Shown here: positions 1-64,000 of the stretch, piece by piece
Layout of the letters: each line of letters opens with the position of its first letter
Numbering within the stretch: the stretch's first letter is position 1
NCBI RefSeq assembly: GCF_014695725.1
Contig: NZ_JACJOU010000033.1
Span: forward strand, 62,001 to 126,000
Origin: Microcoleus sp. FACHB-672
Lineage (GTDB): Bacteria > Cyanobacteriota > Cyanobacteriia > Cyanobacteriales > Oscillatoriaceae
DNA: 64,000 nucleotides
Reading direction: 5' to 3'
Program-made: the position numbers and the translations under genes
The notes under the pieces: model-generated
What the model was told of the DNA's origin: nothing
What the model saw: only the letters and a program-made list of their open reading frames with translations
Databases searched by the model: none

Positions 1-1428
1 GGCGCGGCAATTACGATTAAATATGGAAATGAGCTACAAACGCGAATTACGCTAAAAGATGGGACTGAAATTAATGAAAAAGGAACAGATGTTTTAAAAC
101 AGTTTGCAATTCTAGATGATGAAAGACGAATGCGGAATGATGTCACCTCTGTAGAGGTGTTTTGTCCTCATCCATTTCTGCAAGCCGGTGTTGAGTTATT
201 AGATTTGCCGGGAACGAATGATCGGGAAGCACAGGATAACTTGGTGCGCGACCAGCTTTTAACGGCAGATTTGGTGATTCAGGTGCTAGATGCTCGCAAG
301 TTAATGACATTAGGCGAGCGGGAGAACTTGAGAGATTGGTTGTTGGATCGAGGAATTAAAACGGTTGTTTTTGTTGTTAACTTCTTGAATTTACTAGAAG
401 CTGAAGAGCAAAAACAAATTTACAGCCGGCTCTTATTTGTGGCTGAAAGCTTTCGCTCTGAACTACCGAATAATCTCAGCAATTTATACCGCGTTGATGC
501 GCTGCCGGCACTGAGAGCGAGATTGAAAGGAGACACCTCAGCCGCACAGACAACCGGACTGACCATGTTTGAATCTGCCTTGCAAAATATCGTAGCTATG
601 CAAGAAGATAAAACGGCTGTTCGGTTGCCTCGTGTCTTAGCAATAGCCGCTCAAATTCAGCAAGCTTTGCAAACAAAGATGCGAGAGATTAATACAGAAT
701 TAGAATCGGCAGAACAAAAGCGCAAAGCTAAACTTGAAATTAAGCAAAAAGCACAGAATTTAATTAAAAAAGGTTTTCAAGATAGCAATTTGGAGATGCA
801 GAGTTGGTTAAACTTGTCAAATCTTTTATCAAGATACCAATCCGATCTAATTTCAGCACTGCAGAAAGGTGAATTTAGAACTTGGGAAAGGGGGTCTTTT
901 AAGCAGGCACTCGTAGATTATCAGCAGGCGATTGTAAAATGGGTCAATCAAGCCTGTGAATTCTTCAATAAAGAGCAGCCGGCTGGTTTACTGATTTCAT
1001 TTCCTGGCGATCCGCAAGTTATTTTACCCAATCCACCTCCCAATTCTAAATCATCAAATAGTGCAGCGCCGGTTGCTTTAGCAACTGGACTCGGTTGGGT
1101 TTTAGGCGGGCCGGTGGGTGCAGCCGTTGTGGGCGGTGCCACTTATTTTCTCAATCAAAATACTGACCCAAAAAACCCTGAAAGCTCAGATTCCTATTTA
1201 AATCAGGTACAAGAAGCTTATGCCAATGCTGCGAGAGAGTATCTCACACTTTTTAGTACGCAAGCATTATCGGCGTTGAGTGAATATGAGCGAAAGGCAG
1301 ACAGGGTCATTAATTTTCAAATTGCTGAAGAACCGGCAGATATAACCAGCCGGCAACATCAGCAGCAGTTATTGCAAAGCTTGCTGGATAATTTGACTGA
1401 AGAATTAGAGACGCTAAGACAGCCTTGA
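1..1428 (+). CDS. Dynamin-like GTPase, 5' partial
   Basis: The reading frame is open from the first base, so the gene begins upstream of the window. The visible part has a G3-type motif DLPG (LLDLPGTND, near nt 200-230), followed by a DLVIQVLDA strand and a hydrophobic strand ending in NFLN that may be the G4 element. The P-loop lies outside the window. Downstream come charged helical segments (around LESAEQKRKAKLEI), then a glycine-rich hydrophobic stretch (about nt 1066-1155) and another helical tail. This order of GTPase head, helical stalk and membrane-touching hydrophobic segment fits bacterial dynamin-like proteins, which remodel or protect membranes. Substrate and partner cannot be read from the sequence. 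The next gene starts 173 bases downstream in the same direction. Confidence 0.75.
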   Translation, partial: GAAITIKYGNELQTRITLKDGTEINEKGTDVLKQFAILDDERRMRNDVTSVEVFCPHPFLQAGVELLDLPGTNDREAQDNLVRDQLLTADLVIQVLDARKLMTLGERENLRDWLLDRGIKTVVFVVNFLNLLEAEEQKQIYSRLLFVAESFRSELPNNLSNLYRVDALPALRARLKGDTSAAQTTGLTMFESALQNIVAMQEDKTAVRLPRVLAIAAQIQQALQTKMREINTELESAEQKRKAKLEIKQKAQNLIKKGFQDSNLEMQSWLNLSNLLSRYQSDLISALQKGEFRTWERGSFKQALVDYQQAIVKWVNQACEFFNKEQPAGLLISFPGDPQVILPNPPPNSKSSNSAAPVALATGLGWVLGGPVGAAVVGGATYFLNQNTDPKNPESSDSYLNQVQEAYANAAREYLTLFSTQALSALSEYERKADRVINFQIAEEPADITSRQHQQQLLQSLLDNLTEELETLRQP

Positions 1429-1601
1429 GTTAAATCAAATTGAAATTATAAAAAATTTAATAAATAACCTTTAATTTGAGAAAATACATTTATCTGGAAT
1501 TGCCCGTGCCAAAAATCTGGAAAATCAGCCAAAAATACCCAGTCTGTAAATTTTTCCTGACAATTCTAGATCCCCAAATCCCAGCCTCTTCTTAAAAAAC
1601 T

Positions 1602-2675
1602 ATGAAAAAACTCATTAACAATCCCGACAATGTTGTACGAGAAAGCCTGGAAGGCATGGCAATCGCACATCCAGATTTGATCAAAATCCATTTTGATCCT
1701 CACTTCGTCTACCGCACAGATGCCCCTATTCAAAACAAAGTAGCCCTGATTTCCGGCGGGGGTAGCGGACACGAACCGATGCACACCGGCTTTGTTGGGA
1801 TGGGAATGTTAGACGCCGCTTGTCCTGGTGAAGTTTTTACTTCTCCAACTCCTGATCAAATGCTAGAAGCCGCAAAAATGGTGAATAGTGGTGTCGGTAT
1901 CCTCAACATCGTTAAAAACTACTCAGGCGATGTGATGAACTTCGAGATGGCAGCCGAACTCGCCTACTCAGAAGGCATCCCAATTCTTAACATTTTGATA
2001 GATGATGATATTGCCGTCAAAGATTCACTTTATACCCAAGGACGTAGAGGAGTTGGTACAACAATACTTGCAGAAAAAATATGCGGTGCTGCTGCTGAAG
2101 CCGGTTACAATTTACAGCAAATTGCCGATCTTTGCCGGCACGTTAACCTTAACGGACGTAGCATGGGAATGGCATTAACGTCTTGCACAGTGCCGGCAAA
2201 AGGCAGTCCCACGTTTAATTTAGGTGATGATGAAATCGAAATGGGAATTGGCATTCACGGTGAGCCTGGACGTCAAAGAATGGCAATAAAATCAGCCGAT
2301 GAAATAACCGAAATGCTGGCTGTTTCTATCATTGAAGATTCTAACTACACCCGTACACTGCGCGAATGGGATGCAGATAAAGGAGACTGGGTGGAAGTAG
2401 AACTCAGCGATCCTCCCTTGCAAAGTGGAGATTCAGTTTTAGCCTTTGTAAATGGCATGGGTGGCACTCCTTTTTCTGAGCTATACATTGTTTATCGACA
2501 ATTGGCAAAAATCTGTGAACAGCACAAAATTCAAATTGTCCGCAATTTAATTGGCCCATATATGACTGCTTTAGATATGCAAGGCTGTTCGATTACCTTG
2601 CTGAAGTTAGACGAGGAAATGCTTAAATTTTGGGATGCGCCGGTGAAAACGCCAAGCTTACGATGGGGCATTTAA
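1602..2675 (+). CDS. dhaK: Dihydroxyacetone kinase subunit DhaK
   Basis: This is the dihydroxyacetone-binding subunit of the two-part kinase that makes dihydroxyacetone phosphate. The 357-residue length matches the family. It has the glycine-rich motif [11 protein letters not shown] near residue 50, and His219 within [10 protein letters not shown] lies where the family His binds substrate covalently (His218 in E. coli). The start at ATG 1602 fits the normal N-terminus ([12 protein letters not shown]). The stop is followed at once by AAAGGAGG, the ribosome site of dhaL, so the two genes are co-translated. In E. coli the phosphate comes from the PTS protein DhaM; no dhaM is seen here. Confidence 0.95.
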
Positions 2676-2685
2676 AGGAGGCATT

Positions 2686-3321
2686 GTGGTAACAAAAGAG
2701 CAAATCTTGCAGTGGTTGCAAGCTTTAGCAGTCGTGCTAGAGCAAAATAAAGACTACTTAACTGAATTAGATGCGGCGATTGGGGACGCGGATCACGGCA
2801 TCAATATGAATCGCGGGTTTCAGAAAGTTTTAAGTCAGTTACAAAGCGTTGCTGACAAAGATATTGCCGGCATTCTTAAAGCAGTGAGTATGACTTTAAT
2901 TTCTAGCGTAGGAGGGGCAAGTGGGCCGCTTTATGGGACGCTTTTTTTACGCGCGAGTACAGCGGTTGCCGGCAAATTAGAATTAAGCGATCAAGATATG
3001 ATAGCGTTTTTAGAAGCCGGGGTAGATGGCGTCATTCAACGCGGTAAAGCGCAGTTAGGTGATAAAACAATGCTCGATGCTTTGCTACCGGCATCTGACG
3101 CTTTTAAAAACGCCATCGCTGAAGGGATGAATACGAAAGAAGCCTTAAACTGTGCCGTAACAGCGGCAGAGAATGGCGTGAAAAACACCATTCCTTTAGT
3201 GGCAAAAAAGGGACGGGCTAGTTATTTAGGCGATCGCAGTGCCGGCCACCCAGATGCCGGGGCAACTTCTGTTTATCTCATTCTCAAAACATTATTAGAA
3301 ACTTTACAAAATTATGAGTAA
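2686..3321 (+). CDS. dhaL: Dihydroxyacetone kinase subunit DhaL
   Basis: This is the nucleotide-binding subunit that works with DhaK. The Mg-ADP-binding aspartates are present as Asp29, Asp34 and Asp36 in LDAAIGDADHG, one residue off E. coli numbering, and the GGASGPLYG and GHPDAGATS loops are also conserved. The start is GTG 2686, supported by AAAGGAGG placed directly after the dhaK stop. The 211-residue length is normal for a stand-alone DhaL. The last bases overlap the start of the following permease gene by 8 nt, so dhaK, dhaL and the permease are probably one transcript. The phosphate donor (a distant DhaM or ATP itself) is unknown. Confidence 0.95.
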   Translation: MVTKEQILQWLQALAVVLEQNKDYLTELDAAIGDADHGINMNRGFQKVLSQLQSVADKDIAGILKAVSMTLISSVGGASGPLYGTLFLRASTAVAGKLELSDQDMIAFLEAGVDGVIQRGKAQLGDKTMLDALLPASDAFKNAIAEGMNTKEALNCAVTAAENGVKNTIPLVAKKGRASYLGDRSAGHPDAGATSVYLILKTLLETLQNYE

Positions 3322-4315
3322 GCAAGGTAACAGGGCTTGGCAAGCCGGCATAATTTTGGGTATTTGCTTACTTTTGACCGTTGCAATTTCCTTATCTCAA
3401 GGTGCTGTTCCCCTAAGTTTTGCCCAGTTGTGGCAAGCGGTGCAACATCAAGGTGATCCGATCAATCAAACGATTCTCTGGGATTTACGACTGCCGCGCA
3501 CAATAGCAGCCTTAGTCGTTGGGGCAGCTTTAGGAATGTCAGGCGCGTTGCTACAAGGAATGTTAAGAAATGGACTTGCAGATCCCTTTTTATTGGGAAT
3601 TTCTGCCGGCGCAGGTTTAGTTGCTGTAGGTTTAGTAACTTTAGGATTATTTGCCGCTTGGTTGCCCTTAGCCGCTTGGATTGGGGCCATATTAACAACC
3701 GTATTTGTTTATTTTATTGCCCGTACCAAAAGCACCGGCGTTTCAGTCGAACGATTAATTTTAGGTGGAGTTGCCGTTAGTTCCCTCTTTGGCGCAACTC
3801 AATCAACCATGCTGTTGCTAGCGGATGATGGGCGGGTGCAAGTTGCCCTTAATTGGCTGATTGGCAGTCTCAATGGTAGAGGATGGTCAGAAGTGAGATT
3901 AGCCGGCCCTTATATTTTGATAGCATTAGTCGCCGGCTGTCTGCTAGCACGCTCAGTTAATATCTTAAATTTAGGCGACGATCTGGCAGTGGGATTGGGA
4001 TTTTCTTTAATGCGATCACGCATTTTAATCGGAGGCGTCGCTACTTTACTCGCTGCCGGTGCTGTTAGTGTGGGCGGATTAATTGGATTTGTTGGTTTAA
4101 TCGTACCGCATGGGGTACGGTTGCTAGTGGGAACAGACTACCGCTGGGTTCTGCCGCTTTCAGCCGTTGGCGGGGCTTTAGTCCTAACTTTTGCCGATAT
4201 GTTATCTCGCTTGGGGGCAGTTGAGCTGCCGGTGGGCGCTGTCACCGCACTTCTAGGATCGCCCTTGTTTATCTGGTTGCTGTCTCGCCGATCTATTGCC
4301 CCGACACGTTTATAA
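3314..4315 (+). CDS. FecCD/BtuC-family ABC transporter permease
   Basis: A 333-residue, strongly hydrophobic protein of the FecCD/BtuC family, the membrane pore of importers for ferric siderophores, haem or vitamin B12. Family motifs include LRLPRTIAALVVGAALGMSGALLQG near residue 52 (only part of a longer conserved block), NGLADPFLLGIS, and GLIGFVGLIVPHGVRLLVG, the loop that docks to the ATPase. About nine to ten membrane segments are expected. The ATG overlaps the dhaL end by 8 nt. An ATPase gene and a lipoprotein gene follow in the order permease, ATPase, binding protein. The substrate cannot be decided; linkage to dhaKL is unusual and I do not infer a functional link from it. Confidence 0.9.
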   Translation: MSKQGNRAWQAGIILGICLLLTVAISLSQGAVPLSFAQLWQAVQHQGDPINQTILWDLRLPRTIAALVVGAALGMSGALLQGMLRNGLADPFLLGISAGAGLVAVGLVTLGLFAAWLPLAAWIGAILTTVFVYFIARTKSTGVSVERLILGGVAVSSLFGATQSTMLLLADDGRVQVALNWLIGSLNGRGWSEVRLAGPYILIALVAGCLLARSVNILNLGDDLAVGLGFSLMRSRILIGGVATLLAAGAVSVGGLIGFVGLIVPHGVRLLVGTDYRWVLPLSAVGGALVLTFADMLSRLGAVELPVGAVTALLGSPLFIWLLSRRSIAPTRL

Positions 4316-4551
4316 GGGGAAGATAATGTAGCAAATTCTCCATGTCCCTGTTTAAGACTGATGCTTAATTTTATCTACTTACTTAGTAGCAATTAAAACG
4401 TTAGATATTCATTCACTTACTCAGTTGAATTTGTCTAAATCTCAAAGTTAACGCTTCTCCCCCTCTGGGACGTTGCCAAAAAACTTGTTTTTCTGATTAT
4501 ATAAATTTCTCCCATTCTCCCCCTCTGCCTCCTCCCCTTTTCCCCCAGATC

Positions 4552-5343
4552 ATGCCCTTAGAAGTTCAAAATCTTGCCGGTGGTTACGATATGACGCCTG
4601 TGATTCATGACATTGACTTAACCCTACAACCGGGCGAGTGGCTGAGTTTAGTGGGTGCCAACGGTTCAGGTAAATCTACCTTGCTCAAACTTCTCAGTCG
4701 CATCCTGCAACCTCAACAAGGCACAGTCATTTTAGATGGAAAAGCCATTCACAGCCAGCCGGCAAATGTAGTCGCGCAAAAATTGGCAATTTTGCCGCAA
4801 CAGCAACCGATTCCTGCCGGCTTGACAGTGCGGCAGTTAGTCGGTTTGGGGAGAACACCGCATCAACCTTGGTGGCAGTGGGAACTCAATGCAGAAGATC
4901 GCGCCAAAGTTGAGGAGGCAATTGTTGAGACAGGGATTGAACCGTTTAGCGATCGCCCCGTCGAACAACTGTCCGGGGGAGAACGGCAGCGGGCGTTTTT
5001 GGCACTGGCGCTGGCACAATCGCCGCGCGTATTGTTATTAGATGAACCGACAACTTATTTAGATATTCACTACCAACTGCAACTGCTGGAACTCCTCAAA
5101 AAACTCAACCAGCAGCAAGGACTATCAATTGTAACGGTACTGCATGAGGTAAACTTAGCGGCGCGGTATAGTTCACGCATCGCCATGCTTAAGCAAGGGC
5201 GGCTGAGTGACATCGGGACGCCGGCACAAGTGCTGACTACCGAAAATTTCGCCCAAGTCTTTGACGTGGAAGTTGTCGTTCTCCAGACGCCGGTTGGCCC
5301 TCAAATTTGCCCGATTTCCCCCTCTCCTGCGGTTTCGGGTTGA
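4552..5343 (+). CDS. FecE/BtuD-type ABC transporter ATP-binding protein
   Basis: The ATPase of the metal-chelate importer. Walker A is GANGSGKST near residue 36, the signature is LSGGERQRA, Walker B is VLLLDEPTTYLD, and the switch His is in VTVLHEVN. The 263-residue length is typical for FecE/BtuD proteins. It is separated from the permease by 236 bases containing a pyrimidine-rich strand (about 4458-4548, many CTCCCCCTC-like runs), so it may have its own promoter or depend on read-through. No clear Shine-Dalgarno site precedes ATG 4552. The binding-protein gene follows 95 bases on. Confidence 0.93.
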   Translation: MPLEVQNLAGGYDMTPVIHDIDLTLQPGEWLSLVGANGSGKSTLLKLLSRILQPQQGTVILDGKAIHSQPANVVAQKLAILPQQQPIPAGLTVRQLVGLGRTPHQPWWQWELNAEDRAKVEEAIVETGIEPFSDRPVEQLSGGERQRAFLALALAQSPRVLLLDEPTTYLDIHYQLQLLELLKKLNQQQGLSIVTVLHEVNLAARYSSRIAMLKQGRLSDIGTPAQVLTTENFAQVFDVEVVVLQTPVGPQICPISPSPAVSG

Positions 5344-5438
5344 TTGTTTTTCCCGATGGCTGAAAGGAAGACGGAAAGATGGGAAGCTAAAAAATTCCCT
5401 ATTCTTCTTAAATATTGCGTTTCAAACCCGGAGGTTTT

Positions 5439-6311
5439 ATGCTTCGTCGTTGGATATTTGCCGTTGCTGCACTCTTATTAAGTGTGGTGTTAGTCGCTTG
5501 CACCCCTGCCACGAACTCACCAACTGACACCTCTAAAAAGGTAGCCGAAAGAGTTGTTACCCTCACCTCTCTCTCTTCTGATATTATCTACCGGCTAGAC
5601 AAAACCAAACTCGTTGGCATCACAGGCAGCAAGTTATTTGAAGAGGATGCCCGCTTTCAGGGAATCACGCAAGTTAGCAAGGGTCAAACGCCCCCCAATC
5701 TGGAAAAAATTGTCGCCCTCAAACCCGATCTCGTTGTCGGGAGTGAGGAGTTTCATGCTGAAATCCTGCCAAAATTGAAAGCGCTAGGGATTCCCACTCT
5801 CTCCACCCAGATTGATAAATGGGATGACCTTGCAGAAATCACTAAAAGCCTCGCTCAAGCAATTGGTGCCGATCCTCAACCACTGTTGGCACGCTATCAA
5901 ACGTTTATCGAAAAACCGGCAACGGATGCTCCATCTACTTTAGTGCTCGTCAGCCGCCAGCCGATTCTCTCACCCAACAAAAACAGTTGGACGGGCGATT
6001 TGCTAGCTAAATTTGGGATAAATAATGTCGTGGCAGACTTACAAGGTAAAAGTCCTATCGGTGGGTATGTGACCCTTTCGGCAGAAAAAGTGTTGGAGGC
6101 AAATCCCGAAATGATCTTAGTTGTGGATACCAGACAGGAAAATCTCAAGCAGTTTAAGTCTGAGCCTTTTTGGGGAAAGCTAAGAGCGACGCAGAACAAC
6201 CGGGTGTATGTTTTTGACTACTACGGGTTGGTAAATCCCGGTAGCATTGACAAAATTGAATCAGCCTGCAACCAGCTTGAGCAGGCGCTTTCAGCAAAAA
6301 CTAAAGCTTAG
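5439..6311 (+). CDS. ABC transporter substrate-binding lipoprotein (BtuF/FecB-like)
   Basis: The periplasmic binding protein of the importer. I chose ATG 5439 over an upstream in-frame TTG (5415) because GGAGG at 5430-5434 sits five bases before it and translation from there gives a clean lipoprotein signal: MLRRWIFAVA start, hydrophobic core, lipobox LVAC with Cys21. The mature part has the two-lobe layout of the BtuF/FecB family, with phrases such as RVVTLTSLSSDIIYRL, ALKPDLVVGSEE and a C-terminal RVYVFDYYGLVNPGSI. The ligand is likely a metal chelate; no diagnostic residue separates haem, siderophore and corrinoid. No riboswitch was recognised upstream. Confidence 0.9.
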   Translation: MLRRWIFAVAALLLSVVLVACTPATNSPTDTSKKVAERVVTLTSLSSDIIYRLDKTKLVGITGSKLFEEDARFQGITQVSKGQTPPNLEKIVALKPDLVVGSEEFHAEILPKLKALGIPTLSTQIDKWDDLAEITKSLAQAIGADPQPLLARYQTFIEKPATDAPSTLVLVSRQPILSPNKNSWTGDLLAKFGINNVVADLQGKSPIGGYVTLSAEKVLEANPEMILVVDTRQENLKQFKSEPFWGKLRATQNNRVYVFDYYGLVNPGSIDKIESACNQLEQALSAKTKA

Positions 6312-6751
6312 CTCGGTGGGGGAAAAGATGGGGCAAGAGAACACCGGCACCCACGTTATTCAATGTGCAAAATGCCAAATTCTTGATCGCTTTCGCCTTT
6401 TCCTCCTTTATAATATCTAGCTGGAAATTCTCGCTGATTGTGCTGAGGCCGGCCCCCAAGAACAAGAGCGCATCCCTTAGCAATACCTGTCATTAAAATT
6501 GCGCGTGAAAGGAGAAGAGAGAGAGTAAAATTAATCGACGGGCAACTAACAGGACTCAAGAGGAGTTGCAGTCATTAAGCCTAGGGGGTCACTACATCTT
6601 TGAGGGCGATACCTTCAGGTAGAATTTTAGGGCGATTTAGTTCCCCATCTCCCATCTTTGGATAGAGCCGGTAGTAAATCCTTAAAAATCCTCTTGTGTT
6701 TTAGCTAGTTAATGATAGAATCATTGAATAATTTTTCTAAGGTGTGATTTA
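6312..6751. other. Intergenic region, no gene recognised
   Basis: About 440 bases between the binding-protein gene and the cyAbrB gene. I see no credible ORF on either strand; the two short minus-strand frames lack ribosome sites and protein-like composition. The last 100 bases are AT-rich (TTGTGTTTTAGCTAGTTAATGATAGAATCATTG) and probably hold the promoter for cyAbrB, with AAGGTGTG a few bases before ATG 6752. Confidence 0.5.
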
Positions 6752-7135
6752 ATGGCTAAAGCAAAAACTCCTCAAGTTCTAACAGGTGAAGACCTGCTCA
6801 AGAAAGTTAAAGAGCTTTCCAATCTCAGCAAAGAAGAAAAAGCGAAAGCCTGTGGTTACTACACCGTTACCAAAAACGGATTGGAAAGGGTCAACATTAT
6901 GAAGTTCCTTAACGCACTGATAGATGCGGAAGGAATCGATCTTGATGGAAATTCTGAAGGATCTGGGCGCGGGGGACGGACAGCAAGCTATCGCATTAGC
7001 GTGCAAACGAACGGAAACCTTTTGATCGGTGCTGCCTACACCAAACAAATGGAACTCCAACCGGGAGATGAGTTTGAAATTTCCTTAGGACGCAAGCACA
7101 TTCATCTGAAACAAGTTGATCGCGTAGAAGATTAA
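6752..7135 (+). CDS. cyAbrB-family transcriptional regulator
   Basis: A 127-residue protein matching the cyanobacterial AbrB-like family, global DNA-binding regulators of carbon/nitrogen balance in cyanobacteria (Sll0359 and Sll0822 are the Synechocystis members). The N-terminal half has the family phrases LTGEDLLKKVKEL and GYYTVTKNGLERVN; the C-terminal half carries the AbrB-like swapped-hairpin segment ending QLQPGDEFEISLGRKHIHLK-like residues. Unlike Bacillus AbrB, the DNA-binding fold lies at the C-terminus. Its stop TAA shares its last base with the ATG of the hydrolase gene, so the two are translationally coupled. Which of the two cyAbrB clades it belongs to needs a tree. Confidence 0.92.
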   Translation: MAKAKTPQVLTGEDLLKKVKELSNLSKEEKAKACGYYTVTKNGLERVNIMKFLNALIDAEGIDLDGNSEGSGRGGRTASYRISVQTNGNLLIGAAYTKQMELQPGDEFEISLGRKHIHLKQVDRVED

Positions 7136-8079
7136 TGTCGCTCGATCCACAAGTACAGAAATTTTTGCAGCAACTAGATCGGCTGGAATTACCGGCCCTT
7201 ACTACCCTCGAACCAGCACAGGCACGGGAACTCGCCGCAAAAGTGCGAGGGAAAGCGCTCAAACCACCAGCCGTTTTTCACATCGAAAATCGAACCATTC
7301 CTGGCGGGGATGGCAATATTCCGGTTCGTATTTATAGCCCTGAAAGCAGCACGCCCTTGCCGGTGCTGGTGTATTTTCACGGTGGCGGGTGGGTACTGGG
7401 CGATCTGGATGCGGCAGATAATATTTGTCGCTTGTTGGCGAAGGATGCGAAGTGTGTGGTGGTGTCGGTAGATTACCGACTCGCCCCAGAACACAAGTTC
7501 CCCGCCGCTGTAGAAGATGCTTTTGCTGCGACTGCTTGGTGTGCCGCGAATGCCGCTGTGATCAATGGAGAACCCACTTGCATTGCTGTGGGAGGGGATA
7601 GCGCCGGCGGCAATCTCGCTGCGGCAGTGGCACTCATGGCGCGGGATAGAGGTTATCCAGCCATTGTGCATCAACTGCTAATTTACCCCGTAACTTGTTA
7701 TGGCTTTGACACCGAGTCTTACCGGCTTTATGGGCAAGGAAACTATGGTTTAAGCCATGACGAGATGGTTTGGTTCTGGCATCACTATCTCAGCAGTGGG
7801 GAGGATGGAGAAAATTCCTATGCTTCTCCCCTGCTGGCTGATAGCTTAAGTAACCTGCCTCCGGCACTGATTATCACCGCTGAATGCGATGTGGTGCGTG
7901 ATGAAGCCCAAGCCTATGGGGTGCGGTTACAAGAGGCAGGGGTGCCGGTGTCGCTTAAACAGTATGCCGGCATGATTCACAGTTTTGTCGGCTGGGCATC
8001 GGTACTCGACACCGGCAAACAAGCGATCGCAGACATAGCTACCCAACTCCACGCGTTTTGGCACAAAGAATCAGGGTAG
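7135..8079 (+). CDS. Alpha/beta hydrolase of the hormone-sensitive-lipase family
   Basis: A 314-residue esterase/lipase-like enzyme. The oxyanion-hole motif is HGGGWVLGD, the nucleophile elbow is GDSAGGN, the acid is the Asp of TAECDVVRDEA and the base is the His of GMIHSF, a full catalytic triad for the HSL (family IV) group. No signal peptide, so it is cytoplasmic. The start ATG 7135 overlaps the stop of the cyAbrB gene by one base. The substrate is unknown; the family acts on short acyl esters and related amides. A HIP1 octamer (GCGATCGC) lies near its 3' end. Confidence 0.92.
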   Translation: MSLDPQVQKFLQQLDRLELPALTTLEPAQARELAAKVRGKALKPPAVFHIENRTIPGGDGNIPVRIYSPESSTPLPVLVYFHGGGWVLGDLDAADNICRLLAKDAKCVVVSVDYRLAPEHKFPAAVEDAFAATAWCAANAAVINGEPTCIAVGGDSAGGNLAAAVALMARDRGYPAIVHQLLIYPVTCYGFDTESYRLYGQGNYGLSHDEMVWFWHHYLSSGEDGENSYASPLLADSLSNLPPALIITAECDVVRDEAQAYGVRLQEAGVPVSLKQYAGMIHSFVGWASVLDTGKQAIADIATQLHAFWHKESG

Positions 8080-8154
8080 GTGCCGGCAGGCATCTATCCA
8101 ACCACGCGGAAATTTTTTGCAAATAAGACTGATTAGGATTAATTTAAAACCGCT

Positions 8155-8883
8155 TCAAACGCCTAAAAACCCCTTCAACGTATCTGCATTCCTGATAGCA
8201 TTTCCCTCTCCATCATTGTTGAAGTAAACAAACACACTGCGTCCTTGCCCTTCCCATTCGCGGATGCGATCAGCCCACCAGTGCAGATCGTTGTCAGAAT
8301 ACGATCCGCCATAAAGGTAGTTCGGATCTGGGCCATGTAGACGCGCATACACAAATGAGGCGGTGGCGCGAAGAATGCACGGTAAATTTGCGCCACTCAT
8401 TACGCAGTAAGCAGCATTTCTTTGTTCTAGTAACTCAAAAACTTCTTGCCGGTGCCAACTCGGATGCCGGAATTCTACTGTTAATTTTATCCAAGCCGGC
8501 GTTTGTTGCAAAAAGTAAGCTAGACGGGGAAGATCGCAGGCAAATTTGGGCGGCAGTTGCACCAGTAGAATGCCTAGCTTATCTCCTAGACAACGCAGGC
8601 CGGCATCCATGCGATCTAACCATCTTTCTGGCGAATACAAACGAGTGCTGTGGGTCAACCCGCGAGGCGCTTTTACCGTCATCAAAAAGCCCTCTGGAAG
8701 ACGTTGCTGCCAGCCGGAAAACGTAGCATCTGGAGGCCAACGGTAATAAGTGCTGTTAACTTCGACAGTTTGATATCGCTGGATATAGTAATCAAGTCTT
8801 TCGCGGGGTGGCCGTTGGTGGGGATAGAGTATCCCCTGCCAGTGGTCATAACTCCAACCTGATGTGCCGATGTGGATTGCCAT
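8155..8883 (-). CDS. DUF72 family protein
   Basis: A 242-residue member of the DUF72 (YecE-like) TIM-barrel family, of unknown biochemical function. Typical phrases are IGTSGWSYDHWQG at the N-terminus, EVNSTYYRWP, TVKAPRGLTH, GILLVQLPP, TVEFRHPSWH and FVYFNNDGEGNA at the C-terminus. Length is normal. It converges on the hydrolase gene with 75 bases between the stops. A cytoplasmic location is expected from the lack of signal or membrane segments. Confidence 0.92.
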   Translation of the reverse strand: MAIHIGTSGWSYDHWQGILYPHQRPPRERLDYYIQRYQTVEVNSTYYRWPPDATFSGWQQRLPEGFLMTVKAPRGLTHSTRLYSPERWLDRMDAGLRCLGDKLGILLVQLPPKFACDLPRLAYFLQQTPAWIKLTVEFRHPSWHRQEVFELLEQRNAAYCVMSGANLPCILRATASFVYARLHGPDPNYLYGGSYSDNDLHWWADRIREWEGQGRSVFVYFNNDGEGNAIRNADTLKGFLGV

Positions 8884-9308
8884 TATTTTGATCTTAAAAG
8901 TCCTGATCGTAAGGTTTCATCATAGGACTCAAAAGTAAACCCGTCTTAGGTGATCAATCCACGTTTCAACAACTAACCATCAAGCGCCGGTTAATTCACC
9001 CACTCTCTGTCGGTTTCAGTTTTAGAAACCACTGACATCCCCCTTCAGGCAGAATGCTAGAACAATAACAAAGCAAACCTGTGGCTAATTTGCGACTAAT
9101 CGGCACCCGAATTTTATGATGTGTTTGGTTATTTTGAGCGTTTATTTTTCTTCAATAATTTTTGGGGAATTTTTTATCATAAGCGCCAAAATCCGAAACA
9201 CCTTAATCTTGGCACTGCCGGCCTACTTCCAAATTTTCCAAAAGTTTCCAGTTTCTTGATTTGAAAACCTGAAGAATATTTTCAACCAGCAACTATAACG
9301 CATTCCCT
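8884..9308. other. Divergent intergenic region
   Basis: About 425 bases between the divergently transcribed DUF72 and four-repeat-protein genes. It should hold both promoters. The right half is AT-rich with T-runs (around 9120-9180). No ORF with a ribosome site, and no strong hairpin or known RNA, was recognised. Confidence 0.5.
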
Positions 9309-10586
9309 ATGAAAGACTTCCAACCGAACAATTATCTAAAATCTCGCGGTTTTGTCGCCTTTACCTTAACAGGAGTTTTGGCAATCGGGGGAAGTTTATC
9401 CCTACTACAAACAGCAACCGCAGAAGCTTTTAACCGGCAAGACAGAACGGCCCAACAAATCAAACAAAGACAGCCTGCCAGCAAGTTGCCGCAAGTCGTT
9501 GCTAATGCCATCCTGAAAGCTGCCGGTCAACGTACAGGATTGCAACCAAAAGAATTCCGCATTGTTAAATCTGAACAAATTCAAACCAACGGCTGTTTAA
9601 ATTTACCGAAGCCGGCTGAAGGTTGCACAAAAATTAATATGCAGGCTTGGGAAGTCAGCGTAGAAGCCAAACAGCAACGCTTAGTTTATCGCAGTGATAG
9701 CCGTGGTTCCCAAGTCAGACTCAATGAAGCAGCTAGCAATATTATTGACAGCAACCTGCCGAAATCTGTAGAAAAAGCCGTTTTGCAAGAAGCTGCACAA
9801 GCCTGGAAATTACCAGAGAAAAGCTTTCGCATTGTGAAAGCTGTAAAAGCCAATTGGGCTTATGGGTGCGAAGTCTCAACGTTTCCTAATCCTTGTGATC
9901 CAGTCGCGACAACCGGCTGGGAAATTACCTTACAAAACAGACAAAACCGTTGGGTTTATAATACTGACGAAACAGGTTCCCTGGTTAAACTCTCTAAAAG
10001 AGAACTCCTCACGGTTAATACAAAAGCACCTACTGCTGTTGTTGATGTCGCTTTAAAGCTGGCATCTCAACATTTAACCTTGCCAACCTCCGAACTTTTA
10101 ATTGTAGAAATTAAGCAGGAAACTTGGCCTGATGCCTGTTTAGGTCTTCCCAGTTCTGTGGAACGCTGCATGGGAACCCCGACACCCGGCTGGCGCGTGG
10201 TTGTGGAAGGCAAAGCCAAGGAAATTCAAGTCTATCGCACAGATAATGCCGGTTCTCGAATCCGGACAGAAGCAATTGCCGGAATGCCACCGCGCAATGA
10301 CGAAGCACCTAATTCTATTGCTTACGCAGCTTTACGGGAAGCCGGCAAACGTTTAAACGCACCCACTTCTGAATTACGCATCCTCCAAGCACAAAGGCAA
10401 ATTTGGTCTGATAGCTGTTTTGGTTTGCCAAGTCCCGCAGATGGCTGTGCAGTGGGTAACTTCGTGGGATGGCGAGTGATGATAGACGGCAGAGGCCAAA
10501 GCTTAGTTTACCGCACCAATGAGGATGGTTCCCAAATCCGACTGGAAGATCCAAACACTCAGTTGGAAGGCAATAGCCGGCTTTAG
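9309..10586 (+). CDS. Exported protein with four Cys-paired repeats
   Basis: A 425-residue protein with a basic N-terminus and hydrophobic segment (FVAFTLTGVLAIGGSLSLL, residues about 15-33), consistent with a signal peptide. The rest is four tandem domains of 80-95 residues. Each starts with a helix (P..V...AL..A), then a strand with RIVK or a similar run, a Trp or polar residue before a Cys, a GLP-like loop, a second Cys 8-10 residues on, then a W-hydrophobic strand, VYR-D and GS-VRL. The Cys pairs (NGC..EGC, YGC..NPC, DAC..ERC, DSC..DGC) suggest one disulfide per repeat in the periplasm. I recognise the repeat type from cyanobacterial genomes but know no function. Confidence 0.7.
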   Translation: MKDFQPNNYLKSRGFVAFTLTGVLAIGGSLSLLQTATAEAFNRQDRTAQQIKQRQPASKLPQVVANAILKAAGQRTGLQPKEFRIVKSEQIQTNGCLNLPKPAEGCTKINMQAWEVSVEAKQQRLVYRSDSRGSQVRLNEAASNIIDSNLPKSVEKAVLQEAAQAWKLPEKSFRIVKAVKANWAYGCEVSTFPNPCDPVATTGWEITLQNRQNRWVYNTDETGSLVKLSKRELLTVNTKAPTAVVDVALKLASQHLTLPTSELLIVEIKQETWPDACLGLPSSVERCMGTPTPGWRVVVEGKAKEIQVYRTDNAGSRIRTEAIAGMPPRNDEAPNSIAYAALREAGKRLNAPTSELRILQAQRQIWSDSCFGLPSPADGCAVGNFVGWRVMIDGRGQSLVYRTNEDGSQIRLEDPNTQLEGNSRL

Positions 10587-10785
10587 TAAGAGGTCTAACA
10601 AAATAGATTGAGGCATAGACAGTTTATTTTTTGGCACCCTGGAAAATCAGGCCGGTTTCCAATGCCGGCTCAAAAATCCAACAATTCGTAGCCAATTAAC
10701 TTTTTGGCACTCCCGAAATAAAGTTGAGCTGGCTTGAAGCCAATATAGCAGCGTAGACATTAAACAAACTTCTAAACAGGTCAAA

Positions 10786-11427
10786 ATGCAAATGAACCGC
10801 CAATCAACTTTCCGCGCTTTATTCCTTCTCCTGACTGTTTGCACTGTTAATGCTTGTTCGAGTTCTGTAACAACTGCCGTACCTTCACCGGACTCATCTC
10901 CACAAGTTACCGCATCACAATCAGCGCCAAGCGTAACTGAATCTAAGCATAATAATGGAGTAAAACAAGTTGCTCAAGGAGCATCCAATTCCGTTAAAGC
11001 AGCTAAAAGTAAGGTTAAAGTCTTTTTCCCAAAAAGCTCTGCAACCGCTCAAAACTTTACCGATGTTGAGGCTGTGTGGCGGACGACTGAAAGTCAGAGT
11101 GTAGCTACCTTTGCTATCGAACAATTGATCGCCGGCCCTCAAGCAGCGGAACGGCAAAAGGGGTTAGCCGATGCTGTCAAATTAAGAGGAAACTCTAATT
11201 GTGGCCGAGACTTTACCATCTCCGTCACCAATGGAGTCGCCAAAGTGAAATTTTGCAAAGATGTGGTTTCAGCCGGCGTTGGAGATGATGCTCGTGCAAA
11301 AACCGCTATCAATGCCACTCTCAAACAATTTCCGACCGTTAAATCTGCCATCATCCTTGATAAAAACGGTAACTGCTTAGCCGATCAGAGTGGTGAGAAC
11401 TTGTGTTTGAAAACCGCGCAAAGATAG
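10786..11427 (+). CDS. GerMN-domain lipoprotein
   Basis: A 213-residue predicted lipoprotein: the signal segment FRALFLLLTVCTVNAC ends in a lipobox with Cys25. After a Ser/Pro-rich linker comes a GerMN-like domain, seen as VKVFFPKSS, then a helix ending in IEQLIAGPQAAER, then FTISVTNGVAKVKFCKDV and a C-terminal NATLKQFPTVKSAIILDKNG. GerMN domains occur in spore germination proteins and in cell-envelope lipoproteins of non-sporing bacteria. Here an envelope role is likely but unproven. The following nucleotidyltransferase gene is in the same direction and close by. Confidence 0.82.
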   Translation: MQMNRQSTFRALFLLLTVCTVNACSSSVTTAVPSPDSSPQVTASQSAPSVTESKHNNGVKQVAQGASNSVKAAKSKVKVFFPKSSATAQNFTDVEAVWRTTESQSVATFAIEQLIAGPQAAERQKGLADAVKLRGNSNCGRDFTISVTNGVAKVKFCKDVVSAGVGDDARAKTAINATLKQFPTVKSAIILDKNGNCLADQSGENLCLKTAQR

Positions 11428-11555
11428 GATAAACTGACAGAAGACTAGTGCCGGCAATCAATGACATGAAGCCGTTGATGCCGGCACTACTTTTGGGATG
11501 GAAGCTGACGCTGCTTCCTTTATTTGTTGGTTTTCTCTATCTATTTTTACAATCG

Positions 11556-12323
11556 ATGAGAGCGGTTATTCTAGAAACGATTATTGCGGCCCTGCTGCCC
11601 ATAGATTGGGTTTTAGCTTTATGGCAGGGCGGTTCGGCAGCGCACGGATATACTGATGAGTGGTCAGATATTGACATTGCAGTGATCGTTGAAGACTATC
11701 GGGTTCAAGATACCTTCGATATTCTTGAACAATCTCTCAAAACAATTTCTGAGATTCAATTTAAATGGAGAGTGCCAGAACCGGCCTGGCATGGACACAG
11801 CCAGTGCTTTTATCAACTTGAAGGAGTGAATCCTTTTTTACAAATTGATTTTGCCGTACTCAAGCGCAGCAGCCGTAACGATTTTTTAGAAGTGGAAAGA
11901 CACGGTAATGTTGTTGTTGGATTTGATAAAGCCAATCTTGTCACGCCGCCGGCGCTTGATAAAATCAAGCATTTACAAGAAATGCAAGCTAGACTTGCAA
12001 TTTTGAAAAACAACTTTGATTTTTTACAAATTTTTGTTAAAAAAGAACTCAATCGCGGAAACTTAGTTGCCGCAATTTCTAACTACCACTCCCACACCCT
12101 TAACCCCTTAATTGAAGTGCTGGGAATGCTATACCGGCCTAATCGATACGATTTTGAAACTAAATACTTTAACCGAGATTTTCCCGTAGAAGTCATCGAC
12201 CAAGTGGAAAATCTCTACTGCCTGTCCAGCCTTGACGATCTAGCAAAAAAACAACAAGAAGCGGAATTACTTTTTGCCGAAACCGTGAAAAAGGTGGAAG
12301 CCAGTTTCCCTCTGGGATTATAA
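11556..12323 (+). CDS. Nucleotidyltransferase-domain protein
   Basis: A Pol-beta-fold nucleotidyltransferase domain lies at the N-terminus: WQGGSAAHGYTDEWSDIDIAV carries the GGS...D-x-D signature (quoted part slightly longer than the core; the catalytic acids are the Asp pair in SDIDI). A helical C-terminal half follows. The target is unknown; relatives modify small molecules such as aminoglycosides or proteins. The start is uncertain: the frame is open to GTG 11448 and includes ATG 11466, which would add a hydrophobic N-terminal segment (ALLLGWKLTLLPLFVGFLYL). I prefer ATG 11556 because family members usually begin just before this domain, but no good ribosome site supports any of the three. 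Confidence 0.75.
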   Translation: MRAVILETIIAALLPIDWVLALWQGGSAAHGYTDEWSDIDIAVIVEDYRVQDTFDILEQSLKTISEIQFKWRVPEPAWHGHSQCFYQLEGVNPFLQIDFAVLKRSSRNDFLEVERHGNVVVGFDKANLVTPPALDKIKHLQEMQARLAILKNNFDFLQIFVKKELNRGNLVAAISNYHSHTLNPLIEVLGMLYRPNRYDFETKYFNRDFPVEVIDQVENLYCLSSLDDLAKKQQEAELLFAETVKKVEASFPLGL

Positions 12324-13134
12324 AAAACTTCAAAAAATAAAAAAGTAGGATTTACTGAATCAGGCCATGACTGAACGTTTAAAAGTCCTGTTCAAGGGCA
12401 TTAAACGGTTAAATTTATTTGCGCTTATCTTTTTCAAAATTGTTCACTAGCATCTTTCCTAAGATTTGAAAAATAACTAAAATAGGGGTAATTTTTTTAA
12501 TTTCCTGCTAAATGGTCAATAACTTGCGCGGGGGCCTAAGTGACCGAGTTCAACAGCAATCAGGATAGTTTCGGGAGCGAGGCTGGCCGGCTCAGATCGC
12601 TCCCCAACAGGAGATTTTTTTTAATTGTGTAAAATACCGATACAAAGTATTAAAATTTATGCACAAATGTACCCAAAAAATTTGACGGATATCATAAAGA
12701 AAAGTTAAGTTAGGGAGCATAGGTACGAAGACCGAAGCCGTGGGAAGCAAAGTCTTTGTGAAAGACACAGTTAATTCAGCTCGGTGCATCCACTTTCGCA
12801 TCTAACTTCACCAGATCATAGGGTTCGCATCACTCAACCTGAAGACGGCAGTGCCGCCACCAGGATGCATTAACTAGGGTTTATAGAATTTGGCAACTTT
12901 CAAGCCATCGCTTGGGGCTTTAACCTGAGTAAGAAACCACCATTGATAGCGAGGAGCTTTCTAAACAAGCGGACTCAAACTTGACGGACGTTTGAAAGTT
13001 TTAACTTTTGGATGGCCCAATTGTGTTAACCCTACCAACGATGACCAGCATATTTTGGTAGGAAAAGCACGGATATTTAATAACAAAACAACTGTCAAAA
13101 TTCTCATTCAGAGCCATGCAGGAGGTTTCCAAGA
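12324..13134. other. Long leader/intergenic region with possible RNA structure
   Basis: About 810 bases before the PAS kinase gene. No convincing ORF is present. The segment 12700-12990 is less AT-rich than usual spacer and has several complementary runs: GTCTTT/AAAGAC (about 12749-12763), TGCATCC with GGATGCA (about 12784-12790 with 12863-12869), CGGCA/TGCCG (12846-12856) and CAAAC/GTTTG near 12977-12993. This could be a structured 5' leader. It matches no riboswitch class that I can recognise by eye. Confidence 0.35.
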
Positions 13135-15972
13135 GTGCTTAAAACGTCCGTTCAGCAACCGCTTCATCTACAAGCCCCGCACGAAGTTCAAGAGTCAACC
13201 ACTCACAATCACCAGAGGACAGACGTGGCACTGCATGAGAGTGAAGAGCGATTTCGTCGATTTGTAGAACACGTACCGGCAGCAGTCGCGATGGTAGACC
13301 GGCAAATGCATTATTTGGCCGTTTCGCGTCGGTGGCAGACAGAGTACGGCTTGGAATCCGAAAACCTTATTGGTCGATCTCACGACGAATTCTTTCCAAC
13401 CGCCAATCCAGACTGGCAGCAAATTTACCATAACTGTTTAGCCGGCGAACACGGACACAGCCAAGAAGAATCTCTCACTAGACCTGATGGCAAACAAGAT
13501 TGGGTCAAATGGGATATCCAGCCTTGGCATAACTGTGCAGGTGAAATCGGTGGCTTAATCTTATTCACCGAAGTTGTCACCGAACACAAGCATCTCGCTC
13601 AAGCGCTACAGCTAACTCAGTTTGCAATGGACAAAGCGGCTGATGCAGTCTTTTGGATGACCTCAGATGCAAGATTAAGCTACGTCAATGAAGCCGCCTG
13701 CCACTTGCTGGGGTACAGCGCCGAAGAACTACTCTCGCTGAGCGCTCACGACATCAACCCTGCATTTTCTGGCAACCTGTGGGTGGAACACTGGCGAGCA
13801 ATCAAGCAATTTCAATCCTTCACCTTTGAAACCACCTACCGCACCAAAGAAGGTCTCCTGTTTCCTGCCGAAGTCACCGTCAATTATTTGGAATTCAAAG
13901 GTGCTGAGTACCATTGCGCCTTTGTGCGAGACATTACCGAACGCAAACAAGCCGAAATCGCACTGCAAAACGCCAACGAGCAACTCCAGACAGTCTTGGA
14001 TGCCGTACCCGGATTAGTTTCCTGGATCGGGTGCGATCTGCGCTACTTGGGGGTAAACCGGCATTTAGCCGCCGCCCTTAACTTGCCCCCAGAAAGCTTT
14101 CTGGGTCGGGAAGTGGGCTTTTTAGACACCAGTCCCAAATTTGCCGACTTTGTGCGTGAGTTTTTTGCCTCTCCAGACAAGACAGCCGCCCAAGAAGTGT
14201 CTGTGGGCTTTGAAGGAGGTCAGAGCAGTTATTTAATCGTCGCTCAAAAATACTGTCAGGGGACAAGAGCTGTTTTTGTCGGGGTGGACATTACCAAACG
14301 CAAACAAGCGTCTGACGAGTTGCAAAATGCCAAAGATCAACTCCAGGCTGTATTGGATGCCGTACCCGGGTTAGTGTCTTGGTTAGATTCCGATTTGCGA
14401 TATCTCGGAGTTAACCGCCATGTTGCCGCCGCCTTAAATTTGCCGGCTGAAACCTTTGTCGGGAGAGAAGTTGGTTTTATGGAAAGCCGGCCTGGATTTG
14501 CCGAATTTGTGCGCCAGTCTTTTGCTAGCCCGCAACGAACAACTTCTCAAGAAATTTGTGTCGATCATGACGGCGAACGGCGAAGTTATTTGATGGTGGC
14601 TCAAAAGTACAATCAAGGAAAAAGAGCGGTCTTTGTTGGGCTAGACATTACTGAACGCAAGCAGATGGAAGCCGAACTGCGACGCAGTAAAAATCTGTAC
14701 CGCACACTTGCGAGGAACTTCCCCAACGGATCGGTGTGCTTATTTGACCACAACCTCCGCTATACCTTAGCAGAGGGCACCGAGTTAGCTAAAATCGGAC
14801 TTTCTAAAAAGTTAATGCAAGGCAAAACCTTGTCAGAAGTGTTTCCACCCGAAACCAGCATCCTTAGCGAACCGCTTTACCGGGCGGCACTTGCAGGGGA
14901 AGAGACGGTGGCTGAAGTGCCCTATGCCAACCGGCTTTATCTAACCCACACCCTGCCGGTGAGAAACGAACAGGGAGAAGTGCTCGCCGGCCTGGTGATG
15001 ACACAAAATATCACCCTGGCCAAACAGGCAGAAGAAGCGTTGCGCCGGTCTGAAGAGAACTTCAGGCAACAAGCCCAACAGTTAGAACTGGCTTTGCAAG
15101 AACTCCAAGCCACTCAAACTCAACTGATTCAAACCGAAAAAATGTCTTCTCTAGGGCAATTGGTTGCCGGCGTTGCCCATGAAATTAATAACCCAGTTAG
15201 TTTTATTTACGGTAATCTTGCCTACGCACGTCAGTACACTCAAGACTTGCTGAACCTCGTCGATCTTTATGCCAAACACTATCCCCATCCTGTAGCAGAA
15301 ATTCAAAGCCATATTGAGCGCGTCAGCCTCGATTTCCTGACCCAAGATTTTCCTAAACTCCTGGCTTCTATGCAGGTGGGGGCAGATCGCATTCGCGAAG
15401 TTGTGCTTAGCTTGCGGAATTTCTCACGCTTGGATGAAGCCCAGAAGAAGCCGGTGGATATTCACTCTGGAATAGACAGCACGCTGCTAATTTTGCAAAA
15501 TCGGCTGAAAGCTAAGGCAGGGCGTCCAGGTATTGAGGTGATTAAAGAATATGGAGATTTTGCTTTAGTGCCTTGTTATGCCGGCCAACTGAATCAAGTG
15601 TTTATGAATCTGCTCAGTAATGCCATTGATGCGATTGAAGAATCTTTTGCTAGCGAGCAAAAATTATCTGCTTCGCACGCCGAACAACGCACAAAAGACA
15701 AAGGACTGCTTCGGATTTGCACATCCCTCATCAACGGTAAATCCCTGGAAATTCGCATTAGCGATAACGGCCCTGGTATGACTGAGCAAGTCAAAGCTAA
15801 GCTATTTGACCCGTTCTTCACAACCAAGCCGGTGGGCAAAGGGACAGGTTTAGGATTATCCATTAGCCACCAAATTGTAGTAGAGAAACATGGCGGAAAG
15901 CTAACTTGTAAGTCTGTTATGGGTGAAGGTTCAGAATTTATCATTTCGATTCCAATTGACACGAAAGTTTAG
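13135..15972 (+). CDS. PAS-domain sensor histidine kinase
   Basis: A 945-residue cytoplasmic sensor kinase. GTG 13135 is the likely start, with GGAGGT at 13121-13126. Five PAS-type domains precede the kinase: two divergent ones (residues about 40-280), two that are near copies of each other (about 283-395 and 400-515, each starting AVPGLVSW), and a fifth (about 522-640). The kinase core has His682 in GVAHEINNPVSF, the N box NQVFMNLLSNAIDA, G1 ISDNGPGM, F box FFTTKPVGKGTG and G2 TGLGLSIS. There is no membrane segment and no receiver. No response regulator is adjacent. Its catalytic core closely resembles that of the receiver-kinase at 25.1 kb. Confidence 0.93.
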   Translation: MLKTSVQQPLHLQAPHEVQESTTHNHQRTDVALHESEERFRRFVEHVPAAVAMVDRQMHYLAVSRRWQTEYGLESENLIGRSHDEFFPTANPDWQQIYHNCLAGEHGHSQEESLTRPDGKQDWVKWDIQPWHNCAGEIGGLILFTEVVTEHKHLAQALQLTQFAMDKAADAVFWMTSDARLSYVNEAACHLLGYSAEELLSLSAHDINPAFSGNLWVEHWRAIKQFQSFTFETTYRTKEGLLFPAEVTVNYLEFKGAEYHCAFVRDITERKQAEIALQNANEQLQTVLDAVPGLVSWIGCDLRYLGVNRHLAAALNLPPESFLGREVGFLDTSPKFADFVREFFASPDKTAAQEVSVGFEGGQSSYLIVAQKYCQGTRAVFVGVDITKRKQASDELQNAKDQLQAVLDAVPGLVSWLDSDLRYLGVNRHVAAALNLPAETFVGREVGFMESRPGFAEFVRQSFASPQRTTSQEICVDHDGERRSYLMVAQKYNQGKRAVFVGLDITERKQMEAELRRSKNLYRTLARNFPNGSVCLFDHNLRYTLAEGTELAKIGLSKKLMQGKTLSEVFPPETSILSEPLYRAALAGEETVAEVPYANRLYLTHTLPVRNEQGEVLAGLVMTQNITLAKQAEEALRRSEENFRQQAQQLELALQELQATQTQLIQTEKMSSLGQLVAGVAHEINNPVSFIYGNLAYARQYTQDLLNLVDLYAKHYPHPVAEIQSHIERVSLDFLTQDFPKLLASMQVGADRIREVVLSLRNFSRLDEAQKKPVDIHSGIDSTLLILQNRLKAKAGRPGIEVIKEYGDFALVPCYAGQLNQVFMNLLSNAIDAIEESFASEQKLSASHAEQRTKDKGLLRICTSLINGKSLEIRISDNGPGMTEQVKAKLFDPFFTTKPVGKGTGLGLSISHQIVVEKHGGKLTCKSVMGEGSEFIISIPIDTKV

Positions 15973-17372
15973 CATTCAGAGACCCTTTACTAATTTAAAG
16001 ATTTCAAAAAAACTGCCAATAGGCAATGAGGTAACAATAAGGTAAGGCTGAAGCACCCATTTATTAGGGCTAATGGTGAAAAGCTAGAGCTATCTATCTT
16101 TTCTAACCCTATCCCCTTCCCCCCTTCCCTGCTGACTCCACCCTTAAACTGCGTAAGATTTGGCAGGAAAATGTGATTGAGCGCAAAAAGATAGCCTTGA
16201 AAAAGTATGCGAGCTTTCTTTGAACATCTTCACCTGTTAGTCATTAAGCGAACGGCTATTTTTATAGTGCATAGCTTATTTTATCTCAGTTATAAAAGTT
16301 AGCAGAAGCGCAGTTAACAGATAAGCAACCAAAATCAGTTGAACCACCTGAAACTCTTTTCTGATTAACAGAGAGATAAACTTTATTTTCCTGAAGTGGG
16401 CTACTTATACATTCACCACCACCGCAACTGGCGGTTTCGATAAATATTGAAAAATGGATACCTCAACCGATGAAGCTGGAGATATGCTTGTATTTTGATC
16501 GTCAAGTTACTCAAAATATTGAAATCTTAGTTGATGTAAAAAATAATGGTTTGCCTCCATGAGAAATAAAATGAACTTAGTAAACACCAGCAAAGCTTTT
16601 AAAGTTTGCTTTAAGTTAATTTAAATAAGTTTATTTAAATTAAATAAATTTATTATTTATTAAATAAAAGATACGCTTCTACAATCGCTATAAAATACTT
16701 AGAAAATACTTAATTAAATAATTGAATATATAAAAGTTTTCTTCTAGCCATATAAAAAATCATTAAATATAAAACTCATGTTTTTAAAATAAAAAGTCAT
16801 TAAATCTGCTTAATATAGAGTTAAAACTAAAGGCTGTAAAAAAACTAGGAGAATATGGCAATGCTACAACACCTCAATAATTCTTGGTCGAACAGCTTTC
16901 GTATAAAAGCGATTCGAGCCTCCCCCTCCGGAATTCACTAGCGCGACGGTCAAAAAACCGGGAAGAGTTAGAGTTGACAGTAAGCAACTTTGTTGCCACA
17001 CCGGCAGTCATAACCTCACTTCCTCAAAAATCCTTGAACCTTGTGCTTATGCGAACAAAAAGTCAAGTTAATTCTACGGAAACCGATAGACCCAGCAGTC
17101 TTTTGTCTGTATCTATCACTGGATTTTTTGATAATATATGTTACAATTTATTTAGTATGTTCCTAACAAAAGTATGCATTTGCTAAAAAAGTCTCGTGTA
17201 CTCTTGTTTTTCAATCAATTGGCATCGATAAAATTATTAGGGAGCAAGGGGCGTCTGAAGGCTAGGATCGTTTAAATTTGCGATCTGAGTTTGCCGGCAC
17301 ACAAGAAGACCTTCTCCCGTCGGAAAGAGAAAGGTTTGACAGCTGTTAATTTGCTCAAAAGGGAGTTCACTT
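15973..17372. other. 1.4-kb AT-rich intergenic region
   Basis: A long gap between the PAS kinase and the DUF928 gene. Bases 16610-16800 are extremely AT-rich with overlapping TTTAAAT/ATTTAAA palindromes (for example 16619-16670). One short frame with a ribosome site (16855-16941) is listed separately. A 30-codon frame at 16470-16562 (MKLEICLYFDRQ...) has no ribosome site. The last 60 bases contain AAAAGGGAG before ATG 17373. I see no RNA family or transposon remnant that I can name. Confidence 0.45.
16855..16941 (+). CDS. Possible 28-residue small peptide
   Basis: A short frame beginning MAMLQHLNNSWSNSF and ending in SPSGIH, preceded by CTAGGAGAAT (AGGAG at 16847-16851) just before ATG 16855; the second ATG at 16861 is better spaced. 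It directly follows the AT-rich tract that could act as promoter. The peptide has no membrane segment and no known motif. It could be a leader peptide or chance. Support is limited to the ribosome site and position. Confidence 0.25.
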   Translation: MAMLQHLNNSWSNSFRIKAIRASPSGIH

Positions 17373-18167
17373 ATGATTTTGAAAAACTTACTCCAACAAC
17401 TAGCTACCGTTTCAGGAGTTTTGGTTCTGGGACTCGTGGTAGGGTCAGGCTTCAACTCGCCGGCACAGGCTAGCTCACAACCGGCTCTAAGGGATCAAAA
17501 CCTATCCCTTCCTCAAAAAGTTAGTGAAGCCTTCCAACCGCCGGATCGGGGGGCACCGCCCAGCACAGCCGATGGTGGCGCAAGAGGAAGTTGCGGCTTG
17601 TACAAACCGGGTGAAAAAGTTCTCACCGCCTTGACGCCAATGAATTCTTTGGCATTGACGGTATCAGACTTCCCGACTTTTTTGTGGTATGTTCCGAAAT
17701 CTTCAGCCAACACCTTGGAATTCACCCTGCGGGATGAAACGGATCAGGAGGTGATTTATAAAACTCAATTAGCGATGCCAAGTCAAGCCGGCATCGTCAG
17801 CTTTAGCTTGCCGGCAGGTGCTTTACCTCCGCTAGAAGTAGGTAAAATGTACCACTGGTATTTGGCAATCGTTTGTGATCCAGATGACCGATCTGGGGAT
17901 ACGGTCGCAGACGGGTGGATCGAGCGAACCAAAGTCAGCCCAACTGTGGCGAACAAGCTAAAGAATGCTCCTATTAACGAACTGCCCTCCATTTATGCCA
18001 GAGAAGGTATTTGGCATGAAGCTGTGGCTAGCTTAGCTCAACTGCGGCGGAACAATCCGCAAGATTTAACCCTCATTTCAAGATGGGAACAACTCTTGAA
18101 TTCAGTTCAACTTGGCAGCTTCGCTCAAGAACCGCTTGTTGAGGATCGTCAAATAAGTCAGGAGTAA
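17373..18167 (+). CDS. DUF928 domain protein, exported
   Basis: A 264-residue protein with a signal peptide ([16 protein letters not shown] start, cleavage near SPAQAS) followed by a DUF928 domain: [74 protein letters not shown] and a Trp-Ile-Glu-Arg block. The family is common in cyanobacteria; its function is unknown, and it is often encoded beside CHAT and CHASE2 proteins. Start ATG 17373 has AAAAGGGAG upstream. Only 7 bases separate its stop from the start of the TPS-CHAT gene, so the two are almost certainly one transcript and may act together outside the cytoplasmic membrane. Confidence 0.9.
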
Positions 18168-18174
18168 CAGTAGG

Positions 18175-21100
18175 ATGTCGTCACGGGGAAGAAGCAGAAA
18201 CACCCTGATTCTCGGAATCTTTCTGGGAGTAGGAGCAATTGTTTGGATAGAAGCGCTTGATTTAAAGCCGGTACTCGCTTTACCGATCGTTCCTGCTGCC
18301 GATGGCACCGGCACCATTGTTACCCCTGACGGCAACCGCTTTGATATCGGGGGGGGAAAGTTTTCTCAAGATGGAGCGAACCTATTCCACAGCTTGGAGC
18401 AGTTTGGCCTCAATTCAGGCCAGACTGCAAACTTTCTCTCCAACCCGGAAATTCGCAATATTTTAACTCGGATTACCGGCGGAGATGCATCAATCATTAA
18501 CGGATTAATACAAATAACCGGCGGCCACTCAAACTTATTTTTAATCAACCCAGCCGGCATCGTATTTGGCCCAAACGCATCATTAAACGTGCCCGCAGCG
18601 TTCACCGCCACAACCGCTAACCGCATCGGCTTTAATGGGGGCGAGTTTAACGCAGAGGGCAACAACAACTACCCAGCCTTAGTCGGCACTCCCAGCGCCT
18701 TTACCTTCTCACCTTCCCATACTGGCGCAATCATCAATAGTGGCGCTCTAGCTGTAAAATCAGGCCAAAACATAACCCTGCTCGGTGGCACCGTCATCAA
18801 CACCGGCAGCGTATCAGCCCCCGCAGGTCAAATCACCCTCGCCGCAGTCCCAGGCGAAAGCACCGTACGCATCAGCCAGCAAGGACATCTTCTCAGCTTA
18901 GAAGTCAAACAGAATTCCCAAAACATCCAAGCGACAATGCCGGCAGTGCAATTGCCCGAATTGCTCACAGGCGGCGGCACAAATCACGCAACAGGTTTGA
19001 CAGTCAACAACGATGGCACCGTACAGCTAAGCGGTTCCGGTCTAAAAGTGCCCAATCAAACCGGCGTAGCAATCATAGCCGGTTCAGTTGATGCCTCAAA
19101 CACTCAAGGATCACCCGCTTCACCGGGCGGAAATATTAACATCTTAGGCAATACCGTCGGACTAGCCGGTGCCAAAATTAACGCCTCAGGCGCAGCCGGT
19201 GGCGGGAATATCCGGATCGGCGGCGATTATCAGGGGATGGGCTTAGTGCCCAATGCTTCCCAAACCTACGTCAGCAAAGATTCAGAAATAGCCGCAGACG
19301 CCATAACAGCCGGCAATGGGGGTCGAATCATCGTTTGGTCAGACAAAGTCACCCGATTTTATGGCAATCTCAGCGCTCGTGGCAGCAACAATGGTGGGAA
19401 TGGGGGCTTCGCGGAAATCTCAGGCAAAGAAAACCTCGCCTTTGATGGCACAGTTGATCTGAGTGCAGCGAACGGACAATTGGGGACTTTGCTGTTAGAC
19501 CCAGACAATATCGTCATTGTCAATGGCAATAACGCAGCAGATGACGACCAGTTAGATGATGGTCAAATATTAGCCGGCGATGATCCAGGACAAACCTACA
19601 CAATTTCCCAAAATAACATTCAAAGGCTTTTGCGAGATGGAGCCGTTATCTTAGAAGCGACAAACGATATCACGATTGATAGTGAGTTTCAGGTAAGCGG
19701 CACCAATGGCTCACTAACTTTTACAGCCGATGCGGACAGTGATGGGAATGGGGCATTTGTGGCGCAAAATATGCGCTTCCCAAACCCAGGAACGAACGAG
19801 ATAGAGCTAAACATTTCAGGAGCGAGTATAACAATTGGCGACATTGCAACAGAGCTGAGAAGTATTAACTTCAACAGCACAGGTTCGATGAATCTGGGCG
19901 CTATAGACACCACTCATCCCTCTGGATCTGCGGGGAATGTTACCCTCAATGCCGACGGGGACATTGATGTGGTATCTATTAACGCCCAAGGTGGTAATAA
20001 CCAAGGGGGTAATGTTGATATCACTACCCAGCAATTTTTACGAGTCGACGGCTCTTTTGTTGACCAAAATGGCATAGCCGCCAGCATTTCTAGTGCCGGC
20101 TCTCCGGCAGGTTCGATTACCATCAACCACGGAGGTGGCAGCACTGACCCAGTAACACCCTTTATCATCGGGGATGCCAGCACTAACGGAACTGCCGCAG
20201 GCATTACAGCTGGGGCTGACAATACAGTTCAAATCAATCCTTCACCCTCAGAACCTCCAGCACCAACCCCCTCAGAACCTCCAGCACCAACCCCCTCAGA
20301 ACCCCCAGCACCAACCCCCTCAGAACCTCCAGCACCTAATCCCACACCCATTCCGGCACCAACACCGGGCACTGGTTCTCTACCAACACCTTTGCCGGCA
20401 CCGTCACCCATTCTGACGCCATCCCCGTCAAACGGCCCAATTTCAACACCCACGCCAGTGCCGGCACCAACCCCAGCACCAACGCCAGCATCAACTCCAG
20501 TACCAACACCAACGCCAGCATCAACTCCAGCATCAACTCCAGTGCCGGCACCAACGCCAGCATCAACTTCAGTACCAACACCAACTCCAGCATCAACGCC
20601 AGTACCGGCACCGACACCAACCCCAGTTTCAACGCCGATACCTAATCCCACACCCATTCTGGCACCAACACCGGGCACTGGTTCTCTACCAACGCCCTTG
20701 CCGGCACCAACACCCATTCTGACGCCGTCTCCGTCAAACAGCCCAATTTCAACACCCACGCCGTCTCCGTCAAACAGCCCAATTTCAACACCCACGCCGT
20801 CTCCGTCAAACAGCCCAATTTCAACACCCACGCCGTCTCCGTCAAACAGCCCAATTTCAACACCCTCTGCAGGTGAAGTCGATTCAATTGCAACGCCGGT
20901 ACCCTCTGCAGGTGAAGCCGATTCAATTGCAACGCCGGCACCCTCACCCACTCCAACGCCGTCGCCCAGCAGTTACTCATCTTCACCAAAAACCCGAAAT
21001 TCTGCTCACACTTCAACGGGTTTACAAACAGGTGCGAAACCCCTGCCACGCAGAGCAAGAACAACAGAAGCTCCCCCATTAGAAGTACCTGAATTTACAG

Positions 21101-22524
21101 GGAGTTTGAGCGACTTTTCAAGTGTTATCATTTCCAAGTTCTCAGTTGTTGGCTCTACTGGACAAGTCTGGAGCGATTCATTTGTCAACAAGGCAGAGTC
21201 CTTTTCTATCTCAACAGAAAATAACCTTTCCGTTTACAACTCAGCAAATGAGCAAGCGCCAGTCATACGCCTGACTAGCCGCAGCGACATTCAAAACCTG
21301 ATTGAGAAAGGCAACTTTGCTCAAGCCGTGGCAATAACTGATCGCTTTTATAGCGAAGAATTTGAGGGGTATTTAGGCCGGCAGTTCCCAGTATCTTATT
21401 TGTCTTATACAGGCATACAAAGCAAACTGAGTGAAATGGCTGCCATTACCGGCACCAAGGCAGTTGTTATCTATACCTTTGTGGAAGCCGATCAATTAAA
21501 TTTGCTGCTAGTTCCACCCACAGGCAAACCCATTTATAAAAGCGTGCCGGCAGCCAATGCTAAAGTGCTGATGGAACAAGTGAGAGAACTTCAGCAACAA
21601 ATTGGCGATCCCACTCAACGCCGAACCACAAGCTATTTAGCAGCATCCCAGCAACTCTATCAGTGGATCATTGCTCCGCTAGAGGGTGAGTTGCAACAGC
21701 TAGAGGTGGATACACTGATGTTCAGTATGGACACAGGGTTGCGGACATTGCCGGTAGCAGCTTTACATAACGGTCAGCAGTTTTTGGTAGAAAAATACAG
21801 TTTGAGCTTGATTCCTAGCCTAGTTTTGACCGATGACCGCTATGCAGATGTGAAAAATGCTTCAGTCCTAGCAATGGGAATGTCAGAGTTTCCTGACCAA
21901 CCTCCTTTGCCGGCAGTGCCGGTGGAAATCGCCTCTATCTCGGAAAATCTGTGGTCAGGACAAGCTTTTCTCAATCAAGCGTCTACCCTAGAAAATTTGC
22001 AACGAGAACGCAGAAAGCAGTCGTTTGGCATTATTCACATAGCTACTCACGGAGAGTTTAAACCCGGTGAAGTCAATAACTCCTACATCCAGTTATGGGA
22101 TGAAAAGCTACGCCTCGATGAGATGGAGCAGTTAAAATGGCATGACCCACCTGTAAATTTGTTGGTGCTCAGTGCTTGCCGCACAGCGGTTGGAGATTCA
22201 CAAGCCGAACTCGGCTTTGCAGGGTTAGCGGTGCAGACCGGCGCGAGTTCGGCCCTAGCAAGTATGTGGTACGCTAACGATGCCGGCACTCTAGGGCTGA
22301 TGAGCGAGTTTTACAAGTCTTTGCACTCAGCCCCCATTAAGGCAGAAGCATTAAGAAGGGCGCAGATAGCAATGCTTCAGGGAGACGTGCATTTGCAAAA
22401 CGGTCAGATGATGGGGAACTTCGGGAAACTGTCACTGCCTCCAGAATTGACCGCACTAGGGAATCGAAACTTAAAACACCCTTATTATTGGGCCGGCTTT
22501 ACAATGATTGGCAGTCCTTGGTAG
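18175..22524 (+). CDS. Two-partner-secretion (TPS) protein with C-terminal CHAT protease domain
   Basis: A 1449-residue fusion. Residues about 1-40 are an export signal; about 40-165 form a haemagglutinin/TPS secretion domain ([36 protein letters not shown]). Beta-helix-like repeats run to about residue 680. A Pro/Ser/Thr-rich repeat linker spans about 685-930. The C-terminal 370 residues are a CHAT (caspase-HetF) domain with the dyad His1292 in IATHGEF and Cys1335 in VLSACRTA, and the usual ending [13 protein letters not shown] domains normally pass an outer-membrane FhaC/ShlB pore; no such gene is in the window. ATG 18175 lies 7 bases after the DUF928 gene. The fusion implies a secreted or surface caspase-like protease; the substrate is unknown. 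Confidence 0.93.
20229..20960 (+). repeat. Tandem repeats encoding Pro/Ser/Thr-rich linker
   Basis: Within the TPS-CHAT gene. At the left are four copies of a 24-base unit encoding PTPSEPPA-like octamers. In the middle are degenerate 12-18-base units encoding [10 protein letters not shown]. At the right are four near-perfect copies of a 36-base unit (encoding [12 protein letters not shown]) and two copies of a unit encoding SAGE(V/A)DSIATP. A segment encoding [21 protein letters not shown] occurs twice, so larger blocks were duplicated too. All units are multiples of three and keep frame. Confidence 0.9.
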
Positions 22525-22860
22525 TAAGAAGCATAATTTTTTAAATTTGTCGAGTGGGTAATAACTGAGATATGATCTTGTTGGTTAATGCAATCCGCGA
22601 GCACTATAGGAAAGCCGCTCAGACGAATGCGAAAGCCCGAACTGTGAGGCTGCCGCCGACAAACCAACTCGTCCTTTAATTCAGGCATCTTCTTCTGACA
22701 GCATTTTGGGTTTAGCCGAGCACAAAGCTTGCTGCTGCATCACTGCCATCCCAAGGCTTTTTAATTTGAGCATCTACAATCTAAAATCCGATGACTCTGC
22801 TCATCCCCTCATACCTTTTTTCTAGTTGCGCTTAGCTAATAAACTAACAACATTATATTT
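22525..22860. other. Intergenic region before CHASE2 kinase
   Basis: About 336 bases between the TPS-CHAT gene and the CHASE2 kinase. It holds a 35-codon frame (22572-22679, starting MILLVNAIREHY) with no ribosome site, which I do not call. No clear T-run terminator follows the TPS-CHAT stop, so read-through into the kinase genes is possible. Confidence 0.4.
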
Positions 22861-22875
22861 ATGTGGATCAAGGCT

Positions 22876-22884
22876 AAAAAAAAA
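22876..22884 (+). other. A9 tract separating start codon from CHASE2 kinase frame
   Basis: Nine consecutive A follow ATG 22861 (MWIKAKKK...). In this frame translation stops after 15 codons at TAA. In the next frame the residues after the A run are [18 protein letters not shown], which is the expected N-terminal membrane segment of CHASE2 kinases and joins the long kinase frame. One extra A, or a -1 slip on the A run, restores an intact protein starting at 22861. The choices are a sequencing error, a real frameshift, or slippage-controlled expression. Confidence 0.7.
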
Positions 22885-22922
22885 CATGGGAGTGGCGCGG
22901 TGGATTAATTATCGCCCCTAGT

Positions 22923-25034
22923 GTGGCAGCATTTGTAATTCTTATGCGAATGCTTGGCTTCTTCCAGCTGTTAGAATTGTCCGCTTTAGATCAATTATTT
23001 CGCCTGCGTCCCTTAGAAAAACCCGACTCACGCATTGTCATTGTTGGCATCGATGAGTCCGATTTGGAAAAAGTAGGAAAATGGCCGATTCCGGATACTG
23101 TACTGGCGCAATTGCTGAAGAAAGTGCAACAGCAGAAACCGAGAGCGATCGGCCTGGACATCTATCGCGATTTGCCGGTAGAACCTGGTTACGGAGAATT
23201 AGTTCAGGTTTTTGAGTCTACCCCAAACTTGATCGGTATCCAGAAAGTCGTTGGCTATGGACCCAATCAGACTGTCGCTCCATCGCCGGTGCTCAGTAAG
23301 TTGGGTAAAACCAGTGCCAATGATTTTCCTTGGGATGTGGATGGCAAGATCCGTCGTGGCTTTTTGTATTTAAAAGGCAAAGAAGGCAAAAATGTATATA
23401 GTTTAGGATTTAAGCTAGCTTGGCTATATCTGGAAGAAGAAGGCATTCAACCAAAGATGAAAAATGAAATTCAGATTCAGCTAGGTAAAGCAATATTTAC
23501 GCCTTTTGAAACAAATGATGGTGGATACGTGGGTGCTGCCGATCAAGGCTATCAAATTTTGTTGAACTACCGGGGACCGCAACAGACATTTGAAACAGTA
23601 TCCCTAGGGGATGTATTAGAAAACAAAATCAAGCCAGACTTGATGCGTGATCGCATTGTACTGATCGGCTCTACAGCAAAGAGTATTAAAGATTTCTTGC
23701 TAACTCCCTACAGTAGCAACTTAGTGTCTATTCCTGAGCCAATGGCCGGCGTCGAAATTCATGCGAACATGACCAGCCAAATTATTAGCGCCGCTTTAGA
23801 GGGAAGATCACTCTTAAAAACGCTGAGTGAACCACTAGAGTGGCTGTGGCTTTTGAGTTGGTCTGCGCTTGGTGCCACACTGACCTGTAAATGGAGATAC
23901 ACCAACGGTGTAGCTAGAATTTCATTTCTGGGAACCGCCGGCAGAATAGTGCTATTCAGTGGCATTCTCATCGGCTCTGGCTACATCGCTTTTGTCGAAA
24001 ACTTGTGGGTTCCTGTATTTCCAGCCTTACTGACTTTGATCGGAGCTACGATTGTTAAAACAGGTTACACCCTTTGGGAAAATCTGAAACTTTCTTACAA
24101 GCAAATAGAGGAGTATTCACGCACGCTTGAAGTAAAAGTTGAGCAGCGCACCCAAGAATTACAGACTAAAAATGAAGAACTTGATGGAACTTTGCAACAG
24201 TTGAGAGCGGCACAGAAACAGATGATCGCTCAAGAGAAATTGGCTTCTTTGGGTTCTCTCACCGCCGGAATTGCCCATGAAATTAGAAATCCTCTTAATT
24301 TTGTTACCAATTTTGCCACCATTTCTGTGGATTTGGCGCAAGAACTTAAAGAAGAGATTGAAAATCAAACAGAAAACTTAGAAGCCGAGGCTGTTGAATA
24401 TATCAATGAAATTTTTACTGATTTAACAGAAAGCGTGGTTGAAATAGAAAAACAGGGCAAAAGAATCGAAAGTATTCTTTTGGGAATGATGATGCACGCT
24501 CAGCAAGAAACCGGCCAACCAGAACTGACAGCGCTCAATTCCTTATTAGCCGAATCAGTTCAACTTGCTTATCAGAGTTTCCGGGCTAATAAAGAAACTG
24601 TTGAAATTATTTTGAAACTTCAGCATGATGAGCCTTTAGGCAACTTTTATATCGTTCCCCAAGATATTAGCAAAGCTTTTGTTAATATTATCAATAATGC
24701 TTGTTATACAGTTAATCAGAAGAAAAAAGTGCTGGGCGATAAGTTCACTCCAATTATTGAAATAAAAGCTATCAACCTGGAAGATCGTGCAGAAATTTAC
24801 ATAGGAGATAACGGTGAGGGCATTTCACAAGATATTATAGATAAAATATTCAATCCATTTTTTACAACCAAACCGCCTGGAGAAGGAACAGGTTTGGGTT
24901 TGTCTATCACGCATGAAATTATTGTCGGCCAGCATCAAGGAGAAATAAAAGTCGAAAGCGTTCCAGACTCGCATACAGAATTTATCATAGTCTTGCCAAG
25001 AAACGCGCTTGAGAGCCAAACAGTTGTTCGGTGA
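22923..25034 (+). CDS. CHASE2-domain sensor histidine kinase (5' end out of frame)
   Basis: A membrane sensor kinase. The frame runs on from GTG 22923, but the true N-terminus is probably encoded from ATG 22861 and joined across the A9 tract. Parts: N-terminal membrane helix, extracytoplasmic CHASE2 sensor ([19 protein letters not shown] through [11 protein letters not shown] and [13 protein letters not shown]), three membrane helices (about residues 300-385 from GTG), coiled coil, then kinase with His452 in [13 protein letters not shown] box [10 protein letters not shown]1 [10 protein letters not shown] box [12 protein letters not shown] and G2 TGLGLSIT. It lies 20 bases before the receiver-kinase gene, so the two form an operon. 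The ligand is unknown. Confidence 0.88.
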
Positions 25035-25054
25035 GAATAAAACGGGAGTAAACT

Positions 25055-26314
25055 ATGCCACCCAAAATTTTATTTGTAGATGATGAATTACCTTTTGAAG
25101 CCCTAATTAAACGACATTTCAGGAAAGAAATTAGGGCAAAAATGCTGGATTTAATTTTTGCTTCTAATGGCGCAGAAGCGCTAGCAAAGTTGAAGGCAGA
25201 AGCTCCTGTTGATCTCGTTGTCACCGATATCAATATGCCAGTAATGGACGGTCTAACATTGCTTGATAAAATTAATGTTTTAGATCCAACCCTCAAAACA
25301 GTGGTGCTTTCAGCCTATGGGGATATGAAAAATATTAGAACAGCGATGAATCGGGGTGCTTTTGATTTTCTCAATAAGCCAATTGATTTTCAAGACTTAG
25401 AAATTACAATTAACAGAGCTTTAGATCAGGTACGGCAAATCAGAGAAAACCAACAAAAACTGTTATCTGCTCAGACTCAACTGATCCAAAGCGAAAAAAT
25501 GTCTGCACTCGGCCAGCTCATTGCCGGTGTAGCGCACGAAATTAACAACCCAGTTGGCTATATTACCGGCAATATTGAGATTGCTGAAGAGTATCTTCAA
25601 GACTTAATTGATCTCTTAAATCTCTACCAGGAACAGTTTCCTGATCCAGGGCCAGAAATTTCTAAGAAAATGCAGGATATTGGCCTGGATGCTTTGGTCA
25701 ATGATATGCCTTTACTGATCTCATCCATGAGAGAGGGAACGGATCGCATTTGCTTGCTGAGTACGTCACTGCGAACGTTTTCTCGTTCCGATATGTCTTC
25801 TAAGGTAGCCTTCAATATCCATGATGGACTTGATAGTACCCTGCTAATTTTGAAGTACCGGCTTAAAGGGAAGATGAACCGGCCTGCTATTGAAGTGATT
25901 AAAGAATATGGGCCATTGCCGTTAGTGATGTGCTACCCCGGACAGCTCAATCAAGTGTTTATGAATATCATTGCGAATGCAATTGACGCCATTGATGAGT
26001 TTAGTGATGAGGCATTATCTAATGAATCTAATGAAATCAAGGAAGTTTCTAATATCGTTAAAATTCGCACGGAGTTAACGGCAGATGAGAAGGGGGTTGT
26101 GATTCGGATTTCTGACAATGGGCCAGGAATACCAGAAGATGTGCAACAGCACGTGTTTGACTACTTATTCACCACAAAACCCGTCGGCAGTGGTACAGGT
26201 TTGGGATTGTCGATTAGCTATCAAATTGTGGTGGAAAAACACGGAGGCCAACTGAGTTGTGTGAGTGCGCCCGGACAGGGCGCAGAGTTTATCATCGAGA
26301 TTCCCCTTGAGTAA
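25055..26314 (+). CDS. Response-regulator receiver/histidine kinase hybrid
   Basis: A 419-residue protein with an N-terminal receiver domain (Asp9-Asp10, phosphoacceptor Asp58 in VVTDINMPVMDG, Lys in FLNKPID), a helical linker and a histidine kinase core with His161 in GVAHEINNPVGY, N box NQVFMNIIANAIDA, G1 ISDNGPGI and G2 TGLGLSIS. It lacks membrane segments. Placed 20 bases after the CHASE2 kinase, it is a good candidate to receive phosphate from that kinase and pass it on. GGGAGTAA precedes ATG 25055. Its kinase core shares long identical runs with the PAS kinase at 13.1 kb, so the two are paralogs. Confidence 0.93.
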   Translation: MPPKILFVDDELPFEALIKRHFRKEIRAKMLDLIFASNGAEALAKLKAEAPVDLVVTDINMPVMDGLTLLDKINVLDPTLKTVVLSAYGDMKNIRTAMNRGAFDFLNKPIDFQDLEITINRALDQVRQIRENQQKLLSAQTQLIQSEKMSALGQLIAGVAHEINNPVGYITGNIEIAEEYLQDLIDLLNLYQEQFPDPGPEISKKMQDIGLDALVNDMPLLISSMREGTDRICLLSTSLRTFSRSDMSSKVAFNIHDGLDSTLLILKYRLKGKMNRPAIEVIKEYGPLPLVMCYPGQLNQVFMNIIANAIDAIDEFSDEALSNESNEIKEVSNIVKIRTELTADEKGVVIRISDNGPGIPEDVQQHVFDYLFTTKPVGSGTGLGLSISYQIVVEKHGGQLSCVSAPGQGAEFIIEIPLE

Positions 26315-26434
26315 CGCTCCCTGAGCAATGATATTTGTTTGAGGATTCATCATTTTGGGTTATTTTGGAAGTGTCCGAGGAGATTCTTCCAAATTTTATC
26401 CATCGAGTTTCAGCCGGTTGCGAACTGCCGGCAA

Positions 26435-26468
26435 TAAAAAACCTCGACAACCAGCTTGGGCACCGAGG
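26435..26468 (-). terminator. Possible intrinsic terminator
   Basis: Read on the minus strand, CCTCG and CGAGG flank a 17-base inner part that can itself pair (CCA/TGG), and TTTTTT follows. It is placed to stop transcripts coming from the small minus-strand gene that ends at 26693. The stem is short and the distance from the gene is about 225 bases. Confidence 0.4.
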
Positions 26469-26692
26469 CGTCAATCAAGGTTCTTTTATTATAGAGCAAC
26501 CTCTGCATTTTTTCACTATTAATTTCTAACCTCAGATAGAGGCGACGGTTACCGTTTAACGGTACAGAGCAGATACCTGTGGAAATCACATCCACCGGCA
26601 CTTCCTATATAAGGGCCGGCGAACAGATGGGCCAATCCCACTGATTTTAATGAGGTCGCGAGGATCGGCACGATCCCCTAACCTACTAAAGC

Positions 26693-26896
26693 TTAAGTTG
26701 ATTGTTGGTTGCTATCGCCGGGACGTTGGGTAGCAGCTTCATTTTCTTGCGCTTCATCGGTTCTTGTAGAATCGTCATCACCAAGACCCGCAACATCGCT
26801 CACCTCTGCGGGATCGGCGGCGGCATTTGTCAGACCCCCAGTGTTGGTGTTGGGTTTAGTTGAAGTGCTTTTATGACTGGCGTGACCACTAGACAT
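26693..26896 (-). CDS. Small disordered hydrophilic protein
   Basis: A 67-residue frame with a good ribosome site (AGAGGAAA, about 8 bases before the ATG). The product is rich in Thr, Ser, Asn, Asp and Glu, begins MSSGHASHKSTSTK and has an acidic centre (DVAGLGDDDST); it has no hydrophobic core and is probably unstructured. I recognise no family. It stands alone, facing away from the DinB gene. Low complexity makes chance ORFs more likely, but start signal and codon use look genuine. Confidence 0.55.
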   Translation of the reverse strand: MSSGHASHKSTSTKPNTNTGGLTNAAADPAEVSDVAGLGDDDSTRTDEAQENEAATQRPGDSNQQST

Positions 26897-27278
26897 AACA
26901 GTTTCCTCTGATTAATTGAATGAATACACCCAGCTTAGACTTATCAATTCCGGGGCAGACTCTATCGCCAGGTGGAGATTCAAACCTTTGCCGGTGATAG
27001 ATGAATCTTACCCACTATCCCTGCAACACTTAAATTCCTTACTTCTATATTAGGTAGAATTTTTACTGAAGACTTCGGTTATTTTAAATAGCATAATTGT
27101 TATTTAAAATAAGATAAAATCAAACAGAAACCTATAGTACTTTTTAATTTTAATTCGCCCTTAATTAGCGTTATTTTAGTTATTTATTTCCTGATTTTAA
27201 TATTTTTAATGTATGATAAATTTATTCAACCCTTAGATAAAAGCTGAACCGTTTTATTAAGTTTGATCGGTGGCAGAT
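26897..27278. other. AT-rich divergent intergenic region
   Basis: About 380 bases between the small minus-strand gene and the DinB gene. The right half (27040-27240) is very AT-rich with overlapping AAATAGCATAATTGTTATTTAAAATAAG-like runs and probably contains the DinB promoter. No ORF or RNA was recognised. Confidence 0.45.
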
Positions 27279-27770
27279 ATGCTCAGACAACACTTCCAGA
27301 TGCTCGCACGCTATAACACTTTGGCAAATCACCGGCTGTATGAAGTTTGCGGTCAACTGAGTGATGCAGAACGCAAGCGTATCAGGCCAGCCTTTTTTAA
27401 AAGTATTCACGGGACGCTTAACCACATTATGGTAGGTGATCGGATTTGGATGACACGATTTCAAGGTGGAAATATTGCTTCCACAGGTCTTAATGCAATT
27501 CTCTATGAAGATTTTGATCAGCTTTGGGAAGCGCGGGTGTTAGAAGATGAACGAATCGAGACTTTTATTTCTAATTTAAATGAGGAATTTTTAAGTAGCA
27601 CAATTGAATATCGAAATAACCAAGGAAATATTTATACCGATCCGGTCAATCTATTAATGGCGCATTTTTTTAATCACCAGACACACCATCGGGGACAAAT
27701 TCACGATTTGTTAACACAAACTGAAATTGCTCCGCCAGTTCTCGATATGCACCGGATTATTCGCCCCTAA
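27279..27770 (+). CDS. DinB-family protein
   Basis: A four-helix DinB/YfiT-like protein of 163 residues. Metal-binding His residues fit the family pattern: His in GTLNHIMVGDRIW in the second helix and the HTHHRGQ motif in the last. Such proteins are often thiol-dependent metalloenzymes or stress proteins. I chose ATG 27279 (MLRQHFQMLARYN), which is where family members usually begin, over GTG 27270 three codons upstream. It converges on the transporter gene with 27 bases between stops. Confidence 0.88.
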   Translation: MLRQHFQMLARYNTLANHRLYEVCGQLSDAERKRIRPAFFKSIHGTLNHIMVGDRIWMTRFQGGNIASTGLNAILYEDFDQLWEARVLEDERIETFISNLNEEFLSSTIEYRNNQGNIYTDPVNLLMAHFFNHQTHHRGQIHDLLTQTEIAPPVLDMHRIIRP

Positions 27771-27797
27771 ATCTCACTTATTTATTTAAAAAATGGC

Positions 27798-29096
27798 TTA
27801 AACCTTGTCTTTGATTGTCGTTGTAGGAATATACCTTTCTATAACTTGTCCAAGCAATAGACCTAAAATACCAAATAAAATTCCCATGCCCATAATATTT
27901 AACTGAATATTGCCAAAAACTGCTGTTTTGGGATTGATCAGCATTAAGATAAGCACAGAAATTGAGGACAGACTGCCCATCAATAAAGACAACCTCACGC
28001 TGGCTTTAGCGAATTTGTAGCCTCCTATTTCAGAAAGTAGATAGACAATAAAGGGGACAAACACGGCGGAGACATAAGCGGCATAAAAAGATACAATTAA
28101 ATTGACAATTTCGCCTCCTTTTAAGGCAATAGCAAGACTTAACAAGACGTTTGTTGCAGTGATCAACAGTCGGTTAAAGTTAGAAGCCGGCAAAAAGTTA
28201 AAGTCTAAAATTGTCTTGGTTTGCACTCGTAAGATACTGCTGCCAACACCGAGTGCCGGTACTAATAGCGATAGAATCAAAACAATACCTAAAGGTTGGT
28301 GAATGCCACCGCCAATCCACAACAGAATAAACGGGAGAGTTTCTTTTCCATCAATGCCTGCCGGCAAAATTTCTGCATTTTGGGCAGCAATCACAACGGC
28401 TGAAGGTAAAAAAGCAAGTAAGAGCAGCAAAATAGCCGCTAATAAACACCCTTGGTACAAGCTTTGCACATTCTTTGCCTGGACAAGAAATTGCTGGTAT
28501 TTCATATCAATAAGAACCAGCAAAATTGTAGAGAGAGAGACACCGGCTAAATCTGGCGGGCTGATTTGTTTAAGTGAGCCGACAAAGCCAAAAGGTGCTT
28601 GTAAGTAATCAGAAAACCCATGCAACGTCCACAACCCATAAAGTAGAGATAAAAAATTTATAATTAACAATCCTCGAAATAAAAAGCCGGCTTTCTCCAC
28701 CGGCAGCAAGGAAATGAGAGTAAACAAGATAGCTAAAATAATCATACTAGAAAGCAGCGGTACCCCCAAAGCTTTGAGGATAAAAGCACCTGAAATCATT
28801 TGGACGGCTTCAATACCAATGAGGGATGCCCAAGACATTAACCCCACGCCAATTTTTACGGCACTTCCATAGCGATTGCCCAACAAAGTCCAAACTTGCT
28901 CAATCTTTGTCCAGTAAAACTTTGCCAGTGCTAAAAGTCCAAGTGTGCCTAAACCCAGACAGACAGCATAAAGGCTGCCGGCGACACCCAAAGTCAATGA
29001 TTTCTCAGCCGTTCCCAGGATAAACCCCAAGCCGTAATGTGCCGATACTAGCAATGCAGCTAGAGAAAAGGCATCGAGTCTGCGGTTTTCTGCCAT
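27798..29096 (-). CDS. Polytopic membrane transporter, LeuT-fold-like
   Basis: A roughly 432-residue, highly hydrophobic protein with about 11-13 membrane segments and few soluble loops. The N-terminal motif (DAFSLAALLVSAHYGLGFILGTAE) has the unwound-helix glycine pattern seen in sodium:solute symporters and APC transporters. The substrate is not evident. I place the start at ATG 29096, because AAGGGTG lies 8 bases before it; GTG 29132, 12 codons upstream, lacks this. The small ABM gene upstream is in the same direction, 77 bases away. Confidence 0.7.
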   Translation of the reverse strand: MAENRRLDAFSLAALLVSAHYGLGFILGTAEKSLTLGVAGSLYAVCLGLGTLGLLALAKFYWTKIEQVWTLLGNRYGSAVKIGVGLMSWASLIGIEAVQMISGAFILKALGVPLLSSMIILAILFTLISLLPVEKAGFLFRGLLIINFLSLLYGLWTLHGFSDYLQAPFGFVGSLKQISPPDLAGVSLSTILLVLIDMKYQQFLVQAKNVQSLYQGCLLAAILLLLLAFLPSAVVIAAQNAEILPAGIDGKETLPFILLWIGGGIHQPLGIVLILSLLVPALGVGSSILRVQTKTILDFNFLPASNFNRLLITATNVLLSLAIALKGGEIVNLIVSFYAAYVSAVFVPFIVYLLSEIGGYKFAKASVRLSLLMGSLSSISVLILMLINPKTAVFGNIQLNIMGMGILFGILGLLLGQVIERYIPTTTIKDKV

Positions 29097-29173
29097 ATTC
29101 ACACCCTTGTCTGTAAAAAGCCTAAACGGCACTTAGTTTGTTTGGCCAGTTTTGCCCGTAGAATTATTACTAA

Positions 29174-29476
29174 TTATTGGGGTTTAATTTCCACAACTGT
29201 ACTATATACATGAGCATCATTTGAAATAATTGCATTATAAAAGTTTTTATCATGCAAATCTTTAAAGCCTTGGGTGTTTCTCAGAGCTTTTAAGTTCTCT
29301 TCGCTCTCCCAATTGGCAATTGCAGTGACTCGTGTGCTATCATCACTGACAATTAATTTGGCTGTAATAAATCCAGGTTGATGAGCAACAACCTCTGTAT
29401 AAACTTTCTGAATTGCTTGAAAAGCATCTTGTTGCTTTTCTGGAAGAACGGTAAAGACATTGACAAAGGTAATCAT
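29174..29476 (-). CDS. Antibiotic biosynthesis monooxygenase (ABM) family protein
   Basis: A 100-residue protein with the ABM dimeric alpha-beta barrel pattern: ITFVNVFTVLPEKQQDAF, then VVAHQPGFITAKLIVSDD, then RVTAIANWESEENLKAL and a His-containing C-terminal strand. Members include cofactor-free monooxygenases and haem-degrading enzymes, but many are uncharacterised. Substrate unknown. It is probably transcribed with the transporter gene downstream. Confidence 0.87.
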   Translation of the reverse strand: MITFVNVFTVLPEKQQDAFQAIQKVYTEVVAHQPGFITAKLIVSDDSTRVTAIANWESEENLKALRNTQGFKDLHDKNFYNAIISNDAHVYSTVVEIKPQ

Positions 29477-29630
29477 AGGTATTGAATTTGTTTATAGAGA
29501 GCCATCCTCATCTGGAACCGGCAGTTCCTTTAATACAGTAACCGCTATCGGGACAGTTGAATAGTCAACCAAAAAGTTTTGATGCAATAACAACTCTGTC
29601 AGCCGGCAGGCATGAGATGCAAGCTAATAA

Positions 29631-29906
29631 CAAACAACCCACCTCCTAGAAGTAAGAGGGGTTCGATCAACTCATAATTATGATATTCTGGTTATCAAAG
29701 TTACTGAGCCTGCCGGCACCAGCACCAAAATTGGCTATTTTTTTAGTAGAAATTTTTTGCAGAGTTTGCCTTTGGATGCTGATGTTAAGGTTAAAACAAT
29801 CAAGTTTTCAAGCTGGCTACCCATTGAAGCAGAGCCGATGCCGGTCATTGTCAAGGCTTGGCTGTATATCGAAAGTGGTATTAAATTACCCAATCAGGTA
29901 TCTTAA
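29631..29906 (+). pseudogene. Gene remnant lacking a start codon
   Basis: A frame of 91 codons, open from just after a stop at 29628 to TAA at 29904. It contains no ATG in a suitable place, yet its latter 70 residues look protein-like (DILVIKVTEPAGTSTKIGYFF, LPLDADVKVKTIKFSSWLP, PVIVKAWLYIESGIKLPNQ). It looks like the 3' end of a decayed gene. I do not recognise the family. The overlapping frame 29680-30012 on the same strand has an ATG but a low-complexity, unconvincing product. Confidence 0.35.
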
Positions 29907-30171
29907 AATATTGATTTATCCCGTTCAGCTTTTGAACGTTAATCTAACTAAAGGATTAAATAATATCAATATGGCTTTTTGTACGTTTTTCCCTACTTTA
30001 ATGTCTATATAAGAAGTTCGACTTGTCAATTCAGAAACTTTTTCCTAAATTTTATCTGAAGTAATACTTCTTTAGTAGGATGTGTAGCTCGAAAAGAGGG
30101 CGTATGATATGAAGCAGCCTCTTCATTAAAAAAAGAGTTTAATCCTGCTTACTATTTAGGAGGTTTGATAT

Positions 30172-31254
30172 ATGCGGATTGCCCAGGTTGCCCCATTGTG
30201 GGAAAGAGTTCCACCACCAGCTTATGGCGGCATTGAACTGGTTGTTGGTCTGCTTTGTGATGAATTAGTCCGGCGTGGTCATGAAGTAACGCTATTTGCA
30301 TCAGGAGATTCTATCAGTTTAGCAAAGTTAGAATCCGTACATCCGCGAGCCATGCGCTTAGATCCTTCTATCAAAGAGTATGGCATTTATGAAATGCTGC
30401 AAATGAGTCGGGTGTATGAAAAGGCTGACGAATTTGATATCATTCACTCCCACATGGGTTGTGCGGCATTACCTTACGCCAATTTAGTTAAAACGCCAAC
30501 AGTTCACACCCTGCATGGGATTTTTACGCCTGATAACGAAAAAATGTTTTCTCACGCGCGCCGGCAGCCTTATGTGAGTATTTCTAATTCACAGCGTGAA
30601 CCCAGATTAGACCTGAATTGTGTGGCAACGGTTTACAATGGCATCGACACATCGACTTATGAGTTTTACGAGAAGCCACAAGATCCGCCATACTTAGCAT
30701 TTTTAGGTCGAATCTCTCCCGAAAAAGGAACGCATTTAGCGATAGAAATTGCCAAACGTTCTGGGTGGAATTTAAAAATGGCCGGCAAGGTTGATGCTGT
30801 TGATGTGGAATATTACGAGCAGGAAATCAAACCTCACATTGATGGCAAACAAATTGAATATTTAGGTGAAGCCAACCACGAGCGAAAGAACGCCCTAGTG
30901 GGAGGAGCAGTCGCAACATTATTCCCCATTACCTGGCGCGAACCTTTTGGGCTAGTGATGGTTGAATCAATGGTTTCTGGGACGCCGGTGATTGCGATAT
31001 CTATGGGATCTACGGAGGAAGTTATCGTAGACGGGAAAACCGGCTTTTTATGTCATAGCGTTGACGAATGTGTCGCGGCAATTGATAAAGTAGCGGATTT
31101 AAATCGCTACGATTGTCGAGAACACGTTATGAAAGACTTCAGTGTGCAGCGGATGACTGAAGGTTACGAAGCGGTTTATCAGCAAATTATTGGAGAGCGC
31201 TTTTCAAAAAACGGTCATTACCGGCAGTTGCCTACCTTGCGGAGCGTTCGTTAA
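30172..31254 (+). CDS. Glycosyltransferase family 4
   Basis: A 360-residue GT4-type transferase of the GT-B fold. The N-terminal domain starts MRIAQVAPLWERVPP with the acceptor-side glycine loop AYGGIELVV. The C-terminal domain has FLGRISPEKGTHLAIE (donor phosphate contact) and the E-x7-E signature in REPFGLVMVESMVSGTPVI. TTAGGAGG lies 7 bases before ATG 30172. It probably builds a surface glycan or glycolipid; donor and acceptor are unknown. It stands alone and is followed by a good terminator hairpin. Confidence 0.92.
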   Translation: MRIAQVAPLWERVPPPAYGGIELVVGLLCDELVRRGHEVTLFASGDSISLAKLESVHPRAMRLDPSIKEYGIYEMLQMSRVYEKADEFDIIHSHMGCAALPYANLVKTPTVHTLHGIFTPDNEKMFSHARRQPYVSISNSQREPRLDLNCVATVYNGIDTSTYEFYEKPQDPPYLAFLGRISPEKGTHLAIEIAKRSGWNLKMAGKVDAVDVEYYEQEIKPHIDGKQIEYLGEANHERKNALVGGAVATLFPITWREPFGLVMVESMVSGTPVIAISMGSTEEVIVDGKTGFLCHSVDECVAAIDKVADLNRYDCREHVMKDFSVQRMTEGYEAVYQQIIGERFSKNGHYRQLPTLRSVR

Positions 31255-31304
31255 ATCTTTTAAGTTCAAAGCTTTCAGCGAATAGCTTTTAAGAAATTAT
31301 TGCA

Positions 31305-31335
31305 GGGCGGAGGAAATTATTTCCTTCCGTCCTTT
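31305..31335 (+). terminator. Intrinsic terminator of the glycosyltransferase gene
   Basis: GGGCGGAGGAAA pairs with TTTCCTTCCGTCC around a TTA loop, with one bulged base and one G-T pair, followed by TTT. It lies 50 bases after the stop. Confidence 0.7.
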
Positions 31336-31477
31336 ATAAGTTTTGTCGGGTAAGTTAGCAAAGTGTAACATATCCGGTTAATTCACGGTTACAATTCATT
31401 TTTAAACGACAAAGACACGCTTTCAAGGAATCTCTAATATCTTGCCGGCAAGCTTACCGTTTATCAAACTTGGCTTC

Positions 31478-31504
31478 GTAGGGTGCATGAGTCCCACACC
31501 CTAC
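31478..31504 (-). terminator. GTAGGGTG/CACCCTAC hairpin
   Basis: A perfect 8-bp stem with an 11-base loop, 31 bases beyond the stop of the NACHT-HEAT gene. It lacks a strong T-run, so it may be a 3' stabilising hairpin or a member of a dispersed repeat family and not a true terminator. Confidence 0.4.
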
Positions 31505-31534
31505 AAAGCCGGCACTCTTCCCCAGATGCCGACG

Positions 31535-34500
31535 CTAACTTTCTAACAGAATTGCCCGTATCCAGACAAGAATTTTACTGGTGAGATCGGGTTCAGTGGC
31601 ATCAAACCACCGCAAGGTTTTCCCCTGCAAACAAGCCGGCTGCGGGGTATCTGTCACGACACAAATCGCCCCATCAAATTTACTCAAAGCTTTGAGGAAT
31701 ATTTCACTAAATTCTTGGGGTTCCGGGGCAGAGGAATCTTCGTAGAAAATCCAGACAGGAAGTTGATCACTTTTGCGCCGGATTGCGTTCCAATAAAGTT
31801 TGAGCGCTTGCATCGTTTCCGGTTCCCCATTTGGACGTTCTGGGCAATCGAGATCGAGCATAAAATCGTAGATTTCTGGGGCGGGGTTATCGGGATCGAT
31901 GAATTTGCTGCCGTCAATGCAAATCAGCTTAATTTTTCCGCATAAATCGGGGTTGCTGTTAGTGGCAGTGATGAGGATTTGGGGTAAGGTTTCTAAGTTT
32001 AACCGTTGTGTGTCGAGGGTGTTTTCCGCAGCTGAGATATCTTGCATTTCCGGATGGGTGGAGGGCAGCCGGTGCCAAGCGCGATAGAAGTCTGGGTAGG
32101 GTAGAGTTTGAGCGCAGTTCCAGATGACTTCGTAGCAGGAATAAAATCGATTAAAGTCATTTTCGTAAGTTTCATGGGATAAGCAATCTTTCAAGGCAGA
32201 GACAACTGCTGCCATTTGCTTCTCTGTTGCAACAATCCTTTGCAACTTAAATCCCGCCCACCAGCGGGTAGATTCATGCCCACAGTTGCCGATTAACCCG
32301 ACTAAAGCATTGATGGCCGTTTCGTTGCCGACGCCGATATTCCCCAACCTTTCTGCCGCCCACCAGTGGGTATCTTTATCCTCAGTGTTGCCGATTAATT
32401 CGGCTATAGCACGGATGGTAGTTTCGTTGTCGGTGCTGATTTTCTCCAAGCTTTCTGCCGCCATCCTGCGGTTAGATTCATCCCCACATCTGCTGATTAA
32501 CTCGGCTATAGCACAGATGGCCGTTTCGTTGCCGGTGCCGATTTTCCCCAAGCTTTCTGCTGCTTTCCTGCGGGTAGACTCAGACTGAGAGTTGCCAATT
32601 AACTTAACTAAAGCACGGATGGCCGTTTCGCTGCCGGTGCCGATATCCCCCAAGCTTTCTGCCGCTTCCCTGCGGGTAGATTCAAGCTCAGTGTTGCCGA
32701 TTAACTCGACTAAAGCATTGATGGCCGTTTCGTTGCCGGGATCGATTTTTCCCAAGCTTTCTGCTGCTTTCCTGCGGGTATCTTTATCCTTACTGTTGCC
32801 GGTTAACTTGACTAAAGTACGGATGGCCGTTTCGTTGCCGGGGTCGATTTTTCCCAAGCTTTCTGCCGCCCGACTGCGGGTATCTTTATCCTTACTATTG
32901 CCGATTAACTCGACTAAAGCATTGATGGCCGTTTCGCTGCCGGTGCCGATATCCCCCAAGCTTTCTGCTGCTTCCCTGCAGATAAATTCATACTTACAGT
33001 TGCCGATTAACTCGACTAAAGCATTGATGGCCGTTTCGTTGCCGGTGCCGATTTTTCCCAAGCTTTCTGCTGCTTTCTTGCGGGTATGTTCATCCTCAGT
33101 GTTACCGATTAACTCAACTAAAGCATTGATGGCAGTTTCGTTGCCGGTGCCGATTTTCTCCAAGCTTTCTGCCGCCCTCCAGTGGGTAGATTCATCCCCA
33201 CAGTTGCCGATTAACCCGACTAAAGCATTGATGGCAGTTTCGTTGCCGACGCCGATATTCCCCAAGCTTTCTGCTGCTTTCCTGCGGGTATCTTTATCCT
33301 CAGTGTTGCCGATTAATTCGGCTATAGCACGGATGGCAGTTTCGTTGCCGGTGCCGATTTTCTCCAAGCTTTCTGCCACCATCCTGCGGGTAGATTCATC
33401 CCCACAGCTGCCGATTAACTCGGCTAAAGCACGAATGGTAGTTTCGTTGCCGGTGCCGCTTTTCTCCAAGCTATATACCGCTTCCCTGCGGGTAGATTCA
33501 TCCCCACAGTTGCCGATTAACTCGACTAAAGCACGGATAGCAGTTTCGTTGCCGGTGCCGATTTTCCCTAAGCTATATACCGCCCTCCTGCGGGTAGATT
33601 CATTCCTAGAGTTGCCGATTAACTCGACTAAAGCACGGATGGCAGTTTCGTTGCCGGTGCCGATATTCCCCAAGCTTTCTGCCGCCATCCTACGAGTATC
33701 TTCATCCTCAGTGTTGCCGATTAATTCGACTAAAGTATTGATGGCTTTGGAACGCTGTGTCTGGGGCAGCGAGGGAAGTGCTGCCTCTGCAATGGGATGA
33801 TCGAGAAATGTTTGCCACTGTTGTTTTTCAATGTTGAAGTAACCAACACCCCATTTAACGATTTGCCTGACAATTTCCTCGCTTTTGGAACACTGGCAAA
33901 ATTCCGTAACACCGGCTGCTGCTATCAAATAGGCTCTAAGTTCATAGAATCCTTTATTGGCATCAATAGTGTGCCACTCGCCGCACCCATCCTTAAACTT
34001 GACTAAAGAAGTAATTGACTCCTCTTTTTGCTCCTCCGGCACATCCACACGCCCCAACCATAGCAAAAATACCTCTTTCCATTGGGGTTCAAAGATCCGG
34101 TAATTGTCTCGCTCGATGCTGTGAGATAGCGGATTCAAGAAAAATTGCCAATCCTTAATTTCACAAGCAGCAAAATATTCCAGAAACGTGGGATGATAAA
34201 AAGCATAAGCAGATTTGAGCGGGTTTTGTGCGTCAGATACCACCCGATTCAACCAACCCAAGGTGAGAGCTTGCTCAAATAATTCTGGATGCAGTTTCTC
34301 TAGCGCTTTGTTGACTAAACTGTAGGGCAAAATTGATTTACATCCCTGATCAATTGCCTTTAGCGCCAACTGTCCAAGGGCAGCATTTAAGTTTTTTTGC
34401 TGCGCTGGGGTGGTAGGATAAATACTGTTCTTAGACTCATAAAATGCCTCAAAAAATATCTGATAAAGTTCTGCTTTCGTATCAGGTAATTTTCTTTTCC

Positions 34501-35368
34501 TAGATTGCCAGGTGAAGCACAGTAGCGACAGATGCAGGGGATTACGGGCTAAATCTTTAATTCGCTCTTTTCCCGGTTCGTCTAAGGCGGCGCGTAATTG
34601 ACTCGCCTCGATTTTCTCTGCACCGGAGAGCATTGAAGAGGACTTGTTAAACCATTTTTCAATAAATTGTTTAACTTGATCCCGATGGCTGTCCTCTGCA
34701 TAACTGAAACCCAGCACTTTGTAACTGTCAAAATCTGACAGCACATTCCCCGCTGCTCCCCAAATATTAAGCCGGCAACTAATCACTACTGGCACATTTT
34801 TAAATAGCGGGGTTCTCAGCCATTGCGCCAGGGTTCCTAGCGGATCTGCAATCCCCATTTCATCTGCACCATTCAGCAGCAAGCACACTTTTCCATCTTT
34901 CAGCAATTGTGTGAATTCTTCCACCCATGCCGGGGGTACGCTATCCAATTTTTCCGCCGCCTTGCGTAACCAATCTTCTCTTAAATACTGGTGCAAGGGT
35001 TTTTTCACCTGCGCCAAGGAAATCCAAATGGGTAGCGGTTTAACAAACTCGGTTGCTGTATCGTTTGGTGAATCATCCAGCAACCAATCAGCAATTTTTA
35101 ATAACTGCGTGGTCTTTCCTGAACCGGGTTCGCCAATAATTTTCAGGCGTTTGCCCTTACTGTTGCGACTTTGCCCCTTGGCGAGGATTTTGTTAAAAAA
35201 ATCACCTTCAATGTTACCTAATTCATCTTCAATCGGGATATCAATACCAGAGATCAACAAATTGCTGGCAAGTTGCCGCTGCAATTGCAGCATTTTGCAG
35301 CAGATTTCACGCCAGTTAATCGCGTCTGGTTTAGTGGGGACACCGTGAGGTTTACGCGGTTGATTCAT
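31535..35368 (-). CDS. NACHT NTPase with HEAT-repeat array
   Basis: About 1277 residues. The start is taken at ATG 35368 (MNQPRKPHGVPT); the frame is open 32 codons further. A short N-terminal region leads to a NACHT-type P-loop: Walker A GEPGSGKTT (about residues 79-87) and Walker B CLLLNGADEM (about 161-170). A helical region follows, with FYHPTFLEYFAACE, a phrase common in NACHT proteins. Then come 14 HEAT-like repeats of about 34 residues, most containing GNETAI-ALVELIGN. The last 160 residues form a separate alpha/beta domain (LICIDGSKFIDPD, LPVWIFYED, FDGAICVVTDTPQ). Bacterial NACHT proteins include antiphage sensors. No partner gene is adjacent. Confidence 0.88.
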   Translation of the reverse strand: MNQPRKPHGVPTKPDAINWREICCKMLQLQRQLASNLLISGIDIPIEDELGNIEGDFFNKILAKGQSRNSKGKRLKIIGEPGSGKTTQLLKIADWLLDDSPNDTATEFVKPLPIWISLAQVKKPLHQYLREDWLRKAAEKLDSVPPAWVEEFTQLLKDGKVCLLLNGADEMGIADPLGTLAQWLRTPLFKNVPVVISCRLNIWGAAGNVLSDFDSYKVLGFSYAEDSHRDQVKQFIEKWFNKSSSMLSGAEKIEASQLRAALDEPGKERIKDLARNPLHLSLLCFTWQSRKRKLPDTKAELYQIFFEAFYESKNSIYPTTPAQQKNLNAALGQLALKAIDQGCKSILPYSLVNKALEKLHPELFEQALTLGWLNRVVSDAQNPLKSAYAFYHPTFLEYFAACEIKDWQFFLNPLSHSIERDNYRIFEPQWKEVFLLWLGRVDVPEEQKEESITSLVKFKDGCGEWHTIDANKGFYELRAYLIAAAGVTEFCQCSKSEEIVRQIVKWGVGYFNIEKQQWQTFLDHPIAEAALPSLPQTQRSKAINTLVELIGNTEDEDTRRMAAESLGNIGTGNETAIRALVELIGNSRNESTRRRAVYSLGKIGTGNETAIRALVELIGNCGDESTRREAVYSLEKSGTGNETTIRALAELIGSCGDESTRRMVAESLEKIGTGNETAIRAIAELIGNTEDKDTRRKAAESLGNIGVGNETAINALVGLIGNCGDESTHWRAAESLEKIGTGNETAINALVELIGNTEDEHTRKKAAESLGKIGTGNETAINALVELIGNCKYEFICREAAESLGDIGTGSETAINALVELIGNSKDKDTRSRAAESLGKIDPGNETAIRTLVKLTGNSKDKDTRRKAAESLGKIDPGNETAINALVELIGNTELESTRREAAESLGDIGTGSETAIRALVKLIGNSQSESTRRKAAESLGKIGTGNETAICAIAELISRCGDESNRRMAAESLEKISTDNETTIRAIAELIGNTEDKDTHWWAAERLGNIGVGNETAINALVGLIGNCGHESTRWWAGFKLQRIVATEKQMAAVVSALKDCLSHETYENDFNRFYSCYEVIWNCAQTLPYPDFYRAWHRLPSTHPEMQDISAAENTLDTQRLNLETLPQILITATNSNPDLCGKIKLICIDGSKFIDPDNPAPEIYDFMLDLDCPERPNGEPETMQALKLYWNAIRRKSDQLPVWIFYEDSSAPEPQEFSEIFLKALSKFDGAICVVTDTPQPACLQGKTLRWFDATEPDLTSKILVWIRAILLES
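32272..33720 (-). repeat. 102-bp HEAT-coding tandem repeat array
   Basis: Fourteen tandem units of about 102 bases inside the NACHT-HEAT gene, each with a strongly conserved core reading, on the plus strand, GGCCGTTTCGTTGCCGGTGC or a close variant. A three-unit block (units with AELIG-CGDES, AELIGNTEDKDT and NIGVGNETAINALVGLIGNCG) occurs twice, showing block duplication. Unit length is a multiple of three, so gains and losses keep frame. Confidence 0.9.
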
Positions 35369-35982
35369 AAGTAACAGATGGGTGCAGTTGCCGATATCAA
35401 TAGCATACTCAGCCTTACCCAACCTGTGGAGTGAAAGAGAGGGAAACTTAATTATCTTCCGCAAACAACTCTTCCAACACCTCTGCCGATTAAGTGGAAA
35501 ACGGAGACGACGTTTTGCTAACCTACGCTACAACGCGAAAGAACTATCTGTGTTCATCTGTGTTTATCAGTGGTTAAAAATTCATCCCCATAGCCGGCAG
35601 AGTGAAACGCTCAACGTTACAGAATATGAATCACAACCGGCGATCTCATAAACGCACACGCTACGCTAAGAAAGTAACCACTCACCTTGCCACTGTTCCC
35701 AAATGAGAGTAGTCATCGCGCTGGACATTGTGCCGGCAGAACAACTCAGCAGATCCAGACAGGGAAATCAACAGAGGTGAACTCTACCACCGCCTAGAGA
35801 ACCCAGCATACACTTTCCAAGCTTAACGTCTCAAATCCTTACCAGACGCAGCTTTTCCCTCTGGATCTGTCGGCACCAACACCCCGCTACCGCATTTAGC
35901 TGAAAATCGGTTAATATTAGTTTACATAAACAATACTAACTGTCCGCGTCAAAAAATAAAAGTTTTAGGAGGCTCGATCCCG
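35369..35982. other. Divergent intergenic region before ftsH
   Basis: About 610 bases between the divergent NACHT-HEAT and ftsH genes. It contains one copy of the dispersed CACAGAT-type repeat (35544-35580). The last 100 bases hold the ftsH leader, with TTTTAGGAGG about 15 bases before GTG 35983. No gene was recognised. Confidence 0.5.
35544..35580 (-). repeat. Dispersed CACAGAT-type repeat, copy 1
   Basis: On the minus strand it reads TTTTTAACCACTGATAAACA followed by CAGATGAACACAGATAG. It belongs to a family with four other copies in the window, all in spacers or gene ends. Confidence 0.65.
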
Positions 35983-37821
35983 GTGAATAAACGGTGGAGA
36001 AATGCGGGACTGTACGCATTGCTAGCAATTGTTGTCATTGCACTATTTACTGCATTTTTTGACAAACAACCCCCCAGCCGGCAAACGCTGCGATACAGCC
36101 AGTTTATTGAGGAAGTAGAAGGGAAAAAAGTAGATAAAGTCAGTATTAGTGCCGACCGGACTAAAGCATTAGTTCAAGCTCAAGACGGCAAATTCTTAGT
36201 CAATCTACCCCCCAACGACCCTGATCTGATTAATATATTGACCGATAACAAGGTCAATATCGAAGTGTTGCCGCAAACTGATGACGGCTTCTGGCTGAAA
36301 GCACTGAGCAGTCTGTTTTTCCCCATCCTGCTTTTAGTTGGCTTATTCTTCTTGCTGCGCCGCGCTCAAAGTGGCCCAGGTTCTCAGGCAATGAACTTTG
36401 GCAAATCGAAAGCCAGAGTGCAAATGGAACCGCAAACCCAAGTCACCTTTGGCGATGTTGCCGGCATTGAGCAAGCCAAACTAGAACTGAGTGAAGTTGT
36501 CGATTTCCTCAAGAATGCTGATCGCTTCACCGCCGTGGGTGCCAAAATTCCCAAAGGCGTGCTGCTCGTTGGCCCTCCCGGAACCGGCAAAACCCTCCTC
36601 GCTAAAGCCGTTGCAGGGGAAGCCGGCGTGCCCTTCTTCTCCATCTCCGGTTCAGAATTCGTAGAAATGTTCGTCGGCGTGGGCGCTTCCCGCGTCCGCG
36701 ACTTGTTTGAACAAGCCAAATCAAATGCCCCCTGCATCGTCTTCATCGATGAAATTGACGCCGTTGGTCGTCAGCGGGGTGCCGGTTTAGGTGGCGGTAA
36801 CGACGAACGCGAGCAAACCCTGAACCAGTTGCTCACCGAAATGGACGGCTTTGAAGGCAACACCGGCATCATTATTATTGCCGCAACCAACCGTCCCGAC
36901 GTGCTCGATTCCGCCTTGCTACGTCCAGGCCGGTTTGACCGGCAAGTTGTGGTAGATCGCCCCGACTATGCGGGTCGGTTGGAAATTCTCAACGTCCATG
37001 CCCGTGGCAAAACCCTGGCAAAAGACGTGGATCTCGAAAAGATCGCCCGTCGTACCCCCGGCTTCACCGGCGCAGACTTATCGAACCTGCTCAACGAAGC
37101 CGCCATTCTCGCCGCCCGTCGCAACTTGACTGAAATCTCAATGGATGAAGTCAATGATGCCATCGACCGCGTCCTCGCCGGCCCAGAAAAGAAAGACCGG
37201 GTGATGAGCGAAAAGCGCAAAACCTTAGTCGCCTATCACGAAGCCGGTCACGCCCTCGTTGGTGCTTTAATGCCCGACTATGACCCCGTGCAGAAGATTA
37301 GCATTATCCCTCGCGGTCGCGCCGGCGGTTTGACCTGGTTCACCCCCAGCGAAGAACGGATGGACTCTGGTTTGTATAGCCGGTCTTACCTGCAAAATCA
37401 AATGGCCGTCGCTTTAGGTGGTCGCATCGCCGAAGAAATCGTCTTCGGTGAGGAAGAAGTCACCACCGGCGCGTCTAACGACTTGCAGCAAGTCGCACGC
37501 GTTGCACGGCAAATGGTTATGCGCTTCGGCATGAGCGATCGTCTCGGCCCTGTTGCCCTCGGTCGCCAACAAGGTAATATGTTCTTGGGGCGCGATATTA
37601 TGGCAGAACGCGATTTCTCAGAAGAAACCGCCGCTGCCATTGATGATGAAGTTCGCGGCCTCGTCGAACAAGCCTACAAGCGTTCTAAGGAAGTATTGGT
37701 CAACAACCGGCAAGTTTTGGACAAATTGGCAGATATGCTGATTGAAAAAGAAACCGTTGATGCTGATGAACTACAAGACTTGCTAGCCACCAACGATGTA
37801 AAAATGGCTGCGGTTGCTTAA
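35983..37821 (+). CDS. ftsH: ATP-dependent zinc metalloprotease FtsH (FtsH3-like)
   Basis: A 612-residue membrane protease that unfolds and degrades membrane and soluble proteins; in cyanobacteria FtsH complexes take part in photosystem II repair and iron-stress responses. Two membrane helices flank a short periplasmic domain (residues about 8-26 and 108-126). The AAA domain has Walker A GPPGTGKT, Walker [13 protein letters not shown] and the second region of homology [20 protein letters not shown]. The zinc site is HEAGH. GTG 35983 starts [14 protein letters not shown], which resembles Synechocystis FtsH3 (Slr1604) most, as far as I can recall. A terminator follows 42 bases after the stop. 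Confidence 0.96.
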
Positions 37822-37863
37822 TCGCTTGTCTGTATAAAGTTTCCTTTTGACACCTCACACCAG

Positions 37864-37894
37864 CCCCCTCTCCTCACGGAAAAGGGGGTTTTTT
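37864..37894 (+). terminator. Intrinsic terminator of ftsH
   Basis: CCCCCT pairs with AGGGGG around a 13-base loop, followed by six T. It lies between ftsH and the converging sorbosone-dehydrogenase-like gene. Confidence 0.75.
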
Positions 37895-37920
37895 CTATCT
37901 ATTTTCTAGAAAAGCTGGGG

Positions 37921-39330
37921 CTAGGAAGGAGTTTGCGCTGGACTTTGGGCTGCCGCCGGCTGGTATTGCACGCGATAAATGCGATTATTGGCTTCCTCGG
38001 TAAACAGCAAACTGCCATCCGGCATCACCAATAAACCCACAGGTCGCCCCCAGGTCGTTGGGCCAGATGGGTTAATCAAAAAGCCGGTGACAAAGTCTTC
38101 ATAGCCGCCTTGGGGACGACCGCTGCTACTGAAGGGCACAAACACGATTTTATAGCCGGTGCCCTGGTTGCGGTTCCAGCTGCCCCGAAAGGCAACAAAC
38201 GCCCCATTGCGGTATTTTTCCGGGAAAGTCTGGCCATCATAAAACTGTAACCCCAAAGCCGCTGAGTGCGCTTGGAACAGCACATCAGGGGTTTTGGTGC
38301 GCTTCACCAATTCAGCCTCCAAACTTTGACCCTGTTTCACCAGACGAGGATCAAGGTTGGCCGGCGAGAAGTAAGCATAAGGCCAGCCGTAAAATTCTCC
38401 TTGACGAATACGCGTCAGGTAATCTGGCACCAAGTCATCCCCTAAACCATCCCGTTCGTTGACGGCGGTGTAAAGTTCGTCGGTGACGGGATGAAAGTCG
38501 AGTCCCACAGGATTGCGTAAACCGTAGGCAAAGGTTTTTTGCTCGGAACCGTCCTTGTTCATAACCTGCACAGAAGCGCGGGGAGGCGGTTCTTCGTCTG
38601 CATTCGATTCTGAACCGATGGAGACGTAAAGGTTCTGGCCATCGGGCGAGACAGCCACGTTGCGCGTCCAATGCTGGTTATAGCCTTCGCCAGGGAGATC
38701 CGCAATTTTTTCGCCGGCACCTGTGAGTTTATCGCTGCCGGCAGTGTAGGGAAACCGCCGGACTTCGTCCGTATTGCCGAGGAAAAAGTAGCCGCCGGCA
38801 AATGCCATCCCTAAAGGTAAATGCAATCCGTTTTCCGCAGTGGCAAACACTTTAGTTGTATCGGCAACACCATCACCATCGCTGTCGCGCAGCAGGCGAA
38901 TGCGATTTTGGGGCGTTTCTGTCACCAACACGTCACCACTGGGGGTGAGTGCCAACCAGCGCGGTTTTTCTAACCCTTCGGCAAAGACATTAACGGTAAA
39001 GCCGGCAGGAACATTAAGCACAGGGTTGGCCGGCACTGGCACAACCTCAGGAGAGCGGGAGGCGCTGTTACTGTGGTAGGGTTTGGGCAAACTTTCCACA
39101 GTGATGCGAATCGGTTTCGGCGACAGTGATCGGGTGCGGACCTTTCGTTGAAGTGGGGCAGAAGCCGCTACAGGTGCCAGGGTTGGCTGGGTTTGTGCTT
39201 CCCCAACTAGGGAGGGGTTTACTGCTGGGCGATCATCACCCTTGGCGGGTTCTGCAGGCTTGCCAGATTGGACATTCCCACCACAAGCACTCAGCAGCAC
39301 AAGCAGCATTAAGCAACACAATCGGTACAT
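37921..39330 (-). CDS. Sorbosone dehydrogenase-like PQQ-fold lipoprotein
   Basis: A 469-residue predicted lipoprotein (MYRLCCLMLLVLLSACG, lipobox with Cys16), then a Pro-rich linker and a six-bladed beta-propeller of the L-sorbosone/soluble glucose dehydrogenase type. Typical phrases are GLEKPRWLALTPSGDVLVTE, RNVAVSPDGQNLYVSIGS, AYGLRNPVGLDFHP, FYGWPYAYFSP and PVGLLVMPDGSLLFTEE. The family oxidises sugars with PQQ, but most cyanobacterial members are untested and PQQ synthesis is not common there, so the activity is open. Anchored on the periplasmic side of a membrane. Confidence 0.88.
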   Translation of the reverse strand: MYRLCCLMLLVLLSACGGNVQSGKPAEPAKGDDRPAVNPSLVGEAQTQPTLAPVAASAPLQRKVRTRSLSPKPIRITVESLPKPYHSNSASRSPEVVPVPANPVLNVPAGFTVNVFAEGLEKPRWLALTPSGDVLVTETPQNRIRLLRDSDGDGVADTTKVFATAENGLHLPLGMAFAGGYFFLGNTDEVRRFPYTAGSDKLTGAGEKIADLPGEGYNQHWTRNVAVSPDGQNLYVSIGSESNADEEPPPRASVQVMNKDGSEQKTFAYGLRNPVGLDFHPVTDELYTAVNERDGLGDDLVPDYLTRIRQGEFYGWPYAYFSPANLDPRLVKQGQSLEAELVKRTKTPDVLFQAHSAALGLQFYDGQTFPEKYRNGAFVAFRGSWNRNQGTGYKIVFVPFSSSGRPQGGYEDFVTGFLINPSGPTTWGRPVGLLVMPDGSLLFTEEANNRIYRVQYQPAAAQSPAQTPS

Positions 39331-39469
39331 TAAAGCGACCTCAGAAAATTAGCCGGTAAGTTCGTGCACTTCATGAGAGGAGGGAGATTGGGAGAGGAAA
39401 AGAGTTCACCAGTGAGAGGATTTGGAGTTGAGTGACTCCTGCACGCCCGATCTTCGCGCTTCACTGCCC

Positions 39470-40060
39470 TTACATTTTTAGGACTCCCCAAATCGCCCGA
39501 CCATAAAAGTTAAGGTATCCAATCAAGTACACTAAATCAATCACAATTACAATTCCCTTGCCGGCCCACGAGTTGATTAAACCCAAAACTGGGAACGTGG
39601 CGGCCAATACCGCTAACAGTTCAATAAGCGCCCCGATCGCGCCGTTGTGTCTAGGGTCCCAGTAGGATACGGGGCTGATAAATCGGTAATTGCTGAAAGG
39701 GAAGAAGTGCCGGTGGGCGTCGTCGTTGTGCAACGGGAAGTCGCACAGGGAATGTAAAATCGCACTCAGACAAATTTGTTTAACTGCCGGCCAACCGCAG
39801 TAGTGAGCAACCGCTACACCCATTACGGCGAGGGGGATGGAATGGAAGGTGGCCGTGATGTTTTGCCAAAAAGGTTGATAATAAGCTTCCGACCAAATCT
39901 GCTTTTCTGGAAGGCGAAGGAAGAATTTCGCCCAAAAATAGAAGATAAATATCGGTAAATCAGGTAAAATCGCACCGATAACGATGGGAATAGTCGCGGG
40001 TGAGGGCTGGTGTTTGCCAAGAATGGCCAGATTGAGGATAGCGTGGCTGGGTGTGTTCAC
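39470..40060 (-). CDS. Membrane protein with N-terminal NTPSHAILN motif
   Basis: About 196 residues with four to five hydrophobic segments. The N-terminal motif NTPSHAILNLAI and an internal HSLCDFPLHNDDAHRHFFPF block, rich in His and Asp, resemble the YdjM-like family annotated as membrane-bound metal-dependent hydrolases. I place the start at GTG 40060, directly before NTPSHA; the frame continues to GTG 40108. No membrane segment lies between the two. Function unknown. It is divergent from the dienelactone hydrolase gene. Confidence 0.7.
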   Translation of the reverse strand: MNTPSHAILNLAILGKHQPSPATIPIVIGAILPDLPIFIFYFWAKFFLRLPEKQIWSEAYYQPFWQNITATFHSIPLAVMGVAVAHYCGWPAVKQICLSAILHSLCDFPLHNDDAHRHFFPFSNYRFISPVSYWDPRHNGAIGALIELLAVLAATFPVLGLINSWAGKGIVIVIDLVYLIGYLNFYGRAIWGVLKM

Positions 40061-40175
40061 TGGTTGATGTCCAGTTGCCGCGTTTTGTGGATGTCCCTTT
40101 TTTATCACAGGCTGGCCATCGGTGCCTCATCTCACGCAACATTGCTTCTCAATAACTAACGAATAACCAAGATTT

Positions 40176-40877
40176 ATGAGCGCTCAAGAGATTGCGATCG
40201 CAAGCTTAGATGGCGGCAGTTTCAGTGGCTATCTGGCGACTCCGACTGCGGGTGTCGGTGCCGGCATGATTATCATTCAGGAAATTTTCGGCGTTAATCA
40301 GGTGATGCGGCGCTTAGCCGACGCTTACGCGGCTGCCGGCTACGTTGCTCTTGTGCCCGATTTGTTCTGGCGGCAGCAGCCTCAAGTGCAATTAGATGAC
40401 CACAGCGAAGAAGACTGGAATAAGGCGTTACAGCTTTTTCAAGGGTTTGATGAAGATAAGGGGGTTGAGGATTTGATTGCCACGCTCAATACTCTTAGAC
40501 AACTGCCTGAATGCACCGGCAAGGTGGGGAGCGTTGGCCTCTGTCTGGGTGGTAAGCTGGCTTATTTAATGGCGACTCGTTCGGACGCTGAGTGCAATGT
40601 GGGTTATTACGGCGTTGGCATTGAAAACAATCTTGAGGAGATTGGCAATATTCAAAAGCCGCTGATGCTGCATATTGCGGAGAGCGATCAGTTTGTCCCC
40701 CCTGAAGCCCAAGCCACAATTAGGGTACAGTTGAGCGGCCACCCCCAGGTGACGGTTTATTCTTATACCGGCGTCTCTCACGCGTTTGCTCGTGAGGGGG
40801 GTCAATCCTATGATCAAGCGGCTGCCGAGCTTGCCAACAGCCGCACAATGGCGTTTTTACAGCGCCATCTCAGTTAA
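40176..40877 (+). CDS. Dienelactone hydrolase family protein
   Basis: A 233-residue alpha/beta hydrolase. The triad is the Cys of VGLCLGGKLAY, the Asp of IAESDQFVP and the His of TGVSHAFAR. The N-terminal phrase GMIIIQEIFGVNQVMRRLAD is typical of carboxymethylenebutenolidase-type enzymes. In cyanobacteria the natural substrate is usually unknown. Soluble and cytoplasmic. It converges on the DUF1838 gene, 20 bases between the stops. A HIP1 octamer lies at its fifth to eighth codons. Confidence 0.92.
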   Translation: MSAQEIAIASLDGGSFSGYLATPTAGVGAGMIIIQEIFGVNQVMRRLADAYAAAGYVALVPDLFWRQQPQVQLDDHSEEDWNKALQLFQGFDEDKGVEDLIATLNTLRQLPECTGKVGSVGLCLGGKLAYLMATRSDAECNVGYYGVGIENNLEEIGNIQKPLMLHIAESDQFVPPEAQATIRVQLSGHPQVTVYSYTGVSHAFAREGGQSYDQAAAELANSRTMAFLQRHLS

Positions 40878-40897
40878 GGTCATTCAAGTTAGGCAAT

Positions 40898-41728
40898 TCA
40901 ATGCTCTTCTGTGAGGGGTGCCGGCAGGGGAAATTCTTCCCCTCTCAAATAACCATCAAACTGTTCTTCAAATCGGCTCCAACTCGTGGCGATAGACCGC
41001 TGCAAGCGATGGGTTGGAGCCTCGTAAAACAACGGCATTCTCTGTTCTATTTGGGCTTTAATTTCTGGGTGCAGTTCTTCAAATACGTCGGTTTTAGTTC
41101 CGGTATAATTCAAAACTAAAAAGCCTGGTTTTCCCTTCATTTTCATCCAGGGTTCCCAGGGACCCATGCGGTAGTAGGAAAGTGCGACAGAGCGATTATC
41201 AGCGGGCGTGAGTGTTTCATCACTCAGCATTTTTGTGGGAAAGATGAATTTGTAGGAATCTGAGGATTGAATAGATTCTTCAGGAGAATGCTCGACAAAC
41301 TTTGGATTTTTTGCGAGTGGGTTCGGTAATTTCAGGTTAATATCTAATGAAACTGAAGAAAGTTCCGACGCGATGTGAGCCTTGATCTGTTGAGGAATTT
41401 CAAATTCTTGGTAGTCGTAAGAACGATGCATCACGTTGAGCGTTTCACCACTCCAAGGATTTTGCCAAGTCTTTAAAACTTCGCCGGTTTGCGGGTCAAG
41501 ATAAAGCGTAATTTTACGGCTCAGCAATACCCAGCAGTTAATGATTTCATCTTTGATGCAGCGTGAGATATCTACGCCAAGAAAATCAAACAGGTGAGCC
41601 GGTTGATCCCCATCCATCGGTTGGGCATACATGGAACCCGTGGCAGAGAAATAATGAGTTCTACTATCAAGACTGCAGCGGATTTTGACGAATTGTTCAT
41701 CCGTTAGGGAGGCTGTTGCTAAATTCAT
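40898..41728 (-). CDS. DUF1838 family protein
   Basis: A 276-residue protein of the DUF1838 family, with typical phrases KIRCSLDSRTHYFSATGSMYA (start of domain), LFDFLGVDISRCI, ITLYLDPQTGEVLKTWQNP and YRMGPWEPWMKM. No signal peptide or catalytic motif is evident and the function is unknown. It is transcribed in the same direction as the Thr-rich exported protein upstream, but a hairpin terminator separates them. Confidence 0.85.
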   Translation of the reverse strand: MNLATASLTDEQFVKIRCSLDSRTHYFSATGSMYAQPMDGDQPAHLFDFLGVDISRCIKDEIINCWVLLSRKITLYLDPQTGEVLKTWQNPWSGETLNVMHRSYDYQEFEIPQQIKAHIASELSSVSLDINLKLPNPLAKNPKFVEHSPEESIQSSDSYKFIFPTKMLSDETLTPADNRSVALSYYRMGPWEPWMKMKGKPGFLVLNYTGTKTDVFEELHPEIKAQIEQRMPLFYEAPTHRLQRSIATSWSRFEEQFDGYLRGEEFPLPAPLTEEH

Positions 41729-41814
41729 CTTGCATGGTTAAGTATTTTGTGTAGCCGGTGAAAACTGTGTGTGGAACCGGCAATAACTTAGGTATGAAGC
41801 TCAGTGAAACGCTT

Positions 41815-41845
41815 AAAAAGCAATACCGCCCTTTAGGACGGCATT
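41815..41845 (-). terminator. Intrinsic terminator
   Basis: On the minus strand AATGCCGTCC pairs with GGGCGGTATT around TAAA, followed by GCTTTTT. It ends transcription of the Thr-rich protein gene 47 bases after its stop. Confidence 0.75.
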
Positions 41846-41891
41846 ACTTCATTAATCAGGCTTTAGTTAGCCGCAAAAGTGTACTGTGAAG

Positions 41892-42452
41892 TTACCACAG
41901 CGCTCTCACCGGCTGGGCAGGAGCTTCATAATAGGTATTATCGGGTTGGGTTTCAACCTCTGTCGTTTCAACCTCAACGGGTGCCGGTCGCACTGTAGGG
42001 GTGGTTGTCATCGTCGGTGCCGGTCGGGCGGTTGGGGTGGTTGTCATCGTCTCGCGGACGGTTGGGGTTGTTGTTGTCGTCGTTGTGGTCGTCGTCTCCA
42101 ACGTTTCTTCATTCATCATTGGCGCTCTAGCGACATCAACGACACGCCCGTTTTCCATCCGCGCAATGATATCCATTCCCGGCACCAGTCCTAGCGCCCC
42201 TCTTTCCGGTCGTCGAATCGTAAGCGTTCTGACTCGACCGTCATCAGGCTCCTGAATCGTGACTACGTCACCGACAATACTTTTAATGGTGCCTCTAATC
42301 ATTTCAGATGCCACCGGCGTATTGCGTTGGGCAATTGGCTGCTGCTGAGCGATTACATCAGATTGGCCGGCAACTGCCGGATACATTGCGATGGCGGAAA
42401 GCAACAGTGAAACCGTCGTCCCTGTCAGTAATTTCATTTTTTCAATTCGCAT
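41892..42452 (-). CDS. Exported protein with Thr-rich tail
   Basis: About 186 residues. ATG 42452 is the likely start, because GAGGAGG lies five bases before it; the frame extends nine codons further. A signal peptide (MKLLTGTTVSLLLSAIAMYPAVA, part) is followed by a small beta-type domain (IRGTIKSIVGDVVTIQEPD, LGLVPGMDIIARMENGRVV) like an RNA- or metal-binding OB fold. Then come a run of ten Thr and Thr/Pro/Val/Arg repeats, and a short acidic end. No family function is known to me. Confidence 0.75.
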   Translation of the reverse strand: MRIEKMKLLTGTTVSLLLSAIAMYPAVAGQSDVIAQQQPIAQRNTPVASEMIRGTIKSIVGDVVTIQEPDDGRVRTLTIRRPERGALGLVPGMDIIARMENGRVVDVARAPMMNEETLETTTTTTTTTTPTVRETMTTTPTARPAPTMTTTPTVRPAPVEVETTEVETQPDNTYYEAPAQPVRALW

Positions 42453-43297
42453 GAGAACCTCCTCACTTATGGAGAACATTATGTTAGTACACTAACCGAG
42501 CAAAGTTAGTTTGGTCTTGCAAGACGCTTATAGATTTAACCCATTGCCCAAATTTTAACGTTCGCAGCTTTCGGTTAAATCTACCTGCAGGTATAGCTAA
42601 TTGCTGCTTACACCGCTATTTGAAATCTTGCTTTTTTAAAGCCAACGTGACTGTTAAAGCAAGCAAGTCAGTAAATGCACCCGCTCTGGTGTACTAATCT
42701 TACAGGGTTTTAATACAGAATCAGAGTGATAATGCATACCGGCTGTTAAAAACTTTGATTGATGCCTTTTGTCTAAAATTTACCTACCGAAAAATTTCAA
42801 ACCTGGCCCGTTGTTCACCGTTGCGTAAAAGTCCGGTTAAACATGAGGCTTGTTACTGCCGGCTCAGCGAGTTTACTAATAGCTTACTGTTTACGGAGCA
42901 TTTCTAACCAGACTCTTTTATACAGATAACCAATGTAGAAGCGATGACAGGTTAACGCTGCCGATAAGGTTTTTATTACTCTCATAATAAAATTTTATCA
43001 TCTGCCCCGCATTTAAGAAGAACAGAGTGAATAAAAAGTTCCCTAAGACCTAAAAAAACTGGGGAATTCTAATCAAAGGTTATGAAATTAATAGGGATGA
43101 CTGATAAATGTCCGGGTTCGTCAGTTATTAAAAGTATTATCCAGCAAGGCTTCCTGTAAAAACTTTCTTTTTTTTGGAAAATTCTCTATCCCATCTTAAA
43201 CGCTAAGATAGATATGCCTTAAAATCTAACGAAGCAAGGTCTGCTTCTGTGAATTCTAGACAGTCATTTTGCATAAATCGTTTGCTAGAGATAAGAG
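42453..43297. other. Divergent intergenic region, 0.8 kb
   Basis: A long AT-rich region between the Thr-rich protein and the L,D-transpeptidase gene. It should hold both promoters. I find no ORF with protein-like composition and no hairpin with a T-run. Nothing identifies an RNA gene. Confidence 0.45.
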
Positions 43298-43996
43298 ATG
43301 ACAGCAATGGTGAGAGGAGAGTCCCTAAATCGTTCTTGCAGCATGGGCAAAACGCACAGGTTAATAATGCTATGTTTGAGTGCGACAATGTTACTGCTGT
43401 GGGGGCATCGGCAAGCTGATGCTTTAGAGGTTGCACAGAAAGGAGGAGCTGCCGGTGAGCTAAAGCCTCAGGTTGAGCAACCTGTCTCGCCGCCGATTGA
43501 CCAACCTTCTGATGTTTCTCCGAGCAATAAACCGGCTGATATTGCTCCGATGGATAAACCTGCCAATATTTCTCCGAGTAATAAACCTTCTTCTGCCAGC
43601 GACAGCCTCAGCACCCGCTTGGTAATTAAGTTGGGCGAGCGCCGCGTCTATCTGTATCGGGAGAACCAAATGCAAATTAGTTATCCAATTGCAGTTGGTA
43701 AGGATGGTTGGGAAACGCCGGTGGGCACTTATCAAGTGATGCAAATGATTAAAAATCCAACTTGGGAGCATCCTTGGACAGGAGAACTTGTCGAGCCTGG
43801 GCCAGATAATCCTTTAGGAACCAGATGGATTGGCTTCTGGACAGATGGAAAGGATGTGATTGGTTTTCATGGCACGCCTAATGAGGATTCAGTCGGACAG
43901 GCAGCTTCCCACGGCTGCGTTCGGATGTTTGATCGCGACGTTCAAGCTTTATTTGAAAAGGTGTCAGTTGGGACAACTGTTGTCGTAGAACCCTAG
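43298..43996 (+). CDS. L,D-transpeptidase (YkuD domain), exported
   Basis: A cell-wall enzyme forming 3-3 or lipoprotein links in peptidoglycan. A signal segment (LIMLCLSATMLLLW) is followed by a linker of near repeats (SPSNKPADIAPMDKPANI...), then the YkuD domain: VIKLGERRVYLYRENQ, PIAVGKDGWETPVGTY, GFHGTPN and the catalytic Cys in ASHGCVRM. The start is not certain: ATG 43298, 43307 and 43343 are in frame, and the last gives the most normal signal peptide, but none has a strong ribosome site. The fold acts in the periplasm. Confidence 0.92.
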   Translation: MTAMVRGESLNRSCSMGKTHRLIMLCLSATMLLLWGHRQADALEVAQKGGAAGELKPQVEQPVSPPIDQPSDVSPSNKPADIAPMDKPANISPSNKPSSASDSLSTRLVIKLGERRVYLYRENQMQISYPIAVGKDGWETPVGTYQVMQMIKNPTWEHPWTGELVEPGPDNPLGTRWIGFWTDGKDVIGFHGTPNEDSVGQAASHGCVRMFDRDVQALFEKVSVGTTVVVEP

Positions 43997-44191
43997 GAAA
44001 AATAATCGCATACGTCGTTTTTCTTTGCCTTATTAACGACAGGTTGATTGACAAAAAGATGACGGGTGCGTGCCGGTTGAAGTGTAATTGAGCGGTTTGG
44101 TGGGCGGAGTGAAACGGAGGATACACCTCGCCCACGAAATTGCGAAATCTGCGGGTTTGAAACAAAAAATCAACGTTTGCAACCAGTCTAA

Positions 44192-46069
44192 TTACTCTAA
44201 AGATTGCTGATATCTTTCTAACAGTTCGGGGATGTAGTCATAGCCATCTACCCCAATAACTGCGATGATGGTAGGGCGCTTCTGCTCTAAAATATTTTGA
44301 AATTCGAGGCTTAATTGACCTTTTAAGATTGTCAACAAGCCTGCCGGTTGCCGCCACTCATTTGCACCAATTTGCTCTAAAATATACATTCCCAAACTAC
44401 CGTAACCCACAGCATTGCCAATGGCGGTCAAACTGTAGCAAACTTGCGCTAAATAAGCCAAATTCAGACCTTGAAGATATAAATCTCCTGACATTTGGGC
44501 AGTTTTCCAACCGTCTGTTAGATAGTTGAGGGCTTCTTCCGGTTGATCTAAAACAACGTGAGCGATGCCGAGGCTGCTGAAACAAAGAGCTTGACTTTGA
44601 CGATCACCTAATTTTTCTGCTAATTGCAAACCTTGCTCTAAGTAGTTAATCGCAGCTTCATAAATTTCCGGTTCCAATTGTTCTTGTTGTTTGGCTTGGA
44701 AGACTTCGCTAAAACCGAAATTTGCGAGAGCGTTTGCTTCTCCTAAACGATCACCGGCTTGCCTAGAATAAATAAGGGCGCGTTGACTGTAACTAATTGC
44801 ACCGGCATAGTTTTTTTGAGCAACGCAAGTCCGGCTGAGGTGATTGAGATTGGCAATTTCACAGGGACGATCACCGGCTTCACGGGCAATTTCCAAGGCT
44901 TGCTCATGAAAGACAATTGCCTGCTCATAACGACCTTGAGCGTGTTGCGAATAGCCTAAAAGTGTGAGGATTCGAGCTTTTTCTTGGGTTCCTTCAACTT
45001 GTCGCAGCGGTTCACTTAGATAATCGAGTGTATTTCGCAAGTAGCTACCTGAAAACGAGGCAAAAATTCCGCCATAGAGCGGAAAGTATTCTCGTTGAGA
45101 GAAAGCTCGGAGAATTTGTAATGTAATTTGAAAACATCCATTGGCTAAGCGTTCTCGATTACTGGAATTAAGGCTGGTTGCTCGCTCAAAGCCATTCGCT
45201 AACTGAACCCAAATTGCGGCAAAGGTTAAAAAGGTGGAAATGGAAAGCTTTGCGCCAACTTTTGAGTCATAAACCAGTTTATCAAACCACTGAACTAAAC
45301 CTCGTTGCAAGCACTGCAAAATTACGGCTAATTCAATTAATGCTGCCGGTTCTAAACTTGCTTGCTTGCCAGTGGCTTCAACGATAGATTGATTGAGGGA
45401 AATTGCATTAAATAAGGCTTTGGGGAAGGGACTGCTGACTTGTTTTGCCCATAATCCCCAAGGGCCATTTTGTTCTGGAGTGCCGGCAAATCCGATTTGG
45501 CTACGTTTTTCGTAAATCCAGCTAACAAGATTGCCTTCGAGTCGCTGCCAAGATTCTAATCCTGCGGTGATGCCGGTGAGGATTTGCTGCACATCTTGCG
45601 CTAAGTCGGGGTTGGCAATCTGCGTGAGTTGTTGATGCAATAATTTGGCAAGTTGTTGCAGTTGATCTAAGGTAAGCGGCTGCTTTTGGTTAGGATCGAG
45701 AACGCGCAAGACAACGGTAAGGCGATCACGCTCATCTGCGTTGAGAATTTGTTGAATTGTGGATGCAATAGCACCAGAAACTCTATTTTCTTTTTGCCAG
45801 CGTTCCCACTCGGTTTGAATCGTTTTGATTGCTCTCAGCCGGCGGTTGGCTTTGGCTTGTTTTAACTCATCTTTTTCGGTTTTTACTACAGATTGAGCAG
45901 TGTTTAATTGTTCATCTAAACTGCGTTCAAAAATTTCGTCGGTGCCGGCTTCTATGCCTTCCACAAGCATTTGATAAACCTGTTCTTTTGAGCGAATTTG
46001 CCCTTTGAGGGTGATTTCAACAATTTGCTCGATAAAGGCTAGGTAGCGCTCGCTCAGTGAGTCTGACAT
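44192..46069 (-). CDS. Tetratricopeptide-repeat protein
   Basis: A 625-residue soluble protein. The N-terminal 200 residues are helical and charged (a possible coiled coil, with KTEKDELKQAKANRRLRAI). The middle is hydrophobic-helical, and residues about 365-560 hold four to six TPR units with phrases such as LLGYSQHAQGRYEQAIVFHEQAL, AGDRPCEIANLNHLSR and LGDRQSQALCFSSLGIAH. It probably serves as a scaffold. It lies 94 bases downstream of the Rpn nuclease gene in the same direction and may share its transcript. Confidence 0.85.
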   Translation of the reverse strand: MSDSLSERYLAFIEQIVEITLKGQIRSKEQVYQMLVEGIEAGTDEIFERSLDEQLNTAQSVVKTEKDELKQAKANRRLRAIKTIQTEWERWQKENRVSGAIASTIQQILNADERDRLTVVLRVLDPNQKQPLTLDQLQQLAKLLHQQLTQIANPDLAQDVQQILTGITAGLESWQRLEGNLVSWIYEKRSQIGFAGTPEQNGPWGLWAKQVSSPFPKALFNAISLNQSIVEATGKQASLEPAALIELAVILQCLQRGLVQWFDKLVYDSKVGAKLSISTFLTFAAIWVQLANGFERATSLNSSNRERLANGCFQITLQILRAFSQREYFPLYGGIFASFSGSYLRNTLDYLSEPLRQVEGTQEKARILTLLGYSQHAQGRYEQAIVFHEQALEIAREAGDRPCEIANLNHLSRTCVAQKNYAGAISYSQRALIYSRQAGDRLGEANALANFGFSEVFQAKQQEQLEPEIYEAAINYLEQGLQLAEKLGDRQSQALCFSSLGIAHVVLDQPEEALNYLTDGWKTAQMSGDLYLQGLNLAYLAQVCYSLTAIGNAVGYGSLGMYILEQIGANEWRQPAGLLTILKGQLSLEFQNILEQKRPTIIAVIGVDGYDYIPELLERYQQSLE

Positions 46070-46163
46070 GGTTGGGGTTACGGGTGATGGCGTTCCCTTT
46101 AATTTTACTTGCCGGCTTGGGTGTGCCGGTTTGTCACCCCCTCACCCCCTCAATCCAGGTAAA

Positions 46164-47033
46164 TTACGCCGGCTCTGTTGCATTTTCAGAGGTGGGGGGA
46201 ACAGAGGCGATAAACTCATTGAGGGAATTCACGGTTACAGCAACATCCACCAATTCCTCTAATTGCTCTAAATTTAATCCCTGTAGGATAGTTTGTACAT
46301 TTGCCGGCACCTCACCAAAACGACGCTGAAGCTGACGTCGTAATATCCGCAATGCTTCTTGTTGCAAAATCTCTTGATACCAAGGCGATTGCTGTAATAC
46401 AACCATATCCCACCTCATTATTTGCTGTACTAAAGGTGTTGACAACACGAATCTAGCAAAAAATGCTAGAAGCGGTTCCAACTCGCTTAATTGTTGATCA
46501 TTTCGCAAAAGTTGGACTGCCTGCCGCACGGCTGACTCGTTATCCCCACCCCTAAGCATCGGCACAAATGGCAGCAGGGAGGGTAAGGGTTGTTGAAAGA
46601 CTATTTCAGCGTCTACTTCCCAAAGGTTAATTGTGCGATAGTCTTGTCGCGCCTGTAACCCCATAAACTCAGATTGATAGCCGGTGGCAACCACGACTCC
46701 GGGTGTGGGTTGCAAGATGTTAATGAGTACCGGATAAACCGGCAAGTTGTATTTTTCCTCTGCCAGTGCTGCATACGCCCGCATCCGCTTTGGCATTCGG
46801 GGGGTGTAGCGCAATTGTAACTCGTTGAGGACAAGAAATTCGCCGTGTTCGGGGCTGGAGGCTTTGAGCAAAACATCGCTTTCGCGGCTCAGCCATTGGA
46901 ATTCTGAGGAGAGGATCTCGCCGGCTACGATGTCGGGGCGCTGTGTTACCCACTGCACCCAGGCATCGGGGGCGAGACTGATTAAACGTTTGCTGCCAAT
47001 ATCTGCCGGTTTCGCCATTCTTTTATCAGGCAT
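46164..47033 (-). CDS. Rpn-family nuclease-like protein
   Basis: A 289-residue protein of the Rpn/YhgA-like PD-(D/E)XK group found in many copies in cyanobacteria. The core looks intact: Asp in ESDVLLKA, then EFLVLNELQLRYTPRM with the acid-x-Gln pair, and a helix RMRAYAALAEEKYNLPVYPVLINIL. The C-terminal half is helical and ends in LRRQLQRRFGEVPANVQ and ELVDVAVTVNSLNEF, a pattern like DUF4351. Family members promote DNA recombination by cutting DNA. A truncated second copy lies at 50.2-50.3 kb, on the far side of the membrane NTPase gene. Confidence 0.82.
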   Translation of the reverse strand: MPDKRMAKPADIGSKRLISLAPDAWVQWVTQRPDIVAGEILSSEFQWLSRESDVLLKASSPEHGEFLVLNELQLRYTPRMPKRMRAYAALAEEKYNLPVYPVLINILQPTPGVVVATGYQSEFMGLQARQDYRTINLWEVDAEIVFQQPLPSLLPFVPMLRGGDNESAVRQAVQLLRNDQQLSELEPLLAFFARFVLSTPLVQQIMRWDMVVLQQSPWYQEILQQEALRILRRQLQRRFGEVPANVQTILQGLNLEQLEELVDVAVTVNSLNEFIASVPPTSENATEPA

Positions 47034-47244
47034 CTATTTTAAATTAGAATACCTTTTTCGTAAGATCTTCGGTTAATCGCTTAACCCGGCAAAGAGCCGG
47101 CTTCCAAAAAATCTTGATCCACTTTAGAGAACTTTCGTTATTAGCCCGAAAAGGAATTTTCGGATGGTTAACTGGCGCACAATCGGCTCGTCAAATATGC
47201 GAATTAGATCCTTGGAAAGATAGCCGGCATCACTTTGACTTTCA

Positions 47245-50022
47245 TTACGGGGAAACCGGCATGGGCTGTACAGGTGCCGGTGGCGCACTGGGAATACAGC
47301 GATCACTAATTTCTTTGGGGAGAAAATCGCTATTTTTTGCCTCTGGAATTTTTGTTAAATAGCAATCGCGCACTGCCAGCAAAAAGCCTTTAATCGCATC
47401 GGGAAAACCTGGTTGTGATTCAGCTACCGTTAAGAAACCTTGCCATTTGCTATCGTTATTGCCATAAACATCAATTAAATGCAAACCGGCTAGATATTCA
47501 GCCACCGGATCGAGGGTAAACCGGATATCTTCTTTTGCTGCGCCTACGGTTTGAATCAGGCGGAGTGTTTCTTCCAGATATTTGAGGCGAATTTCTACGT
47601 CTTGCGGGTTTAAGGCAGAGAGCGCCGCTATCACATCTTTAAACTTAGCGGTTGCCGGTTTGTAAGTGGGTTTCAAGCATTTCCAAGCGATGGCTTTGGC
47701 ATCGGCGTGAACCATGCGCTCATCGAGCCGGTTTGTTGCCACATCCCGGTTAATTTCATTGACGTATTCTAACATCAAATCAGGGATTGTTTCTGGCAAG
47801 TTATCATCTTTTTTGCCTTCTTTACTGGCTATCACTAAATCAGCATAGAGTCTAGCGAATAAAACGGTGGTACTTCTTTGCTGTCTTTCTGTCTCCTCTA
47901 AGAGTTTGGCAAAGTCACCGCAGAAATAGTGAAAACCCTGCCCATTCAAGAGGGATGATTTACCCAGTTTATCCAAGTATTTTTGCATGAAAGCTGAAAG
48001 CTCAGCTCCTTGAATTTTTTGGGGTTTAATCGTGGTTTTGCCGGCTTTACCGAGGCTGCTTTTCAGCCGCGAAGTAACGACTAAAGCATTGATGGGAAAT
48101 TCTGATGAATCCGGGTCAATTTGCTTTTGCGTGGCTTCGGTCATTTCTGAAAAGTGGTCTACGATGACCAGAAGGCGGCGTTGTTCCAGCAATTTTGCCA
48201 CCAGGGTTTCATCAATCGCTTGGGGATGGTGGGTGAGGGTTTTGAGCTTTCCCCGAATCGCTTCTAGAAACGGATGTTTGCCTTGGGGAAGTTGGGTGCT
48301 GAGTTCTTCTTCTATGAGAATGGGAAGCTGCCGGTGTTTGCAGAGGCGTTTGGTTTCATCTGACTCCATTGCCCACAGTGCCATCTGACAAGCGATACTG
48401 GTTTTGCCAATCCCGCCTTCGCCATAGATCAGCAGGCAGATACGCTTTTTGTTGAAGGTAGCTTGCAACTCTGTAGGGTCTAATGAAATTTTTTTATCGT
48501 CTAGTTCAACAGCAACGGGGACGTAGGTGGCGCGACGCTTAACGGTTTCTAGCTTGCTAAATTCTTCATGGAAAGTTTGGATATGTTTGGCAACCCAGCT
48601 ATCAAGGACTCTGGGGCGGTAAACAAAAAGACTGAAAAACGTGAGGTGACGAATGCGGATGGGAAAGCCTCCCAAGGAGTCAGGAAGTTTAAATTCGTAG
48701 GGTTTGAGGGCGTCATTAATTCGCAACAGCCACCGGGGACGCAGCCAGAAGATTGTTAACCATAGGGAGGGGAAGAAGAGGAGGTAGAAAAGGATGCCGG
48801 CTTGCCAGGGATTTTGCTGAATCCAATAGGTTAAATTGGCATTTCTTTGGGCTTTGAGTGCGTTGAGGGACAGACGAAAAGTTCTAATCTTGTCTGTAAA
48901 GAAATAAGCTTTAGTCTCTTCGAGGATTTTTAAAGCTGCCTCTAAGTCTGAGATTGCTTGATCCAACTCTTTTGGTGATAGGGTGTTTGCTTTTTCCTGA
49001 AGGCTAAACGCGATACTCCCCAGAGCAGAAGCGGCATCGTGGCGAACGCCTGCATCTTTATCCTTGAGAGCGTTAACCAAGTCAGGGACAGCGGCTTTGG
49101 CTTCTGTGCCGATGCTCCCCAAGGCATAACCGGCATTGCGGCGCACGTCTGCATCTTTATCCTTGAGAGCGTTAACCAAGTCGGGGACAGCGGCTTTGGC
49201 TTCTGTGCCGATGCTCCCCAAGGCATAACCGGCACGGTCTCGCACATCTGCATCGTTGTCTTTAAGAGCGTTAACAAGGTCGGGGACAGCCGCTTTGGCT
49301 TCTGTGCCCATGCTCCCTAGGGCAGCAGCGGCACTGCCACGCACGTATGAATCGTTGTCTTTAAGAGCGTTAACCAAGTCGGGGACAGCCGCTTTGGCTT
49401 CTGTGCCAATGCGCTTTAGGACCTCAACGGCACTGCCACGCACTCGTGTATCCGAATCTTTTAGTGCTTTGACAAGAGCAGAGACGACGGTATCTGTGTT
49501 AACGATAACGACCGTATTTGCTTCAAAGGTATCTGTGTTAAGGCTAACGACCTTATCTACTTCCTTAATGGGAGATTCCAGACGGGACGTATATATGAAA
49601 CCCCCACTAGGAAGAACTAGTGGGCTGTTATAGAGGTAACCCAGTACATTAGCCGCATTCCAGCGCACTCGCTCATTCTTGGACTCCAAGGCTTTGATCA
49701 AGGCAGGCGCAGCCGGCTTCCCAATTTCTCTCAGTGCCTCGGCTGCACCTTGGCGGACTAACAAATTATCGGACTCCAAGGCTTTGATGAGTTGGGGAAC
49801 GGCGGGTGCGCCAAGTTTGGTTAACGCCTCAACCGTTTCGTCGCGGTTGAATTCATCAGCGGTTCTTAATTTTTCGATCAGGGGAGCAACCTGTGTGACA
49901 CCGGCATCTTTCCCACGTTGATTTTGCGCCGATGCACTGCCGACTACCAGTGCCGGTGATGTCAGAGACAGGAAAAGAACGGTGAATGCAGCGAACAGAG
50001 ATTGCCGGCGATGTTTAGTCAT
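47245..50022 (-). CDS. Membrane-spanning HEAT-repeat/P-loop NTPase
   Basis: About 925 residues, starting at ATG 50022 (MTKHRRQSLFAAF...); the longer frame begins with TTG. A signal peptide ends near GSASAQ. HEAT/PBS-like repeats follow, including four almost identical 33-residue units (IGTEAKAAVPDLVNALKD). A single membrane helix (AGILFYLLFFPSLWLTIFWL) is followed by positive charges. The C-terminal 500 residues carry a P-loop NTPase: Walker A YGEGGIGKTS and Walker B RRLLVIVDHF, then a helical end. Topology puts the HEAT domain in the periplasm and the NTPase in the cytoplasm. STAND-like NTPases are signal switches; this layout is unusual. Rpn genes lie on both sides. Confidence 0.82.
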   Translation of the reverse strand: MTKHRRQSLFAAFTVLFLSLTSPALVVGSASAQNQRGKDAGVTQVAPLIEKLRTADEFNRDETVEALTKLGAPAVPQLIKALESDNLLVRQGAAEALREIGKPAAPALIKALESKNERVRWNAANVLGYLYNSPLVLPSGGFIYTSRLESPIKEVDKVVSLNTDTFEANTVVIVNTDTVVSALVKALKDSDTRVRGSAVEVLKRIGTEAKAAVPDLVNALKDNDSYVRGSAAAALGSMGTEAKAAVPDLVNALKDNDADVRDRAGYALGSIGTEAKAAVPDLVNALKDKDADVRRNAGYALGSIGTEAKAAVPDLVNALKDKDAGVRHDAASALGSIAFSLQEKANTLSPKELDQAISDLEAALKILEETKAYFFTDKIRTFRLSLNALKAQRNANLTYWIQQNPWQAGILFYLLFFPSLWLTIFWLRPRWLLRINDALKPYEFKLPDSLGGFPIRIRHLTFFSLFVYRPRVLDSWVAKHIQTFHEEFSKLETVKRRATYVPVAVELDDKKISLDPTELQATFNKKRICLLIYGEGGIGKTSIACQMALWAMESDETKRLCKHRQLPILIEEELSTQLPQGKHPFLEAIRGKLKTLTHHPQAIDETLVAKLLEQRRLLVIVDHFSEMTEATQKQIDPDSSEFPINALVVTSRLKSSLGKAGKTTIKPQKIQGAELSAFMQKYLDKLGKSSLLNGQGFHYFCGDFAKLLEETERQQRSTTVLFARLYADLVIASKEGKKDDNLPETIPDLMLEYVNEINRDVATNRLDERMVHADAKAIAWKCLKPTYKPATAKFKDVIAALSALNPQDVEIRLKYLEETLRLIQTVGAAKEDIRFTLDPVAEYLAGLHLIDVYGNNDSKWQGFLTVAESQPGFPDAIKGFLLAVRDCYLTKIPEAKNSDFLPKEISDRCIPSAPPAPVQPMPVSP
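49020..49500 (-). repeat. 99-bp HEAT-coding tandem repeats
   Basis: Four to five tandem units of 99 bases inside the membrane NTPase gene, each containing the plus-strand core GCGTTAACCAAGTCGGGGAC followed by AGCGGCTTTGGCTTCTGTGC. Neighbouring units differ at only a few bases, which suggests recent duplication. Confidence 0.85.
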
Positions 50023-50211
50023 TTGAGTAGAAGTTGTTGTTGAGTTGAACAACCTCAGCAATTGGAATAATAATATCTACATTTTAATCAGGCACGTTTA
50101 CGCAAACGGGCTGAGAGTGCCGGCGGATTTTCGCTAAAAGTAGCGCAGCACAATGTCGGCAACCCTCAGACAGGTTGGCAATCAAGCTTAACCCCAAAAT
50201 TTTGTTACAGG

Positions 50212-50340
50212 TTCTTGCGATCCACCCTTCAGTAAGGGAGAAAAGGGAGGTAAGGCTTTGAGTGCTGGGTTAAATGCCACCTCAACATCTACTTCCCAAA
50301 GGTTAACGACGCGATAATGTTGACGTGCTTGTAAGCCGAG
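50212..50340 (-). pseudogene. Truncated Rpn-family gene fragment
   Basis: The minus strand encodes GLQARQHYRVVNLWEVDVEV followed by AFNPALKALPPFSPLLKGG. This aligns without gaps to residues about 115-160 of the intact Rpn gene at 46.2 kb (GLQARQDYRTINLWEVDAEI...). No start or remaining domain is present, so it is a decayed copy. It lies just upstream of the membrane NTPase gene and in the same direction as it. Confidence 0.8.
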
Positions 50341-50378
50341 CCGGCAAAACATTTAGCTGCAAACAAGCAGCCGGCTTA

Positions 50379-51341
50379 TTAAAAATCCCACATCACTGGA
50401 TTGTCATCTAAAGTATCTGTAACAGTGCGTCCGATGGTATCAATTTCTGCTAAATCATCTGCCGATAATTTAAGAGTGCCGGCTTTCGCATTTGCGGTTG
50501 CCTGTTCCGCATTCCGCGCCCCAACAATTGCACTAGATTGCGGTTGAGCGATTAACCACGCCAAAGATAACTGAGCGAGGCTGCACTGATTGCGTTCTGC
50601 GATCGGGCGCAGTTTATCTAAAGCTTCTTGCACTCGTTGATAATTCTCTTTATCGGCAAACAACTTATTTTTCGCCCGGTTATCGCCTTCCTCAAATTTG
50701 TGATCCAGGCCGAACTTGCCGGTTAATAATCCCTGTGCAAGCGAAGAATATGCGAGAATAGAAATATTCTTGTCAACACAGTAAGGCATTGTCTCTTTTT
50801 CCACCCAACGCCAAAATAAAGAATAGGGCGGCTGTAAACTATCAATCTGTCCATACAGTGAAGCTTCTTCTATCTGTCCGCGAGAAAAATTAGACACGCC
50901 AATCGCCCGAATTTTTCCCTGTTGCTTCAATCTCTTCAGAGCGCTCATTGTCTCTTCAACTGTCACAAATTCACTGTTCCAAGTTCCAGCCGGCCAATGA
51001 ATTTGATAAAGATCAATATAATCTGTTTTGAGATTTGTCAACGAACGCTCACACGCCTCAATCACTAGATTACGGCTGAGATGATTCGAGAATACTTTCG
51101 TTGCGTAGACAACTTTATCCCGTACAGATGAGAGCGCTTCTCCGACTATCCGTTCTGAGTGTCCCTCCCCATAAACTTCTGCGGTATCAAAGGTTGTGAT
51201 ACCGGCATCATAGGCAGCTTTCAATGCTTTTATGCTGTCGGCATCCTCAATTCCCACCCACATTCTTTTGCCGGTTTGCCAAGTCCCCATAATGATTGGG
51301 GTAATTTTCACGTCAGATGTGCCTAGGGTTCGTGTTTTCAT
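50379..51341 (-). CDS. Aldo/keto reductase
   Basis: A 320-residue NADPH-dependent oxidoreductase of the AKR superfamily. The catalytic tetrad is seen in FDTAEVYG (Asp, Tyr), the Lys of VVYATKVF and the His of YQIHWPAG. The C-terminal phrase QPQSSAIVGARNAEQATANA binds the coenzyme phosphate. It looks full length. The substrate cannot be predicted. The start is ATG 51341. Confidence 0.93.
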   Translation of the reverse strand: MKTRTLGTSDVKITPIIMGTWQTGKRMWVGIEDADSIKALKAAYDAGITTFDTAEVYGEGHSERIVGEALSSVRDKVVYATKVFSNHLSRNLVIEACERSLTNLKTDYIDLYQIHWPAGTWNSEFVTVEETMSALKRLKQQGKIRAIGVSNFSRGQIEEASLYGQIDSLQPPYSLFWRWVEKETMPYCVDKNISILAYSSLAQGLLTGKFGLDHKFEEGDNRAKNKLFADKENYQRVQEALDKLRPIAERNQCSLAQLSLAWLIAQPQSSAIVGARNAEQATANAKAGTLKLSADDLAEIDTIGRTVTDTLDDNPVMWDF

Positions 51342-51380
51342 GTTTATTTTTTTATTCTGCTTTTTTGAGTATATTTTGTT

Positions 51381-51415
51381 TTTTAACCGCAGATTCCACA
51401 GATTAATACAGATAG
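51381..51415 (+). repeat. Dispersed CACAGAT-type repeat, copy 2
   Basis: TTTTAACCGCAGATTCCACA followed by GATTAATACAGATAG. A diverged member of the dispersed family, in the spacer between the reductase and DUF1802 genes. Confidence 0.6.
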
Positions 51416-51474
51416 GTCTGTGTCAAGTTGGGGTGTGGTAGTTTAATCTGAAAGAAAGAGGTAATTTGGTTGCT

Positions 51475-52062
51475 ATGGAATCAATGACTTCTCACGCGCT
51501 GAAAGAATGGGCTGTCGCCGTTGATGCCCTGGAAGCCGGTAAAACTATCATTCTGCTGCGAAAAGGCGGCATACGCGAAGAAAATGGGCGCTTTGCTGTT
51601 GATTACGATAGGGTTTTTCTCTACCCAACTTATGAACACCAACAGCCAAATCTGCTGAAATCTGAATATGCTGGCAAAGTGATGCCGGTGGAGTCTGGCT
51701 GGCATCCGGAAACGGTTCGAATTGGTTGCTTGGCAGACATTACTGATATTTTCCCAGTTGCTCACGAGCCGGCAATCAAGGCACTGTTACCTTATCATAT
51801 TTGGAACGAGCAATTTGTTAGCGAACGCCTCAAATGGAAGCCGCGCCAGCCGATTTATGTGCTGCTACTGCGGGCTTATAAACTTCCGCAACCACAAGTT
51901 ATTCCATATCGCCCAGAATACGGTGGCTGCAAATCTTGGATCGATCTAGTTGAACCGATTTCAATTGAAGGGGCAGTGCCGGTTTTAAGTGATGGTGAAT
52001 ATATTAAACAAGCGAATGCTATTCGCCGCATGATCGCTAACCCAGAGTTGGTTTCGTCGTGA
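51475..52062 (+). CDS. DUF1802 family protein
   Basis: About 195 residues, typical DUF1802: LKEWAVAVDALEAGKTIILL, RKGGIREENGRF, RVFLYPTYEHQQP, and a C-terminal part with WNEQFVSERLKWKPRQPIYV and GGCKSWIDL. Function unknown; the family is often near restriction or nuclease genes. The start could be TTG 51466 (best spaced from AAAGAGG), ATG 51475 or ATG 51484; I chose the first ATG. The dispersed repeat lies just upstream and another copy downstream. Confidence 0.83.
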   Translation: MESMTSHALKEWAVAVDALEAGKTIILLRKGGIREENGRFAVDYDRVFLYPTYEHQQPNLLKSEYAGKVMPVESGWHPETVRIGCLADITDIFPVAHEPAIKALLPYHIWNEQFVSERLKWKPRQPIYVLLLRAYKLPQPQVIPYRPEYGGCKSWIDLVEPISIEGAVPVLSDGEYIKQANAIRRMIANPELVSS

Positions 52063-52109
52063 TGCCGGTGTTGGTAAGTGAGGGTTTTAGAAAACGCTGG
52101 AATTAGAGA

Positions 52110-52156
52110 TTTTTTAACCGCAGATGCACGCAGATAAACGCAGATGAAAACGGATG
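52110..52156 (+). repeat. Dispersed CACAGAT-type repeat, copy 3
   Basis: TTTTTTAACCGCAGATGCAC followed by GCAGATAAACGCAGATGAAAACGGATG. Three CGCAGAT units in tandem, 48 bases after the DUF1802 stop. Confidence 0.7.
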
Positions 52157-52252
52157 TTTTTTCTGTGGTTACCTGCGGTGTTATCTAAAAAGGCTGTTTT
52201 TGTCGGGTTTATGTTAGTTTTTAATTTCTGTAATTTGAATATCTTCAAAAGA

Positions 52253-53269
52253 TTAAACTGTTCCAAAAGTAACGCCCAATTGTTTTAACCATTTGCGATA
52301 GGCAATAGAGGCGCGATCACAAGGCAAGTGAAATTCTGCCGGCAAATCTAAAGGGAGACGCTTAGGTTGCTGTGATTCGACAATCGGAATATCTTGCCGG
52401 ACAACTTTATCTTGAAATGCTCGTAATTCTGCTTCTGGGATCTCATGCCCGTAATTCATTGTGATCCACATCCACCCTAAACATTCTTCCTCATCAACCG
52501 GCGTGACGGTAAAGAAAATTGTTAATTCGCCGGCTGGCGACTGCTTCACGAAATACGCCGTCAGGGGGCGCAAGACGCGGTAATTGTAAGTAACTTCTCC
52601 TCCTGTGCCGGTGCCATCTGGATCGGGTTGCCAGACGCGCACATTGCGGAGTGAGATGCCATTTTCCTCGACTTCCACTTCATAGTCTGCGGTGGCGGTA
52701 CGGTTGCGATCGCCTAGCAATCCATCATGCACAAACGGGAAATGAGACACATCCAGGAAATTTTCAATGGCTCGAAATCCACTTGAATGATATGTGTAAG
52801 ATCCGCAGAGGAATTTGTGAAAAGCTGGGTTTTCCCACTCTGGAAACGAAGGTGGGATAATGAACTCAACTTCGGAAGCGTCTTTTTTATCTTTGATTGT
52901 GCCTTGCGAATCTGCGCCAAGACGCACCCAAATTAAGTCGTATAGTTCATAAGCCTGGTAAGTTTGAACATGGGCGCGTGCCGGCGGCTGTAAGTCTGGA
53001 TGTGCAGGTATGTAGGTACATTGTCCTGTGGTATCGTAAGCTAACCCATGATACGGACAAATGAGGGTATCACCGGAGATATTTCCAATCGATAGACGCG
53101 CACCTCGGTGAGGGCACACGTCTTTCCATGCCATGATGCGATCTCCGTTGCGCCATAGCACTAAGTTTTCTCCCAACAAACGTGCCGGCAGGATGGTTGC
53201 CGGTTGCAAGTCTTCTGATTTGGCTACAACGTGCCAGCCGTTGAGTAAAATTGCGTCAGATGTAACCAT
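52253..53269 (-). CDS. Rieske non-haem iron oxygenase
   Basis: About 338 residues. The Rieske [2Fe-2S] centre is CPHRGARL (Cys, His) plus CPYHGLAY (Cys, His). The mononuclear iron site is ENFLDVSHFPFVHDG, with the Asp and two His expected of ring-hydroxylating oxygenase alpha subunits. The length and the lack of a membrane anchor suggest a soluble member, related to the PAO/vanillate demethylase branch by overall layout. Substrate unknown; no reductase is adjacent. I chose ATG 53269 over GTG 53278, three codons upstream. Confidence 0.9.
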   Translation of the reverse strand: MVTSDAILLNGWHVVAKSEDLQPATILPARLLGENLVLWRNGDRIMAWKDVCPHRGARLSIGNISGDTLICPYHGLAYDTTGQCTYIPAHPDLQPPARAHVQTYQAYELYDLIWVRLGADSQGTIKDKKDASEVEFIIPPSFPEWENPAFHKFLCGSYTYHSSGFRAIENFLDVSHFPFVHDGLLGDRNRTATADYEVEVEENGISLRNVRVWQPDPDGTGTGGEVTYNYRVLRPLTAYFVKQSPAGELTIFFTVTPVDEEECLGWMWITMNYGHEIPEAELRAFQDKVVRQDIPIVESQQPKRLPLDLPAEFHLPCDRASIAYRKWLKQLGVTFGTV

Positions 53270-53442
53270 TTTTGGCACTTATTTACTCAGATTAATTAGG
53301 ATAAAAACAGTTCTAGAGCGATTTAACATAAACCCATAAAATATTATATTCGTCAAATAATTATACTATTTTTATTGAGCAATTTCTTCGATACAATAGA
53401 ATTAAGAATCAACACAAGCTGCTGTTATCTGGGCTATGCGAT

Positions 53443-54126
53443 ATGGTACAAAGCACTCCATCGGAGATTCCAGTGTTTCCAGCCGGCGATTTACTGAGTG
53501 AGGAACCGCAATTGGAAACTTACCGGCATCTGAAACAATTAATTCTACTATTAACCTGCTTAGAACGGTTGTGGGGCAGCCGGCAGGATTTCTTTGCCGG
53601 CGGAAACATGAGTATTTACTACAGCACCCGGCAACGTAAATCAGAAGACGTGCGAGGGCCAGATTTTTTTGTTGTTTTAAATACTGAACGCAAAGAGCGA
53701 AAAAGTTGGGTTGTTTGGGAAGAAGACGGCAAGTATCCAAACTTAATTCTGGAGGTGCTTTCAGATAGTACGGCACAAACTGACCGAGGGTTAAAAAAAC
53801 AGCTTTACCAAGATATTTTTCGCACTCCTGAATATTTTTGGTTTGACCCTTATAAATTAGAATTTAAGGGTTTTAAACTTATCTACCGTCACTATGAAGA
53901 GATTGAGCCAAATGAGCGGGGATGGCTTTGGAGTGAGGAATTGCAATTGTATTTAGGTATTTTAGGAGAACAGTTGCGATTTTTCACCCTAGAAGGAGAA
54001 TTGGTTCCCACTCCAGAAGAAGCGGAAGCACAAGAACGCCAACGAGCAGAAAATGCCGAAGCAAAAGCGGAACGCTTACGGCAAAAGCTGTTAGAAATGG
54101 GGGTTAATCCAGAGGAGTTGGGATAA
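53443..54126 (+). CDS. Uma2 family endonuclease-like protein
   Basis: A 227-residue Uma2/DUF820 protein with a PD-(D/E)XK-type core: YYSTRQRKSEDVRGPDFFVV, then NLILEVLSDSTAQTDRGLKK, then YQDIFRTPEYFWFDPY. The C-terminus is a charged coiled coil (AQERQRAENAEAKAERLRQ) ending in MGVNPEEL. These genes are abundant in cyanobacteria and of unknown role, likely nuclease in origin. A second member lies at 57.4 kb. A palindromic repeat follows the stop. Confidence 0.88.
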   Translation: MVQSTPSEIPVFPAGDLLSEEPQLETYRHLKQLILLLTCLERLWGSRQDFFAGGNMSIYYSTRQRKSEDVRGPDFFVVLNTERKERKSWVVWEEDGKYPNLILEVLSDSTAQTDRGLKKQLYQDIFRTPEYFWFDPYKLEFKGFKLIYRHYEEIEPNERGWLWSEELQLYLGILGEQLRFFTLEGELVPTPEEAEAQERQRAENAEAKAERLRQKLLEMGVNPEELG

Positions 54127-54157
54127 CCGAAGGGTTTTTATTTCACTTGAAGAAAGA

Positions 54158-54226
54158 TTTTTTAACCACAGATGGACACAGATAAACACAGATAAAGACA
54201 TAGTTTATCTATCTGTGTTTATCTGT
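54158..54226 (+). repeat. Dispersed CACAGAT-type repeat, copy 4, inverted pair
   Basis: TTTTTTAACCACAGATGGAC and further CACAGAT units form the left arm. Bases 54178-54194 pair perfectly over 17 bp with 54210-54226 around a 15-base loop. It stands between two converging genes and overlaps the end of the minus-strand one. It probably acts as a bidirectional terminator or 3' stabiliser. Confidence 0.8.
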
Positions 54227-55140
54227 TTTTGCTGGAGGGGCAATAATCCTTTTGATTGTAAAAACTTACTCACGACTTCTTCGACTTTGCGAAATTCTCC
54301 ATCTACTTGATAATTCATTTGCTGCATTTCTTGGGCGGTGATGATTCCTCCCAATTGCTTGAATGCTTCGCGTAATTTGGGGTATTTTTTTAAGGTTTCT
54401 TGGCGGACTACCGGCACAGCTTCGTAAGGAGGAAAATATTGCTTATCATCCTTGAGAATTACTAAATTTAACGTGGCAATTTGACCGTCTGTTGAGTTGC
54501 CGGCAACCATATCTACCTTTTTCTCAACTAACGCCCGATACATTAATCCCAAATCCATAATTTTGGGAGATTTTTCAAATTTTAATCCATAGGTTTTCGC
54601 CAAACCTGGAAATCCATCCTCGCGTTCAATAAATTCGTACCCGAAGCCGGCTTGCCATTGGGGTGTATATTTAGCGGCTTGGGAAAGTGTGGCAATATTC
54701 AAGTGTTGAGCATCTGCGCCGCGCACAACCATTGCAAAGGTGTTTTCAAAACCTAATGGTTCTGTTACTTCTAACCCAAATTTACTTACATATTGTTGTT
54801 TAACCTGCTTGTACACTGCTTTAGGGTCGCTGATTGTTTTCTCTTTTAAAATAGACGTGAAAGCAGTGCCGGTGTATTCCACATAAGCATCTAACTGCCC
54901 AGATTTCACGCCTTCGTGACAGATGCCGGTGCCTCCTAAGTTAAGTTTTCTTTCAACCTTTAAGCCGGTTTTGGCTTCGATCTGCTGCGCTACAAGCTCT
55001 CCTAAAATAACTTGTTCTGTGAAATTTTTTGAGCCAATCACAATGTCACCGCTGCCACCACCGGCTTTGTTTGTATTGCAGCCGGCAACGATCCAGGCAA
55101 AAGTCAAAATGCAAAGAGCAAAACAAAGAATTCTTTTCAC
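54205..55140 (-). CDS. Glycine betaine/osmoprotectant-binding lipoprotein
   Basis: A 311-residue binding protein of the OpuC/OsmF type. GTG 55140 overlaps the permease stop by 4 bases. The signal (LCFALCILTFAWIVAGC) ends in a lipobox with Cys21. Domain phrases are IVIGSKNFTEQVILGEL, GGTGICHEGVKSGQLDAYVEYTG (longer block), LDLGLMYRALVEKKVDMVAG and DDKQYFPPYEAVPVV. The C-terminal residues KQINTDR and the stop are encoded by the dispersed repeat at 54210-54226, so the original end was replaced or extended. It imports compatible solutes such as glycine betaine or choline. Confidence 0.92.
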   Translation of the reverse strand: MKRILCFALCILTFAWIVAGCNTNKAGGGSGDIVIGSKNFTEQVILGELVAQQIEAKTGLKVERKLNLGGTGICHEGVKSGQLDAYVEYTGTAFTSILKEKTISDPKAVYKQVKQQYVSKFGLEVTEPLGFENTFAMVVRGADAQHLNIATLSQAAKYTPQWQAGFGYEFIEREDGFPGLAKTYGLKFEKSPKIMDLGLMYRALVEKKVDMVAGNSTDGQIATLNLVILKDDKQYFPPYEAVPVVRQETLKKYPKLREAFKQLGGIITAQEMQQMNYQVDGEFRKVEEVVSKFLQSKGLLPLQQKQINTDR

Positions 55141-55772
55141 TTTTTAATTATTAATTGTTTTTCAAACCAACCGATGGCAAAATCTACAAGTAATGCCAGC
55201 GCGGCTGCCGGAATTGCCCCCGCAAGAATTAGCTGGTTGTTGACGACAGAAATACCCCGAAAAATAAACACCCCCAAGCCGCCGGCACCAATTGCTGGTG
55301 CGATGGTTGCAATGCCAATTGCAATCACAGTGGCCACTCGCACACCTGCCAAAATAACCCCCAATGCCAAGGGAATTTCGACTTGATAAAGCAGTTGCCA
55401 ATCTGTCATTCCCATCCCGCGACCGGCTTCTCGAACCGCAGGATCTACCCCGATAATGCCGGTATAGGTATTGCGGATAATCGGCAGTAGCGAGTATAAG
55501 ATAAGCGCGACAATTGCCGGATTATTACCAATTCCCCCCAGCAAGGGCACAGAAATCAAAAAGCCAAAAAGTGCCAAACTCGGAACCGTTTGCATAACAT
55601 TGGCAAAACCCAAAATCGGCTTAATAAATCCTGGCTTGCGGGTGATTAAAATTCCCAACGGAATGCCGGCCAAAGTAGCAATGGCAATGGAAATGCCGAC
55701 GAGAAATAAGTGTTCGCCGGTGCGTGTTAGAATTTCTGCGCCATATTTAAATAGAAAAAAGTCAGTATTCAT
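55137..55772 (-). CDS. Osmoprotectant ABC transporter permease
   Basis: A 211-residue membrane protein of the OpuCB/ProW type with five to six helices. The coupling motif is GMGMTDWQLLYQVEIPLALGVI (EAA-like loop). The N-terminal phrase GEHLFLVGISIAIATLAGIPLGI is also typical. It starts with ATG 55772, overlapping the ATPase stop by 4 bases, and its TGA overlaps the start of the binding-protein gene. The system has a single permease, unlike four-gene opuC operons. Confidence 0.93.
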   Translation of the reverse strand: MNTDFFLFKYGAEILTRTGEHLFLVGISIAIATLAGIPLGILITRKPGFIKPILGFANVMQTVPSLALFGFLISVPLLGGIGNNPAIVALILYSLLPIIRNTYTGIIGVDPAVREAGRGMGMTDWQLLYQVEIPLALGVILAGVRVATVIAIGIATIAPAIGAGGLGVFIFRGISVVNNQLILAGAIPAAALALLVDFAIGWFEKQLIIKK

Positions 55773-56536
55773 TGCCCATCCTGCGTTGGTTCAAGTGATT
55801 TCAGACAAGCCATAAAAGCGCAGGCTTCAGGATCTTGTGAGCGCAAAAATTCTGCCGGCGTCCCTAACACCACCATTCGCCCTTCCTCCATTAAACCAAT
55901 GCGGGTGGCTAAAATGAATGCTTCTTCAATGTCGTGAGTCACAAAAATGACTATCTTTCCTAATTCTTTTTGCAGCCGGCCAAACTCTTTTTGAATTTCC
56001 AATCGTGTAATCGGATCGAGTGCGCCAAAAGGTTCATCCATCAACATCACTGGCGGATCAGCAGCGAGTGCTCTTGCCACTCCAACCCGCTGACGCTGAC
56101 CTCCTGAAAGTTGATGCGGATATCGGTTTGCAAAGTCCTCTGGATCTAAGCCAACTAGATGCAATAATTCATAAACTCGTGTTTTGATTTGCTTGGGTTT
56201 CCAACCTTCCAAAGCCGGCACTAAACCGACATTTTTCTCAACTGTGAAATGGGGAAATAAGCCGATTTCTTGAATCACATAACCGATGCGCCGGCGCAGT
56301 TGAATTGGGTTCCATTGAGTTGTGGGTTTACCTTGCACCAAAACTTCACCACTTGTAGGTATCAGCAGGTGATTGATCAGTTTCATTGTCGTGGTTTTGC
56401 CGCTGCCGCTGCGTCCCAAAAGCACCAGCGTTTCTCCCTGGCGGACGGTGAAATTTAAATCTGACACCAGTTGCCGGTGGTTAACGGTATAACTCACCTC
56501 CCGGAATTCAACAGCAATTTCGTTATTTTTTGGCAT
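55769..56536 (-). CDS. Osmoprotectant ABC transporter ATP-binding protein
   Basis: A roughly 255-residue ATPase of the OpuCA/ProV type. Walker A is GRSGSGKTT, the signature LSGGQRQRV, Walker B VMLMDEPFGALDP, and the switch His lies in IVIFVTHDIEE. It lacks the CBS domains that in longer homologs sense ionic strength. The start is ATG 56536 (MPKNNEIAV); the frame extends to TTG 56548. First gene of a three-gene operon joined by 4-base overlaps. Confidence 0.93.
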   Translation of the reverse strand: MPKNNEIAVEFREVSYTVNHRQLVSDLNFTVRQGETLVLLGRSGSGKTTTMKLINHLLIPTSGEVLVQGKPTTQWNPIQLRRRIGYVIQEIGLFPHFTVEKNVGLVPALEGWKPKQIKTRVYELLHLVGLDPEDFANRYPHQLSGGQRQRVGVARALAADPPVMLMDEPFGALDPITRLEIQKEFGRLQKELGKIVIFVTHDIEEAFILATRIGLMEEGRMVVLGTPAEFLRSQDPEACAFMACLKSLEPTQDGQ

Positions 56537-56666
56537 GGTTTTTTTCAATGCTGAATAAAGTTTACTACAGCATTTAGTAATAAGCAGTAGGTGCCGGCAC
56601 CACTCAAAAAGATGCCAGGATTTAAGATAAGATAATTATGTCATAGTTGGAGATCAAGAAAGTTTT

Positions 56667-56909
56667 ATGAAAATGATTAAAACGGTTGCTACAGTCACAG
56701 AAAATCGCCAAATGACGGTGCAGTTACCTCCAGATATTTCCCCCGGTGAGCATCAGGTGGTTCTAGTGATTGATGAAAAGTCGGTGAGTGAGGTGCCGGC
56801 AGTTAAAGAAAAGCGCCCACCGCTAAATTTCCCAGTACGAAGTTATGGCGCTTGGCCGACTGACCTTTCCCTGAGACGTGAGGATATGTATGGTGATGAT
56901 GGAAGATAA
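56667..56909 (+). CDS. Antitoxin-like protein of a PIN toxin pair
   Basis: An 80-residue protein with a short beta-rich N-terminus (IKTVATVTENRQMTVQLPPD) that resembles the swapped-hairpin DNA-binding part of AbrB-like antitoxins, and a C-terminal tail with SYGAWPTDLSLRREDMYGDD, typical of antitoxins that fill the toxin active site. It overlaps the PIN gene by about 20 bases. It probably binds and neutralises the toxin and represses the operon. Confidence 0.75.
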   Translation: MKMIKTVATVTENRQMTVQLPPDISPGEHQVVLVIDEKSVSEVPAVKEKRPPLNFPVRSYGAWPTDLSLRREDMYGDDGR

Positions 56910-57351
56910 CGCTATATTTCTCGACACCAATATTCTAGTGTACGCGAATGTTGAAGAGTCTCCGTTTCACGAAGTTGCGCTACAGGCGATTCAACACCTT
57001 TATGATGCTGGCAGCGAGTTATGGATCAGCCGGCAGGTATTGCGGGAATATTTAGCCACCCTGACTCGTCCTCAGCAATTTACTAATGTCCATCCTATTG
57101 AGGTATTGATTGAGGATGTTCGCCTTTTTCAAACTCAATTTCACGTGGCTGAAGATAATGAAGAGGTAACGGAACGGCTTTTAATGCTGATGCAGGAAAT
57201 ACCCGTCGGTGGCCGGCAAGTGCACGATGCGAATATTGTTGCCACGATGTTAGTTTATGGAATTCGTCAATTACTCACGCACAATGTTGCAGATTTTAAC
57301 CGTTTTTCCAAATTAATTGCCGTAGTGCCACTTGTGTCAAATGAGGCTTAA
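56890..57351 (+). CDS. PIN-domain ribonuclease toxin
   Basis: A roughly 153-residue PIN protein. Acidic catalytic residues are visible as Asp in IFLDTNILVYA, Glu in REYLATLTR, Asp in QVHDANIVATM and Asp in LLTHNVADF. PIN toxins of the VapC kind cut RNA. ATG 56890 is the best start, with TGAGG six bases before it, although ATG 56896, 56899 and an upstream GTG 56878 are in frame. It overlaps the antitoxin gene, the usual arrangement. Confidence 0.88.
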   Translation: MVMMEDNAIFLDTNILVYANVEESPFHEVALQAIQHLYDAGSELWISRQVLREYLATLTRPQQFTNVHPIEVLIEDVRLFQTQFHVAEDNEEVTERLLMLMQEIPVGGRQVHDANIVATMLVYGIRQLLTHNVADFNRFSKLIAVVPLVSNEA

Positions 57352-57413
57352 TAATACAGAACAGCTTAAGATATAGATAACATTTTCAGCCGGCACGAGG
57401 ATGAGGTTAAATT

Positions 57414-58199
57414 ATGTCTGCCGTCACTCAAAAACCCGTCCACCAACTATCAATTACCTGGCCCTTACTGCCCGATGATTTTATCCTGCCTGACGATCCT
57501 GTGGAAAATACAGACCAGCCCTTAATTGCAGCCGCACTGAGTCAGCCTTTGAGCTTCTTGCCTGAGTTATCGCAAGAAGCGCTAATCGTGTCTAATTTTG
57601 CCTTGTGTGCGGCGATAGATGAGCGAATGATCTGCAAAGCGCCCGACTGGATGTATGTAAAGCCGGTGCAGCCGTGGCAGTCAAGCAAACCCCGTCGCAG
57701 CTACACACCGCATACACAAGGGACGATCCCGCAAGTCGTGATGGAATTTCTATCAGCAACTTACGGTGAAGAATATTCTGTTGAGTTTACAGAAAGTGTG
57801 GGTAAATGGTTCTTTTATGAACAGGTTATTCAAGTTCCTATCTATGTGATTTTTCGACCAGATACAGGTCGTATTGAGGTTTATGCTCTAGAATCTGGAC
57901 GCTATATAACCCAAAAACCGAATGAGTCTGGGCGTTATTGGATTCCGGGTTTAGAGTTATTTTTAGGAGTTTGGGAAGGCAGCCACGAACTGAGAACCGG
58001 CCATTGGTTGCGATGGTGGGATACTCAAGGAAATCTGCTGTTATGGTCAGAAGAAAGAACTGAACAGGAACGGCAACAGAAGCAGTTAGCGCAGCAGCAA
58101 CTTGAGCAGACGCAAACGTTATTAGAACAGGAACGGCTTAGGGCACAAGTATTGGAAGAAAGGTTGCGTTCGCTCGGGATTAATCCAGATCAGTTATGA
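57414..58199 (+). CDS. Uma2 family protein with coiled-coil tail
   Basis: A 261-residue Uma2/DUF820 member. It starts at ATG 57414 with GAGG upstream. The core shows IPQVVMEFLSATYGEEYSVEF, FYEQVIQVPIYVIFRPD and GRYWIPGLELFLGVWEG. The conserved Asp and Lys seen in active members are less clear here than in the 53.4-kb copy, so nuclease activity is doubtful. The C-terminal 45 residues are Glu/Gln-rich coiled coil, ending in LGINPDQL like the other copy. Confidence 0.85.
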   Translation: MSAVTQKPVHQLSITWPLLPDDFILPDDPVENTDQPLIAAALSQPLSFLPELSQEALIVSNFALCAAIDERMICKAPDWMYVKPVQPWQSSKPRRSYTPHTQGTIPQVVMEFLSATYGEEYSVEFTESVGKWFFYEQVIQVPIYVIFRPDTGRIEVYALESGRYITQKPNESGRYWIPGLELFLGVWEGSHELRTGHWLRWWDTQGNLLLWSEERTEQERQQKQLAQQQLEQTQTLLEQERLRAQVLEERLRSLGINPDQL

Positions 58200-58355
58200 A
58201 GGTGGGGATGGGGACAACTTCTTGCCGGCATCGCTTTTAAATCTTCCTAAAACTTGTTAATTTCGTCAACAGTAAAGGCAATTCCTCGTAAATAAACCAG
58301 CACAGAAGAATTGCCTCTAAAGCAAAACGCATTTTCTTTTATTCAAAACACCCGA

Positions 58356-58979
58356 CTAACTATTTGCCTCAAGCAGTTCGTTTTGCTTCTCCCTTCTTTC
58401 CTGTTGCTGCAACATCAATAGACTAACTAAATGCACCGTTGCCAAAGCGATGGCACCCAATGGCAAGACGTAACTGTGTAGCGCATATAAATGTTGCACC
58501 GTCACCGTACTCACCCCGCTACCACCCGTTAAAATGGCAACTAATTGTGGCCCTATTAAAGGAATTGCTTCAATCGTTGCCACCTCAATGCGGAAACGCC
58601 AGAAACCTTCCTGACTCCAATCTAAAAGCATTGCCGTCCAACCTAAACCAATTGCCGTCAAAACGAGCAAAATATTGCTAATCCAACCGGCAATCCAACT
58701 GCGGCGAAACTTCTCACCCAGAAACATCACCACAATTTGAATTAATCCCAGCCCAACTAATCCATTCCCGGCAATATTATGCACACTCCGAATTAGCCAA
58801 CCATACGGAACTTCATTGGTAATCGTTTCCAGCGAATTATAAGCACCACCGGCACTCGGTTGATAATAAAACGCTAAAAGCCCGCCCGTAATTGCCGCCA
58901 TTAGCGCTAGTGTCAAAATTGCGACAGACAATATTGTTGCCAGTCGCCGTAGCCTAAACTCCCAGCTTACATCGATCAT
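58356..58979 (-). CDS. Cytochrome b6-like membrane protein
   Basis: A 207-residue protein with four membrane helices in the cytochrome b N-terminal fold. Helix B has His67, but the residue 14 further on, a His in cytochrome b6, is Gln81. Helix D keeps His168 and His183, 15 apart as in b6. By homology the first haem (b-p) would have both ligands, the second (b-n) only one. The Cys that binds haem c-n in b6 is missing too. No petD or Rieske b6f subunit is adjacent. It is probably an alternative electron carrier; its role is unknown. Confidence 0.85.
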   Translation of the reverse strand: MIDVSWEFRLRRLATILSVAILTLALMAAITGGLLAFYYQPSAGGAYNSLETITNEVPYGWLIRSVHNIAGNGLVGLGLIQIVVMFLGEKFRRSWIAGWISNILLVLTAIGLGWTAMLLDWSQEGFWRFRIEVATIEAIPLIGPQLVAILTGGSGVSTVTVQHLYALHSYVLPLGAIALATVHLVSLLMLQQQERREKQNELLEANS

Positions 58980-59174
58980 GGCTATTTTGTACTTTTATTA
59001 AGGTACTCTATACTTTTGTAACGCAGTTATTAAAAAAAAGCTCAAAAATTTTCGACAGATGTGCAATCTACTCCCCAAGGAATAGCAACCGATTTGCACA
59101 CAACCTGAACTGTGCGCCTGCAAATCCGCTCAGACTCCCTTAAAATAACGGGGAACCGGCAACTAAACCAACTG

Positions 59175-60776
59175 ATGGCGCGTACATCTACCATTACATT
59201 TGATCGCGGCACACTCATTTTGCACCCACCCCCAAGAGGTAAAGCGTGGGTGGAATTTGCAACGTGGGACGATCGGGTTGAGAAATTTCGCATCCCCGCC
59301 ATCGACTACCGCCCTCTCATCGAAGCGCTGCAAGCCGAAGGCACTCAAATCAACGACGAAGCCAAGGCATTTGAACCGCTGGAACTCAATGCCAGCATGG
59401 AAATGGAACCCTACGCCCACCAGAGTGAGGCGTTGCTGGCGTGGAAGCAGGCGGGACGTTGCGGCGTGGTGGTATTGCCGACGGCTGCCGGTAAAACTTA
59501 TTTGGCGCAACTGGCAATGCAAGCTACCCCCCGCAGCACCCTGGTTGTGGTTCCCACACTGGATTTGATGCACCAGTGGTATGCCCATTTAGAGGCAGCT
59601 TTCCCAGATGTGGAAGTGGGATTGCTGGGGGGAGGTTCACGCGATCGCACCCCGATTCTGGTTGCAACTTACGACAGCGCCGCCATTCATGCAGAAACTT
59701 TGGGCAACCGTTACGCCCTGATTGTGTTTGATGAGTGCCATCACTTGCCCACCGACTTCAACCGCGTGATAGCAGAGTATGCGATCGCCCCCTATCGGCT
59801 GGGATTGACTGCAACCCCAGAACGCACAGATGGTAAGCATTCCGATTTAAATACTTTAATCGGCCCAGAAATTTATCGCAAGACGGCAGAAGAACTTGCC
59901 GGCGGCGCACTTGCTAACCATGAAATTGTGCAGATTAAAGTTAAACTTTCTAAGCAAGAGCGCGAGCATTACACCGAACTAATTAAAACCCGCAACGAAT
60001 TTTTACGCGAATCAAATATTTCCCTCGGCAGTATCAAAGGTTGGCAGCTATTTGTGCAAGCCAGTTGCAGATCGCCGGCAGGAAGACGCGCCATGTTAGC
60101 CCACCGGCAAGCCAAGGATATCGCTCTCGGAACTGGCGGAAAATTGCGAATCTTGGCAGATTTATTAGCCCAGCATCATCCGGAACGCACCCTTATTTTT
60201 ACCGCAGATAATGCTACTGTTTATCGCATTTCTCAGGAGTTTTTAATTCCCGCCCTCACCCATCAAACACCCGTTAAAGAACGCCATGAAATTCTCACCC
60301 GATTTAAAGCCGGTGAATATAAAGCGTTAGTAGCATCTCATGTTTTGAATGAAGGGGTTGATGTGCCAGATGCTAAAGTTGCCATCTTGCTATCGGGAAC
60401 AGGTTCTCAGCGCGAGTATATTCAGCGTTTAGGGCGAGTTTTGCGAAGAGGAACAGATCGGGATAAAGTCGCAGTTTTATATGAAGTCATAGCGGAAGAT
60501 ACGGCAGAGGAAGGAACCTCTCAGCGCCGCCGAGGAGAGAATAAATATGAACCGCACAAACCTGAAGAACCTCGGAAAAAAGAGAATAAAAAGGATGGGA
60601 AAAAATACCGGCAGTTAGAAATTTTGCCTTCCCCTAAAACTGATCCTTCTACCTCTCCTGAAGCGCCAACGCCTCTATATGGCGCTTCTAAGGGGGTTTC
60701 TAAGCGTGCGGCTGAGTTGAAGGAAAAATGGGGTGAGGAAGCAGAGGAGCAGGATAACGAGGGGACAGAGGAGTAA
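59175..60776 (+). CDS. XPB-like superfamily 2 DNA helicase
   Basis: About 533 residues. ATG 59175 (MARTSTITFDRGTL) is the family-like start; the frame extends to GTG 59112. Motif I is LPTAAGKT, motif II VFDECHH (DEAH-like DECH), motif III GLTATPERTDG, motif V near HVLNEGVDVPDA and motif VI QRLGRVLRRG. The last 75 residues are charged and low in complexity. XPB-like helicases unwind DNA in repair; in many prokaryotes they pair with a nuclease of the Bax1/DUF790 type, which is not adjacent here. Confidence 0.9.
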   Translation: MARTSTITFDRGTLILHPPPRGKAWVEFATWDDRVEKFRIPAIDYRPLIEALQAEGTQINDEAKAFEPLELNASMEMEPYAHQSEALLAWKQAGRCGVVVLPTAAGKTYLAQLAMQATPRSTLVVVPTLDLMHQWYAHLEAAFPDVEVGLLGGGSRDRTPILVATYDSAAIHAETLGNRYALIVFDECHHLPTDFNRVIAEYAIAPYRLGLTATPERTDGKHSDLNTLIGPEIYRKTAEELAGGALANHEIVQIKVKLSKQEREHYTELIKTRNEFLRESNISLGSIKGWQLFVQASCRSPAGRRAMLAHRQAKDIALGTGGKLRILADLLAQHHPERTLIFTADNATVYRISQEFLIPALTHQTPVKERHEILTRFKAGEYKALVASHVLNEGVDVPDAKVAILLSGTGSQREYIQRLGRVLRRGTDRDKVAVLYEVIAEDTAEEGTSQRRRGENKYEPHKPEEPRKKENKKDGKKYRQLEILPSPKTDPSTSPEAPTPLYGASKGVSKRAAELKEKWGEEAEEQDNEGTEE

Positions 60777-60867
60777 TTTTTTTGCTAGACGAAGATAGGA
60801 AGAAAATTATCAGGAACTTGAGCAGCTTCTGATGAATCTTTTAAGGTAAGTGATATTTGTTACACAT

Positions 60868-63183
60868 ATGAAAAAGCTTTGGTTGCTGGTGGGTGTTAGT
60901 TGTTTGGGAAGTTTGTTTTTCGTGGGTAATTTCAGTCAAGCTTTTCAAACTTCTAGAGTTGAGAGTTCAGCGAGTATCAAGCTAGCTCAAGCCCAAGTAA
61001 GTAGCGAGTGTCAAGCAGATAAAAATCAAAAAGCTTCGGGACGAGTTCGACAGTTGCTGGAGCAATTTCAGCAGCAGACTTATATAGAGCAGACAGAGAA
61101 AGCAGAGGAAACGCTTCTTCAAGCCTTTACAAGCCTCCAAAACTTAACAGACGAGCAAATTAAAGCTAGTTTCCTTGAAGAAATTGTTGCCGGCTCTAAC
61201 AATCAACCGGGCGTCTTAAGTCAAATACTTGAGCGATACGAGCAAACTGGACAAAAAGAAAAAGCGCAAACGCTCTTATCACCGGCACTGCAATTAACCC
61301 AAAGTTTGAGCGCCAGCTCTAGCTTGGTAAAAACAAATGCTTTGAGTTCCCTTGCTGGCTTCTACGCAAAACTTGGACAGAAATCCCAAGCTGCTGAACT
61401 AATTTCTCAAGCACTGCAAAGCGAAAAAACAATTCAGGGCGCTGAGTCTAAAGTCAAAGCACTCACGGCAATTGCTAAAGCCTATGTGGCTGTTAATGAG
61501 TTCGATAAAGCTACACAAATTCTTTCTCAAGCATTGCAATTCTCGCAATCAGTTGAGTATGCTGATAGCAATCAAAAAGCGTGGGTTTTAGAGCCAATTG
61601 CCCTTTCTTACGCCCAAGCCGGCAATTATACAAAAGCGATTGAAGTTGCCGAACAAATAACCGATGCTGAATATTACCAAGGAACTGCTTTAGCCGGCAT
61701 CGCTAATCAGTATGCCCAACAGGGAAAATTAAGGCAAGCCACCCAACTAGCTACAACCATCAAAATGGTTCAAGTACAGGCAAAAGCTTTAACTGATATT
61801 GCCACAACTTCTGTTAAAAACGGTAACAAAGATGGGGGATTTGAAATTTTTTCCCAAGCGCTGAAAGTGGCTCAAACTGAACCCCAGCCATACAACAAGG
61901 CAGCCTTAGTTTCAGAGATTGTGATTCAATACGCACAAGCCGGCGAACCTGATGCGGCTTTTACAGGAGTTCAAGCCATTAGCGAACCCCAAATTAAAGC
62001 GAGAACATTGGGTTATATTGCCCTTCAATACGCGAAAATGGGGCAATCGGAAAAAGCCGCCCAAGTTGCAAATCAAGCATTTAATTCAGTCGCAGAAATT
62101 AAAGATGCCCGTCAAAAACTGGATGTTAGTGGGGAGATGCTTCGCAACTACACTAAAGCCGGTTTTTACAATTATGCGATTCAAGCCGGCGAAAAACTAG
62201 GGGAGGTCTTTAAACAAGCCGGAAATTCCCTAGATTTGGCAGATGGTATGCTGCAATCAGAGAATTTGCGAAAACTTTCCCTGCAAGCGATAGAAGCTGG
62301 AAATTATGATATTGCTTTGCAAGCTGCTCAAATGATTCCTAATTCCATTGGCTATCCATTAAAAAATCCGACTTTGTATCAAGTTGCCCTCGCCTATGCC
62401 AAAACCGGCCAGCTAGACAAAGCGGAGCAAATTGCTCGCAATATGGGAAATTACTCGCCTTTCTCTCAATTCCAAATTTTGGCAGCAACTGCCCTTCAGG
62501 CTCAAAACTCTGCGCTACTTTCTCAAACGCTTCAAGAGGCGAAGGCCATTGCAGATCCTGAGAAAAAAACTTATGCTCTCGCGGCAATTGCTTTGGAAAC
62601 CGCAAAATTTGGACAGAAAACAACTGATAGTGAAATTATTGCAGAAGCGCTAGAAACCGCGCAAACAGTGGATGAGAATACGAATCTTTTGACCGAAATT
62701 TCTTACCAATTGATTCAAGCTGAAAAATACGAAATGGCCTTGCCTTTTGTGAAAGCGATCAAGATTGAGGATTACAAAAACAACAAGTTGCAAGAGATAG
62801 CCCAAGCTGCGATTCAATCTGAACAGTACAGTGCTGCCATTTCCTCGGCAAACGCGCTCGTCAATAATCCTCAAGCGCACGCCCGAATCCTGCTTTTACT
62901 GGCCGATAAACATATCGAAGCCGGCCAAACAGATCGAGTTGATGAAATCCTATCTAAAACCATTGAAGTCACGCGGACAATTGCCGGCCCGGAATCTCAA
63001 ATAATGAATGTCACAGAGAGTATTCAAGTCGATGATGAGTATGACAGAGCCAGCCTCTATGAAACAATAGCCATTAAATATGCTGAAGCAAAGCAATATG
63101 ACCGAGCTTTACAAGTCACGCAAAATATTCAGAACGTCGCTGATCGGGATTTAGCACAGAAACGTCTTGCCTGTTTCCGCTAG
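60868..63183 (+). CDS. Exported TPR-like repeat protein
   Basis: About 771 residues. ATG 60868 (MKKLWLLVGVSCLGSLFFVG) gives a clean signal peptide; the frame extends six codons to GTG 60850. The mature protein is a series of about 15-17 helical pairs of 35-45 residues, with recurring YAQAG--DKA, LQ-AQ-I and A-I-A patterns typical of TPR/Sel1-like solenoids. Two Cys residues near the ends (SECQADK and the C-terminal RLACFR) could form a disulfide. The role is unknown; such proteins act as scaffolds in the periplasm. Confidence 0.82.
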   Translation: MKKLWLLVGVSCLGSLFFVGNFSQAFQTSRVESSASIKLAQAQVSSECQADKNQKASGRVRQLLEQFQQQTYIEQTEKAEETLLQAFTSLQNLTDEQIKASFLEEIVAGSNNQPGVLSQILERYEQTGQKEKAQTLLSPALQLTQSLSASSSLVKTNALSSLAGFYAKLGQKSQAAELISQALQSEKTIQGAESKVKALTAIAKAYVAVNEFDKATQILSQALQFSQSVEYADSNQKAWVLEPIALSYAQAGNYTKAIEVAEQITDAEYYQGTALAGIANQYAQQGKLRQATQLATTIKMVQVQAKALTDIATTSVKNGNKDGGFEIFSQALKVAQTEPQPYNKAALVSEIVIQYAQAGEPDAAFTGVQAISEPQIKARTLGYIALQYAKMGQSEKAAQVANQAFNSVAEIKDARQKLDVSGEMLRNYTKAGFYNYAIQAGEKLGEVFKQAGNSLDLADGMLQSENLRKLSLQAIEAGNYDIALQAAQMIPNSIGYPLKNPTLYQVALAYAKTGQLDKAEQIARNMGNYSPFSQFQILAATALQAQNSALLSQTLQEAKAIADPEKKTYALAAIALETAKFGQKTTDSEIIAEALETAQTVDENTNLLTEISYQLIQAEKYEMALPFVKAIKIEDYKNNKLQEIAQAAIQSEQYSAAISSANALVNNPQAHARILLLLADKHIEAGQTDRVDEILSKTIEVTRTIAGPESQIMNVTESIQVDDEYDRASLYETIAIKYAEAKQYDRALQVTQNIQNVADRDLAQKRLACFR

Positions 63184-63541
63184 CGCTTGATTGTTTTTTT
63201 ACCGCAAATCCACGCAGATGCACGCAGATGTTGTTGGGAATTATCTGCGTGCATTTGCCTATCTCTCTAATTTTAAAACTCTCATATTTTTTTGAAACCT
63301 GTACCAAATACGGCTTTAGATAGTTGATAAAAAAATTGACAAAGTTAATATAAAAAAACGCATCAAATTGGATACAAAATCCCGGATAACCTAGAATTGT
63401 GAGCGTAAAATTTAAAGATCGCTGAAAGCGTGCTTTTCTATTTTCTTTATTTACCCTAAAAACGAAATTAAGCAGCCTCTGCAATTAAACCCATGTTTCC
63501 TAACGAAGCAGGCTGCTTAATCACCGGCTAAAGGGAAAATT
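63184..63541. other. Intergenic region with leader hairpin before MFS gene
   Basis: Besides the dispersed repeat it contains a 12-bp perfect inverted repeat, ATTAAGCAGCCT (63467-63478) with AGGCTGCTTAAT (63510-63521), ending 20 bases before ATG 63542. It could fold in the mRNA leader or be an operator. No ORF is called. Confidence 0.5.
63194..63254 (+). repeat. Dispersed CACAGAT-type repeat, copy 5, inverted pair
   Basis: TTTTTTACCGCAAATCCACG and further CGCAGATG units. Bases 63218-63229 (ATGCACGCAGAT) pair perfectly with 63243-63254. Located 10-70 bases after the TPR-like gene, where it may act as a transcript end. Confidence 0.7.
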
Positions 63542-64000
63542 ATGTTAACAAGACAAGGATTGATACTTTCCATGCGCTCGCATCTATCGGTTCCACTTTG
63601 GTTTTTTGCTTTCGTTCCCTACAAGTTAGGCGAAGGTTTGCTCATCACCTTATTGCCTTTATTCATCGTGCAGGTTGCCGGCGGGAGTGTCGCTGATGTC
63701 GGAAACATTCACTCCATTATCTCCCTTGCCGGCGTCGTGGCTTTCATCTTTTGGGGCAACCTTTCTGACATGATGAAACGCCGCCGCCCCTTTTTAACCA
63801 TTGGGTTTCTTGGCTTTGCCGTTTTTACCTGCCTCATCGCTTTAGAGCAAAACGTCTCACACATTCTGCTATGGAGTTTTCTCGTCGGTTTTTTGATGGC
63901 GGCCGTCACACCTGTTGCTTCAGCTTTAGTATTAGATAGTGTGCCAGATGATGAGAGGGCACAATCTTTCAGCCGCTTCTATGAAATTAGCGGTTGGAGT
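63542..64000 (+). CDS. Major facilitator superfamily transporter, 3' partial
   Basis: The frame runs from ATG 63542 (AAAGGGAAA just upstream) to the window end without a stop, giving the first 153 residues. Four membrane helices are visible. The loop between helices 2 and 3, GNLSDMMKRRRPFL, is the MFS signature (G-x-x-x-D-x-x-x-R-R). The next helix pair ends in DDERAQSFSRFYEISGW, resembling the drug/sugar exporter branch. Substrate unknown. Confidence 0.88.
   Translation, partial: MLTRQGLILSMRSHLSVPLWFFAFVPYKLGEGLLITLLPLFIVQVAGGSVADVGNIHSIISLAGVVAFIFWGNLSDMMKRRRPFLTIGFLGFAVFTCLIALEQNVSHILLWSFLVGFLMAAVTPVASALVLDSVPDDERAQSFSRFYEISGWS

Follow-up and report, generated by a model that had tools for sequence, protein, structure and literature searches.

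Four genes lie in the same direction on the forward strand of the window, by which we mean the whole 64-kb stretch of DNA analysed. Between positions 17373 and 26314 (ORFs taken from a simple longest-ORF script), they encode a DUF928 protein, a two-partner-secretion protein with a CHAT domain (TPS-CHAT), a CHASE2-histidine kinase (CHASE2-HK) and a receiver-histidine kinase (RR-HK), separated by 7, 398 and 20 bp, respectively (Table 1). The first-pass annotation had described four such collinear genes with these domains and the same 7- and 20-base gaps, and the Pfam matches and ORF coordinates bear this out.

Table 1. Coordinates of the four genes and associated features in the window
Feature	Position	Strand	Basis or remark
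Upstream PAS-rich histidine kinase (HK1), neighbour	13135..15972	+	flanks the set in both sister species
DUF928 protein, 264 aa	17373..18167	+	Pfam DUF928 4.2e-62
TPS-CHAT exoprotein, 1449 aa	18175..22524	+	Pfam TPS 7.2e-41, CHAT 1.3e-66
TPS secretion domain, aa 46-246	18310..18912	+	Pfam 7.2e-41; NCBIfam TIGR01901 5.6e-22
Pro-rich repeat linker, ~aa 690-950	20242..21024	+	block identity 0.22-0.35
CHAT caspase-like domain, aa 1157-1447	21643..22515	+	Pfam 1.3e-66
Predicted catalytic His1292 (HIATHG)	22048..22050	+	CHAT alignment; role as in CHAT/caspase family
Predicted catalytic Cys1335 (LSACR)	22177..22179	+	CHAT alignment; role as in CHAT/caspase family
Inter-pair gap to proposed CHASE2-HK start	22525..22860	+	398 bp if measured to the listed ORF start
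Proposed CHASE2-HK start (ATG TGG..., M-W-I-K-A-K-K-K), ending in nine A	22861..22884	+	orthologue N-termini
CHASE2-HK, 703 aa read from GTG	22923..25034	+	CHASE2 1.8e-72, HATPase_c 1.1e-18
RR-HK, 419 aa	25055..26314	+	Response_reg 2e-23, HATPase_c 4.9e-24

Alignment of the TPS-CHAT protein with 13 relatives revealed a signal-peptide-like start followed by the TPS domain, a middle stretch, the Pro-rich linker and the CHAT domain. Mean identity in the TPS region is 0.51-0.71 per 50-aa block (aa 51-250, 14 aligned proteins); the linker varies in length, and the whole protein reaches 1655 aa in G001. CHAT is the most conserved part (block identity 0.60-0.83, aa 1151-1449). The His and Cys residues that we take, from knowledge of the CHAT/caspase family, to be its catalytic dyad are kept in 62/62 aligned CHAT domains, which were gathered with a profile built outward from the CHAT of the window and therefore include no divergent CHATs; domains of ≤220 aa were dropped, and L089-L091 are duplicate genes of other loci. 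The window protein possesses the domain and dyad of a CHAT peptidase, and protease activity is predicted on this sequence ground. We know of no activity for this CHAT subtype, and the segment matched a single weak chain among solved structures (E 0.05).

With an N-terminal TPS domain after a predicted signal peptide, TPS-CHAT has the make-up of a TpsA exoprotein. The export signal was predicted by a crude rule. That rule is also satisfied by many of the genome's CHATs without a DUF928 link, and we therefore dropped export as a hallmark of DUF928-linked CHATs. No POTRA_2 gene, encoding a TpsB pore, lies within 10 kb of the window's DUF928. The whole genome holds three POTRA_2 genes for 13 TPS domains, and we therefore assume a shared TpsB pore.

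The N-terminus of DUF928 appears signal-peptide-like by eye. In an AlphaFold2 model, an Ig-like beta-sandwich precedes four C-terminal helices (pLDDT 82-92 per ten-residue block, residues 81-250), and this model predicts that DUF928 resembles a binding protein more than it does an enzyme. An enzymatic role was considered and rejected, as Foldseek found generic sandwich domains, some being glycosidase parts; two matches had E ≤0.001, both with a TM-score of 0.26 to the query, the maximum among the 50 matches listed being 0.32. A profile search against solved structures returned nothing below E 0.07, and no published function for DUF928 or for the gene set was found in the literature searched. 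DUF928 is under purifying selection among three species of the genus (dN/dS 0.105-0.190; all dN/dS values are from our own Nei-Gojobori script).

The second pair has the kinase and the neighbouring receiver of a two-component system. No DNA-binding domain was matched by Pfam in any of the four proteins; in RR-HK the receiver is followed instead by a histidine kinase domain, whose HisKA part is sub-threshold (1e-4). In CHASE2-HK, CHASE2 and HATPase_c score above their cut-offs and HisKA just below (6.4e-6; 26.6 bits against a cut-off of 26.9).

Conservation of the gene set

The first-pass annotation described DUF928, CHAT and CHASE2 genes as frequent neighbours in cyanobacteria, and named conserved gene order as the check, with a chance-level result counting against the set. 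We examined 20 loci around close DUF928 relatives, drawn from the top 25 places in the list of DUF928 matches beyond the window's own genus; G005 (seen as L041/L107, on a contig that breaks off within the TPS gene), G141, G096, G080 and G065 were left out. All four genes are present at 12 of the 20, spanning six further genera, with proteins 45-75% identical to the window's, which makes the linkage a genuine and long-standing one. Ten of these loci have the window's order, and two (L151 and L154) have the pairs divergent yet adjacent. An RR-HK orthologue adjoins CHASE2-HK in 12/20 loci. The full set is missing in eight, two of which (L160 and L162) are at contig ends; the G002 copy is split across two contig ends.

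Counts in eight genomes confirm the described neighbourhood far above chance, so that the chance-level result named as refuting did not arise. A CHASE2 gene occurs within 5 kb of 43 of the 66 DUF928 domains (1.15 expected, ~37-fold; 41 on the same strand) and a CHAT gene within 5 kb of 39 (3.75 expected, ~10-fold; 37 on the same strand). For TPS the figures are 18 within 5 kb (1.56 expected; 17 on the same strand) and 35 within 10 kb (2.99 expected), and for POTRA_2 eight within 5 kb (0.45 expected). The expected counts assume random placement and independent genomes, three of the eight being of one genus, and genome sizes were rounded except that of G000. The 66 domains exclude those of G003, which was searched but whose CHAT listing was incomplete, and a broken CHASE2 row (G006) and a DUF928 fragment row (G039) were also left out; the G039 fragment is in the same frame as its neighbour. 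Same-strand gaps from DUF928 to a CHASE2, CHAT or TPS neighbour are below 60 bp in 35/69 cases, ten of these being overlaps.

Paralogues of each of the four families are numerous in the genomes examined, which would suit a clustering without functional link, produced by shared islands or hitchhiking duplicates. However, the copy-number expectation is greatly exceeded, gene order is kept despite the protein divergence given above, and 20 control regions, at chosen coordinates in three genomes, contain no DUF928, TPR-CHAT or TPS cluster member. Such an unlinked origin is most improbable. One control region (G016:C1:310155) has a weak CHAT match.

The set might instead serve exoprotein maturation or quality control, with CHAT processing TPS exoproteins (itself and its neighbours), DUF928 assisting two-partner secretion from the periplasm, and CHASE2 only sensing the envelope state for regulation. 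The enrichment of TPS and POTRA_2 genes near DUF928, the direct succession of TPS, CHAT, DUF928 and CHASE2 at 9 of the 61 loci counted, and the fusion of TPS and CHAT in the window and its relatives are consistent with this role. It is nevertheless CHASE2 that lies nearest to DUF928 and accompanies it most often (33/66 within 1 kb, against 11/66 for TPS), and some DUF928-CHASE2 pairs have neither TPS nor CHAT in the sequence inspected (L045, L108 and L158), so we regard a purely maturational role as rather unlikely. Linkage as such does not prove contact between DUF928 and CHASE2: 23/66 DUF928 domains have no CHASE2 within 5 kb, and DUF928 could serve secretion alone, some copies being near a TPS pore gene.

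DUF928 clades track the class of their neighbours (25 changes against 56.3 after shuffling; 0/200 as low), on a quick tree with 40/94 inner branches weak and near-copies that help clustering. Among 48 CHASE2 proteins (of 55 found; two orthologue copies and five others were left out), the output is a cyclase in 24, HATPase_c in nine, GGDEF in six and SpoIIE in one, counts that are inflated by sister-species copies. As these outputs swap while the outer genes stay, they point to one extracytoplasmic module with exchangeable cytoplasmic signals.

HK1 was considered as a fifth member. It adjoins the set in its own genus only and was not found in the 13 compared loci of other genera, the best match being RR-HK itself in 12 and another kinase (38%) in L161; judged by these comparisons, it is probably not part of the set.

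The gap between the pairs is 396 and 395 bp in the sister species and 42-197 bp in the ten collinear relatives. The 398-bp gap in the window, together with the divergent pairs in L151 and L154, speaks for two transcription units rather than one. Motif scans were near chance overall and uninformative (25 promoter-like sites against a shuffle mean of 18.1; 11 terminator-like against 12.2); on the forward strand they list two promoter-like sites at or in the gap (22508-22537 and 22547-22576) and no terminator-like site there.

The start of CHASE2-HK

The CHASE2 membrane kinase of the first-pass annotation stands as regards its domains, while its listed start at 22923 is probably wrong, the ORF being truncated at the N-terminus: orthologues at the 12 four-gene loci have 725-792 aa. 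Seven of the 12 (L146-L150, L152 and L153) begin with M-W-A-K-V-K-[LR]-K-I-W-E-W-R, L150 with three extra residues, and the relatives encode this N-terminus in one frame. In the window, a corresponding N-terminus opens at the ATG at 22861, in an upstream frame that meets the main frame at a run of nine A (A9; 22876-22884, codons 6-8). A stop lies just upstream in the main frame itself, where no ATG, GTG or TTG would give the expected N-terminus, and the first membrane segment is complete only when the junction is crossed.

The A9 run is identical in all three species of the genus compared and is the sole A or T run of at least nine in the window; no A run of at least seven was found near the start in 16 CHASE2 genes checked. 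Downstream, the frame is open throughout and under purifying selection (dN/dS 0.117-0.137 over 2112 bp, three species), and RR-HK and HK1 are similarly constrained. Because A9 is common to the three species and dN/dS is about 0.12, it is likely that full CHASE2-HK is made via slippage or frameshifting at A9. Alternatively, part of the first membrane segment could have been lost in common by these species, which would then use a weak GTG start.

The upstream stop and the lack of a suitable start codon would also fit a decaying kinase, with the junction as an inactivating mutation and a set that no longer works in this genus. This is very unlikely, since CHASE2-HK remains constrained and open, as do DUF928, RR-HK and HK1 in their constraint, and the junction sits on the only run of its kind in the window. 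With slippage as the preferred reading, the junction is a tangible example of a constrained sensor kinase being cut short by plain ORF calling.

In the alignment of relatives, ectodomain blocks are 0.63-0.78 identical and kinase blocks 0.49-0.80. The ectodomain model is weak (mean pLDDT 68.8), with no fold match at 0.001 and no sequence match up to E 1.

A candidate surface-signalling system

The gene set is probably an undescribed surface-signalling system. We tentatively propose that its four genes form one path from envelope to cytoplasm. TPS-CHAT would leave by Sec and cross the outer membrane through the shared two-partner-secretion pore, so that a flexible Pro-rich stalk would hold the caspase-like CHAT domain outside. 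DUF928 would be an exported, non-enzymatic binding protein, an adaptor linking the CHAT exoprotein and the receptor. The CHASE2-HK ectodomain would sense the DUF928/CHAT state (DUF928 free, bound or cleaved) and set the kinase. Phosphate would then move from the kinase to the receiver of the neighbouring RR-HK and from there to further partners. In this genus, full-length receptor would arise only upon a slip of RNA polymerase or ribosome at A9, which may set the receptor dose.

The first-pass annotation had also suggested a CHASE2-sensing system. CHASE2 as the receptor part of a kinase and the export signals, within the rules by which they were judged, fit that suggestion; a cue from the two exported proteins, phosphate passing to the receiver-kinase and an active CHAT protease are steps that we infer.

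The same outer genes could also form a defence or self-recognition alarm, in which phage, predator or kin are detected by CHAT, DUF928 and TPS, and CHASE2 sets off a response of stress or death. A sister operon in the same genome encodes a CHASE2-cyclase, matching PADLOC PycC at 5e-25, and after it an Apyc1-like hydrolase and an MscS channel that binds cNMP. Across the order the set is distributed patchily, with 71/243 genomes having a DUF928 match at 1e-45. A published cell-death scheme includes CHASE2-bearing orthocaspases, and, according to the excerpt available, none of that study's own 98 sequences held CHASE2 (PMC7475262). Against an alarm, PADLOC gave the window's four proteins two weak domain-level matches only (BovA 1.1e-5 and LeoBC 4e-4), and there is constraint rather than rapid change in DUF928, the kinases and the CHAT domain. 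Pfam matched no cyclase domain in the four proteins, which sets them apart from Pycsar/CBASS-type systems. We consider the alarm unlikely.

In related operons, outer parts of a similar kind adjoin CHASE2 receptors whose output is a cyclase or GGDEF domain. With further caution, we suggest that there might be a new class of envelope signalling, in which a surface CHAT exoprotein and a DUF928 adaptor drive interchangeable CHASE2 receptors (phosphorelay, cyclic nucleotide or c-di-GMP), with obligatory A9 slippage tuning receptor level in this genus. If true, an extracellular caspase-type protease event would be converted to an intracellular second message, bacterial caspase-like proteins would have a possible role outside the cell, and orphan families would become one testable pathway with exchangeable outputs. 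The cyanobacterial genomes examined are rich in DUF928, exported CHAT proteins and CHASE2 receptors.

Comparison with known systems

Literature searches found no paper joining CHASE2 with a CHAT domain in cyanobacteria or with CHAT in an operon, only unrelated papers on two-partner secretion with CHAT, and no title on this module among the matches listed for at least two of CHAT domain, filamentous hemagglutinin and cyanobacteria; chat, chase2 and cyanobacteri do not occur as whole words in PMC3482391. HetF is a CHAT protein of Anabaena, for which PMC8406250 mentions a CHAT antibody.

One of the closest known systems is the NOSP7 WD40-CHASE2-DUF928 gene cluster, from which its authors infer extracellular signal transduction; it likewise has DUF928 near CHASE2, whereas the available text names no CHAT or TPS and places the cluster only in NOSP7 among seven cyanobacteria surveyed (PMC5587647). 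The Trichodesmium metacaspase (orthocaspase)-CHASE2 fusion is described in excerpts of PMC2853523 and PMC3501461 as a single protein whose caspase-like domain is cytoplasmic; the window has separate genes, with CHAT belonging to a predicted exoprotein and with DUF928 and a kinase relay in addition. A CHAT match is carried by 11/48 CHASE2 relatives, and a motif text search detected no SAC-like Cys motif before CHASE2 in 12 CHASE2 proteins, most of them CHAT-bearing.

Csx29, the TPR-CHAT protein of Craspase, is likewise a CHAT caspase-like peptidase under partner control, but CRISPR-guided, whereas the window's CHAT is predicted to be exported and receptor-linked (PMC10028731 and PMC9729208, in the parts available). 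Exoproteins of the filamentous-haemagglutinin type share the N-terminal TPS domain (TIGR01901 match); the window's protein differs in its C-terminal CHAT, and no pore gene lies beside the set. In A9 slippage genes, among them Thermus dnaX and the 'pseudo pseudogenes', nine A mark, in the text available, a frame junction within a gene that is otherwise constrained (PMC1088944). The same holds for CHASE2-HK, where the run falls early in a sensor kinase and slippage is the likely reading. Finally, the window shares the ordinary architecture of CHASE2 sensor kinases (Zhulin et al. 2003, as cited in the available part of PMC8195603), from which it is distinguished by dedicated exported neighbours and, in this genus, by the A9 frame junction.

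Organization and conservation of the four-gene set

The ORF positions in the window, which belongs to contig C33 of the own genome (G000), confirmed the placement of the four genes proposed in the first-pass annotation. The domains it had named were likewise recovered: DUF928; TPS and CHAT within one 1449-aa protein; CHASE2 with a histidine kinase (CHASE2-HK); and a receiver with a histidine kinase (RR-HK). Its intergenic gaps of 7 and 20 bases were exact, and the middle gap, between TPS-CHAT and CHASE2-HK, measures 398 bases.

Features of the CHAT-CHASE2 region of the window
Feature	Position	Strand
PAS-rich histidine kinase (HK1)	13135-15972	
DUF928 gene	17373-18167	+
TPS-CHAT gene	18175-22524	+
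Repetitive ORF in the Pro-rich region, probably not a gene	20229-20951	-
Pro-rich repeats of the exoprotein	20242-21024	
Candidate site of transcriptional slippage or programmed frameshift	22861-22923	
ATG in the next frame	22861	
Run of nine A (A9)	22876-22884	
GTG start	22923	
CHASE2-HK gene	22923-25034	+
RR-HK gene	25055-26314	+

DUF928 protein matches at an E value of 1e-45 or better were present in 71 of the 243 genomes of the order. From the DUF928 search of these genomes we compared 20 loci (L144-L163), drawn from the 25 top-listed places in other genera. The complete four-gene set was found in 12 of the 20, which represent six genera in two families, own genus excluded (g3; g12, g38, g56 seven times, g62, g89). 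The order and strand of the window are kept in ten of them (L144-L150, L152, L153 and L159), with TPS and CHAT as two overlapping ORFs in L150; in L151 and L154 the kinase pair is inverted and adjoins DUF928 on the opposite strand. Across the 12 loci, the proteins match those of the window at 46-57% identity (DUF928), 45-50% (TPS-CHAT; 60% across the CHAT part in L150), 58-68% (CHASE2-HK) and 63-75% (RR-HK). Four other loci carry DUF928-CHASE2 without TPS-CHAT (L155, L156, L158 and L163), L161 has TPS-CHAT without CHASE2 within the stretch, L157 has neither, and L160 and L162 are interrupted by contig ends. HK1, upstream of the set, was not found in the 13 compared loci of other genera. We consider it very likely that the four genes serve one pathway.

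Alignment of TPS-CHAT with 13 relatives revealed that the CHAT domain is the most conserved part (block identity 0.60-0.83) and the Pro-rich linker the least (0.22-0.35). The window CHAT carries H1292 and C1335, a His/Cys pair found in 62 of 62 aligned CHAT domains, which we take from family knowledge to be the catalytic pair. The DUF928 model (8 sequences) shows an Ig/FN3-like sandwich, predicted with confidence, and then four helices; its PDB matches are generic. The length of the Pro-rich repeats depends on the species, the exoprotein having 1449 aa here and 1655 aa in the sister species G001; in the second sister species, G002, the gene is broken across two contig ends. TPS and TPR-CHAT are separate genes (1594 and 843 aa) at another locus of the own genome, L013, and a single 2288-aa protein in L019 of G001; this is the same locus having undergone fusion or fission. 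Contig-end fragments of the own genome with Pro-rich and CHAT parts (L113, G000:C23:1-4000) and with TPS (G000:C16:27-386) are possibly a second window-type TPS-CHAT gene broken by assembly.

DUF928 neighbourhoods and CHASE2 outputs

Across eight genomes whose hit lists were complete, CHASE2 lies at most 5 kb from 43 of 66 DUF928 domains (1.15 expected at random), CHAT from 39 (3.75 expected), TPS from 18 (1.56) and POTRA_2, the TPS pore, from 8 (0.45). CHASE2 is the nearest and most frequent partner; in the own genome it is found within 10 kb of six of seven DUF928, and the seventh has a ShlB-type pore gene nearby. Where DUF928 and a neighbouring CHASE2, CHAT or TPS share a strand, the gap between them is below 60 bp in 35 of 69 cases, counting overlaps. 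Twenty control regions contained zero members of the DUF928, TPR-CHAT or TPS clusters and one weak CHAT match, and DUF928 occurred in 82 of 292 genomes sampled across the phylum and in none of 14 control genomes. Three orders recur: TPS, CHAT, DUF928, CHASE2, in direct succession in 9 of 61 loci; CHASE2, DUF928, TPS; and the window type. On a tree of 97 DUF928 domains, a quick tree in which within-genus near-copies favour clustering, the neighbour class changed 25 times versus 56.3 with shuffled labels (0 of 200 shuffles as low), implying that the partner set tends to stay with the DUF928 lineage. A POTRA_2/ShlB pore gene is near DUF928 in L010, L017, L024, L033, L042 and L047, and two of the eight POTRA_2-near domains sit outside these loci. 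A domain scan of L010 showed a transglutaminase-like gene upstream; the other five have ORFs similar in size and place.

Among 48 scanned CHASE2 proteins, we detected a nucleotide-cyclase domain in 24, HATPase_c in 9, GGDEF in 6 and SpoIIE in 1, and a CHAT match in 11. Because these output domains vary, the kinase relay of the window is one of several outputs. A sister operon in the own genome (L012:600-12781, contig C25) encodes CHAT, DUF928, CHASE2-cyclase, an Apyc1-like hydrolase, a cNMP-binding MscS channel and TPS, and resembles a cyclic-nucleotide channel system gated from outside the cytoplasm. L036 and L060 have resembling arrangements with a hydrolase and a cNMP-binding gene. A long N-terminal part, CHAT-like in the scanned cases, characterizes CHASE2 proteins of L013, L019, L026, L110, L111 and others; these adjoin DUF928, and in the scanned loci L013, L020 and L110 a DUF1822 gene stands upstream. 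A motif-text search of 12 CHASE2 proteins, mostly CHAT-fused, found no SAC-like Cys motif upstream of CHASE2, and this motif seems missing in the long N-terminal part of proteins such as those of the five named loci.

The frame junction in the CHASE2-HK gene

As called, the CHASE2-HK ORF is probably truncated. One alternative, less likely than slippage or frameshifting, is that translation begins at its GTG, a start that puts the protein N-terminus inside the first membrane segment, as judged from relatives. Upstream of this GTG the main frame reads K-K-T-W-E-W-R-G-G-L-I-I-A-P-S, with a stop before it and no ATG, GTG or TTG, and the ATG of the next frame opens M-W-I-K-A-K-K-K and runs into A9. 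Reading ten A in place of nine yields MWIKAKKKTWEWRGG..., with the same spacing as the MWAKVK[LR]KIWEWR of relatives. This motif is encoded in a single frame in 7 of 12 relatives (L146-L150, L152 and L153); in the remaining five the start is longer or differs, with L144 retaining KIWEWRG, L145 MWKK...QWRR and L159 MWAKFKQK.

Slow decay of the gene is a second, likewise less likely alternative. No A run of at least seven was present near the gene start among 16 CHASE2 genes checked. A9 is identical across the three species of the genus compared, in which CHASE2-HK has a dN/dS of 0.117-0.137, beside 0.105-0.190 for DUF928, 0.094-0.107 for HK1, and 0.034 (window versus G001, first 900 bases) and 0.077 (G001 versus G002) for RR-HK. 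It is also the sole A or T run of at least nine within the 64 kb, and ORFs of at least 300 aa in the loci compared hold only two coding-strand A runs of this length in 1.24 Mb. PMC1088944 describes selection against A and T runs, visible at a length of nine in a large fraction of the 108 bacterial genomes surveyed, and slippage at nine A in Thermus dnaX. Slippage or -1 frameshifting is the likely explanation of the junction, and it would yield the full-length receptor from only a fraction of transcripts.

Proposed working and published relatives

We put forward the entire chain only tentatively, at somewhat below even confidence. DUF928 and TPS-CHAT, both predicted to be exported, would act outside, where DUF928 may bridge CHAT and the CHASE2 receptor ectodomain. 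CHASE2 would read CHAT activity or DUF928 occupancy, and phosphate would be transferred onward to RR-HK.

In the open-licence literature we found no published description of a DUF928/CHAT/TPS/CHASE2 module; its parts are known families, but their combination and the exchangeable outputs were not found in print there. Trichodesmium has a metacaspase-CHASE2 fusion (PMC2853523, PMC3501461), and a cell-death scheme includes CHASE2-bearing orthocaspases, CHASE2 not being identified among that study's own 98 sequences (PMC7475262). Proposed immunity proteins also have CHASE2 ends (PMC8195603). A remark in PMC5587647 calls the Synechocystis DUF928 protein sll1891 acid-stress responsive, and the same source describes one WD40-CHASE2-DUF928 cluster in NOSP7.
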